Shown in pieces: positions 1-36,496 of a DNA stretch of 36,496 nucleotides. The notes under the pieces are model-generated. The model was not told the origin of the DNA. It searched no databases and saw nothing but the letters and a program-made list of their open reading frames with translations. Within the stretch, counting starts at the first letter, position 1; every line of letters begins with the position of its first letter. Both the position numbers and the translations under genes were made by a program. The DNA comes from Acidimicrobiales bacterium (GTDB lineage Bacteria > Actinomycetota > Acidimicrobiia > Acidimicrobiales > CADCSY01). Location: the NCBI GenBank assembly GCA_025463335.1, contig JAOBWJ010000400.1, positions 1-36,496 of the forward strand, read 5' to 3'.

Positions 1-182
1 TTGCAGTTGGGGCACTCGGCGATGTCACAGCCGAGATGGTGGAAGCCGCCGGGTTGCACCCCGCAGTCGCCGCATCGGCCAGTTGGCCGACCCCAGCCCC
101 GCTCGGTGCCGAAGGGTGGCAGGGGGAAGGGGACGGTGGATCGGTGCAGGACCTCGATGGAGCACGAGGCGGCGGCGATCAT
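1..182 (-). CDS. Zinc-ribbon-like protein, partial (cut by left edge)
   Basis: This reading frame is not in the ORF track because it runs off the window. It starts at an ATG at 182, 7 bases after the stop of the upstream minus-strand gene, so the two are probably co-transcribed. About 60 residues are visible. The N-terminal half is nondescript. The rest carries a dense Cys/His pattern, CGDCGV...GGFHHLGCDIAECPNC, which resembles the short metal-binding module CxxCGvxxGxxHxxGCDxExCPxC found in many uncharacterised bacterial proteins. Four or more Cys with neighbouring His suggest a structural zinc site. No catalytic role can be assigned, and the C-terminus lies outside the window. Confidence 0.6.
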   Translation of the reverse strand, partial: MIAAASCSIEVLHRSTVPFPLPPFGTERGWGRPTGRCGDCGVQPGGFHHLGCDIAECPNC

Positions 183-189
183 CTCTCGC

Positions 190-666
190 CTACACCAAGC
201 GCAGGCGGCCACGTCGTGCTCCTCTCGTTGTGCGGCGTGCGGTCGCGACGGGCTCCTCGATCCAGTCAGGGTGGAGGAGCCACCGGTCGTCCCACCCGAG
301 ACCGCATCGCTCGTCGTCGAGACCACGCTTCATCCATGGCAGCTCCCACAGGTCGAGGTGATCGAGCGCGACACGGAGATCTCGGTGGACGAGGTAGCGG
401 CCGTGGCCTCGGGTGCAATCGCGGGGCGCGACGTAGCGATAGGGACGGCCGGTGTCATCCAGGTTGAGGTACCGGCGGGTGAACCGGTGCTTGTAGAGCA
501 CGATGCTCGGGCGAGGCGATCGCACCACCCGGCCCATGATCATGAAGTCCTTGCTGTCGAAGAACCGGTACCGGTGGTTGCCGGCGATCGTTGCGGACAC
601 GAGTTGGAGCGGTTCGAGCCATGACGGGTCGAGCGGCTCGTCCTCGGACGGGAACACGAACTTCAT
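190..666 (-). CDS. Conserved hypothetical protein, 158 aa
   Basis: The track ORF extends upstream to 1083 through Enzyme I sequence, but protein-like composition starts only at the ATG at 666 (MKFVFPSEDEPLDP), giving 158 residues. The protein is soluble, rich in Arg, Trp, Asp and aromatic residues, with no membrane segment or signal peptide. A core with YLNLD, GRPYRY, GRGHGRYLVHRDL-like and LWELPWMK segments looks like a conserved globular domain of actinobacterial proteins, but I do not recognise a named family. The last 17 residues are Arg-rich. It ends 7 bases before the start of the Cys-rich gene at 182, so a two-gene transcript is likely. It is separated from ptsI by about 145 bases holding a hairpin. 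Function unknown. Confidence 0.6.
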   Translation of the reverse strand: MKFVFPSEDEPLDPSWLEPLQLVSATIAGNHRYRFFDSKDFMIMGRVVRSPRPSIVLYKHRFTRRYLNLDDTGRPYRYVAPRDCTRGHGRYLVHRDLRVALDHLDLWELPWMKRGLDDERCGLGWDDRWLLHPDWIEEPVATARRTTRGARRGRLRLV

Positions 667-697
667 CGCTGCACTCCGAACGGAGGGGACCGAAGGG

Positions 698-720
698 GTC
701 GCCCGGCGTTGCCGGGCGAC
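698..720. terminator. Perfect 10-bp hairpin downstream of ptsI
   Basis: GTCGCCCGGC, a GTT loop and GCCGGGCGAC form a perfect 10-bp GC-rich stem. It lies about 90 bases past the ptsI stop and 32 bases before the ATG at 666, both on the minus strand. No T-tract follows on the minus strand, so it may terminate without U-tract, as is common in actinobacteria, or be a leader structure of the next gene. The rest of the 667-811 gap shows nothing I can name. Confidence 0.4.
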
Positions 721-811
721 GAGCGAGCACGCCGACATGCGTGCTGAAGGGCAGTGTGCCGCGGCGGTGTGACATCGAAGCGGGTGGTACGGGGGTCCTA
801 CCGGCAGGTGG

Positions 812-2482
812 CTACGAGCCCACCCCGCGATGACGACCTGCCACGACGGCGTGTGCCGAGGCGGCGTCGACGGACCCGAGGGCGAGCTTGGCGGCCTCGT
901 CGCACTCCGCCGTGGTGCGGCCGGCGAGTGCGAGCCGAACCGCAGGGATGGCGCGGGCGGCCATCGAGAGCGAGGTGATCCCCATGCCCGCGAACACGAC
1001 GGCGAGCTGCGGGTCTGCAGCGGCTTCGCCACAGATGCCCACCGGCCGGTCGAGCAGGCGGCCGGCCTCGGCGCACGACGCAACCAGGCCGAGCAGGGCC
1101 GGCTGCCACGGATCGAGCAGGTCCTGCAGGCTGCTCTCCAGGCGATCGGCGGCGAACGTGTACTGGGCGAGGTCGTTCGTGCCGACGCTGAGGAAGTCGC
1201 ATTCGACGAGCAGCTCCCGCGCCCGCAGCGCAGCGGCGGGGACCTCGACCATGACGCCCGCCTTCGGGAGCCCCACGTTGCGCGCCCGGGTCACGAACGC
1301 CGCGGCCTCCCCAGGGGTGGACACCATGGGCGCCATCACCCAGACCTCGGCACCGGGCACGTCGCTCGCCGCATCGGCGAGCGCCCGCAGCTGGTCGTCG
1401 AGCAGGTCCGGCAGCTCGCGGGCCAGCCGGAGGCCGCGCACACCCAAGGCTGGGTTCGGTTCGGCGCGCCGCGCCAGGAACGGAAGGGGCTTGTCGGCGC
1501 CCGCGTCGAGCGTGCGGACCACCACCTTGCGGCCGGCCGCGGCGCGCAGCACCCGGGCGTAGGCGTCTCGTTGCTCGGCGACACTCGGCCGTTCGGTCCG
1601 GTCGAGGAACAGCAGCTCGGTCCGGAACAACCCGACGCCCTCGAACGAGGCGTCAACGACGTCGTCGAGGTCGGCGGCGGCGCCGATGTTGTGCAGCAGC
1701 GCCACCGCTCGGCCGTCGGCGGTGCGGCCGGGGCCACCCACGGCGGCCAACCGGGCCTCCCGGTCGGCTCCTTCGGCCCGCAGCTCGACGAGTCGGGCAC
1801 CCTGGACGCCGACCTCCACCGTGCCGGCGGCGGCGTCGACGGCGACGACCGTGCCGTCCCGTAGGGCCATGATCCCGGGGCAGGCGACGACGCACGGCAG
1901 TCCGAGCGACCGGGCCACGATGGCGGTGTGACTGGTCGCGCCGCCGCGCTCCGTCACGAGCGCCAGCACGGTGCTGGTGTCGATGGCGGCCGTGTCGACG
2001 GGGGACAGCTCGTCGGCGACGAGCACGAACGGTTCGCCCGGGTCAGGGATGCCGGGCACGGGCACACCCAGCACGATGGCGATGACGCGATCGCGGATGT
2101 CGGCGAGGTCCCCGGCCCGCTCTGCGAGGTAGTCGCCCGCCTGGGCCAGCAGCTCCCGGTAGCCCTCGAAGGCGGCGTGCAGGGCGTGGGGCGCGTCGGT
2201 GCGAGCCTCGATGAGGGAGCGCACCTCCTCGTCGAGGTCCGGATCGGCGGCGATCATGCTCAGCGCGTCGAGCACCGCCTTCGTCGTCGGATCCGTGCAG
2301 CGGACCGCCCGGGCCGCGAGATCGGCGCTCACCGCGACCAGCGCGTCCCGTGCTCGCCGGGCCTCGGTCTCGACGTCGTCGACGGGATGGGCGGCCGGCA
2401 GCTCGGGTGGTGCACCGCGCTTGGCGATCGGGCCGACGGCGACGCCCGAGCCGACCCCGAGGCCCCGGAGCGTCTCACCCAT
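812..2482 (-). CDS. ptsI: PTS Enzyme I (PEP-protein phosphotransferase)
   Basis: Enzyme I takes phosphate from phosphoenolpyruvate and passes it to HPr, the first step of PTS sugar uptake, in the cytoplasm. The start is the ATG at 2482 (MGETLRGLGVGSG). The 40 residues that the track adds upstream are HPr gene read in the wrong frame. The 556-residue length is normal. In order come the HPr-binding helical domain, the phosphohistidine domain with GGATSHTAIVAR (active-site His at about 185), and the PEP-binding barrel with GVGLFRTELLFLDR, GVRGLRLA, VMVEVPAA, FLSVGTNDLAQYTFAADR and a C-terminal GICGEAAADP containing the proton-donor Cys. All key motifs are intact. Its start overlaps the end of ptsH by 8 bases, so translation is probably coupled. 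It is the last gene of the polyol PTS operon. Confidence 0.96.
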   Translation of the reverse strand: MGETLRGLGVGSGVAVGPIAKRGAPPELPAAHPVDDVETEARRARDALVAVSADLAARAVRCTDPTTKAVLDALSMIAADPDLDEEVRSLIEARTDAPHALHAAFEGYRELLAQAGDYLAERAGDLADIRDRVIAIVLGVPVPGIPDPGEPFVLVADELSPVDTAAIDTSTVLALVTERGGATSHTAIVARSLGLPCVVACPGIMALRDGTVVAVDAAAGTVEVGVQGARLVELRAEGADREARLAAVGGPGRTADGRAVALLHNIGAAADLDDVVDASFEGVGLFRTELLFLDRTERPSVAEQRDAYARVLRAAAGRKVVVRTLDAGADKPLPFLARRAEPNPALGVRGLRLARELPDLLDDQLRALADAASDVPGAEVWVMAPMVSTPGEAAAFVTRARNVGLPKAGVMVEVPAAALRARELLVECDFLSVGTNDLAQYTFAADRLESSLQDLLDPWQPALLGLVASCAEAGRLLDRPVGICGEAAADPQLAVVFAGMGITSLSMAARAIPAVRLALAGRTTAECDEAAKLALGSVDAASAHAVVAGRHRGVGS

Positions 2483-2765
2483 CGCCGGGCTCGGCGTCGA
2501 GGTCCCGCGCCAGCAGCTGGGCGAGCTCGTCGACCGCCTGGCGCCCCGCCCCGGCGGCGTCGTCGTCGGCCTCGAGCGTGACGGTCGTGCCCTGGGTGGC
2601 ACCGAGGGCCAGTACCGCGAGCATGCTGGCTGCGTTGGCCGGCTTCTTACCGTCGACGATGGCCCGCACCCGGACCGGCTGGGCGGCAGCCGCCTTGACG
2701 AAGATGGCCGCCGGCCGGGCGTGCAGCCCGCTCGCCGACCCGACCGTGACCGTTCGTTGCACCAC
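2475..2765 (-). CDS. ptsH: PTS phosphocarrier protein HPr
   Basis: HPr carries phosphate from Enzyme I to EIIA. The GTG start at 2765 follows a strong GGGAGGGA ribosome-binding site and gives 96 residues, slightly longer than the usual 85-90. His15 lies in the signature GLHARPAA. The regulatory-serine region reads KKPANAASMLAVLALG, with Ser47 where Ser46 sits in Firmicutes HPr. Whether it is phosphorylated is unknown, and no HPr kinase gene is in this window. The C-terminus (DLDAEPGDG) overlaps ptsI by 8 bases. Finding HPr and EI inside a substrate-specific operon suggests that the general PTS proteins are induced together with this transporter. Confidence 0.95.
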   Translation of the reverse strand: MVQRTVTVGSASGLHARPAAIFVKAAAAQPVRVRAIVDGKKPANAASMLAVLALGATQGTTVTLEADDDAAGAGRQAVDELAQLLARDLDAEPGDG

Positions 2766-2777
2766 GTCCGTCCCTCC

Positions 2778-3818
2778 CTACGGTTCGATGGTCACCTTGA
2801 TGGCATCGCCACGGGCGACGATCTCGATGCCCTCCAACACGTCATCCATCGGCAGCCGGTGGGTGATGAGATCGTGCACCGGAACGACACCGCTGGCGAT
2901 GTGCTCGAGTGCCAACGCGTTGTGCCGCGGGCTCGATCCGTTGGCGCCCACGAGTGTGAGCTCCCGGTAGTGCACGAGGTTGCTGTCCAGGGTGATGGTG
3001 GGCGCGTCCTTGGGGAGCCCGCCGAACAGGCTCAGCCGGCCCCGCCGGGCGAGCATCCGCACGGCGCCCTCCTGCGCGGCCCCGGCGGCGGTGGCGGTGA
3101 TGGCGACGTCGACGCCCCGGCCCTCGGTCAACCGGAGGACGGCTTCGACAGGGTCGACCTCGGCTGCGCACACGACACCGTCGGGCTTGACCAGTGCCTC
3201 GGCCTGCTCCAGCCGGGCGCGGTTCAGGTCGGCGAGGAACACCCGCTGAGCGCCGGCGGCGCGCGCCAGGCGGACGTGCAGACATCCGATGGGGCCGGCG
3301 CCGATCACGACGACGTCGTCGCCCACGCCGACCCTCGCCAGCTCCTGCCCGTTGATGACGCACGCCAGCGGCTCGGCGACCGAGGCCTCGGCGAAGCTGA
3401 CGCCGTCCGGGATGCGGTTCAGGCCGTCGACGGCGAGCACCACCGCGGGCACCCGGCAGAACGCTGCGAACGCGCCGTCGTAGTGGTAGCCCATCGACGT
3501 CTGGTTGGGGCACACGGACTGCCGGCCGGCCAGGCACTCCCGGCAGCGCCCGTCGGGTATCGCCGCGATCACCTGGACCCGGTCGCCGGTGGACCACCCG
3601 GTCACGTCGCCCCCCACCTCCACGATCTCGCCGGCGATCTCGTGGCCCATCGTGCGGGGCGGGTCGATGTGCTGGTGGCCGTATCGGCTGATCTTCACGT
3701 CGGTGCCGCACATCGAGCAGGCCCGCACCCGGATGAGGACGTCGTCCGGGCCGGCGGACGGCTCGGGCACGTCCTCCAACCGGACGTCGCCCGGCGCGTG
3801 GAACCGTGCCGCCTTCAC
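2778..3818 (-). CDS. Zinc-type polyol (phosphate) dehydrogenase, MDR family
   Basis: A 346-residue medium-chain dehydrogenase of the sorbitol/threonine/galactitol-1-phosphate dehydrogenase group. The catalytic zinc site shows Cys37 (CSMCGTD), the GHE pair at 59-60 and Glu149 (AEPLACV). The structural-zinc lobe reads DGRCRECLAGRQSVC, with Asp89 in place of the first of four Cys. The Rossmann motif is GAGPIG (173-178), and Asp197 at the end of the second strand favours NAD over NADP. The GTG start at 3818 overlaps the EIIA stop (GTGA), so translation is coupled. In this operon it most likely oxidises the polyol phosphate delivered by the PTS to a ketose phosphate, replacing the usual MtlD. The exact substrate (mannitol, galactitol, sorbitol or another polyol phosphate) is inference. 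Confidence 0.85.
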   Translation of the reverse strand: MKAARFHAPGDVRLEDVPEPSAGPDDVLIRVRACSMCGTDVKISRYGHQHIDPPRTMGHEIAGEIVEVGGDVTGWSTGDRVQVIAAIPDGRCRECLAGRQSVCPNQTSMGYHYDGAFAAFCRVPAVVLAVDGLNRIPDGVSFAEASVAEPLACVINGQELARVGVGDDVVVIGAGPIGCLHVRLARAAGAQRVFLADLNRARLEQAEALVKPDGVVCAAEVDPVEAVLRLTEGRGVDVAITATAAGAAQEGAVRMLARRGRLSLFGGLPKDAPTITLDSNLVHYRELTLVGANGSSPRHNALALEHIASGVVPVHDLITHRLPMDDVLEGIEIVARGDAIKVTIEP

Positions 3819-4267
3819 GTTGGCTCCTCGTCGGGGGTCAGCAGAGCGAGGACCTCCTCGACCGACTCCGCCCGGCGGAGGGCGTCGGCCCGGTCCGGCT
3901 CCATGAGGATCTCGGCCAGCGCGGCGAGGATCGGCACGTGCCCGTCACCGGCCGCCGCGATCCCGATGCACGTCCGCACGTCGTCGCCGTGCCAATCCAG
4001 ACCGCGCGGGTACTGGACGACGCACAGGGCGTCATGGAGCACGAGGTCACGGGCGGCGAGGGTGCCGTGGGGGATGGCGACGCCCTCGCCGACGAAGGTC
4101 GAGACCGACCGCTCGCGCTCCAACATGAGGTCGACGTAGCCCGGTGCAACCGCACCGGACTCGACGAGCACCTCGCCGACCTGGCGGACGGCTTCCTCCC
4201 AGTCGGCCGCCTGGCCGCCGAAGCGGATCGACGAGGGAGCGAGGAGGTCGGTGAGCAGCTCAGCCAT
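3815..4267 (-). CDS. mtlF: PTS EIIA component, mannitol/fructose type
   Basis: This 150-residue cytoplasmic domain accepts phosphate from HPr and gives it to EIIB. The family hallmark is the phosphorylated His67 in the motif GVAIPHGT, preceded by a VSTFVGEG segment typical of mannitol EIIA (MtlF). It is encoded as a single-domain protein, whereas E. coli MtlA carries A, B and C domains in one chain. The ATG at 4267 overlaps the end of the EIIB gene by 8 bases, and its own stop overlaps the dehydrogenase start, so it is translationally coupled on both sides. Family assignment is secure. The mtlF symbol assumes a mannitol-like substrate. Confidence 0.9.
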   Translation of the reverse strand: MAELLTDLLAPSSIRFGGQAADWEEAVRQVGEVLVESGAVAPGYVDLMLERERSVSTFVGEGVAIPHGTLAARDLVLHDALCVVQYPRGLDWHGDDVRTCIGIAAAGDGHVPILAALAEILMEPDRADALRRAESVEEVLALLTPDEEPT

Positions 4268-4565
4268 CGATGCGACCGCCGTCCTTGATGGCGCTGACCA
4301 CGGCCGTGACCGCCGGGTCGCCGATGAACAGCTCGAAGGGCACCACCACGCGCGAAGCCGTCCCGCGCGCCCGCTCGGCCATGCCGGCGTGGACCAGCAC
4401 CACGTCGGCGTCGTCGGGGATGTGATCGACCGGCGTGTGCTCGACGCTCACGTCCGTCCCCTTCAGTTGCTTTCGGAGGGTGCTGGCCAGCATCACGCTC
4501 GATCCCATCCCCGCGTCGCAGGCGATCACGAGCTTCCGGACGTCGGCCGCATCGATGCTGGGCAT
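4260..4565 (-). CDS. PTS EIIB component, mannitol type
   Basis: EIIB takes phosphate from EIIA and transfers it to the incoming polyol. I chose the ATG at 4565 because GGAGG lies 6 bases upstream. The track start is a GTG at 4580, inside the EIIC gene. This gives 101 residues. The phosphocysteine Cys16 sits in CDAGMGSSVMLAS, an excellent match to the mannitol EIIB loop. The remainder shows the alternating beta/alpha pattern of the family (DVVLVHAGM, VVVPFELFIGDP). It begins 1 base after the EIIC stop and overlaps EIIA by 8 bases. In E. coli this domain is fused to EIIC. Here the split is clean, and a long polar tail remains on EIIC. Confidence 0.92.
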   Translation of the reverse strand: MPSIDAADVRKLVIACDAGMGSSVMLASTLRKQLKGTDVSVEHTPVDHIPDDADVVLVHAGMAERARGTASRVVVPFELFIGDPAVTAVVSAIKDGGRIDG

Positions 4566-4566
4566 G

Positions 4567-5709
4567 TCAGACCTCCACACGTGCGGGCTTGGATTCCGCC
4601 TTGTTGCGGGCGGTCTGGCTCCGGGCCGCCTCCAGGTCGTCGTCCACTCCGGTCGCCGGCTGCTCCAAACGACCGAAGCCGAGCAGCGCGGCGCCCACGC
4701 CGAAGCTCACGGCGGCCGACAGCACGATCCCGAGGATCACGCCCACGTAGTCGCCGCGGGCAGTCTCGGCCATGTAGGCGAAGATCGATCCGGGCGAGGG
4801 CGTCGCAACCAGGCCGACGCCTGTCACCGAGAAGATGGCGATGCCCGTGGCACCACCGGCGATGGCGGCGAGGATCATGCGGGGCTTCATCAGGATGTAC
4901 GGGAAGTAGATCTCGTGGATCCCGCCCAGGAACTGGATGATGATCGCTGCCGGCACGGTCGGACGGAGCCGGCGGGGCCCGAAGAACAGGAACGCCAGCA
5001 GGACACCGAGGCCGGGGCCGGGGTTGGTCTCGAGCATGAACAGGATGGACTTGCCCTTGTCGAGTGTCTCGGCCGCGCCGAGCGGGCCGAGCACGCCGTG
5101 GTTGATGGCGTTGTTGTTGAAGAACTCCTTGGCCGGCTCGATGATCACCGAGGAGAGTGCCAAGAGGTGGTTGTCGATCAGCTTCTCGACGCCACTGCCC
5201 AACCAGTCGGTCATGTGGCGGATGACCGGCCCGATGACCCAGACGCCGGTCACGGCGAACCCGGCGCCGATGATGCCGAGCGAGAAGTTGTCGACGAGCA
5301 TCTCGAAGCCGGCCCGCACGCGGTCGGCGACCGCCCGGTCGAACATCTTCAGGACGTAGGCCGCGGCCGGCCCCACGATCATCGCACCGAGGAACATCGG
5401 GATGTCGGCGCCGACGATGACGCCCATGGTGGCGACGGCGCCGACCACGGCGCCCCGCTGACCGTGGACGAGCCGGCCCCCCGTGTAGCCGATGAGGATG
5501 GGCAGCAGGGTGGTGATCATGGGCCCGACGAGCGCGGCGTACTTCTCGTTCGGGAGCCAGCCGGTGGGGATGAACAGCGCGGTGATGAGGCCCCAGGCGA
5601 TGAATGCGCCGATGTTCGGCATCACCATCCCGGCTAGGTAGCCCCCCAGCCGTTGGATTGTCGCCTTCACCCCCGTCCCCTCGACGGTCGGTGTGTACGT
5701 GGTCGACAT
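4567..5709 (-). CDS. mtlA: PTS EIIC component, mannitol-type permease
   Basis: The membrane channel of the PTS (380 aa), which binds and translocates the polyol while EIIB phosphorylates it. The start ATG at 5709 follows a GGAG. Many hydrophobic segments run from residue 22 to about 345. Mannitol EIIC hallmarks are present: NNNAINHGVLGPLG (about 208-221), LETNPGPGLG, and GGIHEIYFPY with GGIHE at 262-266, the substrate-binding motif (Glu257 in E. coli MtlA). After the last membrane segment comes a hydrophilic 34-residue tail rich in Asp, Ala and Lys, probably the remnant of the linker that joins EIIB in fused homologues. It lies 52 bases after the PfkB-type kinase gene. Mannitol is the likely substrate, but the neighbouring dehydrogenase and kinase leave room for another hexitol. 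Confidence 0.9.
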   Translation of the reverse strand: MSTTYTPTVEGTGVKATIQRLGGYLAGMVMPNIGAFIAWGLITALFIPTGWLPNEKYAALVGPMITTLLPILIGYTGGRLVHGQRGAVVGAVATMGVIVGADIPMFLGAMIVGPAAAYVLKMFDRAVADRVRAGFEMLVDNFSLGIIGAGFAVTGVWVIGPVIRHMTDWLGSGVEKLIDNHLLALSSVIIEPAKEFFNNNAINHGVLGPLGAAETLDKGKSILFMLETNPGPGLGVLLAFLFFGPRRLRPTVPAAIIIQFLGGIHEIYFPYILMKPRMILAAIAGGATGIAIFSVTGVGLVATPSPGSIFAYMAETARGDYVGVILGIVLSAAVSFGVGAALLGFGRLEQPATGVDDDLEAARSQTARNKAESKPARVEV

Positions 5710-5761
5710 TGTCGCTCCGTCTCGTTTGCGCCGCTCGGGGGCGGCGGGTCAGTTGGGTGGG

Positions 5762-6706
5762 TCAACTCGACGACGAAAGGGCAAGCTCGAGGTCGAGCTC
5801 GCGCGTGATGCGCGCACTCCGGGCGGCGACGTCCTGGGGGGACGGGACACCACTGCCCGGGAGCTCTACTGCCGCCGCCGCCCAGCAGAGGGCGGTGGCG
5901 AGGGCGGCGCCGCCATCGGCGCCACCGGCGAGGAAGCCGGCGAGGAGGGAGTCGCCGGCGGCGACGCTGCTGCGGCGACCCACGACCGTGCACTCGCCGT
6001 GGGTGACCCCGTCGCCGTCGACGAGGACGGCGCCGTCGGGCCCGAGGCTGACGAGGACGGCGCCGGCGCCCCGGCGGCGCAGGAACTGGGCGGCCGAGAC
6101 CGCGTCCTCCAGCGTCTCGATCTCCCGTCCGGCCGCCTCGCCGAGCTCTTCACGATTTGGCTTCACGATCGTCGGTCCGGCCGCAACGGCTTCCAGCAGG
6201 GCGGGGCCGGAGGTGTCCACCGCGGTCCGCACGCCCCGGTCGGCCAGCCGGCGGACCAATCGGGCGTAGACGTCGTCCGGGGCGCCGGGTGGCAGGCTGC
6301 CGCTCGCCACGACCCAGTCGCCGGGCTGGGCGGTGGCCTCAACGGCGTCCGCCAGTTGACCGAATTCCTCCACCGTCAGCGCGGACCCGGCCTCGTTGAC
6401 CTTCGTCACCGTGCCGCCCGGCTCGCTGATGGAAACGTTGCACCGTGTCGTCTGCTGGACGGGAACCGCGGTCATGGCGACACCCTCGGCGGCAAGGAGC
6501 TCCCCGAGGTGATGACCGACGGCCCCGCCGAGCGGCAAGATGGCCCGCGCCTCCACGCCGTTGGCCACGAGCGCCCGGGCGACGTTCACCCCCTTGCCGC
6601 CCGGCTCGATGCGGCTGCCCGACGCCCGGATGACCGTGCCACGTAGCAGCGAGGCGACCTCGACGGTGTGGTCGAGGCTCGGGTTCAGCGTCAGCGTGAC
6701 GATCAC
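5762..6706 (-). CDS. fruK: PfkB-family sugar-phosphate kinase (1-phosphofructokinase type)
   Basis: A 314-residue ribokinase-fold enzyme that phosphorylates a ketose monophosphate to a bisphosphate using ATP. It begins MIVTLTLNPSLD as in FruK and LacC. It has the first PfkB signature GGKGVNVAR at 36-44 and the second at AAGDSLLAGFL with catalytic Asp252. The usual GAGDS reads AAGDS, a mild change in the anion hole. The GTG start at 6706 overlaps the deoR stop (GTGA). Homologues act on fructose-1-phosphate, tagatose-6-phosphate or fructose-6-phosphate. In this operon the dehydrogenase product would be a ketose-6-phosphate, so a 6-phosphate substrate is as plausible as fructose-1-phosphate. The gene symbol follows overall resemblance only. 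Confidence 0.85.
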   Translation of the reverse strand: MIVTLTLNPSLDHTVEVASLLRGTVIRASGSRIEPGGKGVNVARALVANGVEARAILPLGGAVGHHLGELLAAEGVAMTAVPVQQTTRCNVSISEPGGTVTKVNEAGSALTVEEFGQLADAVEATAQPGDWVVASGSLPPGAPDDVYARLVRRLADRGVRTAVDTSGPALLEAVAAGPTIVKPNREELGEAAGREIETLEDAVSAAQFLRRRGAGAVLVSLGPDGAVLVDGDGVTHGECTVVGRRSSVAAGDSLLAGFLAGGADGGAALATALCWAAAAVELPGSGVPSPQDVAARSARITRELDLELALSSSS

Positions 6707-7464
6707 GCCGACACCACCCGGGGCCCTGCCGCGGCGAGCTGGTCCGTCAGCTCGGTGTCGGCACCGCTGTCGGTGATGAACAGATCGATCTGTTCGAGGT
6801 CACCGAACCAGGCGAAATGGTCGTTGCCGATCTTGGTGTGGTCGGCGAGCAGCACGGTGCGCCGGGCAGCGCCGATCATGGCCCGCTTCACGGCCGCCTC
6901 CCCAGGGTTCGGCGTCGTCAGCCCGCCCTCCACACTCACTCCGTTGGTGGCCATGAACGCCACGTCGACGTGGATGCGGGTCAGCATCTCGGTCGCCCAG
7001 TCGTCGACGACGGCGAGGGTGCGAGTACGGACCCGCCCGCCGAGCATCATCACCGTGAGGTTGGGGCGGCGACCGAGCGCGGTGGCGAGCGACGGGGAGT
7101 TCAAGACGACCGTCAGCTCGCGGTCGGTCGGAAGGAGCTCGGCGAGGCGAGCCGTGGTGGTGCCTGCGTCGAGGATGAGCGCGCCCTCCTCGGGGACCTC
7201 GGCGAGCGCGACCTTGGCGATGCGTTCCTTCTCGGCCGTCAGCACCGCCTCCCGAGCCTGGATGCCAGGCTCGAAGCCGAGGCGCTCGATCACGATGGCG
7301 CCACCGTGGACCCGGCGGACCAGCCCCGTGCGCTCGAGGGCACGGAGATCGCGACGAACGGTCTCGGGCGTGACGTCCAGGTCCGACGCCAGCGAGGCCA
7401 CGTCGACCCTTCCGGCGTGGCGGGCCTGCTGCAGGATCGCCTGCTGCCGCTCCTCGGCGTACAT
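6703..7464 (-). CDS. DeoR-family transcriptional regulator of the PTS operon
   Basis: A 253-residue regulator. Residues 1-57 form the DeoR winged helix-turn-helix: RQQAILQQARHAGRVDVASLASDLDVTPETVRRDLRALERTGLVRRVHGGA. The remainder is the DeoRC sugar-phosphate-sensing domain with ILDAGTTTARLAELL, LGGRVRTRTLAVV, MATNGVSVEGGLTTPN and VLLADHTKIGNDHF. Such proteins usually repress sugar operons and release DNA when a phosphorylated sugar binds. It is the first gene of the eight-gene PTS operon and its stop overlaps the kinase start, so it is expected to regulate its own operon. A candidate operator lies about 41-64 bases upstream. The inducer is unknown, but a fructose or hexitol phosphate is likely. 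Confidence 0.93.
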   Translation of the reverse strand: MYAEERQQAILQQARHAGRVDVASLASDLDVTPETVRRDLRALERTGLVRRVHGGAIVIERLGFEPGIQAREAVLTAEKERIAKVALAEVPEEGALILDAGTTTARLAELLPTDRELTVVLNSPSLATALGRRPNLTVMMLGGRVRTRTLAVVDDWATEMLTRIHVDVAFMATNGVSVEGGLTTPNPGEAAVKRAMIGAARRTVLLADHTKIGNDHFAWFGDLEQIDLFITDSGADTELTDQLAAAGPRVVSA

Positions 7465-7504
7465 TCGCCCGGAACCCCCCGTTTCGATGCCTGGTCTTAC
7501 GGGA

Positions 7505-7546
7505 TTTACTTCTGTTTATGTTTGATCAGGCGGGGCGCCTTGTCAA
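7505..7546 (-). promoter_or_regulatory. Candidate promoter and DeoR operator of the PTS operon
   Basis: On the minus strand a perfect TTGACA box (7546-7541) is followed by a 17-base GC-rich spacer and a weak AAACAT -10. Overlapping it is the only AT-rich patch of the region: plus-strand TTTACTTCTGTTTATGTTTGATCA (7505-7528), with a tandem TGTTTA/TGTTTG repeat resembling DeoR-family operators such as those of SugR. A repressor bound here would block the -10 region. The rest of the 228-base divergent gap, towards the sensor kinase, shows no convincing -10 element. Confidence 0.45.
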
Positions 7547-7692
7547 GAGGCCGTTGCCCTCCCCGATGCGGATGTCGTATCTCCACTCGCCGACGACGTG
7601 GTTTTCGGCTTGACTTCGAGAGGTGAGGACGGCGTCGCTGCCGTGGGATCGGCCATGCGGTCGACCGAGCTGCTCGCCTCCGGGCGGCTGAG

Positions 7693-9582
7693 GTGAGACG
7701 TGGGTTGTCGACCCGGATGCTCGTCGCGAGCGGCCTGCTCACGCTGATCGTCGGCGCCACGTTCGCAGTCCTGCTCGTTGCGGTCAGCGAAGCGCGCGAG
7801 TCGTCGGTCCAGGCGCGGCGCGCCGAGCGCGTGCTCGTGGCCACGAACCACGTCGAGCGGCTGGTGGTCGATCTCGAGACGGGTCAGCGTGGCTTCGTCC
7901 TCACCGGGCAGGAGCGCTTCCTCCAGCCGTGGAAGGCGGCGTTGGTCGCGCTCCCGGACGCGAGCACGGCGCTGGAGCGTCTGGTCGCCGGTTCCCCCCA
8001 GCAGACGCTGGCGCAGGCGGTCACCTGGGACCTCACGTCGTACATCCGGGACTTCTCGCTTCCGCTCGTGAACGCGGCCCGCCGACAGGAACCATCGGCG
8101 GCGAGCACGGCCGCGACTGCGCAGGGGAAGGCCCGGATCGATGCGCTCCGCGCCGAGTTCGATCGCCTGCTGGCGAGCGGGCAACGCGCCGCCGATGAAA
8201 GCAACGCCGGTTCGGAGAGGAGTGTCCGGCGAGCCTTCGTCGCTGCGGTGGCCGGCCTTGCCGGGTCGACGTTGCTCATCGTGGCCTTCGCGACGTATCT
8301 GACACGGTCGATCGTGTCTCCTGTTCGCCGGACTGCTCACATGGCCGACCGACTCGCCGGCGGGGATCTCAACACCCGCATGACGGCGTCAGGCTCGGCG
8401 GAGATCGGCCTTCTCGAACGGTCGTTCAACGTCATGGCCGACGCACTGGAACAGGAGCGGGACGAGCTCGCCCGGCTCGCCGAGGATCAGGCGGCGTTGC
8501 GGCGAGTGGCCACCCTCGTGGCGCGAGCGGCGCCGCCGGACGAGTTGTTCGCAGCGGTCACCAAGGAGGTCGGGGAGCTGCTGCGCGTCGACGTCACCAC
8601 CATGAACCGCAAGGACTCGGATGGCACGGTGACGATCGTCGCCGGCTGGGACCGAGGCGGCGGCCACCCACCCGTCGGGTCCCGCCACGTCCTTGGGGGA
8701 GAGAACGTGAGCTCGAAGGTCGTGCAGACCGGCCGGCCGGCCCGAATCGACAGGTACCTGGATGCCACCGGTCCGGCCGCCGTGGCCGCCCGCGAGACGG
8801 GAGTCCGCTCGGCGGTCGGGACACCGATCGTGGTCGTAGGCCGCCTCTGGGGCGTCATGATCGCCGCCTCGACCCTGGAGCAGCCGTTGCCCCCGGACAC
8901 CGAGGCGCGCCTCGTCAACTTCACGGACCTGGTGGCAACCGCGATCGCGAATGCCGACAGCCGGGCGGATCTCGCTGCGTCGCGCGCCCGGATCGTCGCT
9001 ACCGCGGACGAGACCCGCCGGCGCATCGAGCGCGACCTGCACGACGGCACCCAGCAGCGTCTCGTGTCGCTCGCCCTCGACTTGCGTTCGACAGAGTCCG
9101 CGGCGCCACCCGAGCTGAGAGCGCCTTTGTCCCATGCGGCCGACGGCCTCGCCGAGGCAGTGGCCGAATTGCAGGAGATCTCCCGAGGGATCCACCCCGC
9201 GATCCTCTCGAGAGGAGGCCTCGGATCGGCGATCAAGACGCTCGCTCGCCGTTCTGCCGTACCGGTCGAAATCGACATGGGCGTCGACCGGCGGTTGCCC
9301 GAGCGGATCGAGGTGGCCGCCTATTACGTCGTGTCCGAGGCGCTCGCCAACGCAGCCAAACACGCAAAAGCGTCCGTCGTGCACGTCGACGTCAACGCCG
9401 GGGACGCCGACGTCCAGCTCTCGATCAGCGACGACGGCATCGGAGGAGCCGACCTGAATCAAGGGTCGGGGCTCATCGGTCTCAGGGATCGGGTGGAGGC
9501 GCTCGGCGGCAAGATCGAGATGGCGAGCCCTGCCGGAGCCGGAACGTCGCTCCTCGTCACCATTCCGATTGACGAGTACTGA
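7693..9582 (+). CDS. Membrane sensor histidine kinase, NarL/DegS type (CHASE3-HAMP-GAF-HisKA_3)
   Basis: A 629-residue sensor kinase. TM1 lies at about 9-31. The extracellular region at about 38-178 carries the CHASE3 hallmark LETGQRGFVLTG. TM2 is at about 181-203, then a HAMP linker (RSIVSPVRRTAHMADRLAGGDL), a short coiled coil and a GAF domain (about 275-420). The HisKA_3 dimerisation helix has the phospho-acceptor His450 in RRRIERDLHDGTQQRLVSLAL. The C-terminal HATPase domain has EALANAAKHAKA (N box), DDGIGGA (G1) and GLIGLRDRVEALGG. All catalytic motifs are intact. The GTG start at 7693 is the track start; an ATG at 7717 would trim 8 residues. Such kinases pair with LuxR-type response regulators, but no response regulator lies in this window. 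The signal is unknown. Confidence 0.92.
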   Translation: MRRGLSTRMLVASGLLTLIVGATFAVLLVAVSEARESSVQARRAERVLVATNHVERLVVDLETGQRGFVLTGQERFLQPWKAALVALPDASTALERLVAGSPQQTLAQAVTWDLTSYIRDFSLPLVNAARRQEPSAASTAATAQGKARIDALRAEFDRLLASGQRAADESNAGSERSVRRAFVAAVAGLAGSTLLIVAFATYLTRSIVSPVRRTAHMADRLAGGDLNTRMTASGSAEIGLLERSFNVMADALEQERDELARLAEDQAALRRVATLVARAAPPDELFAAVTKEVGELLRVDVTTMNRKDSDGTVTIVAGWDRGGGHPPVGSRHVLGGENVSSKVVQTGRPARIDRYLDATGPAAVAARETGVRSAVGTPIVVVGRLWGVMIAASTLEQPLPPDTEARLVNFTDLVATAIANADSRADLAASRARIVATADETRRRIERDLHDGTQQRLVSLALDLRSTESAAPPELRAPLSHAADGLAEAVAELQEISRGIHPAILSRGGLGSAIKTLARRSAVPVEIDMGVDRRLPERIEVAAYYVVSEALANAAKHAKASVVHVDVNAGDADVQLSISDDGIGGADLNQGSGLIGLRDRVEALGGKIEMASPAGAGTSLLVTIPIDEY

Positions 9583-9642
9583 GAGCCGAGCGAAGAGACG
9601 AGTTGTCGTACGCTCCATGCACCTCCACGAGGCAGGTGACGC

Positions 9643-10224
9643 ATGGCCTATCCGGCGACGCTCGAGCTCGATGCCAGCCCCGAGATCGCCAACTGGCGAC
9701 CGCTGGTGCATTGGCTGCTCGCCATCCCGCATCTCCTGATCGCGTACGCCCTGCAGCAGGTCGCTCAGGTGGTTGCTCTGATCAGCTGGTTCGTCATCGT
9801 CTTCACCGGCGAGCTGCCAGCGGGGCTCGCCGGCTTCCAGTGTCTCGCCATCCGGTACACCGCCAGGGCCTACAGCTACGCCTTCTGGTTGCGGGAGCCG
9901 TATCCGCCGTTCGAGTTCGCCATGACGGGCACCGATCCCCGCACCGATCCGTTGCGCGTAGACCTGCAGCCGGCACTCACCGACCGCAACCGGCTGACGG
10001 TCGGTCTCCGCTTCATCTGGATCATCCCGGCCGCGCTCTTCGCCATCGTGCTCAGCCTCGCCGCGACCGTGGCGTTGCTCGTGGGATTCTTCGCCGTCCT
10101 GTTCACCGGTCGCTGGCCCGCAGGCCTGCGCGACTTCGTGGTCGGGAGTGGCCGCTACTTCGTCCGGCTCACCGCGTACGGGTACCTGCTCACTGATGAG
10201 TATCCGCCGTTTGCGCTCGAGTAG
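9643..10224 (+). CDS. DUF4389 membrane protein
   Basis: A 193-residue integral membrane protein with four hydrophobic segments arranged as two similar halves. Each half has a hydrophobic pair ending in a VxxFTGxxPAGL motif (IVFTGELPAGL and VLFTGRWPAGL), then an aromatic stretch and YPPF (EPYPPFEF and DEYPPFALE). This internal duplication is characteristic of DUF4389, an actinobacterial family of unknown function. The ATG at 9643 has a GGCAGG site upstream. It starts 60 bases after the sensor kinase on the same strand, so co-transcription is possible. It may be a scaffold or be regulated by the kinase, but nothing in the sequence shows this. Confidence 0.85.
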   Translation: MAYPATLELDASPEIANWRPLVHWLLAIPHLLIAYALQQVAQVVALISWFVIVFTGELPAGLAGFQCLAIRYTARAYSYAFWLREPYPPFEFAMTGTDPRTDPLRVDLQPALTDRNRLTVGLRFIWIIPAALFAIVLSLAATVALLVGFFAVLFTGRWPAGLRDFVVGSGRYFVRLTAYGYLLTDEYPPFALE

Positions 10225-10236
10225 GCGCCCTGTCGA

Positions 10237-11100
10237 TCAGTCGGGCGATTTCCGCGGTGACTGGTCGACCGAGTCGACGACGTAGCGCTCGGGCACCATC
10301 GTCTGCACGGACTTCGGCGGGCGCTCGTAGGAACGCCGCTGGCGCGGGGGCAGGACGACGTCGTCCAGCTTCACGTGCTCGTACTCGACGAGGTCGAGCA
10401 GGTGACGCATCAGATTCAACCGGGCTGAGCGTTTGTCATCGGCCTCCACCACCCACCACGGTGACTCCTTCGTGTCCGTGTAGGCGAACATCTCGTCCTT
10501 GGCTTCCGAGTAGTCGACCCAGTGGGAGCGCGCCTCCAGGTCAATGGAGCTCAACTTCCACCGCTTGCGCGGGTTGTCGATGCGCTTCTGGAAGCGTCGT
10601 TCCTGTTCGTCGTCGCTGACCGAGAGCCAGTACTTCACGAGCATGATCCCGGATCGGATCAGCGCCGCCTCGAAATGGGGGCAGTGGCGCATGAACTCGC
10701 GGTACTCGTCATCCGTGCAGAAGCCCATGACCCGCTCGACGCCCGCTCGGTTGTACCAACTGCGGTCCATCAACACGATCTCGCCGGCGGCCGGCAGGTG
10801 GAGGACGTAGCGCTGGAAGTACCACTGGCTCCGCTCGCGCTCCGTTGGCGCGGGAAGGGCAACGACGTTGCAGAACCGCGGGTTGAGGAGCTCGGTGATT
10901 CGCTTGATCGTGCCCCCCTTGCCGGCGGTGTCCCGACCCTCGAAGAGCACGAGGAGCCGCAGGCCTTCGTGCTGAATCCATTCCTGCATCGTGAGCAGCT
11001 CCGTCTGGAGGTGCTCGAGCTCGGCTTGGTACTGGCGGCCGGTCAGCCGGATCGGCGCACCTGCCTTCATCTTGGATGTCTTGGCTACCGCGATCGTCAC
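10237..11100 (-). CDS. ppk2: Polyphosphate kinase 2 (PPK2)
   Basis: PPK2 enzymes use polyphosphate to phosphorylate nucleotides, or the reverse. This single-domain protein (287 aa from the GTG at 11100) has Walker A FEGRDTAGKGGTIKRI (about 53-68), Walker B/lid IVLMDRSWYNRAGVERVMGF with Asp111, and the family segments RWKLSSIDLEARSHWVDYSEAKDEMF and SPWWVVEADDK. The GTG is preferred because GGAGGG sits 7 bases upstream. An ATG at 11124 would add 8 residues and share its A with the stop of the upstream PAP2 gene (TGATG). The track ORF runs far upstream through that gene in the wrong frame. Length and lid motif fit the ADP-phosphorylating class I group, but substrate preference is not certain. 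Confidence 0.93.
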   Translation of the reverse strand: MTIAVAKTSKMKAGAPIRLTGRQYQAELEHLQTELLTMQEWIQHEGLRLLVLFEGRDTAGKGGTIKRITELLNPRFCNVVALPAPTERERSQWYFQRYVLHLPAAGEIVLMDRSWYNRAGVERVMGFCTDDEYREFMRHCPHFEAALIRSGIMLVKYWLSVSDDEQERRFQKRIDNPRKRWKLSSIDLEARSHWVDYSEAKDEMFAYTDTKESPWWVVEADDKRSARLNLMRHLLDLVEYEHVKLDDVVLPPRQRRSYERPPKSVQTMVPERYVVDSVDQSPRKSPD

Positions 11101-11123
11101 TGTCAGCCCTCCCTCGTCGCGCA

Positions 11124-11777
11124 TCACGCTTCGGCCAGCACGCTCCTCCGTCCGGGCACACCCGAGAGGAGGTTGAGCACCCCTCCGATCGCCAGCCCGA
11201 GCGCCGCGCCGCACAGCACGTCGAGCGGGTTGTGCGCGCCGACGTAGACCCGGGCCACCATCACCAGGCCGACGCAGCTCCACAGCACGGCCTTCCACCT
11301 GCCGTGCAGGTAGGGGGACACGAGCATGGCGAGGGCAGCAACGAGCACGGCGTGGCCGGACACGAAGCTCTCCCCGCGGATGCTCACGTCGCCGCGGCGA
11401 TGGACGTCGCTTCCGATCGAGGTCGCCGGCCGCTCGCGGGTGACCATCGCCTTCACGACCCGCTCGAGCACGAGCTTCCCCGCAGTTGCGACGAGCACCG
11501 CCACAGCGAGACGGAAGTGGCGCAACGCGGCAGCAACGGCGGCCACGATGGGCCCCACCACGACGTTCCCAAGCTGTTGGAAGGGCCAGAGCAGGGGATA
11601 GAGGGCCTGGGGCAGATCGTTGATGGCGTGGAAGACGGACTCCTCGGTCCCCGAGACCGAGCCGTCGCGGACTGCCAGCATCCCCAGGCCGAGCACGGCG
11701 ACACCGATTGCGACCACAGCAGCGTCGAGCGGGCGGCGAATCCACCGAAGAGGTGCCCGGAAAGCCTCACGATGCAT
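11124..11777 (-). CDS. PAP2-family membrane phosphatase (1)
   Basis: A 217-residue membrane protein of the phosphatidic-acid phosphatase type 2 / undecaprenyl-pyrophosphate phosphatase superfamily. All three catalytic blocks are present: KAMVTRERP, SFVSGHA and ARVYVGAHNPLDV. These give the Lys, Arg, acid His, nucleophile His and Asp. About six membrane segments are visible. I chose the ATG at 11777, with GAGAGGA upstream, over the GTG at 11792. It sits directly before ppk2, with TGATG contact, so the two form an operon. It is divergent from the lipoprotein gene. Likely substrate is a lipid or polyprenyl (pyro)phosphate on the outer face of the membrane. It is clearly paralogous to the PAP2 protein at 17496-18137 (shared FVxxxNDLPxALxPxLWP). 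Confidence 0.9.
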   Translation of the reverse strand: MHREAFRAPLRWIRRPLDAAVVAIGVAVLGLGMLAVRDGSVSGTEESVFHAINDLPQALYPLLWPFQQLGNVVVGPIVAAVAAALRHFRLAVAVLVATAGKLVLERVVKAMVTRERPATSIGSDVHRRGDVSIRGESFVSGHAVLVAALAMLVSPYLHGRWKAVLWSCVGLVMVARVYVGAHNPLDVLCGAALGLAIGGVLNLLSGVPGRRSVLAEA

Positions 11778-11895
11778 GGCCTGTCCTCTCACCAGCGACT
11801 CGCCGGCGACCGACCGAACCCTAGGCGTCGCCCGTGGTCATGTGGGACAATTGCCGCGATCCACGGGGCGCACGCCGTCCGAGAGGAGTGGACCA

Positions 11896-12831
11896 ATGCG
11901 CGGTTCCCGAAGGGCCCCAGCGCTTGGATCAACGCTGTTCCTCCTCCTCACGCTTCTCGGTTGTGCTTCGAGCTCGAGCACCGGTCAAGCCGACTCGACC
12001 GCACTGCGCGACGACGCGATCACCGTCGCCTCGTTCGACTTCGGCGAGAGCCGCCTTCTCGCCGAGATCTACTCGCAGGCGCTGGAAGCGGGTGGCTACC
12101 GCGTGCGCCGCGCCGTCGGTCTCGGACCTCGCGAGTTCGTCGCTCCGGCCCTGTCGCGGGGTCTTGTCGAGTTCGTGCCCGAGTACGCGGGCACCGCGCT
12201 CCAGTTCCTGAGCCTCGGCGTCGATGCTCCGACCGCCGATGTCGCGGCGACGCACGACGCCCTCCGGCGGGCCGCCGCCAGAGACCACATCACGACGCTC
12301 GCCGCGGCGCCCGCCCAGGATGCCAACACCTTTGTCGTCACCCGTGCGACGGCGACCGACAAGCAGCTGGGTCGCCTGAGTGATCTGTCCGGCGTGGCTG
12401 CCGATCTCACGTTCGGAGGTCCCCCTGAGTGCCCCACTCGGGCCCTGTGTCTTGGCGGGCTCAAGGACGTCTATGGGTTGTCGTTCAAGGAGTTCGTGCG
12501 CCTGGACACCGGCGGGCCCGTCACCCGCCAGGCGCTTCAGAACGGCAACGTCGACATTGCGCTGTTGTTCACCACCGACCCTGCCATCGGCGACGCCGGC
12601 CTCGTCGAGCTGGCCGACGATCGGGGACTGCAACCGGCCGAGAACATCACGCCCCTGATCCGGACGGAGGTGGCCGACCGCTGGGGGCGGCCGCTTACGG
12701 AGCTCATCGACGGCGTGTCGGAGCAGTTGACGACCAGGGGGCTTCGCGAGCTGAACGGCGAGGTGGCCGGCGCCGATGCCGACCTATCCGCGATCGCAGC
12801 GAGCTGGCTGCGCACAAGGGCGCGCCCATGA
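11896..12831 (+). CDS. Glycine-betaine/osmoprotectant-type ABC substrate-binding lipoprotein, orphan
   Basis: A 311-residue exported lipoprotein. The signal ends in the lipobox LLTLLGC with Cys23, followed by a Ser-rich linker. The mature part has the OpuAC/ProX-like periplasmic-binding fold (ITVASFDFGESRLLAEIYSQALEAGGYRV at the front, VEFVPEYAGTALQFL in the middle, VTRQALQNGNVDIALLFTTDPAI further on). These resemble the quaternary-amine-binding proteins of OpuC/YehZ systems. The ATG at 11896 follows GAGAGGAG. Its stop overlaps the start of the PAP2-kinase fusion gene (ATGA), so they are translationally coupled. No ABC permease or ATPase lies nearby, which is unusual. It may have become a ligand sensor for the fusion protein rather than a transport component. 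Confidence 0.85.
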   Translation: MRGSRRAPALGSTLFLLLTLLGCASSSSTGQADSTALRDDAITVASFDFGESRLLAEIYSQALEAGGYRVRRAVGLGPREFVAPALSRGLVEFVPEYAGTALQFLSLGVDAPTADVAATHDALRRAAARDHITTLAAAPAQDANTFVVTRATATDKQLGRLSDLSGVAADLTFGGPPECPTRALCLGGLKDVYGLSFKEFVRLDTGGPVTRQALQNGNVDIALLFTTDPAIGDAGLVELADDRGLQPAENITPLIRTEVADRWGRPLTELIDGVSEQLTTRGLRELNGEVAGADADLSAIAASWLRTRARP

Positions 12832-15041
12832 CCATTGGCGAATCCGCTACCTCCAACTCGGCCCCCGTTGTGGTGGGCGATCTGGGCTCGCCCCTGCCCC
12901 CTGCCGTCCGCCGTGCCCGTCGCCGGCGTCGACCGTCGGGGACAGCGCCGCCGCTCCCGAGAAGCATCGGCCTCACCGGAAAGGCGTGGTTGGTGACCTT
13001 CGTCGCGTTGGTGGCGTGGGGCATCGTCACCTTCACGTCGGACGCAGTCCAACGGAGCACCGACCGTGCCGACGCGGCGATCCTCCGGTGGTTCGCGAGC
13101 CTGCGTACGCCGTGGCTGACAGATGTGATGAAGCCCATCGGACGCGTGGGCTCGGGCTGGACCATCACCGCGGTGACCGTGGCTCTGCTCGTTGCCCTCG
13201 CCGTGTTCAAGCGGTGGCGGCACCTCCTCACCTTCCTGGGCAGCCTCGTTGTCTTGTTCTTCATCGGCGCCCGCCTGTACGAGGGCTTCACCCGCCCTCG
13301 GCCGTTCGATGTGACGACGATCGACCGCTGGGCGGGCTTCTCGCTTCCCGCGGCGCCGGTCGGGGTGGTGGCCTTCGTCGCCCTCGGGATCACCTACTCG
13401 CTCGTCGTCGCCGGTCGACCCCGGACGATCGCCAAGGGCATCACCGCGCTCATCGTCGTCGTCTTCGCCGGATCGCAGCTCTACCTGGCGACGTACCACC
13501 CCTTCGATCTCGTGGTCGGGATCGCGCTGGCGACCGCCGTGTCGGTCAACGCGTTCCGGTTCTTCACGCCCAACGACTCCTTCCCCGTCACCTACCGGCG
13601 GGGCAAGACGGCCCATCTCGACGTCGGCGGACGGCGGGGCGAGGCGATCAAGCAGGCGGTGCAGGACCAACTCGGGCTCACCGTCCTCGAGATCAAGCCG
13701 GTGGGTCTCGAGGGATCGGGCGGCTCGACCCCGCTCCGGCTTCGCATCGCCGGCGACCCGGACACCTTCGTGTTCGGGAAGCTCTACGCGATGAGCCATG
13801 TGCGCTCCGATCGTTGGTACAAGCTGGGGCGGACGATCCTCTACGGGCGGCTCGAGGATGAAGCCCCGTTCCAGTCGGTCCGACGGCTGGTCGAGTACGA
13901 GGACTACGCCGCCCGCCTCCTCTCGGATGTCGGCATTCCGACGGCGACGTCGTACGGCATCGTCGAGATGACCCCGGAACGCGAGTACCTGCTCGTGACC
14001 GAGTTCTTCGACGGCGCCAAGGAGATCGGGGAGGCCGAGGTCGACGACGACATCATCGATCAGAGCCTGCGGTTGATCCGCAAGCTCTGGGACGCGGGGT
14101 TGGCCCACCGCGACATCAAGCCCGCCAACCTCCTGGTCCACGACGGCCAGGTGGAGCTCATCGACGTGTTCTTCGTCCAGGTCCGGCCGTCGCCGTGGCG
14201 CCAGGCCGTCGACCTGGCAAACATGATGCTGGTCCTCGCCGTCCGCACGGACGCCGAGCGGGTCTACGAGCGGGCGCTGCGGCTGTTCACCCCGGACGAC
14301 ATCGCCGAGGCCTTCGCCGCCACCCGCGGCGTCGCCAGCCCGACCCAGTTGCGGACGATGATGAAGCGCGACGGACGGGATCTGTTGGCGCAGTTCCGCG
14401 CGCTCGCGCCCAGCCGCCGTCCGATCGCGCTCCAACGCTGGAACGTCCGGCGAATCGCCTATTCCCTCGCCCTCGTCCTCGGCGCCATCATCGTCGGGCA
14501 GTTCACCGGGGGCCTTCTGTACCCCACCTACGACCTGCCGCTCGCCAGCCGACCGACCTGTGGAACCAGCGACGTGATGGTCCTCGCGGCCCAGTCGGTC
14601 CCGTCGGCAACGTCGGTTCCGTGTGTGGCGACCCTCCCTGCCGGATGGACCATCGACGGCCTGGACGTCAAGCGCGGTAGGGCGAGGTTCTGGCTCGGCT
14701 CCGATGTCGGCGGCGATCGCGCCGTGGAGGCCACGCTTGTGCCGAGGGAGAGCTGCGACGTGTCGGCCGCCACCGAGGTGCCGAGCGACGAGGTCGGCAT
14801 GCGCCGGTACGAACAGCCCGAGCAACTCCCTCCCACGATGCGGAGCGTCCGCTACTACGTGTTCCCGGGCGGCTGCATCACGTATCGAATGGCCTTCGAC
14901 AGCGCCGCCACGTCGGCTCTGCTGTTCGACGTCGACAGCGCGCTGGGCTTCCAGCCTCGGACCGAGTTGGTCGACTACGTACGGGACCGGAACGGTCTCC
15001 GCCTCTGTGGGGCAGGCGTCGATTGCACGGGCGAGGGCTGA
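12828..15041 (+). CDS. Membrane fusion: degenerate PAP2 domain + protein-kinase-like domain + C-terminal outer domain
   Basis: A 737-residue protein starting at the ATG at 12828. After a basic N-terminus, residues about 50-245 have about five membrane segments and PAP2 topology: TRPRP (155-159) and YHPFD (His224, Asp227) are recognisable, but the central SGH is replaced by AAP (FSLPAAPVG), so acid catalysis is probably lost. Residues about 255-530 form a kinase-like domain: Lys318 (VFGKLY), helix-C Glu356 or Glu358, HRDIKPANLL with Asp429 and Asn434, and IDVFF in place of DFG, keeping Asp446. A membrane segment at about 545-565 is followed by about 170 residues with six or so Cys, probably outside the cell. 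The domain combination suggests a receptor-like or lipid-handling kinase. No close named family is known to me. Confidence 0.85.
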   Translation: MTIGESATSNSAPVVVGDLGSPLPPAVRRARRRRRPSGTAPPLPRSIGLTGKAWLVTFVALVAWGIVTFTSDAVQRSTDRADAAILRWFASLRTPWLTDVMKPIGRVGSGWTITAVTVALLVALAVFKRWRHLLTFLGSLVVLFFIGARLYEGFTRPRPFDVTTIDRWAGFSLPAAPVGVVAFVALGITYSLVVAGRPRTIAKGITALIVVVFAGSQLYLATYHPFDLVVGIALATAVSVNAFRFFTPNDSFPVTYRRGKTAHLDVGGRRGEAIKQAVQDQLGLTVLEIKPVGLEGSGGSTPLRLRIAGDPDTFVFGKLYAMSHVRSDRWYKLGRTILYGRLEDEAPFQSVRRLVEYEDYAARLLSDVGIPTATSYGIVEMTPEREYLLVTEFFDGAKEIGEAEVDDDIIDQSLRLIRKLWDAGLAHRDIKPANLLVHDGQVELIDVFFVQVRPSPWRQAVDLANMMLVLAVRTDAERVYERALRLFTPDDIAEAFAATRGVASPTQLRTMMKRDGRDLLAQFRALAPSRRPIALQRWNVRRIAYSLALVLGAIIVGQFTGGLLYPTYDLPLASRPTCGTSDVMVLAAQSVPSATSVPCVATLPAGWTIDGLDVKRGRARFWLGSDVGGDRAVEATLVPRESCDVSAATEVPSDEVGMRRYEQPEQLPPTMRSVRYYVFPGGCITYRMAFDSAATSALLFDVDSALGFQPRTELVDYVRDRNGLRLCGAGVDCTGEG

Positions 15042-15064
15042 CGAACCGTGGAGGTACTGGACCG

Positions 15065-17470
15065 ATGAGCTCCGTCGCCCACCCGCCGATCAAGCTCGGT
15101 CTCCCGTCGGTGAACTTCGACACCAGTCCCGCCGGCGAGCGGTACTTCCGTCATCCCGGCGACGTCGTCAGGTTGGTGCTGTGGGGCACCGGTGTCTTTG
15201 TGCTGGCACTGCTGGTGGCCGTGGGGACGTCGACGAGCGACGGTGTCACCACCGATCTCGGACGAGTCGCCGCCCGCCTGGCTCTGTCGATCCGCCAGCT
15301 CGTGCTGGCGCTCACACAGGTGGTCGCCGTCGTGGTCCCTGCGGTCGTGGCAGTTGGCCTCGTCGTCCGGCAACGCTGGCGGCGCCTCGGCGTCGTCACG
15401 GCGGCCGCTGTCCTCGGGGCTGGTGCCTGGCTGGGGCTCGAACGGGGGCTGGATCTACCTGGCCGGCTCGCCGACGCAGTGACCACCGGCACCTGGGTGG
15501 CCTCGCCGCGGTTCCCCTCGCTGGCCTACCTCGCCGGTGCAACCGCCGCCGGCATGGTGGGGAAGCCGTGGCTCTCCCGATCATGGCGGCGAGCTGCCGA
15601 CATCGGCGTCCTCGTGCTGGCAACGGTGATGGCGGTCGCCGGGAGTGCCGGTGTGCCCGAGCTGCTCCTCGCCGTGTGCACGGGCGCCGCAATCGGTGCC
15701 GCGCTGTTGGTGGTCGTCGGCGCACCGAATCGACGACCGTCGCCTGCGGCCGTCGCCGCCGCGCTCGGCGACGCCGGCTTCGACGTCGCCGGGCTCGAGC
15801 TTCGTCGCGCCCAGGGTGGCCGGGCCCAGCTGTACTTCGCCGAGTCCACGACGGGCGAGCGGGCGTTCCTGAAGGTCTACGGCCGTGACAGCCGCGACGC
15901 CGATCTCCTGTACCGCGGCTATCGCGCGCTCCTGCTGCGCGGCCCCAACGACAGGTGGCCGTCGTCCTCACTGAAGCAGGACGTCGAGCACGAAGCGTTC
16001 CTCTTGCTCCTCGCCCGGCAAGGCGGCGTCGTCTCTCCGGACGTGGAACTGCTCGCTGCCCTTCCTGACGGCTCGGTCGTGCTCACCATGGAGTACATCG
16101 ACGGGGACCCACTCGACGCGCTGCCGCCCGACGACATCGACGACCGGGTCCTCGACGCCACCTGGCGCGACGTCGCCGTGCTGCACCACCACCGACTTGC
16201 GCATCGGGCGCTCCGCGCCGGGAACATCCTGGTGGACGACCACCGCCCGGTGATCGTCGACTTCGGCTTCGCGGAGGAGTCGGCGACCGCGAGGATGCAG
16301 GCGCTCGACCGAGCCGAACTCCTCACGTCGCTCGCTGAGCTCGTCGGCCCCGAACGTGCCGTTGCCGCCGCGGCGCGGGAGATCGATCGAGCCGACCTGT
16401 CGACCGCCCTCCCCTTCTTGCAGCCGCTCGGGCTCTCCGCCGCGACCCGGAAGCGGGCCTCGAAGTCGCTGCTCACCGACCTGAGGAGCGCGTTGGCTGC
16501 CGTCACCGGCACGGAACCGGTTCCACTCGAACGTCTCGTGCGGGTGAAGCCCCGAACGCTGCTCACCATCGCCGCGCTCGTCGGCGCCTTCTACGTGTTC
16601 CTCCCCCAACTGGCAAACGTCGGTGACAGCTTCCGGGCGTTGCGCTCGGCGAACTGGGGATGGCTGGTCGTGGCGGCCTTGCTCTCCGGCCTCACGTATG
16701 TCGCCTCGGCGGTCGGCCTGTCCGGTGGGGTGCCCGAGCACTTGCCTCCCATCCCCACCGTCGAGGTGCAGCTGGCATCGTCATTCGTCAACCGGGTCAC
16801 ACCCGCCAACGTCGGCGGGATGGCGTTGAACGTGCGCTTCCTGCGGAAGGCCGGCGTCGATCCGGCGGAAGCGGTGACGGGTGTCGGGCTCAACTCGATC
16901 GCCGGCGCCATCGTCCACCTGGTGTTGCTCGTCTTGTTCTTCGCCTGGGCGGGCCAGGCCAAGGAGGGCGGGTTCTCCATCCCCGCGGGAAGCAAGGTCC
17001 TCATCGCCATCGCCGCCGTCCTGGCCGTCGCTGGTGTCGTTGCCGCGACACGGCGAGGGCGCCGGCTCCTTCGCACGCACGTGGTCGGCTTCCTGAAGCG
17101 TTCGGTGGCGAGCATGGCGACACTGGCCCGATCACCGTTGAAGATGGCTGCCCTCTTCGGCGGCTCCGCCGGTGTCACGCTCGCCTACATCAGCGCCCTC
17201 GCGGCATCCGTCGCCGCATTCCACGGAGGCGTCACGGTCGCCGAAGTGGGCGCCGTCTACCTGGGATCGTCGATGATCGCGGCGGCGGCACCCACGCCCG
17301 GCGGACTGGGTGCACTCGAGGCGGCGCTCGTCGCGGGATTCACCGGAGTGGGCATGGAACCTGGCGTCGCAGTCGCGGCCGTACTCGCGTACCGGCTGGT
17401 GACGTACTGGTTGCCGGTCCTCCCCGGGTGGTTCTGCTTCCACCTGTTGGAGCGCCGTGACCTCATCTGA
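15065..17470 (+). CDS. Membrane fusion: N-terminal membrane region + kinase-like domain + LPG-synthase/YbhN flippase-like domain
   Basis: An 801-residue protein. The ATG at 15065 is 23 bases after the upstream gene, with GGAGG 11 bases before it. Residues about 33-220 hold six or so membrane segments; FPSLAY occupies the place of PAP2 FPSGH, so a decayed PAP2 origin is possible. Residues about 225-480 are kinase-like: Lys270 (AFLKVYG), Glu308 or Glu310, YIDGDPL hinge, HRALRAGNILV and VDFGFAEES. The catalytic HRD Asp is Ala382, while the DFG is intact. Residues about 495-800 form the LPG_synthase_TM/YbhN family domain (FVNRVTPANVGGMALNVRFL, GLNSIAGAIVH, APTPGGLGALEAAL), as in MprF flippases, without the lysyl-transferase domain. 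This protein probably moves or binds a lipid, with the pseudokinase in a regulatory role (inference). Confidence 0.88.
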   Translation: MSSVAHPPIKLGLPSVNFDTSPAGERYFRHPGDVVRLVLWGTGVFVLALLVAVGTSTSDGVTTDLGRVAARLALSIRQLVLALTQVVAVVVPAVVAVGLVVRQRWRRLGVVTAAAVLGAGAWLGLERGLDLPGRLADAVTTGTWVASPRFPSLAYLAGATAAGMVGKPWLSRSWRRAADIGVLVLATVMAVAGSAGVPELLLAVCTGAAIGAALLVVVGAPNRRPSPAAVAAALGDAGFDVAGLELRRAQGGRAQLYFAESTTGERAFLKVYGRDSRDADLLYRGYRALLLRGPNDRWPSSSLKQDVEHEAFLLLLARQGGVVSPDVELLAALPDGSVVLTMEYIDGDPLDALPPDDIDDRVLDATWRDVAVLHHHRLAHRALRAGNILVDDHRPVIVDFGFAEESATARMQALDRAELLTSLAELVGPERAVAAAAREIDRADLSTALPFLQPLGLSAATRKRASKSLLTDLRSALAAVTGTEPVPLERLVRVKPRTLLTIAALVGAFYVFLPQLANVGDSFRALRSANWGWLVVAALLSGLTYVASAVGLSGGVPEHLPPIPTVEVQLASSFVNRVTPANVGGMALNVRFLRKAGVDPAEAVTGVGLNSIAGAIVHLVLLVLFFAWAGQAKEGGFSIPAGSKVLIAIAAVLAVAGVVAATRRGRRLLRTHVVGFLKRSVASMATLARSPLKMAALFGGSAGVTLAYISALAASVAAFHGGVTVAEVGAVYLGSSMIAAAAPTPGGLGALEAALVAGFTGVGMEPGVAVAAVLAYRLVTYWLPVLPGWFCFHLLERRDLI

Positions 17471-17495
17471 TGACGGAGGGGTCGAGCGAACCCGA

Positions 17496-18137
17496 TCAAC
17501 GGCGCTCCTCGACGGGCAGTCCCTCACCTCCGAGACCGAACGACCAACGCACGAGTGTCCCCGTCAGCAGCCCGAGCCCAGCGCCCCCGATCGCATCGAG
17601 CGGCAGGTGAGCGCCGGCGTAGATCCGCGCGACCGCGACCGTGGTCGCCAGCCCGTAGGCCACGGGCCGCCATTCACGGGGAAGCGATGGCGTGAGCACC
17701 GCGGCGAGGGCAAACGCGACGGCGGCGTGGCCGGAGACGTAGCCGACGCCGCTCGCCTTCTCCCGGATGTGGAAGTCGATGAGCAGCGCCCCGGGGCGTC
17801 CTCGCGACACGAGCGCCTTGACCACCTTCGCTGACCACCAAGCGACCTGGCCGGCGGCCACCGTGGCCAGGGTCAACCTTCGTTGCCGGGTGAGGGTGAA
17901 GACGGTGGCGGCGACGGCGAGCGATCCCGGAAGGCTCCCGAGCTGCATCGGCGGCCACAACACCGGCCACAACGCGCCAGGTAGGTCGTTCACGAACGTG
18001 AAGACCCGCGCTTCCCACGGGGGTACGTCGTGGCCCGCCACGACGATGAGCCAACTTCCCGCCAGCGCAGCGCTCCCGCCGAGAACTGCCGCGACCTCGG
18101 CGGCGTTGCCCCGCCGACGGCCCGCCGAGGTGCTCAC
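17496..18137 (-). CDS. PAP2-family membrane phosphatase (2)
   Basis: A 213-residue membrane phosphatase starting at GTG 18137. Catalytic blocks are intact: KALVSRGRP, GYVSGHAA and ARIYAGAHLPLDAIGG. About six membrane segments. It converges with the flippase-kinase gene with only 25 bases between the stops. The block FVNDLPGALWPVLWPPMQLGSLPG closely matches the first PAP2 protein of this cluster (AINDLPQALYPLLWPFQQLGNVVVG), so they are paralogues flanking the two kinase-fusion genes. The activity is expected on a lipid phosphate at the outer membrane face. Candidates are phosphatidate, phosphatidylglycerol phosphate, polyprenyl pyrophosphate or a decaprenyl-sugar phosphate, and the sequence does not decide between them. 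Confidence 0.9.
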   Translation of the reverse strand: MSTSAGRRRGNAAEVAAVLGGSAALAGSWLIVVAGHDVPPWEARVFTFVNDLPGALWPVLWPPMQLGSLPGSLAVAATVFTLTRQRRLTLATVAAGQVAWWSAKVVKALVSRGRPGALLIDFHIREKASGVGYVSGHAAVAFALAAVLTPSLPREWRPVAYGLATTVAVARIYAGAHLPLDAIGGAGLGLLTGTLVRWSFGLGGEGLPVEERR

Positions 18138-18186
18138 GGCAACAAGCTACGCCGGAGCCGAAGGGGACAAAACGGTCGCGCTCCCG

Positions 18187-18207
18187 GAGGGTCGTCCGCC
18201 GACCCTC
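18187..18207 (+). promoter_or_regulatory. Hairpin in leader of the diguanylate cyclase gene
   Basis: GAGGGTCG, a 5-base loop TCCGC and CGACCCTC form a perfect 8-bp stem that ends 14 bases before the ATG at 18222. It could mask or expose the ribosome-binding region, or be a short leader hairpin. There is no T-tract and no riboswitch consensus that I recognise. Confidence 0.35.
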
Positions 18208-18221
18208 GCCGGGATGCTCAG

Positions 18222-19670
18222 ATGACTGGCCGAATGAGTCGATACGACCTTGTGCATCGTCGTCACCTGGCTCTCGCCGTGGTGGCTGCCCTCGTGGTGG
18301 CGTCCGCAGTTTTGTCCGCATGGTGGGTGGTGCGCGAAGCCCGGGCGGCGATGGAGTTGCAGGTGCGCATCGGGCAGGAGCTGGCGGCGAGCGAGCGCGC
18401 CGCGGCGTTGGGCGACGCCATCCGCACCGCGAGTGGGCGGCTGAGGGTGCAGGCCACCGGGCCAGCGGTGCCACGCGTCTTTCGGGAGCACGACCCCGCG
18501 GTCCTTCTTGCGTCCGTGGAGAACGCTCGATCGGGTGCTGCGGTCAGTGCCGCTGCCATCGCTGACGCCAACGGCGTGCTGCTCGCGGAGAGCGGCGACA
18601 TGCCGGTGCGCCCCGCAACCGATCGTCCCCTGTTCCGCTCGAGCGCCAAGGGCGATGCCGCCTTCATGACGCTCCGAGTACGCGTCCACGACGAAACCGG
18701 GAAGCTGGTCGGCTGGATCTACCAAGAGCTGTCACTGCGACAGTTGAGCCCCCAGTTCATCCAACCGTTCCCGAAGTTCGCTGGTGCGACGTCGCTGATC
18801 GCACGGGACGGAACGATCGTGATGACCACGCTGAACGTCCGACTCCCTCGCGTCGAAGCCCGAGAGCTTGCCGCGATGGTCGCCAGCGGGTCAGCAGCAT
18901 CGGGTTCGTACGACTCGAGCGCCCTCCACTCGCGCCGCATCGCCGCGGTACACCCGGTCGAGGGCACCGATCTGATGGTGCTCGTGAGCGCTGACGCCAA
19001 GGCCGCATCTGAGCCGGCAGCAGCGCTGGTCGGCAGGGTGGTTGTGTTGTTCCTCATCACCGTGGCGATCATCGGGACGCTCATCGCAGTGGCGATCGTC
19101 CTGCTCGGCTCGATCCGTCGTCAATTGATCGCAGCGCGCGAGATGGCAGCCAAGCTGGCGCAGACCGATCCCTTGACCGGCGTCGGGAACCGTCGGGCCT
19201 TCGACGACACCGTCAGCGGCCTCATGGAGCAGGATGATCAGATCGGCTTGGTCGTCATCGACCTGGACGATCTCAAGCTCCTCAACGACACGTGCGGCCA
19301 CGCTGCAGGGGACGACGCGCTGCGCCGCTCCGCCGCCGCGATCGCTTCGGCCGTCCGACCCAACGACCTGGTGTCGAGGGTCGGAGGCGACGAGTTCGTC
19401 ATCTTGCTGACCCAGGGCGGGCTCAACCGAGCCGATGACCTGGCCGCACAAGTTCGGGTTGCCGTCGGGGAGATCGACATCCCTGGCTTCGGGCCCCTGT
19501 CTGTCAGCACTGGCGTCGACGTCTGCCCCGGCCGCGACCTCGTGTTCGGCCTCAACCGCGCCGACGAGATGCTGTATCAAGCGAAGCGAAAGCGATCCGG
19601 TCGAGGAGGCGCTGGCTTCGGCGTGTCCACCCCTGTCGTCCAAACAACGTCGCTCATACCGGATCGGTGA
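18222..19670 (+). CDS. Membrane diguanylate cyclase with extracellular Cache/PDC-like sensor
   Basis: A 482-residue c-di-GMP synthase. TM1 lies at about 16-38, an extracellular sensor at about 40-268 with a PAS-like (Cache/PDC) pattern (IADANGVLLAESGD, LIARDGTIVMTT, VHPVEGTDLMVLVSAD), TM2 at about 270-296, then a short linker and the GGDEF domain. The active site RVGGDEFVIL is intact at 386-395, and the inhibitory I-site RxxD is present as Arg379-Pro-Asn-Asp382, so product inhibition is expected. DPLTGVGNRRAF marks the domain start. I chose the ATG at 18222; another ATG lies at 18234. The track ORF extends upstream into the divergent PAP2 gene and is not coding there. No EAL or PilZ gene is close by. 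Confidence 0.93.
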   Translation: MTGRMSRYDLVHRRHLALAVVAALVVASAVLSAWWVVREARAAMELQVRIGQELAASERAAALGDAIRTASGRLRVQATGPAVPRVFREHDPAVLLASVENARSGAAVSAAAIADANGVLLAESGDMPVRPATDRPLFRSSAKGDAAFMTLRVRVHDETGKLVGWIYQELSLRQLSPQFIQPFPKFAGATSLIARDGTIVMTTLNVRLPRVEARELAAMVASGSAASGSYDSSALHSRRIAAVHPVEGTDLMVLVSADAKAASEPAAALVGRVVVLFLITVAIIGTLIAVAIVLLGSIRRQLIAAREMAAKLAQTDPLTGVGNRRAFDDTVSGLMEQDDQIGLVVIDLDDLKLLNDTCGHAAGDDALRRSAAAIASAVRPNDLVSRVGGDEFVILLTQGGLNRADDLAAQVRVAVGEIDIPGFGPLSVSTGVDVCPGRDLVFGLNRADEMLYQAKRKRSGRGGAGFGVSTPVVQTTSLIPDR

Positions 19671-19702
19671 GACGGGGTCGCTCGGCACCGTGTCCCGATT
19701 CG

Positions 19703-20032
19703 CTACGGCTCCACCACGATCCAGCCACGCCGCTGGAGCTCCGCGGCCAGTTGTTCGGCCGGCATGCGTCGCAAGGCCTGCTCGGCAGTGGACAGCCGCG
19801 GCGTCGGCCGGGCGGCGGGGGCGCCGCCTTCGGGTGACCCAGCCTCCTCGAGCATCTCGATGAACGCTGCGGCCTCATCGCGGGTGAACTTGCCGGCGGC
19901 CTGACGCTGGGTGAACGCCATCGGGCCACGAGCGTCGCGGAAGTCGCTGTGGCCGGCGTCGTTCAGCAGGGCCAGCAGCTCACGCACCTGCTTCGCTGAC
20001 GCTGGCGGACCTGACTGCTGACCGAAGGCCAT
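19703..20032 (-). CDS. Small conserved actinobacterial protein, 109 aa
   Basis: A soluble 109-residue protein starting MAFGQQSGPPASAKQVRELLALLNDAGHSDFRDARGPMAFTQRQAAGKFTRDEA (quoted in parts: GHSDFRDARG, FTQRQA, KFTRDEAAAFIEML). I recall similar short actinobacterial proteins with the same start and the same motifs, all of unknown function. The region at 50-70 looks like a helical segment, followed by a Pro/Ala-rich linker and a small C-terminal helix pair ending in AAELQRRGWIVVEP. There is no signal, membrane segment or metal motif. It converges with the diguanylate cyclase gene, leaving 32 bases between stops. It stands alone as a transcript unless it follows the VOC remnant. Function unknown. 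Confidence 0.75.
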   Translation of the reverse strand: MAFGQQSGPPASAKQVRELLALLNDAGHSDFRDARGPMAFTQRQAAGKFTRDEAAAFIEMLEEAGSPEGGAPAARPTPRLSTAEQALRRMPAEQLAAELQRRGWIVVEP

Positions 20033-20047
20033 GGGAGGCAGTATCGC

Positions 20048-20160
20048 TCAACAAACGCAGAACTCGTTCCCCTCCGCATCAGCCATCACGATGTGGTGCG
20101 CGCTCCTCGTCTCGATGACCGGACCGTACGGGCCGGCGGAAAGTTGCGCGAACTCCGAAC
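20048..20160 (-). pseudogene. Remnant of a VOC/glyoxalase-family gene (C-terminus only)
   Basis: On the minus strand a frame ending at the TGA at 20050-20048 encodes SEFAQLSAGPYGPVIETRS followed by AHHIVMADAEGNEFCVC. The final block matches the C-terminal strand of glyoxalase-like VOC proteins (H-x-V-M-A-D-P-E-G-N-E-F-C-V), including the metal-ligand Glu position. Nothing VOC-like precedes it: upstream, the sequence is the carbonic anhydrase gene on the other strand. The stop lies 15 bases before the ATG of the 109-aa gene. I read it as the tail of a gene truncated when the carbonic anhydrase gene or its flank arrived. It is too short for the ORF track. Confidence 0.65.
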
Positions 20161-20178
20161 AGCGCCTAATCAGTGCCC

Positions 20179-20664
20179 ATGACGCAGATCGGGCCGCTCC
20201 TTGCCGCCAACGAGGGCTACGCCGCGGCCCGAGCCAACGTCCACGACCGCCTCCCGGGCAGGCGTCTGGCCGTCGTGACGTGCATGGACGCCCGCATCGA
20301 CGTCTTCGCCGCCCTCGGCCTGCACCTCGGGGAGGCGTTGGTGATCCGCAACGCCGGCGGCCGGGTGACCGACGACGTGTTGCGGAGCCTGGCCCTGTCC
20401 ACCCACGTGCTGGGCGTGGACACCGTCGTGGTGATGCAGCACACGAAGTGCGGCCTGGCCGGCGTGACCGACGAGGAGCTGCGGGAGCGCACGGGCGCCA
20501 ACCTCGGGTTCTTCCCGATCGACAACCACGCTGCGGCGCTGCAGGAGGACATCGACCTCCTCACGGCCACGCCCTACCTCGACCCGCTGAAGGTCGTCGC
20601 CGGCTTCGTCTATGACGTCGAAAGCGGCGAGATCGAGGATGTCGTCCGCTGGACTCGCCCGTGA
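20179..20664 (+). CDS. Beta-class carbonic anhydrase
   Basis: Interconverts CO2 and bicarbonate in the cytoplasm. The 161-residue protein from the ATG at 20179 has the beta-class zinc ligands Cys35 and the Asp37-Arg39 dyad in CMDARID, and His88 and Cys91 in HTKCG. GEALVIRNAGGRVTDDVLRSL is also typical. The size matches the short actinobacterial type, similar to Mycobacterium Rv1284. The track start (GTG 20173) adds two residues; the ATG is preferred, though no strong ribosome-binding site is visible for either. The 5' flank overlaps the VOC remnant, suggesting a rearrangement point just upstream. The gene is followed 51 bases later by the STAS gene on the same strand. Confidence 0.92.
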   Translation: MTQIGPLLAANEGYAAARANVHDRLPGRRLAVVTCMDARIDVFAALGLHLGEALVIRNAGGRVTDDVLRSLALSTHVLGVDTVVVMQHTKCGLAGVTDEELRERTGANLGFFPIDNHAAALQEDIDLLTATPYLDPLKVVAGFVYDVESGEIEDVVRWTRP

Positions 20665-20715
20665 TGCGACCGTGACTGTGTCGGGAACGAGCGTTGACCT
20701 GCGAGACTGCCGCTC

Positions 20716-20997
20716 ATGACGATCGAGGTGGCTCTTGCGGGAGAGATCGACGTGTCGACGGTCGCGGAGGTGAAGGAGAAGCTCACTGGCGCCATCGAGG
20801 CGAACCCCGGAGCAACGGTGCACGTCGACCTGACCAAGGTCGAGTTCCTCGACTCCACTGCGCTCGGCGTGCTCGTCGGGGCCCTGCGCCGAGCCCGCAC
20901 GAGCGGCGGCGAGATCGTCCTCGCCGGCGCCCGGCCCAACGTGGCCAAGGTGTTCCAGATCACCGGCCTCGACAAGGTGTTCGAGATCCAGAGCTAG
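20716..20997 (+). CDS. STAS-domain anti-sigma-factor antagonist
   Basis: A 93-residue single STAS domain of the SpoIIAA/RsbV type. It begins with a beta strand (TIEVALAGEIDVST), and the conserved phosphorylation loop reads VEFLDSTALGVLVGALRRAR with Ser47 as the likely target of an anti-sigma kinase. Such proteins release a sigma factor by binding its RsbW-like inhibitor when unphosphorylated. No RsbW-like kinase, sigma factor or PP2C phosphatase is encoded in this window, so its partners lie elsewhere. The stop (TAG 20995-20997) interlocks with the stop of the convergent MFS gene in a shared CTAG palindrome. Confidence 0.9.
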   Translation: MTIEVALAGEIDVSTVAEVKEKLTGAIEANPGATVHVDLTKVEFLDSTALGVLVGALRRARTSGGEIVLAGARPNVAKVFQITGLDKVFEIQS

Positions 20998-22295
20998 GCG
21001 AGCTCGCTCCCGGGAACGTCCGTCGGAGTCGTGACGTCGACCGGCGCGAAGGGGCTGGGGTAGGCGTCGATGTCGTCGAGAGCCGCCAACCGATCGGGTC
21101 GGACGACTCGGATGAGGGCGACGACGGCGAGCAGGGCCACGGCGCCGCCCGCGGTGACCTGGCCCAGGCCCACCCGGTCGGCGATGGGGCCCTGGATCAG
21201 CGCGCCCACCGGATAGAGCGTCCCCAGGGCCAGGAAGTACAGGCTCACCACCCGGGCCCGGAGGTGGAAGGGGGCCCGGAGCTGCACGACGGTGCCGATC
21301 CCCGAGAACACGCAGATGTAGGTCGCGCCGACGCCGACCAGCGCGACGACGGCGGCCTCCGGCGTCGGCGCGGCCCCGTAGAGGATGAGGGCGACGGGGA
21401 GGGCCACCAGCCCGACCATGAGGAGGCGGTGACGGCCGAGGCGCTCGGCCAGGACGGGTACGAGGAGGGCTCCGGTCACGGCGCCGATGCCCTGGGCCGT
21501 GACGAACGCCGAGGTGAGGCCGCTGCCCCCGTCGAAGCGGACACGCGCCATGGCCGGGATGAGGGCGATGAACGGCGAGGCCGTGAGGGCGATCACGGCG
21601 ATGAGCAGGATCGCCGATCGCACGCCGGGTTCCTCGCGCGAGGCGTTGGCGCCGACCCGGATCCGTCGCCAGATCGAGCCCTCGTCGTCGGGATGGGGGA
21701 CGTGGGGCAGGTCGAGGGCCACCAGCGCCACGAGCATGGCCGCGAACGAGAAGGTGTTGATGGCGAACGCCGCCGTGTAGGACCCGAGCGAGATGGCGAT
21801 GCCAGCGAGGGCTGGGCCCACCACTCGACCCAGGTTGAACTGGGCCTGGCCCAGGGACACCGCACCCAGCAGGTCCTCACGGGGGACGAGGTCGGGCATC
21901 ATCGCCGTGTAGGCCGGAAAGCCGATGCCGGCGACGCAACCGGCGACGAAGACGACGGCCGCGACCGCCACCGGCGAGGCGTGGCCGGTGGCCGACAGCA
22001 ACGTCAGGGCGGCGGCGCAGGCCGCCTGCAAGGCGGTGGTGACCAGCATGAACCGGCGGCGATCGATCCGGTCCGCGATGGCGCCGCCGATGGGGCCCAT
22101 GAGCCCCAGGGGCAGGAAGCCAGCGGCGGCGACCAGTGCCGTCCAACCCGCTTCGCCCGTCCGCACGGCCACGAGGTCGCCGACGGCGACCGTCTCCATC
22201 CATGTCCCGACGTTGGAGATCAGCGCCGCCGACCACACCAGGGCGAAGTTGCGGTGGCGGAGGGGACGGAACGCCGCCCAGCGGGTCGCCGTCAC
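20994..22295 (-). CDS. MFS transporter, EntS-like (MFS_3) efflux type
   Basis: A 433-residue multi-spanning membrane protein starting at GTG 22295 (VTATRWAAFRPLRHRNFALVWSA). The N-terminal pattern FRPLRHRNFALVWSAALISNVGTWMETVAVGDLV and the inter-helix motif GPIGGAIADRIDRRRFML are typical of the MFS_3 family that includes the enterobactin exporter EntS and many drug or metabolite exporters. About ten to twelve membrane segments are visible. The start overlaps the DinB-gene stop (GTGA), so translation is coupled. The extra 128 residues on the track ORF are DinB sequence in the wrong frame. The C-terminal tail is short and acidic. The substrate is unknown. A link with mycothiol-based detoxification is suggested only by the coupled DinB gene. 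Confidence 0.88.
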   Translation of the reverse strand: MTATRWAAFRPLRHRNFALVWSAALISNVGTWMETVAVGDLVAVRTGEAGWTALVAAAGFLPLGLMGPIGGAIADRIDRRRFMLVTTALQAACAAALTLLSATGHASPVAVAAVVFVAGCVAGIGFPAYTAMMPDLVPREDLLGAVSLGQAQFNLGRVVGPALAGIAISLGSYTAAFAINTFSFAAMLVALVALDLPHVPHPDDEGSIWRRIRVGANASREEPGVRSAILLIAVIALTASPFIALIPAMARVRFDGGSGLTSAFVTAQGIGAVTGALLVPVLAERLGRHRLLMVGLVALPVALILYGAAPTPEAAVVALVGVGATYICVFSGIGTVVQLRAPFHLRARVVSLYFLALGTLYPVGALIQGPIADRVGLGQVTAGGAVALLAVVALIRVVRPDRLAALDDIDAYPSPFAPVDVTTPTDVPGSELA

Positions 22296-22804
22296 GAACG
22301 GGCGAAGAGGAGCCCGCGCACGTAGGCAGCCTGGCCGGCGTGCTGGAGGTCGTCGTCGGCGATGCTCACGAGCCGGACGCCGAGGGTGACCGGAGGGTCC
22401 CACCGTTCGTCGACCACGTCGTTGAGGTCGCCCGCGCTGATGCCGTCGAGAAACGCTCGGGTGCGAGCGGCGACGGCGTCGTGGTAGTCGACGAGCGCCT
22501 GGGCGCTGTCGGGCCGGACGGCGGCCGCCTCCTCGGCGGTGTGCCCGTAGCCGGTGTCGTCGGGGTCGGGCGCCCGACCGAAGGAGGCCGCCCAGTCGCC
22601 GGTCACCCAGAGCTGGTCGGCGCCGAGCAGCCCCGAGACGTGATGGTCCTGGACCCGGGTGAGGTGCCACACCAGCCATGCGATGGTGTTGGTGCCGGAC
22701 GCCGGTGCCGTCGTGAGCTGGTCGACGTCGAGGCCGTCGACGGCCCGCCGCACGAGGTTCGGAATGCGGCCGTACAGCTCGGTCAGCACATCCTTCGGGT
22801 CCAC
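22292..22804 (-). CDS. DinB-family protein (DUF664, mycothiol-type transferase fold)
   Basis: A 170-residue four-helix-bundle protein of the DinB/DUF664 group. Hallmarks are NTIAWLVWHLTRVQDHHVSGLLG with His47 and His54/55, and DDDLQHAGQAAYVRGLL at the end. In the family three His residues bind a metal, and actinobacterial members include mycothiol-dependent transferases and maleylpyruvate isomerase relatives. The GTG at 22804 gives the natural start. It is coupled to the MFS gene by a GTGA overlap, so the pair may detoxify and export a compound. That link is inference. No redox or sigma-factor gene is adjacent. Confidence 0.85.
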   Translation of the reverse strand: MDPKDVLTELYGRIPNLVRRAVDGLDVDQLTTAPASGTNTIAWLVWHLTRVQDHHVSGLLGADQLWVTGDWAASFGRAPDPDDTGYGHTAEEAAAVRPDSAQALVDYHDAVAARTRAFLDGISAGDLNDVVDERWDPPVTLGVRLVSIADDDLQHAGQAAYVRGLLFARS

Positions 22805-22881
22805 GGTGGTGAGGCTAGGTGCCGAAACACCCTGGCCCTCCGCCCCGACGTCGGCTGAGGTTCGCGCCGTACCCTCGGGGC

Positions 22882-23142
22882 ATGTGCCGGAACATCACCA
22901 CCCTCCGAGGGTTGGAGCCGGCGGCCACCCCCGAGGAGATCGAGGCGGCCGCCCGACAGTACGTGCGCAAGGTGAGCGGCGTGCAGGCGCCCTCGTCCCG
23001 CACGGGAGACGCCTTCGAGCGGGCCGTGCAGAAGGTGTTGGAAGCGACGGCCGAGTTGCTGGCCGAGCTACCGCCCCGCCAGCAACCCCCGCCCACCCTG
23101 CCGCCCCTGCGTCGCCTGGCCCGGAGCTCGTCAGGTTCCTGA
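22882..23142 (+). CDS. DUF2277 family protein
   Basis: An 86-residue soluble protein that begins MCRNITTLRGLEPAATPEEIEAAARQYVRKVSG. The N-terminal MCRNI and the conserved AAxQ/YVRKxSG segment define DUF2277, a small bacterial family of unknown function. The start is the ATG at 22882; the track adds 21 non-coding residues. The C-terminal 25 residues are Pro-rich and low complexity, and probably not conserved. It is divergent from the DinB gene and converges with the FG-GAP-like lipoprotein gene, with 7 bases between stops. The conserved Cys2 is intriguing, but its role is unknown. Confidence 0.9.
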   Translation: MCRNITTLRGLEPAATPEEIEAAARQYVRKVSGVQAPSSRTGDAFERAVQKVLEATAELLAELPPRQQPPPTLPPLRRLARSSSGS

Positions 23143-23149
23143 GCGTTCG

Positions 23150-23983
23150 TCAGCAGCGGGGGAGGGCCCAGATGGCTACCCGGCGGTCGATCGTCAGGCC
23201 GACCCACCGGTTCCCGCCGTGGTCGAACACAGCCAGGTCCTCGACTCGCTCGGCGGCCCCGAGGGCGCGGAGCGCCACCCCCGGCCGCGAGGCGAACCTC
23301 ACTGCGGCCGGCGTGCCTGGCTCGTAGAGCAACGTCTCCGGAGCCTGGCCTGGAGACAGGGCGGCAACGCCCCGTACCAGGCCTCGGAGCCGCCGGGCTC
23401 GGGGCTGCCCCCGGGCGTCGGCGCCTGGCCGATGGTCGAGGACGGCAGCACCTGAGTACACGTCGGTCGTCGAGCGGTCGGTGCCTCGATGCAGGACGAC
23501 GAAGTCGGCGCCCGGCCGGCCGTCGAGGTTTCGGAGCCAGACGAACGTGCGGTCGTCGTCGACCCGCACGCCGGCTCGGCGGGGGTCGTGGGTGCCGAGC
23601 CGGGTTCGTCCGTTGACGACCCGGACCTGGTGGTCGGCACCGGCGTCAACGGACAGCACCACGTCGTCCCGCCGGTCGCCGTCGAGGTCGCCCCACGTGA
23701 GGAGGGAGACGTCATGGCCCGCGGCGGTGAAGGTGACGGTGCCGTCGGCCCGAGTCACCGTGATCCCGGCGGGCCGAGTGCCGACGTCGTCCGGTCGGCC
23801 GTCGCCGTCGGTGTCCATGGTCGTGCGGGGCCCGGTCCGGAGGAGGTTGGTGACTCGCAGGGGAGCGGAGGTGATGCGGTCGGGGGCTGGCATGCATCTC
23901 GCCGCCGTGCCGTCACTCCCACCGGAGCAGCTGGCGAGGGCGAGGACGAGCGCGGCCCCTCCGGCACTCCGCCGCACGGTCAC
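23150..23983 (-). CDS. FG-GAP/VCBS-like secreted lipoprotein
   Basis: A 277-residue exported protein from GTG 23983, which overlaps the stop of the upstream fusion gene (GTGA). The signal RRSAGGAALVLALASC ends in a lipobox with Cys19. The mature part contains repeats of the FG-GAP/VCBS propeller type with Asp-rich, calcium-loop-like motifs: DTDGDGRPDDVG, GDLDGDRRDDVVLSVD and LDGRPGADFVVLHRG. These beta-propeller repeats often bind calcium and mediate surface contacts. There are probably three or four blades, fewer than the seven of integrin propellers. It is the third gene of a Zur-headed operon. A metal-related surface role would fit the context but is inference. Confidence 0.72.
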   Translation of the reverse strand: MTVRRSAGGAALVLALASCSGGSDGTAARCMPAPDRITSAPLRVTNLLRTGPRTTMDTDGDGRPDDVGTRPAGITVTRADGTVTFTAAGHDVSLLTWGDLDGDRRDDVVLSVDAGADHQVRVVNGRTRLGTHDPRRAGVRVDDDRTFVWLRNLDGRPGADFVVLHRGTDRSTTDVYSGAAVLDHRPGADARGQPRARRLRGLVRGVAALSPGQAPETLLYEPGTPAAVRFASRPGVALRALGAAERVEDLAVFDHGGNRWVGLTIDRRVAIWALPRC

Positions 23984-25182
23984 TCGACCGCGTGGGCCAG
24001 TGCGAGGTAGCGGTCGGGGCCATCGTCGATGCGGTCGACGGCCCACCCGGTCGCGGCCAGGGCAGCGGGCAGGTTTGCCGGGTCGAGCAGGTCGTCGGGC
24101 GCCAGGCCGTGGCCGTGCCGGGCGGCAAGGGTGCTTCGACCAATGGGGTGGAAGATGGCCAGCCGCCCGTTCGGCCGGGTGACCCGGCGCAGCTCGGTCA
24201 GGCCGGCGATGGGGTCGTCCAGGTGGGTGACGAAGCCGGCCGCGAAGACCCCATCGGCGGCGCCGTCGGCGACGGGCAGGCGGGCGCCGTCGGCGAGCAC
24301 GAGGGCGTCGGTGCGGGCACGGGCCACGTCGAGCATCTCGGGCGTGGCGTCGATGCCGACGGCGCCGGGGCCGAGGAGAGGGAGGGCACGGCCGGTGCCG
24401 CAGCCGACGTCGAGCACCCGCCCGGTGACGGCCAGCTCGGCGATGGCCAGGCGATAGGCGGCCTCGTCGTCGGGGAAGCGGGCGTCCCACTCAGCGGCCC
24501 GGGGACCGAAGAACGACCGGGTGCGTCGGACCGGGTCGGCGACGAGGGCGGCGAAGCGGTCGAGCAGGGCGGTGCGAGTGGGGGCCAACTCGGCCAGGCA
24601 GGCGTCGGTGACGTCGAGGATGGCGGGGTCGCCGCCGAACCGGTCGACGAACCGCTCGGTGGCGAGCCGGTCGACCTCGACGTGGAACTGCAAGCCCCAC
24701 GCCATCGGACCGACCCGGAACGCCTGGTTTGGATACCGGTCGCTGGAGGCCAGCAGCTCCGCGCCCGGGGGAAGCTCGACGGTGTCGCCGTGCCAGTGGA
24801 GGACGGGGAACGAGTCCGGGAGGCCGCCGAACAGTCGGTCCTCGCCGACCAATCGGACGGGCGCCCACCCGATCTCCTCGCCCGCCTGGCCCGGGACGGC
24901 CCGACCGCCGCCGGCCACGGCCAGGAGCTGGGCGCCGAGGCACACGGCGAGGGTCGGCAGCTCCCGCCGCAGCGCCTCGGCCAGCAGGGCGAGCTCGGCC
25001 GCCCGGGTCGGGAAGCCCTCGTCCGAATAGGCCGCCATCGACCCGCCCATGACGACGAGGGCGTCCACGCCGTGCAGTCCCTCGGGCAGCCCGACCTCCA
25101 CGTCGATGCCCCGGCGGCGGAGTGCGGTGGCGATCTCGTAGGGCTCTTCGATGTCGACGTGCTGGAGCACCAGCGCCTTCAT
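23980..25182 (-). CDS. Class I glutamine amidotransferase fused to SAM methyltransferase
   Basis: A 400-residue two-domain cytoplasmic protein. Residues 1-195 are a GATase1 domain: nucleophile Cys81 in AVCLGAQLLA and the His167/Glu169 pair in GLQFHVEVD, so the triad is complete. A linker (about 196-240) precedes a class I methyltransferase (about 240-345) with VLDVGCGTGRALPL, GIDATPEML and a weakly conserved post-motif region. I chose the ATG at 25182, which overlaps the fur/zur stop (ATGA); the track ATG at 25191 sits directly on the GAGGA site. GATases usually hydrolyse glutamine for a partner synthase; here the partner may be on the same chain. I know of no characterised protein with this architecture, so the substrate is open. 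Confidence 0.82.
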   Translation of the reverse strand: MKALVLQHVDIEEPYEIATALRRRGIDVEVGLPEGLHGVDALVVMGGSMAAYSDEGFPTRAAELALLAEALRRELPTLAVCLGAQLLAVAGGGRAVPGQAGEEIGWAPVRLVGEDRLFGGLPDSFPVLHWHGDTVELPPGAELLASSDRYPNQAFRVGPMAWGLQFHVEVDRLATERFVDRFGGDPAILDVTDACLAELAPTRTALLDRFAALVADPVRRTRSFFGPRAAEWDARFPDDEAAYRLAIAELAVTGRVLDVGCGTGRALPLLGPGAVGIDATPEMLDVARARTDALVLADGARLPVADGAADGVFAAGFVTHLDDPIAGLTELRRVTRPNGRLAIFHPIGRSTLAARHGHGLAPDDLLDPANLPAALAATGWAVDRIDDGPDRYLALAHAVE

Positions 25183-25637
25183 TCGGCGCATTCCTCACAC
25201 AACCCGGACAGGGCGAAGTGGCGGGGCTCGATGCGGAACCGGTGCCGGTGACGGATCTCCTCACCGATGGCGTCGAGCGTCGACTGGGGCAGCTCGGTGA
25301 CGGCCCCGCACGACTCGCACACCAGGTGCAGGTGCTGTTCGGCCGCCAGGTGGTACACGGCCGGCCCGTGCCCGATGTGGAGGTGCTCGACGAAGCCGAG
25401 CTCCTCGAGCGCTTCCATCGACCGGTAGACCGTCGAGAGGGCCACGTCGGGCAGGACGGCCTGCACTCGCTCGGTCACCTCCTCGGCGGTGAGGTGCTGG
25501 TGGTGGCGGCCGCCGACGAGCACCTCGACGATGGCCCGCCTGGCCGGCGTGGCCCGGCCGCCGGCGGCGCGGATGCCGGCAACCACGTCGTCGACCCGGT
25601 GGGCCGGCGGCTGCGCTGACGACCGGGCGCGCTCCAC
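25179..25637 (-). CDS. zur: Fur-family metal regulator, probably Zur
   Basis: A Fur-family repressor of about 152 residues from the GTG at 25637. The track ORF starts further upstream, inside the intergenic region. The winged helix covers LTAEEVTERVQAVLPDVALSTVYRSMEALEELGFV, and the dimerisation domain has two CxxC pairs, VCESCG and LCEECAE, for the structural zinc, plus sensory His residues in GHGPAVYHL and QHLHLVC. It is transcribed away from znuABC, which makes Zur the best call over Fur or PerR. It is followed, with an ATGA overlap, by the GATase-methyltransferase gene, so the operon includes two more genes. Zinc-bound Zur is expected to repress znuA. Specificity is inferred from context. 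Confidence 0.87.
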   Translation of the reverse strand: MERARSSAQPPAHRVDDVVAGIRAAGGRATPARRAIVEVLVGGRHHQHLTAEEVTERVQAVLPDVALSTVYRSMEALEELGFVEHLHIGHGPAVYHLAAEQHLHLVCESCGAVTELPQSTLDAIGEEIRHRHRFRIEPRHFALSGLCEECAE

Positions 25638-25696
25638 GGCCCCGACGCTACGCCCGCATGTCACTGTTGCAAACCACTCGCAGTAGCTTTCCACTC
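25638..25696. promoter_or_regulatory. Divergent zur-znuA regulatory region
   Basis: Fifty-nine bases between the preferred starts. It contains TTGCAA and an imperfect inverted repeat CTGTTGC/GCAGTAG (5 of 7 matches, 9-base spacer) that could be a Zur box. It does not match the TGAAAAT-type Zur consensus of Streptomyces or mycobacteria, so this is weak. No clear -10 element is seen. Confidence 0.3.
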
Positions 25697-26755
25697 GTGC
25701 GAAGCGCACTGCTCCTCCTCGTCATCGCCGTGCTGGTGGCAGCCTGCGGTGACGACCGGGCGACCTCCGCCGACGCCGGCGTGATCCGGCGTGTGGCGGC
25801 GTTCCGGTGCCCCGCCACGGCCGGCGCCGGTGGCGACGCCGTCGACCTGCGAGGCCGGAAGCTCCGGGTCGTCACCACGGTGGCTCCAATCACCTCGATC
25901 GTGGCCAACGTGGCAGGCGCCCACGCCGAGGTGCGCGGCCTGGTCCCGGAGGGCCAGGACTCCCACACGTTCGAGCCCAAGCCCAGCGCCGCCCGCGTGC
26001 TGAGCGACGCCGACCTGGTGCTCGTCAACGGCCTCGGGCTCGAGGACCCGACGCGCGACCTTGCTCGCCGGAGCCGCGCCCGCCTGGTCGAGCTCGGGAC
26101 CGCTGCCCTCCGGCCCGACCAGTACCTCTACGACTTCTCCTTCCCGAAGTCCGGCGGCAAACCCAACCCGCATCTGTGGACGAACCCGCCGATGGCTGGG
26201 TGCTACGCCGCCATCGCCGCTCGGGCACTGGCCGCCGCCGACCCGGCCAACGCCGCCGTCTACCGGACCAACGCCGAGGCGTTCGGCTCCAAGGTGGACG
26301 CCCTCGACAGGGCCATGCAGGCGGCATCGGCCGGCATGCCGGCTCGGAACCGGGCGCTGCTCACCTACCACGACGCCTACGCCTACCTGGCCGCCCACCA
26401 GGGCTGGCGGGTGATCGGCGCCGTCCAGGTGTCGAGCTTCGAGGATCCGTCGCCCAAGGAGATCGCCCGTCTCATCGACCAGGTCCGGCGCGAGCGGGTG
26501 CCGGCCATCTTCGGCTCCGAGGTGTTCCCTTCGACCGTGCTGGCCCAGATCGGCAAGGAGGCCGGCGTGCGCTACGTCGACGAGCTCCGCGACGACGACC
26601 TGCCGGGCGAGCCCGGCGACGACGGGCACTCCTACCTCGGGCTGATGCGCTTCGACCTCGTCACCATGGTCCGCAACCTCGGCGGCGACTCCTCGGGGCT
26701 GGAGCGGGTCGATGTCAACGACGTGGCCCCCGACCGGGCGAGCTACCCGCAATGA
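25697..26755 (+). CDS. znuA: Zinc ABC transporter substrate-binding lipoprotein
   Basis: High-affinity zinc-binding protein anchored outside the membrane (cluster A-I, ZnuA/TroA family). From the GTG at 25697 the signal RSALLLLVIAVLVAAC ends in a lipobox Cys. The ATG at 25658 would add 13 residues but leave almost no space for a divergent promoter. Metal ligands are visible: His in EGQDSHTFEP, His in NPHLW, His in YHDAYAYL (His at this site is typical of zinc-type, Glu of manganese-type binders), and an Asp in DDGHSY. The canonical His-rich loop of ZnuA is absent. It overlaps znuC (ATGA), so the three genes form one operon. No strong ribosome-binding site precedes either start, so leaderless initiation is possible. 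Confidence 0.9.
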   Translation: MRSALLLLVIAVLVAACGDDRATSADAGVIRRVAAFRCPATAGAGGDAVDLRGRKLRVVTTVAPITSIVANVAGAHAEVRGLVPEGQDSHTFEPKPSAARVLSDADLVLVNGLGLEDPTRDLARRSRARLVELGTAALRPDQYLYDFSFPKSGGKPNPHLWTNPPMAGCYAAIAARALAAADPANAAVYRTNAEAFGSKVDALDRAMQAASAGMPARNRALLTYHDAYAYLAAHQGWRVIGAVQVSSFEDPSPKEIARLIDQVRRERVPAIFGSEVFPSTVLAQIGKEAGVRYVDELRDDDLPGEPGDDGHSYLGLMRFDLVTMVRNLGGDSSGLERVDVNDVAPDRASYPQ

Positions 26756-27525
26756 GCCTGGTGCGACTCGACGGGGTGTCGTTCGCCTACGGCTCAGCAC
26801 CCGTACTGCGCGACGTCGACCTGGCCGTGGTCACTGGCGACTTCACCGGGATCGTGGGTCCATCGGGCTCGGGCAAGACCACGCTGCTGCGCCTGGTGCT
26901 CGGCGCCATCGAGCCGTCGGCCGGGACGCTCACCCGGCGGCCCGGCCTTCGCGTCGGCTACGTGCCCCAGGTCGAGACGGTGAACTGGTCGTTCCCCGTC
27001 ACCGTTGCCGAGGTGGTGTTGATGGCGCGCCGCCAGCGTCGGCTGGCCCCGTGGGCCGATGCCGCCGAGCGGGGGGCGGCCATCGCAGTACTCGACCGGC
27101 TCGGCATCGCGGAGTTGGCCGACCGCCACATCCGGGCGCTCTCCGGCGGTCAGCAGCAGCGGGTGTTCCTGGCCCGGGCCCTGCTCGGGGATCCGGAGCT
27201 GCTCGTGCTCGACGAGCCGACCTCGGGCGTCGACGTACGGACCCGGCACGAGATCCTCCACCTGTTGGGCGAGCTCCACCACGGGGGGCTGGCCGTCGTG
27301 CTGTCGACCCACGACCTCAACGGAATCGCCGCCCACTGCCCGACGGTCGTGTGCCTCAACGGTGTGGTCACCGGCATGGGCACGCCGCGCGAAGTGCTGA
27401 CGCCCGACGTGCTCGAAGCGACGTACGGAGCACCGATGGATGTGCTCGAGCACGCCGGCATGCCTGTCGTCGTCGACCGGCCCAGCGCCCACGTGCACCA
27501 GCAACCGACCGCGCGCCAGCGATGA
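26752..27525 (+). CDS. znuC: Zinc ABC transporter ATP-binding protein
   Basis: The 257-residue ATPase of the importer. Walker A GPSGSGKTT, Q-loop VPQVETVNWSF, signature LSGGQQQR, Walker B LLVLDEPTSGVD and H-loop STHDLN are all intact. The sequence pattern around VNWSFPVTVAEVVLMAR matches the metal (ZnuC/MntB/TroB) branch of ABC ATPases. The C-terminal extension (about 30 residues ending HVHQQPTARQR) contains several His residues that might sense or bind metal (inference). Starts ATG 26752 within the znuA stop (ATGA) and ends overlapping znuB (ATGA). Co-translated. Confidence 0.95.
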   Translation: MSLVRLDGVSFAYGSAPVLRDVDLAVVTGDFTGIVGPSGSGKTTLLRLVLGAIEPSAGTLTRRPGLRVGYVPQVETVNWSFPVTVAEVVLMARRQRRLAPWADAAERGAAIAVLDRLGIAELADRHIRALSGGQQQRVFLARALLGDPELLVLDEPTSGVDVRTRHEILHLLGELHHGGLAVVLSTHDLNGIAAHCPTVVCLNGVVTGMGTPREVLTPDVLEATYGAPMDVLEHAGMPVVVDRPSAHVHQQPTARQR

Positions 27526-28379
27526 CCGTGCTGCTCGACCCGCTCCGGTACGACTTCCTGCGCCACGCCCTCGTGGTGTGCACCGTGGCCGGCGGGCTCT
27601 GCGGGCTCCTCGGCGTGTACGTGACCCTCAAGGGCATGAGCTACCTGGGTCACGGGCTGAGCCACGCCATCTTCGCCGGCGCCGCGATCTGCGCGGCCGT
27701 GTCGGTGAACCCGGTGGCCGGCGCCGGGTTGTGGGGGCTGGGCTCGGGACTGGCCATCAGCCGGGTCACCCGACGGCGGGTCATCGGCGCCGACGCCGCC
27801 ATCGGCGTGGTGACCACGGCCAGCTTCGCCCTCGGCGTGGCCCTCCTCGGGCTCTACAGCCGCGTCCGACAGAGCATCGAGGCGACGGTGTTCGGCAGCG
27901 TGCTCGGTGTGTCGACCGCGGACATGGCGCTTGTCGTCGGCGTGGCGGTGGTGACCGTGGTGGTGGTCGTCGTCCTCTACCGCCCGCTCCTGTTCACCGC
28001 CTTCGACCCCGAGGTGGCGGAGGTGTCGGGCGTGCGCACCGACCGCATGGAAGCGGTGCTCCTACTGCTCCTGTGCGGAGCCATCCTCACCGGCATGAAG
28101 GTGCTCGGCGTGACCCTCATCGCCGCCGCCATCGTGATCCCGCCAGTGACGGCCCGGCTCCTCACCGACTCGTTCAGCCGGATGCTCGTGCTCTCCTCGG
28201 CCCTGGGGGCGGTCGGCGGTCTGGTCGGCACCTACCTCAGCTACCACCTCGACGTCTCATCGGGGGCGACGATCGTGCTGGTCGACTTCGCCGCCTTCAC
28301 CGTGGCGTTCGCCAGCACCGCGAAGCGACGGTCGGCCATGCCCGCTGTGGCCCGACAGCTCGGACGGGATACCCTCTAG
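27522..28379 (+). CDS. znuB: Zinc ABC transporter permease
   Basis: The 285-residue ABC-3-family membrane permease. About eight hydrophobic segments are seen, and the family hallmarks MSYLGHGLSHAIFAGAA (near residues 39-55) and GVTLIAAAIVIPPVTARLL (coupling helix region) are present. Starts ATG 27522 in the znuC stop (ATGA). The stop TAG lies inside a palindromic CsoR-type operator, and the csoR gene follows 23 bases later. Specificity for zinc is inferred from the Zur neighbour and the His-type ligands of ZnuA. Manganese is the alternative. Confidence 0.94.
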   Translation: MTVLLDPLRYDFLRHALVVCTVAGGLCGLLGVYVTLKGMSYLGHGLSHAIFAGAAICAAVSVNPVAGAGLWGLGSGLAISRVTRRRVIGADAAIGVVTTASFALGVALLGLYSRVRQSIEATVFGSVLGVSTADMALVVGVAVVTVVVVVVLYRPLLFTAFDPEVAEVSGVRTDRMEAVLLLLLCGAILTGMKVLGVTLIAAAIVIPPVTARLLTDSFSRMLVLSSALGAVGGLVGTYLSYHLDVSSGATIVLVDFAAFTVAFASTAKRRSAMPAVARQLGRDTL

Positions 28380-28384
28380 GGGTA
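28370..28384 (+). promoter_or_regulatory. CsoR-type operator (TACCCTCTAGGGGTA)
   Basis: TACCC, a 5-base TCTAG and GGGTA make an almost perfect G/C-tract palindrome of the type bound by CsoR/RcnR/FrmR tetramers. It covers the last codon and stop of znuB and lies 19 bases before the csoR ATG, between the gene and GGGAGGGA, its ribosome-binding site. Autoregulation of csoR is therefore expected. No other copy was found by eye in the rest of the window. Confidence 0.65.
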
Positions 28385-28402
28385 CGACGTTCGGGAGGGA
28401 AG

Positions 28403-28684
28403 ATGGTCGGCTACAGCGGCAACAAGGAGCAGGTCCAGAAGCGCCTGCGGCGCATCGAGGGCCAAGTGCGTGGCCTGCAGCGCATGGTCGAGGATGACAA
28501 GTACTGCATCGACGTGCTGACGCAGATCTCGGCGGTCACCAGTGCACTCCAGGCTGTGGCCCTCGAGCTCCTCGACGACCACCTCGGGCATTGCGTGGCC
28601 GGCGCGCTCGCCGGTGGGGGCGAGCAGGCCGAGGACAAGCTCGCCGAGGCCTCGGCCGCCATCGCCCGGCTCGTGCGCTCGTAA
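28403..28684 (+). CDS. csoR: CsoR-type copper-sensing repressor (DUF156)
   Basis: A 93-residue helical repressor of the CsoR/RcnR/FrmR family. The Cu(I) ligands of the CsoR group are in place: Cys35 (KYCIDVLTQ), His60 and Cys64 (DDHLGHCV). RLRRIEGQVRGLQRMVEDD is the family N-terminal helix with the DNA-contacting basic residues. The ATG at 28403 has GGGAGGGA upstream. Copper efflux genes (CopA, CopZ) are absent from this window, so the sensor is isolated except for the zinc transporter upstream. FrmR- or RcnR-like specificity is excluded by the Cys-His-Cys set, though metal selectivity should be tested. Its palindromic operator lies just upstream. Confidence 0.93.
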   Translation: MVGYSGNKEQVQKRLRRIEGQVRGLQRMVEDDKYCIDVLTQISAVTSALQAVALELLDDHLGHCVAGALAGGGEQAEDKLAEASAAIARLVRS

Positions 28685-28724
28685 TCCCTTGCCGGTCAAC
28701 GTTGCCGTATGGCAGCCTTGCTCG

Positions 28725-29429
28725 ATGTGTGAGACAGATATCTCATATAGTGAGACTCCGATCTGGGATCCGGAGACCTATGACGCCCCCCGGCGTCGAC
28801 TGGTCCCCGACTTCGACTGCTTCTACGGAACCGCGGCCGAGCTGGTCGCCGACCTCGGTGTCCGCCGGCCGAGGGTCCTCGATCTCGGCGCCGGTACCGG
28901 CATCCTCTCGGGCGCGGTGCGCGCCGCCGTCCCGGCCGCTGAGCTGACGCTGCTCGACGGGGCTGCCCCCATGCTGGCGGTGGCCCGCCACCGCCTGGGC
29001 GAGGTGGCGACCGTGACGGCCGACCTCACGGACCCATTGCCCACCGGCCCCTTCGACGCTGTGGTCAGCGCCCTTGCCATCCACCACCTGAGCGACGAGG
29101 CCAAGCGCGACCTGTTCACCCGCGTCGTAGGCATCCTCCGACCCGGTGGGGTGTTCGTCAATGCCGAACAGGTCGCCGGGGCCACGCCGTGGCACCGGGC
29201 TCAGTATGAGGCGGCCCACGAGCGTGATGCCCGGGCTCTCGGCACCGACGACGCCGAGTGGGACGCAGCCCTCGGTCGCATGGCGCACGACCGGTGCGCG
29301 CCGGTCGAGGACCAGCTGGCGTGGCTCGCCGCCGCCGGGTTCGAGCGCACCGACCTGGTGTTCAAGCGCTATGGGTTCGCCGTCTATGCCGGGTTCGCCC
29401 CCGGATCAGCGGACGGTGTTGGCAGCTGA
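28725..29429 (+). CDS. SAM-dependent class I methyltransferase
   Basis: A 234-residue cytoplasmic methyltransferase. The SAM-binding motif VLDLGAGTGILSGAV is followed by acidic motif LTLLDGAAPMLAVAR and VVSALAIHHLSD, then RPGGVFVNAEQ. The C-terminal cap with PVEDQLAWLAAAGF is typical of type-11 methyltransferases. The start ATG 28725 is the only one available in frame before the core, as the track start lies in csoR. The first dozen codons are AT-rich and hold three TGAGA/TCTCA half-sites, so the transcript start and regulation may be unusual. The last 24 bases overlap the convergent hydrolase gene. Substrate unknown. Confidence 0.8.
   Translation: MCETDISYSETPIWDPETYDAPRRRLVPDFDCFYGTAAELVADLGVRRPRVLDLGAGTGILSGAVRAAVPAAELTLLDGAAPMLAVARHRLGEVATVTADLTDPLPTGPFDAVVSALAIHHLSDEAKRDLFTRVVGILRPGGVFVNAEQVAGATPWHRAQYEAAHERDARALGTDDAEWDAALGRMAHDRCAPVEDQLAWLAAAGFERTDLVFKRYGFAVYAGFAPGSADGVGS
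28730..28755. promoter_or_regulatory. Triple TGAGA/TCTCA half-site cluster over the methyltransferase start
   Basis: TGAGA (28730-28734), six bases, TCTCA (28741-28745), TATAG, TGAGA (28751-28755). The last two form a perfect inverted repeat with a 5-base spacer, and AGATATCT inside is an 8-bp palindrome. TATAGT (28746-28751) resembles a -10 box. It looks like an operator for a dimeric repressor and sits across codons 2-11 of the methyltransferase gene. The regulator is not identified. Confidence 0.45.
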
Positions 29430-30245
29430 CACGATGAGATCCGTGGTCGTCGTCGGATACGAGATCATGGCCACGTGCGAGGAGTTGATCTCGACCACGG
29501 TTGACTTGGCCCGCTCGGCCATGAACCGCTCGGCGGCCGCCGGGATGGTGTTGTCCAGCCTGGCCACGAGGAACCAGGACGGGATCGACCTCCAGGCCGG
29601 CGGGCCCGACCGCTCACGCAGGACGTTCACCGCGGCGGGGCGCTGGGTCGCGGCCATGGCCGCGGTGGTCGACCGGGCGACGTCGGCGGCGAAGACCTCC
29701 CGGAAGGGGTTCTGCTTGATGTAGGCGTCGAAGCTCGGCGTGCCGTCGGGGAGGGTCACCGCTCGGAGGTCGAGGTTGTCCGGGGTCAGCATGCTGCCCG
29801 GGAACTTCGTGGACAGCCCGGCCACGGTGTCGCCCTCGTCGGGGGCGAAGGCGGCGATGTAGACGAGCGCCTTGACGTTCGGATTGCCGACGGCGGCGTT
29901 GGTCATCACCATGCCGCCGTACGAATGACCGACCAGCACGATGTTGCCAGGGAGGGTCTTCAGGAAGCCGGCGAGGTAGGCGGAGTCGCCGGCCAGGCTG
30001 CGCAACGGGTTGGGCGGGGCGACCACCGGGTACCCGCGCTCCTGGAGCTGGCCGATCACGCCCGTCCACCCGGAGGCGTCGGCAAACGCGCCGTGGACGA
30101 GGACGATCGTGGGCTTGCTGTTGGGTTGGGTGCTCTGGCTGGCGCCGGCGAGGCTGCCGAGGAGGGGGACCAGCAACGCGGCGACGAGAGCGCCGACCAG
30201 CCACAAGACGATCCTGGGACGTCGGTGCGGACGGTGGACGGACAT
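29406..30245 (-). CDS. Exported alpha/beta hydrolase
   Basis: A 279-residue hydrolase with an N-terminal signal or anchor: basic MSVHRPHRRPR then a hydrophobic stretch to about 33. The fold has oxyanion-hole motif HGAFADASGW, nucleophile elbow GHSYGG with Ser108, an Asp in ARLDNTIP and a catalytic His in SSHVAMISYP. This puts it in the esterase/haloalkane-dehalogenase-like group (relatives of RsbQ/EstC-type hydrolases). The ATG at 30245 follows GAGGGAG. The stop lies inside the last codons of the convergent methyltransferase gene. No operon partner on its strand. Substrate unknown; esterase activity is the safest expectation. Confidence 0.88.
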   Translation of the reverse strand: MSVHRPHRRPRIVLWLVGALVAALLVPLLGSLAGASQSTQPNSKPTIVLVHGAFADASGWTGVIGQLQERGYPVVAPPNPLRSLAGDSAYLAGFLKTLPGNIVLVGHSYGGMVMTNAAVGNPNVKALVYIAAFAPDEGDTVAGLSTKFPGSMLTPDNLDLRAVTLPDGTPSFDAYIKQNPFREVFAADVARSTTAAMAATQRPAAVNVLRERSGPPAWRSIPSWFLVARLDNTIPAAAERFMAERAKSTVVEINSSHVAMISYPTTTTDLIVSAANTVR

Positions 30246-30353
30246 GGGCGCTCCCTCGCTCGAAAGGGGTGGGCGTCAGGAGCATCCGCCTGGATGGGTG
30301 CGCTCGCATCCCCCGGGCGCGTAGTCGGGCCTCCCCGCGGGGCACCGAGATGC

Positions 30354-30965
30354 TCAGATGAGCTCGAGGCCCCGTCGGAAGTACGCCACCGCCGAGGCGG
30401 GGCCGTCGACGCTCTCCCAGCCAAGCGATGCCCCGAACGGCTCGTTCCAGAACGGGCCGTCGTGGTGCTCCCAGGGGCCGACGTAGAGGTAGGGGAGCGC
30501 GTGCTCCTCGTCGCCCGGCGAGGCGCCGAGGTTGACGCGGTCGTCGAGGGTGGCGGCCACGTCGAGGTGTTCGGGCCACAGCGTGACGCGCGACGCGCCC
30601 ACCTCCTCCAGGGCGGAACCGCCGAGGGCCCACCAGTCGGCGAGGAGCTGCGCCGCTCCCTCGTCGAGCGCCAGTGGGGCATCGGCATCCCACGCGGTCA
30701 CCGTCGGATAGGCGCCGGTGGCCCGCCCGGGCGGTACGCCGGCGAACGCGGCTGCCGCCCCCAGGGTGGTGAGCGGCCGCCGGTCGTCACCCACCACGAG
30801 GGCGGTCCCGTCGACTCGCACGCCGGCCAGTGGGGCGCCGAAACCGCCCGGCGTGACGGTCAGCCCAATGTGTTCGTCGAGGGCGTAGCGGGCCGGCGCC
30901 ACCACCCACTCGGCCAATGCGTGCAACGAGCGCCGGGTGGCCACGAGGGCGGCGGGGTCGGACAC
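30354..30965 (-). CDS. Hypothetical protein, 203 aa, Trp-rich C-terminus
   Basis: From GTG 30965 this soluble protein has 203 residues and no signal or membrane segment. The N-terminal helix (LHALAEWVVAPARYA) is followed by a beta-rich middle (IGLTVTPGGFG, VRVDGTALVVGDD) and a C-terminal half with conserved-looking blocks WALGGSALEEV, VTLWPEHLDVAATLDD, LPYLYVGPWE and PFWNEPFGASL. I do not recognise a named family, although I have the impression that similar proteins occur in actinobacteria. The rest of the track ORF upstream is yaaA sequence in the wrong frame. Divergent from yaaA by 37 bases. The 108-base gap to the hydrolase start holds only small GC palindromes. Function unknown. Confidence 0.65.
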   Translation of the reverse strand: MSDPAALVATRRSLHALAEWVVAPARYALDEHIGLTVTPGGFGAPLAGVRVDGTALVVGDDRRPLTTLGAAAAFAGVPPGRATGAYPTVTAWDADAPLALDEGAAQLLADWWALGGSALEEVGASRVTLWPEHLDVAATLDDRVNLGASPGDEEHALPYLYVGPWEHHDGPFWNEPFGASLGWESVDGPASAVAYFRRGLELI

Positions 30966-31002
30966 GCGCGTCAGCTTCGCGCCGATGGGCGACGATGGGC
31001 GG

Positions 31003-31713
31003 GTGATCGTGCTCCTCCCCCCGTCCGAGGGCAAGGCCCCGGGCGGCACCCGAACCTGGTCGTACGACGACGGCGCCTTTGGTGCCCTGGCCGAGCGACG
31101 GGCTCGGGTGGCCGAGGCCCTCGTCGCCGACCTGGCCGACCGCAGGCGGCTGTTCGGCACCGACGGACCGCTGGCCGATCGGGCCGTCGACGCCGTGCGC
31201 TCGGTGGCGGCCAGCGCCGCTCCCGTCCTGCCCGCGTGGCGCCGCTTCACGGGGGTGGTGTGGGAGCACCTCGACCCGGCCACCCTGGCGCCGGCCGTCC
31301 GCCGTCGGATCGTCGTGCCGACTGCCCAGCTCGGCCTCACTCGGGGCGACGACCCGGTTCCCGACTTCCGCTTGAAGTTCTCGGTGGCGCCGACCGGTCT
31401 CGGCCGCCTCGACCGGTGGTGGCGCGCGGACCTCACTGCCGCCCTGGCCCGGACCCGTGGGCCGATCGTCGACCTCCTCCCCAACGAGCACGCCGCCGCC
31501 CTCGACCTCGGTTCGATGGGCCGGAGGCGGGTGGTCCGGGTGTCGTTCGTGGACGCCGGCGGGAGCAGCGCCGTCGGCCACGCCGCCAAGGCGGTGAAGG
31601 GCGTGCTGGCCCGGGCCGTGCTGGTCGACGGGATAGACGCCCTCGACGGGTTCCGCTGGGGAGGCTGGCAGGCCCGGATGGCGGGGGACGACGTGCTCGT
31701 CTCGGCACCCTGA
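31003..31713 (+). CDS. yaaA: YaaA/DUF328 peroxide-stress protein
   Basis: A 236-residue soluble protein of the YaaA family, which in E. coli limits Fenton damage by lowering free intracellular iron during H2O2 stress. Hallmarks are the N-terminal LLPPSEGK, DFRLKFSV in the middle and PIVDLLPNEHAAALD further on. I place the start at GTG 31003 because VIVLLPPSEGK then aligns with the usual N-terminus. An ATG at 30985 would add six residues, and neither start has a strong ribosome-binding site. It sits among several small redox or stress genes (flavodoxin-like, hemerythrin and dodecin are within 3 kb), but no operon link is shown. Confidence 0.88.
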   Translation: MIVLLPPSEGKAPGGTRTWSYDDGAFGALAERRARVAEALVADLADRRRLFGTDGPLADRAVDAVRSVAASAAPVLPAWRRFTGVVWEHLDPATLAPAVRRRIVVPTAQLGLTRGDDPVPDFRLKFSVAPTGLGRLDRWWRADLTAALARTRGPIVDLLPNEHAAALDLGSMGRRRVVRVSFVDAGGSSAVGHAAKAVKGVLARAVLVDGIDALDGFRWGGWQARMAGDDVLVSAP

Positions 31714-31738
31714 TCGGTCGCTCTGCGAGGATCTCGGC

Positions 31739-32551
31739 ATGGAGCATCTCGGGGGCAAGGTCGTTGCCATCACCGGCGGGGCGAGCGGCATCGGGTTGGC
31801 CATGGCCACCCGGTTCCAGGCGGCGGGCATGCAGGTTGCGCTCGGCGACATCGAGGCGGGGCCGCTCGCCGCCGCTGTCGATGGGCTCGGCGGCAACGAC
31901 GCCCAGGTCCTCGGCGTGGAGTGCGATGTCACGTCGCCGGCGTCGATGGAGGCGTTCCGCGACGCCGTCCTCGACCGGTTCGGTGCCGTGCACGTGGTGT
32001 GCCTGAACGCTGGGGTGGCCACGTCGGGCTCATTGCTGGAGACGCCGGTCGAGTCCTGGCGCTGGCTGTTCGAGGTCAACGTGCTCGGCATCGTCAACGG
32101 GCTCGCCGCCTTCGGCCCCGGCTTGGTCGAGCAGGGCGAGGGCCACGTTGTGTGCACGGCGTCGGCGTCGGGTCTGATCAGCGCCCCCGCCCTCGGGGCC
32201 TACGGCGCCACCAAGCATGCCGTCGTCGGTCTGGCCGCCGTGCTGCGCGACGAGCTGGCACCCGCCGGCGTCGGCGTCTCGGTCGTGTGTCCGGGCGTGG
32301 TGCGCACCCGCATCTTCGAGAGCGAGCGCAACCGGCCCGAGGCCCTGCAGGGTCCGACCCACATCGACGAGGACCAGGCGGACATCTACCTCCACGTGGC
32401 CGAGAACGCCCCCGGACCCGAATTGGTGGCCGACGCCGTGCACGACGGGGTGGTGGCCAACCAGCTGTTCGTGCTCCCGAGCCCGGAGGTCGGCGGCCTG
32501 ATCCTCGCCCGCATCGACGAGATCCGGGCCGCCATGCCCCCCAAGCCCTGA
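31739..32551 (+). CDS. Short-chain dehydrogenase/reductase
   Basis: A 270-residue classical SDR. The cofactor motif TGGASGIG lies at 12-19, Asp37 at the end of the second strand favours NAD(H), and NAG is at 90-92. The catalytic Ser142, Tyr155 and Lys159 (YGATKHA) are present. VCPGVVRTRIFES follows as in oxidoreductases of hydroxy-steroid or alcohol type. The ATG at 31739 is 25 bases after yaaA. A long stem-loop terminator begins 2 bases after the stop. Substrate unknown; many paralogues exist in actinobacteria. Confidence 0.92.
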   Translation: MEHLGGKVVAITGGASGIGLAMATRFQAAGMQVALGDIEAGPLAAAVDGLGGNDAQVLGVECDVTSPASMEAFRDAVLDRFGAVHVVCLNAGVATSGSLLETPVESWRWLFEVNVLGIVNGLAAFGPGLVEQGEGHVVCTASASGLISAPALGAYGATKHAVVGLAAVLRDELAPAGVGVSVVCPGVVRTRIFESERNRPEALQGPTHIDEDQADIYLHVAENAPGPELVADAVHDGVVANQLFVLPSPEVGGLILARIDEIRAAMPPKP

Positions 32552-32552
32552 G

Positions 32553-32604
32553 CGAACCCGCGACGGAAGGTCAACAGAAGTGTTGACCATCCGTCGCGGG
32601 TTCG
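32553..32604. terminator. Long bidirectional hairpin terminator
   Basis: GAACCCGCGACGGA, one A, GGTCAACA, the loop GAAG, TGTTGACC, one A and TCCGTCGCGGGTTC: a stem of 15 plus 8 pairs with a single A/A mismatch. It lies between the stops of the SDR gene and the convergent flavodoxin-like gene, so it can end both transcripts. There is no T-tract. Confidence 0.85.
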
Positions 32605-32610
32605 GGGTGG

Positions 32611-33066
32611 TCAGCCGGGCATGAGACCGGCGGCGGTGGCGGCGCCCAGCTCCCAACAGGCGTCCAGGTCGAGCTTGGACGGTTCGCCGATCACCACGAC
32701 CGGGGACTGCGCCGGCTTCCAGCGCAGACCGGTGGTGATGACATCGATGGCCCGCAAGGCGCCGGTGGCATCGCTGCCGCCGTGCACCCACGCCCCGAAC
32801 GGCCGCCCCACGGTGGCATCGAGGCACGGGTAGTAGATCTGGTCGAAGAAGTGCTTGAGGGCACCGGAGATGTAGCCGAGGTTGGCCGGCGTACCGAGCA
32901 GGTAGCCGTCGGCCTCGAGCACATCGATGGCGGTGGCCGCCAGCGCCGGCCGCACGACGACCTCGACGCCCTCGATGCGATCGTCACCGGCCCCCGCTCG
33001 CACCGCTTCGAGCAGCGTGTGGGTGGCGGGCGAGGGCGTGTGGTGGACGATCAGCAGCCGGGCCAT
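32611..33066 (-). CDS. Flavodoxin-like FMN-dependent oxidoreductase
   Basis: A 151-residue flavodoxin-fold protein. The phosphate-binding loop is the segment VHHTPSPATHTLLEA after the first strand (MARLLIVHHT), and the second flavin loop is LLGTPANLGYISGALKHFFDQIYYP, which is typical of NAD(P)H-dependent FMN reductase/WrbA-like proteins. VVVIGEPSKLDLDACWELG closes the domain. Starts ATG 33066, 17 bases downstream of the hemerythrin stop, so the two genes are probably co-transcribed. The likely role is electron transfer or quinone/nitro reduction. The electron donor is unknown. Confidence 0.85.
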   Translation of the reverse strand: MARLLIVHHTPSPATHTLLEAVRAGAGDDRIEGVEVVVRPALAATAIDVLEADGYLLGTPANLGYISGALKHFFDQIYYPCLDATVGRPFGAWVHGGSDATGALRAIDVITTGLRWKPAQSPVVVIGEPSKLDLDACWELGAATAAGLMPG

Positions 33067-33083
33067 CGGCCCGGGACGCTACG

Positions 33084-33659
33084 TCAGTGCCGGGCGTGGG
33101 CCAGGGCGTCGCGGGCTCGGTCGACGACGCCGGCCACGGTGCCCATCAACGCCGCGCCGATGCCCGAGTCGGGTGTGCTCGGGTGCGGGTGCGTGGGGAC
33201 CACGTGCATGGCCTTTTCCATCGCGTCGCCCATCTCGTACAGGCGCTCCTGGCCCACCGCTCGGAGGGCGGGGAACAGCGTGCCTTCCTCTTCCTCCACG
33301 TGGCCCTGCACCAGGTCCATGGCTCGCGCCAGGGTGCGGAACTCGCGCTCGTCCTCGAGGTCCTTCCCATCGACCTCGGCCAGCAGCTCGCGAATCTCGC
33401 GGTGCTCCTCGAGCGCGTGGTCGGCCAGGAAGTCGCCCCCGTCGAGGCCGCGGAGCACGGGGTAGAGGATCATGGTCTCGAGGGCGTCGTGCTGGGACAG
33501 CATGGCGATGATCCGCCTGCCGAGGTCCTGTTCGAGTTCGATGTCGGCGTCGCGGTGGGCCACCTCCAGGTGCTTCCACAGTTGCTCGACGTCGCGATGC
33601 TGGGCGGTGAGGAACTCGATGGCGTCGGCGCGGGCGCCGGTCGTGGGTGTGTCCTGCAT
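33084..33659 (-). CDS. Hemerythrin HHE-domain protein
   Basis: A 191-residue protein with an HHE cation-binding four-helix bundle. Probable diiron ligands are visible: His21 (AQHRDVEQLW), His and Glu in SQHDALETMIL, His in EEHREIREL, and His and Glu in GHVEEEEGTLFP. Such proteins bind O2, NO or act in iron and oxidative stress sensing. A C-terminal hydrophobic segment (GIGAALMGTVAGVVDRARD) follows a His/Pro-rich linker and may anchor or dimerise. The ATG at 33659 is 55 bases from the divergent dodecin start, suggesting a shared control region. Confidence 0.9.
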   Translation of the reverse strand: MQDTPTTGARADAIEFLTAQHRDVEQLWKHLEVAHRDADIELEQDLGRRIIAMLSQHDALETMILYPVLRGLDGGDFLADHALEEHREIRELLAEVDGKDLEDEREFRTLARAMDLVQGHVEEEEGTLFPALRAVGQERLYEMGDAMEKAMHVVPTHPHPSTPDSGIGAALMGTVAGVVDRARDALAHARH

Positions 33660-33714
33660 GGTCGCCTCCCGGAGGTCTCGGTTCGCGCCCTGCTACCCCG
33701 GGTAGTCGTGAGGC

Positions 33715-33924
33715 ATGTCCGACCAGACCTACGCAATCACCCACGTCGTCGGCACCTCGGCCGACGGCATCGACACGGCCATCCGCAACGGCGTGGCGGC
33801 GGCATCCAAGTCCGTGCGCAACCTCGACTGGTTCGAGGTGGACGAGATCCGGGGCTATCTCGCCGACGGCCAGGTGAAGCACTTCCAGGTCACCCTCAAG
33901 GTCGGCTTCCGCTACGAGGGTTAG
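33715..33924 (+). CDS. Dodecin
   Basis: A 69-residue flavin- or CoA-binding dodecamer protein. Hallmarks are the N-terminal SDQTYAITHVVGTSADGIDTAI, the flavin-stacking Trp in NLDWFEVDEIRGYL and the C-terminal QVKHFQVTLKVGFRYEG. It buffers or stores riboflavin/FMN and limits photo-oxidative damage. The ATG at 33715 is the natural start. It faces the hemerythrin gene across 55 bases, and the rest of the interval 33925-34068 holds no gene. A small flavin-related neighbourhood with the flavodoxin-like gene is suggestive only. Confidence 0.96.
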   Translation: MSDQTYAITHVVGTSADGIDTAIRNGVAAASKSVRNLDWFEVDEIRGYLADGQVKHFQVTLKVGFRYEG

Positions 33925-34068
33925 CACCCCGCCCCGATGGGGTAGGCGGGCGGCACTGAAACGACGAGGCGTCAACCTCGCCGCTCGACCCGTTCGTCTC
34001 CCTGGGCCGGGTGGATGGAAGGTGGGGAAATCTCCTCCTTGGTCTGGTGTCCCATCTGCGTCTCGAAA

Positions 34069-34100
34069 GGTCGTGCCCCGGGGGTTCCCGGGGCACGACC
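34069..34100. terminator. Perfect 14-bp hairpin terminator between dodecin and phzF
   Basis: GGTCGTGCCCCGGG, loop GGTT, CCCGGGGCACGACC. On the minus strand the stem is followed by TTTCG, so it best ends the phzF transcript; it may also stop dodecin read-through. It lies 3 bases after the phzF stop. Confidence 0.85.
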
Positions 34101-34103
34101 GCG

Positions 34104-34892
34104 TCAGGCGATCAGTTCGCCCTCCAGCACGGTGACGGCGTTGCCGGCCACCGAGACCCGGTCGCCGTCGAGGCGCACGTGGAGGTCGCCGCCCCGGGCG
34201 GAGACCTGGCGGGCCCTGATCTCGTTCCGCCCGAGGCGGGGTGCCCACCAGGGGGCCAGGATGCAGTGGGCCGAGCCGGTGACGGGGTCCTCATCGATGC
34301 CGACCGACGGGCCGAACACCCGGGACGCGATGTCGAACGGGGCGTGAGCGGCGGGCGCGGTCACGATCGCCACGGGGTGGGCGCCCAGGGCCTTGAAGTT
34401 CGGCGCCAGAGACCGGACCTCGGTCTCCGTGGCGACCTCGACCAGCACCCAGCCCGGGCTGAGCGCCACCCGGAGGGGGCTGGCCCCGAGGGCCTCGAGG
34501 AAGCCGGGCGGCGCCGCGCCCTCCGTGGGCCGGTTGATCGGGAGGTCGAGGGCGATGCGGTCCCCGTCGGGTGCCGCCCGGAGCTCGCCGCTGCGGGTGG
34601 CGAATCGCAGCACGTCGCCGGTGGCGGCCCGGCCGGTGCTCCAGAGGGCGTGGGCCGAGGCGAGGGTGGCGTGGCCGCAGAGATCGACCTCGACGGTGGG
34701 CGTGAACCAGCGCAGCCCGTGCACTCCGTCGACGGCGGGCGTCACGAACGCCGTCTCAGCAAGGTTCATCTCGGCCGCCACCGCCTGCATCCAAGCCGCC
34801 TCGGCCGGCTCCTGGAGGAGGGCCACGGCGGCCGGGTTGCCCGAGAAGGGACGGTCGGTGAATGCATCGATCTGGAGCAGCGGCACGGTCAC
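34104..34892 (-). CDS. PhzF-family isomerase/epimerase-like protein
   Basis: A 262-residue protein of the PhzF/diaminopimelate-epimerase fold. It starts GTG 34892 (MTVPLLQIDAFTDRPFSGNPAAV), with the family catalytic Glu46 in MNLAETAFV, the DLCGHATLA motif and the C-terminal GIDEDPVTGSAHCILAPW loop. These enzymes isomerise or epimerise small carboxylates, PhzF itself acting in phenazine synthesis. No phenazine genes are nearby, so a different substrate is likely. It is followed by the strong hairpin at 34069-34100. The gap of 45 bases to the FAH-family gene upstream suggests a shared transcript. Confidence 0.9.
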   Translation of the reverse strand: MTVPLLQIDAFTDRPFSGNPAAVALLQEPAEAAWMQAVAAEMNLAETAFVTPAVDGVHGLRWFTPTVEVDLCGHATLASAHALWSTGRAATGDVLRFATRSGELRAAPDGDRIALDLPINRPTEGAAPPGFLEALGASPLRVALSPGWVLVEVATETEVRSLAPNFKALGAHPVAIVTAPAAHAPFDIASRVFGPSVGIDEDPVTGSAHCILAPWWAPRLGRNEIRARQVSARGGDLHVRLDGDRVSVAGNAVTVLEGELIA

Positions 34893-34937
34893 GGCCCCAT
34901 GGTGGACGGGCGGGGGCCGAGCTGCACTCCGATTCCC

Positions 34938-35753
34938 TCAGTCCGTGACCTCGTTCACCAGCGGCAGGACCCGCTCGACGCGGACATCGACGACCGAGCC
35001 GGGGCGGAGGAAGCGGCCGTCGACCACACCCACCCCCGCCGGCGTGCCCGTGGAGATGACGTCGCCCGGCTCCAGCGTGGTGTGCCGGGAGAGGTAGGCG
35101 ATCAACGCCGGGACCGGGAAGACGAGGTCGTGGGTGCGGCTGTCCTGGCGGATCTCGCCGTCCACGCGGGTCGTGAGCCCGATGTCGTCCGGGTCGTCGT
35201 ATTCGTCGACGGTCACCAAGCTCCCGCCGAGCGGCGTGAACGTGTCGAACGACTTGGCCAACCCGAAGTTGCCGGTGTCCCGCTGCACGTCGCGCGCGGT
35301 CACGTCGTTGCAGGCGGTGATGCCGGCCACGTACGACCAGGCCGCGGCCTCGACGACCGAGGTGGCCCGACGTCCGATGACGATGGCCACCTCGCCCTCG
35401 TAGTCCACCTGATCGGGCGCGACGGCCGGCAGGAGGACGGGGACCCGGTCGGCCACGACCGACGAGGTGACCTTGACGAACACCATGGGCACGGCCGGTG
35501 GCTCCCGCCCCGTCTCGTCCGCGTGCGACCGGTAGTTGAGGCCGATCGCCCACACCTTGCCCGGGCGGGGCACGGGCGCCCGGAGGACGACCTTCTCGAG
35601 AGGGGCCCGGTGCCGGACGGGTGCCGCGTCGAGCACACCGAGCGACTCATGCTCGGCGAGGACGGCCCCGAGGTCGGGCCACGGCACGTCGAGGACGGTC
35701 ACCCCGTCGTCCTCCAACCGGCCGATGCCCGCGTGGGTGGTGACGTACTGCAC
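34938..35753 (-). CDS. Fumarylacetoacetate-hydrolase family protein
   Basis: A 271-residue FAH-fold enzyme. I take the GTG at 35753 (MQYVTTHAGIG) as start; the track ORF continues upstream through the divergent YjbR gene in the wrong frame. Hallmarks: IGLNYRSHADE, the metal-ligand segment DYEGEVAIVIGR, TACNDVTARDVQ, LAKSFDTFTPLG and the late STGTPAGVG. The family includes fumarylpyruvate hydrolase, acylpyruvases and 5-oxopent-3-ene decarboxylases, cleaving or decarboxylating 2,4-diketo acids with Mg or Mn. The substrate is not predictable, as no aromatic degradation genes are in view. It may be co-transcribed with the PhzF-like gene. Confidence 0.92.
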   Translation of the reverse strand: MQYVTTHAGIGRLEDDGVTVLDVPWPDLGAVLAEHESLGVLDAAPVRHRAPLEKVVLRAPVPRPGKVWAIGLNYRSHADETGREPPAVPMVFVKVTSSVVADRVPVLLPAVAPDQVDYEGEVAIVIGRRATSVVEAAAWSYVAGITACNDVTARDVQRDTGNFGLAKSFDTFTPLGGSLVTVDEYDDPDDIGLTTRVDGEIRQDSRTHDLVFPVPALIAYLSRHTTLEPGDVISTGTPAGVGVVDGRFLRPGSVVDVRVERVLPLVNEVTD

Positions 35754-35777
35754 CGCCCCACGGTAGAACTCTCGGTC

Positions 35778-36143
35778 GTGGACGTCATCGAGCGCCTGCG
35801 CGCCATCTGTCTCGCCCTGCCCGAGGTGACCGAACGGCCCAGTCACACGGCGCCGACGTGGTTCGTGCAGGGCAAGAAGACGTTTGTCCAGGCCTGGCCC
35901 GAGGGGCACCACCAGAACGACTTCCCGCACCTCTGGTGCGCGGCACCGCCGGGGGTGCAGCAGGAGGTCATCGAGACCGAGCCCGACCGGTTCTTCCGGC
36001 CGCCCTACGTGGGCCATCGGGGCTGGATCGGGTTCCGCCTCGACGGCGAGGTCGACGATGCCGAGCTGGCGGCGTTGTGCGAGGACGCCTACCGAACGGT
36101 GGCGCCGGCCACGCTCATCGCCCGGCTGGCCACGGGAGAGTGA
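35778..36143 (+). CDS. MmcQ/YjbR family protein (DUF419)
   Basis: A 121-residue protein of the MmcQ/YjbR double-wing DNA-binding-like family. From GTG 35778 it runs VIERLRAICLALPEVTERPSHTAPTWFVQGKKTFVQAWP, then FFRPPYVGHRGWIGFRLDGEVDDAELAALCEDAYRTVAP. The GW(I/V)G block and the C-terminal helix with AYRxVAP are family marks. Biological role unknown; some relatives are associated with mitomycin resistance genes by name only. The track ORF starts far upstream in the divergent FAH gene. Overlaps the convergent phosphoesterase gene by 29 bases. Confidence 0.9.
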   Translation: MDVIERLRAICLALPEVTERPSHTAPTWFVQGKKTFVQAWPEGHHQNDFPHLWCAAPPGVQQEVIETEPDRFFRPPYVGHRGWIGFRLDGEVDDAELAALCEDAYRTVAPATLIARLATGE

Positions 36144-36496
36144 GGCATCGGTCCTCCAGCGAGCCGGGTGACCACCGACCCCAGATCCCGAACAGGGTCC
36201 GCTTGGTCGCCTCCGTCCAGCGCAGCACGTCGGGGGCCATCACCCGGCGAACGACCTGGCGGATGCCGCCCTCGTGCACGGCGTAGCCGGCCCTCGTGCC
36301 CGGGTTGTCGTTGGGTGAGCCGACCTCGGTGACCAGCACCGGTCCGGAACGTCGGTCGCGGTGGCGGTGGTTGTGGCCGGACGTGACCACGGCGCACGGG
36401 TTGGACTCGTCCAGGGCCCGGAGGAAGCGGCCGCTCTCCGGGCCGAGCACGCCCGGCGGCCAGTGGGTCGGTATGGGCAGGGGCTGGAGCTGGTGG
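36115..36496 (-). CDS. Calcineurin-like metallophosphoesterase, C-terminal part (cut by right edge)
   Basis: The frame is open from the right edge to the TGA at 36117-36115; the track starts it at an internal GTG (36450). The visible part, about 126 residues, begins QLQPLPIPTHWPPGVLGPESGRFLRAL and contains VTSGHNHRHR, the GHxHxH metal-ligand block of calcineurin-type phosphoesterases, then VTEVGSPNDNPGTRAGYAVHE and an extended C-terminus. The N-terminal metal motifs (DxH, GDxxD, GNHD) lie outside the window, so completeness cannot be judged. It overlaps the convergent YjbR gene by 29 bases. Confidence 0.8.
   Translation of the reverse strand, partial: HQLQPLPIPTHWPPGVLGPESGRFLRALDESNPCAVVTSGHNHRHRDRRSGPVLVTEVGSPNDNPGTRAGYAVHEGGIRQVVRRVMAPDVLRWTEATKRTLFGIWGRWSPGSLEDRCLTLPWPAGR

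Follow-up and report, generated by a model that had tools for sequence, protein, structure and literature searches.

Organisation of the locus

The window (the whole 36,496-nucleotide stretch of DNA that was analysed) contains a cassette of three genes, encoding a solute-binding lipoprotein and two large membrane proteins that we call P1 and P2, with a gene for a stand-alone PAP2 phosphatase on each side. The features, by window position, are as follows:

11124..11792, minus strand: PAP2-A, a stand-alone PAP2 phosphatase (Pfam PF01569, E=7.5e-17)
11896..12831, plus strand: OpuAC-type solute-binding lipoprotein, 311 amino acids, lipobox LTLLGC (Pfam PF04069, E=6e-42)
12828..15041, plus strand: P1, 737 amino acids (PAP2-like part, kinase domain, TM helix, extracytoplasmic tail)
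13590..14462, plus strand: kinase domain of P1 (invariant columns of alignment A1; Pfam Kdo/WaaP; AlphaFold2 model and Foldseek)
14523..15038, plus strand: beta-rich extracytoplasmic tail of P1 (fused to P1 or encoded next to it in 48 of 53 P1 loci)
15065..17470, plus strand: P2, ATG start at 15065, 801 amino acids (PF03706, TIGR00374, AlphaFold2 model)
15746..16519, plus strand: pseudokinase domain of P2 (motif alignment and tree; nearest solved folds PRPK/Bud32 and PknA/PknB)
16550..17455, plus strand: LPG_synthase_TM (MprF-type flippase) domain of P2 (PF03706 match)
17496..18137, minus strand: PAP2-B, a stand-alone PAP2 phosphatase (Pfam PF01569, E=8.6e-15)

Re-reading of the window sequence confirmed that the P1 and P2 frames are real and adjacent, and that the residue numbers given in an earlier sequence-only reading of this DNA are correct. 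The stop of the lipoprotein gene and the start codon of P1 overlap by 4 bp and the gap between the P1 stop and the P2 start is 23 bp, so that the three genes look like a single operon. PAP2-B is convergent with P2, and both PAP2-A and PAP2-B possess intact KxxxxxxRP, SGH and RxxxxAHxxxD motifs. The host is an uncultured actinobacterium of the Acidimicrobiia type, with a GC-rich genome assembly of about 4 Mb; the nearest named records to the window are metagenome-assembled genomes (MAGs) labelled Acidimicrobiia and Actinomycetes.

P1 comprises a PAP2-like part (residues ~48–250), a kinase domain (255–545), a TM helix (~546–564) and the extracytoplasmic tail (566–737), which in many relatives is encoded by a downstream gene of its own. 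P2 comprises a degenerate PAP2-like part (30–220), the pseudokinase domain (228–485) and the LPG_synthase_TM domain (496–797). The AlphaFold2 models of both proteins have a mean pLDDT of 85, with pTM values of 0.76 (P1) and 0.64 (P2); Foldseek searches with these full-length models yielded nothing more specific than generic kinases, at high rmsd, making the fold rankings weak evidence. The PAP2 motif set is absent from the N-terminal part of P1 (FSLPAAP / SQLYLATYHPFD), which scores 15.5 bits against the Pfam PAP2 cut-off of 27.2, and from that of P2 (FPSLAYL / AGSAGVPE), which has no Pfam PAP2 match; the SGH motif in particular is gone from both. P1 lacks a flippase domain and carries the tail. 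P2, on the other hand, matches PF03706 along almost the entire profile (positions 4–302 of 302, E=1.4e-35, 123.6 bits, cut-off 33.4), which places it in that family, and also scores above the cut-off for NCBIfam TIGR00374.

P1 is a predicted active kinase

The sequence-only reading proposed that the two neighbouring kinase-like domains had each lost a different catalytic motif, P1 having IDVFF where DFG is expected. The relevant stretch of P1 lies at 14106–14171 of the window (HRDIKPANLLVHDGQVELIDVF) and includes HRDIKPAN, with Asp429, followed by ELIDVFF, with Asp446. In a profile–profile alignment the residues I-D-V of P1 fall on V-D-F of P2, making Asp446 the equivalent of the DFG aspartate. 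The full DFG triplet is indeed absent, its phenylalanine and glycine being replaced to give DVF, but the metal-binding Asp446 is kept. Both the HRD aspartate, correctly read as Asp429, and the DFG-position aspartate are found in every P1-type protein examined, about 41 distinct ones from the class (47 rows, three of them P2-type strays and three more overlapping fragments) and 17 from other parts of the phylum. Nearly all of them have D[VLPAF]xF, the x being mostly A, F or S. Judged from these alignments, the DVF-type motif is the norm of the P1 family and not a loss, and the idea of reciprocal loss was rejected. RIO and APH-type kinases, too, conserve the phenylalanine and glycine of DFG poorly.

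The residue set of a competent kinase is complete in P1: the beta3 lysine (Lys318, 13779–13781), the alphaC glutamate (Glu358, 13899–13901), the HRD aspartate (Asp429, 14112–14114), the loop asparagine (Asn434, 14127–14129) and the DFG-position aspartate (Asp446, 14163–14165). K318, E358, H427, R428, D429, N434 and D446 are invariant in the 35 sequences of alignment A1, and the kinase is the best conserved domain of P1 (identity with the relative L004 is 73% there and 46% in the PAP2-like part). Given these invariant residues, the constant presence of Asp429 and Asp446 and the conservation of the domain, P1 is predicted to be a catalytically competent kinase. The kinase domain is closest to the Kdo/WaaP, RIO and Bud32-like kinases.

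P2 carries a clade-wide predicted pseudokinase

In P2 the corresponding stretch, at 16202–16267 of the window (HRALRAGNILVDDHRPVIVDFG), holds Ala382 and Asp399 in the motifs HRALRAGN, with alanine at the catalytic aspartate, and VDFGFA. Lys270 (15872–15874), Glu310 (15992–15994), Asn387 (16223–16225) and Asp399 (16259–16261) are all kept and only the HRD aspartate, at Ala382 (16208–16210), is lost. To place this loss we used a quick IQ-TREE analysis (LG+G4) of 89 P2-type proteins from which the motif columns had been left out. The window P2 groups with those of L005, L009 and L004 in a clade with 100% SH-aLRT support, and the position reads A, A, A and S, respectively, in the four members. Ala382 is thus genuine, and a sequencing error was rejected as its source since the same loss runs through this supported clade. 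Strain-specific decay, the outcome against which the sequence-only reading wished the motif to be checked, is ruled out in the same way and by purifying selection: for both P1 and P2, dN/dS is about 0.19–0.21 between the window and L005 and about 0.31–0.36 between the window and L004 (dS being near saturation), which argues that neither protein is decaying. A conserved loss of a catalytic residue among orthologues is a criterion for pseudokinases and, by residue loss, P2 is a clean pseudokinase within its clade. The earlier suggestion that one neighbour is a complete kinase and the other a pseudokinase therefore stands, with all the residues kept in P1 and the HRD aspartate lost clade-wide in P2.

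Across the wider family the HRD aspartate is retained in 31 of the 89 proteins and substituted in 58, by A, S, N, H, G, R, W, Q, E and others. Its state on the tree requires 14 changes, at least 11 of them on starred branches. As canonical HRDLRxxN...DFG is seen in widely separated clades, it is likelier that the aspartate was lost repeatedly than that it was regained. The flippase-like domain is the most conserved part of P2 (68–69% identity to L004 and L009, against 57–60% for the kinase-like domain).

Paralogy and undivided relatives

Residues 94–562 of P1 align with residues 71–521 of P2 at 100% probability over 437 columns, with Asp429 on Ala382 and Asp446 on Asp399; this profile–profile evidence makes the two proteins paralogues. 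Kinase, PAP2 and LPG_synthase_TM parts are found repeatedly, either fused or as gene neighbours, and in fusion-free relatives P1, the tail, PAP2 and LPG_synthase_TM are encoded by neighbouring genes. All three parts are found in a single plasmid-borne protein of Mycolicibacterium vanbaalenii (WP_310833646.1, 804 amino acids), annotated only as a 'lysylphosphatidylglycerol synthase domain-containing protein'. Like P2, it has the PAP2–kinase–flippase architecture, a neighbouring PAP2 gene and an intact DFG (VDFG); unlike P2, it retains the PAP2 SGH and AH motifs and the HRD aspartate (HRDLRLAN). Relatives from within the class (L146, L189 and L048) likewise combine intact PAP2, HRD and VDFG motifs with a flippase domain. 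With both catalytic motif sets intact, the Mycolicibacterium protein likely represents the undivided ancestral state, and the P1/P2 pair looks like a division of the ancestor's jobs. The simplest history would be duplication of a trifunctional ancestor, after which the kinase passed to P1, the flippase to P2 and the phosphatase to separate genes.

A possible kinase-controlled flippase

The paralogy, motif states, fusion partners and gene adjacency described above suggest, rather than prove, a kinase-controlled lipid transport unit, for which we infer that P1 is active as a kinase, that P2 binds nucleotide and that the two make contact, as well as the flippase substrate and the signal. Our working model, which we hold to have about an even chance of being right, is that P1 and P2 stem from one PAP2–kinase(–flippase) membrane protein and share out its jobs, such that a lipoprotein-sensing P1 controls the flippase P2 via its pseudokinase domain. 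The intact kinase would have stayed with P1, whose PAP2 site is dead, and the flippase-like domain with P2, whose PAP2 site is also dead and whose catalytic aspartate is gone but whose ATP and Mg residues are kept; PAP2 activity would be provided by the two neighbouring stand-alone genes. An extracytoplasmic ligand would be sensed by the OpuAC-type lipoprotein together with the P1 tail, and P1 would pass the signal on in the cytoplasm, where the putative nucleotide-binding pseudokinase domain of P2 may receive it by heterodimerisation or phosphorylation. The flippase gated by this domain would move a lipid carrier or (phospho)lipid, to be dephosphorylated outside by the PAP2 enzymes. A narrower version, that the lipoprotein activates P1, that the pseudokinase of the paralogous flippase P2 is its dedicated target and that the pair arose from a split trifunctional protein and switches lipid flipping, we consider unlikely as a whole.

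An OpuAC-type lipoprotein gene adjoins P1 in 24 of the 53 P1 loci (a total in which one locus appears twice). Roughly half of the loci thus lack it, although flanks were limited and some P1 loci lie on short contigs, making context counts lower bounds. That an intact PAP2 gene lies beside every P2 was rejected: a regular-expression scan found the motifs at 13 of 82 P2 loci, many with short flanks, and several of the 13 motif sets lie inside P2 itself.

Is the pairing of P1 with P2 a partnership? The operon is found in several independent MAGs (L004, L005 and L006, with truncated versions in L007 and L009), and the nearest P2-type relatives lie directly behind P1 in the first three. Set against this is a less likely alternative, in which the P2 pseudokinase serves its own flippase within the molecule, as a regulatory or nucleotide-sensing module that has nothing particular to do with P1, and the adjacency is the product of duplication within a lipid-metabolism cluster. 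Retention of the operon in several diverged MAGs is not what this alternative would lead one to expect. P2-type proteins, degenerate or not, are however common where P1 is missing: they occur in 103 of the 395 sampled genomes of the class, compared with 36 of 395 for P1, roughly a threefold difference (counted at different fixed E-value cut-offs in genomes that are mostly fragmented MAGs), implying that most P2 proteins have no P1 partner and that P2 does not in general need one. Loss of the HRD aspartate is also frequent without P1, being seen in 44 of 71 P2 proteins from P1-less genomes.

Two counts point back towards P1. All nine P1-linked P2 proteins on the tree lack the HRD aspartate (raw Fisher p=0.024), and loss of the aspartate alone, with the lysine, asparagine and DFG aspartate kept, is enriched in P1-bearing genomes (12 of 18 P2 proteins, against 8 of 71 from P1-less genomes; raw Fisher p=5e-6). 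The rows behind both counts are non-independent and come mostly from two clades, with too few informative phylogenetically independent pairs, and the association fails phylogenetic pairing. Moreover, L260, found after the test and outside the count of nine, encodes a P1-linked P2-like protein with the aspartate intact (HGDLVGAN...VDFG), which makes the count of nine weaker still. A tie between HRD loss and P1 linkage, which has raw significance only, was accordingly rejected. The pairing of P1 with P2 is plausible for this operon but is not a family rule.

A serious competitor, though less likely than our working model, is a metabolic reading in which a WaaP/Kdo-like P1 phosphorylates a lipid of the membrane or a glycan linked to a lipid, the product is flipped by P2 and PAP2 undoes the phosphorylation, with no signalling involved. 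The affinities of the P1 kinase do mean that P1 may act on a lipid or sugar instead of P2: the domain narrowly passes the Pfam Kdo/WaaP cut-off (23.0 bits, cut-off 21.3), whilst its Pkinase score approaches the cut-off of that family but stays below it, and lipid phosphatases and a flippase-like protein are encoded nearby. Among the closest PDB sequences, nevertheless, are Bud32 and the protein kinase PknA, and both the extracytoplasmic tail and the solute-binding lipoprotein encoded alongside resemble the parts of a sensor. Finally, it is very improbable that P2 remains active despite Ala382, by SelO-like AMPylation or a substitute acid: SelO shows that a kinase-fold protein without the HRD aspartate can act by other chemistry and the window clade retains the lysine, glutamate, asparagine and DFG aspartate, but the HRD position drifts freely across the wider family, as expected after catalysis is lost, and within P2 conservation is lower in the kinase-like domain than in the flippase domain.

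Related systems

To return to the model of P1 control over P2, the closest working analogue of P2, as far as the comparison goes, is MviN (Rv3910) of Mycobacterium tuberculosis, whose transporter fold differs from that of P2. MviN is a membrane protein of peptidoglycan synthesis with an ActPs3 pseudokinase, under the control of PknB (PMC12599244). Both are multi-spanning proteins fused to a cytoplasmic pseudokinase, MviN handling an envelope precursor and answering to an active kinase. The MviN pseudokinase, in contrast, lacks all three motifs, does not bind ATP and acts by recruiting FhaA (PMC12599244), and the kinase controlling it is not a paralogous neighbour. P2 falls outside the ActPs3 definition (all three motifs lost, the activation loop deleted and no ATP bound), having Lys270, Asn387 and Asp399 and with them the ATP and Mg residues. 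By this analogy the P1/P2 pair is a variant on the pseudokinase–flippase idea already known from mycobacteria. Rv0585c of M. tuberculosis was presumed, as a guess, to be a P2 orthologue and was set aside.

For signalling from a solute-binding lipoprotein to a kinase there is also a precedent: in Actinobacteria, GlnH–GlnX–PknG brings together a solute-binding lipoprotein, a membrane protein and a kinase in one operon, without transport (PMC6069109). It differs from the present cassette in its kinase and SBP family and in having neither flippase nor PAP2. Equally, the OpuAC gene differs from those of ABC glycine betaine uptake systems in that no ABC permease or ATPase was identified among its neighbouring genes. 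The MprF/TIGR00374 proteins share the PF03706 family with the C-terminal domain of P2, but MprF has a C-terminal synthase domain where P2 has the N-terminal PAP2-like and pseudokinase parts. The atypical kinases Bud32/PRPK, RIO and Kdo/WaaP resemble P1 and P2 in their compact kinase domains and are the nearest profile and fold matches, but they are mostly soluble, and in none of them is the kinase joined to a PAP2-like part and a flippase domain.

Literature searches found no paper describing the PAP2–kinase–flippase architecture. Proteins of this type occur in the Acidimicrobiia and other actinobacteria, including Mycolicibacterium, where they are annotated by their flippase domain only. The P1/P2 pair would allow kinase–pseudokinase control of bacterial lipid flipping to be tested, and the lineages in which the kinase site died, several times independently, while the flippase survived form a natural series in which to ask what the kinase domain contributes to the flippase.

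Genes adjoining P1

The gene for P1, the predicted active kinase protein, overlaps by 4 bp with an upstream gene for an OpuAC-type solute-binding lipoprotein, which adjoins P1 in 24 of the 53 loci scored (one locus being counted twice). No ABC partners of this lipoprotein gene were recognised among the adjoining genes in the window. In another group, P1 is adjoined by members of a large gene family, one of which (L196) matches the Pfam family MMPL (RND-type lipid transporter).

Window 11896-12831: OpuAC-type solute-binding lipoprotein gene
L196:6583-9537, L207:1309-4275 and L208:6500-10279: large gene family members adjoining P1

Variation among P2-type proteins

One relative of the pseudokinase protein P2 also adjoins P1:

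L072:10333-11838: P2-type PAP2-kinase protein without the flippase domain

Here the kinase aspartate is gone (HGSLHAGH) and the PAP2 motifs are intact, whereas P2 in the window has lost them. Two P2-type copies lie in tandem within a single 1981-aa open frame at L080:4240-10182 (G004:C7), with the HRD aspartate kept in one (HRDLRASN) and gone in the other (HRQLRPDH); this is possibly an in-frame tandem fusion.

The P1-P2-PAP2 locus also occurs, with 59% identity to the window, in JANWJC010000082.1 (L004), from a MAG labelled Acidobacteria; this contig may be wrongly labelled or binned, or else the locus may have been transferred.
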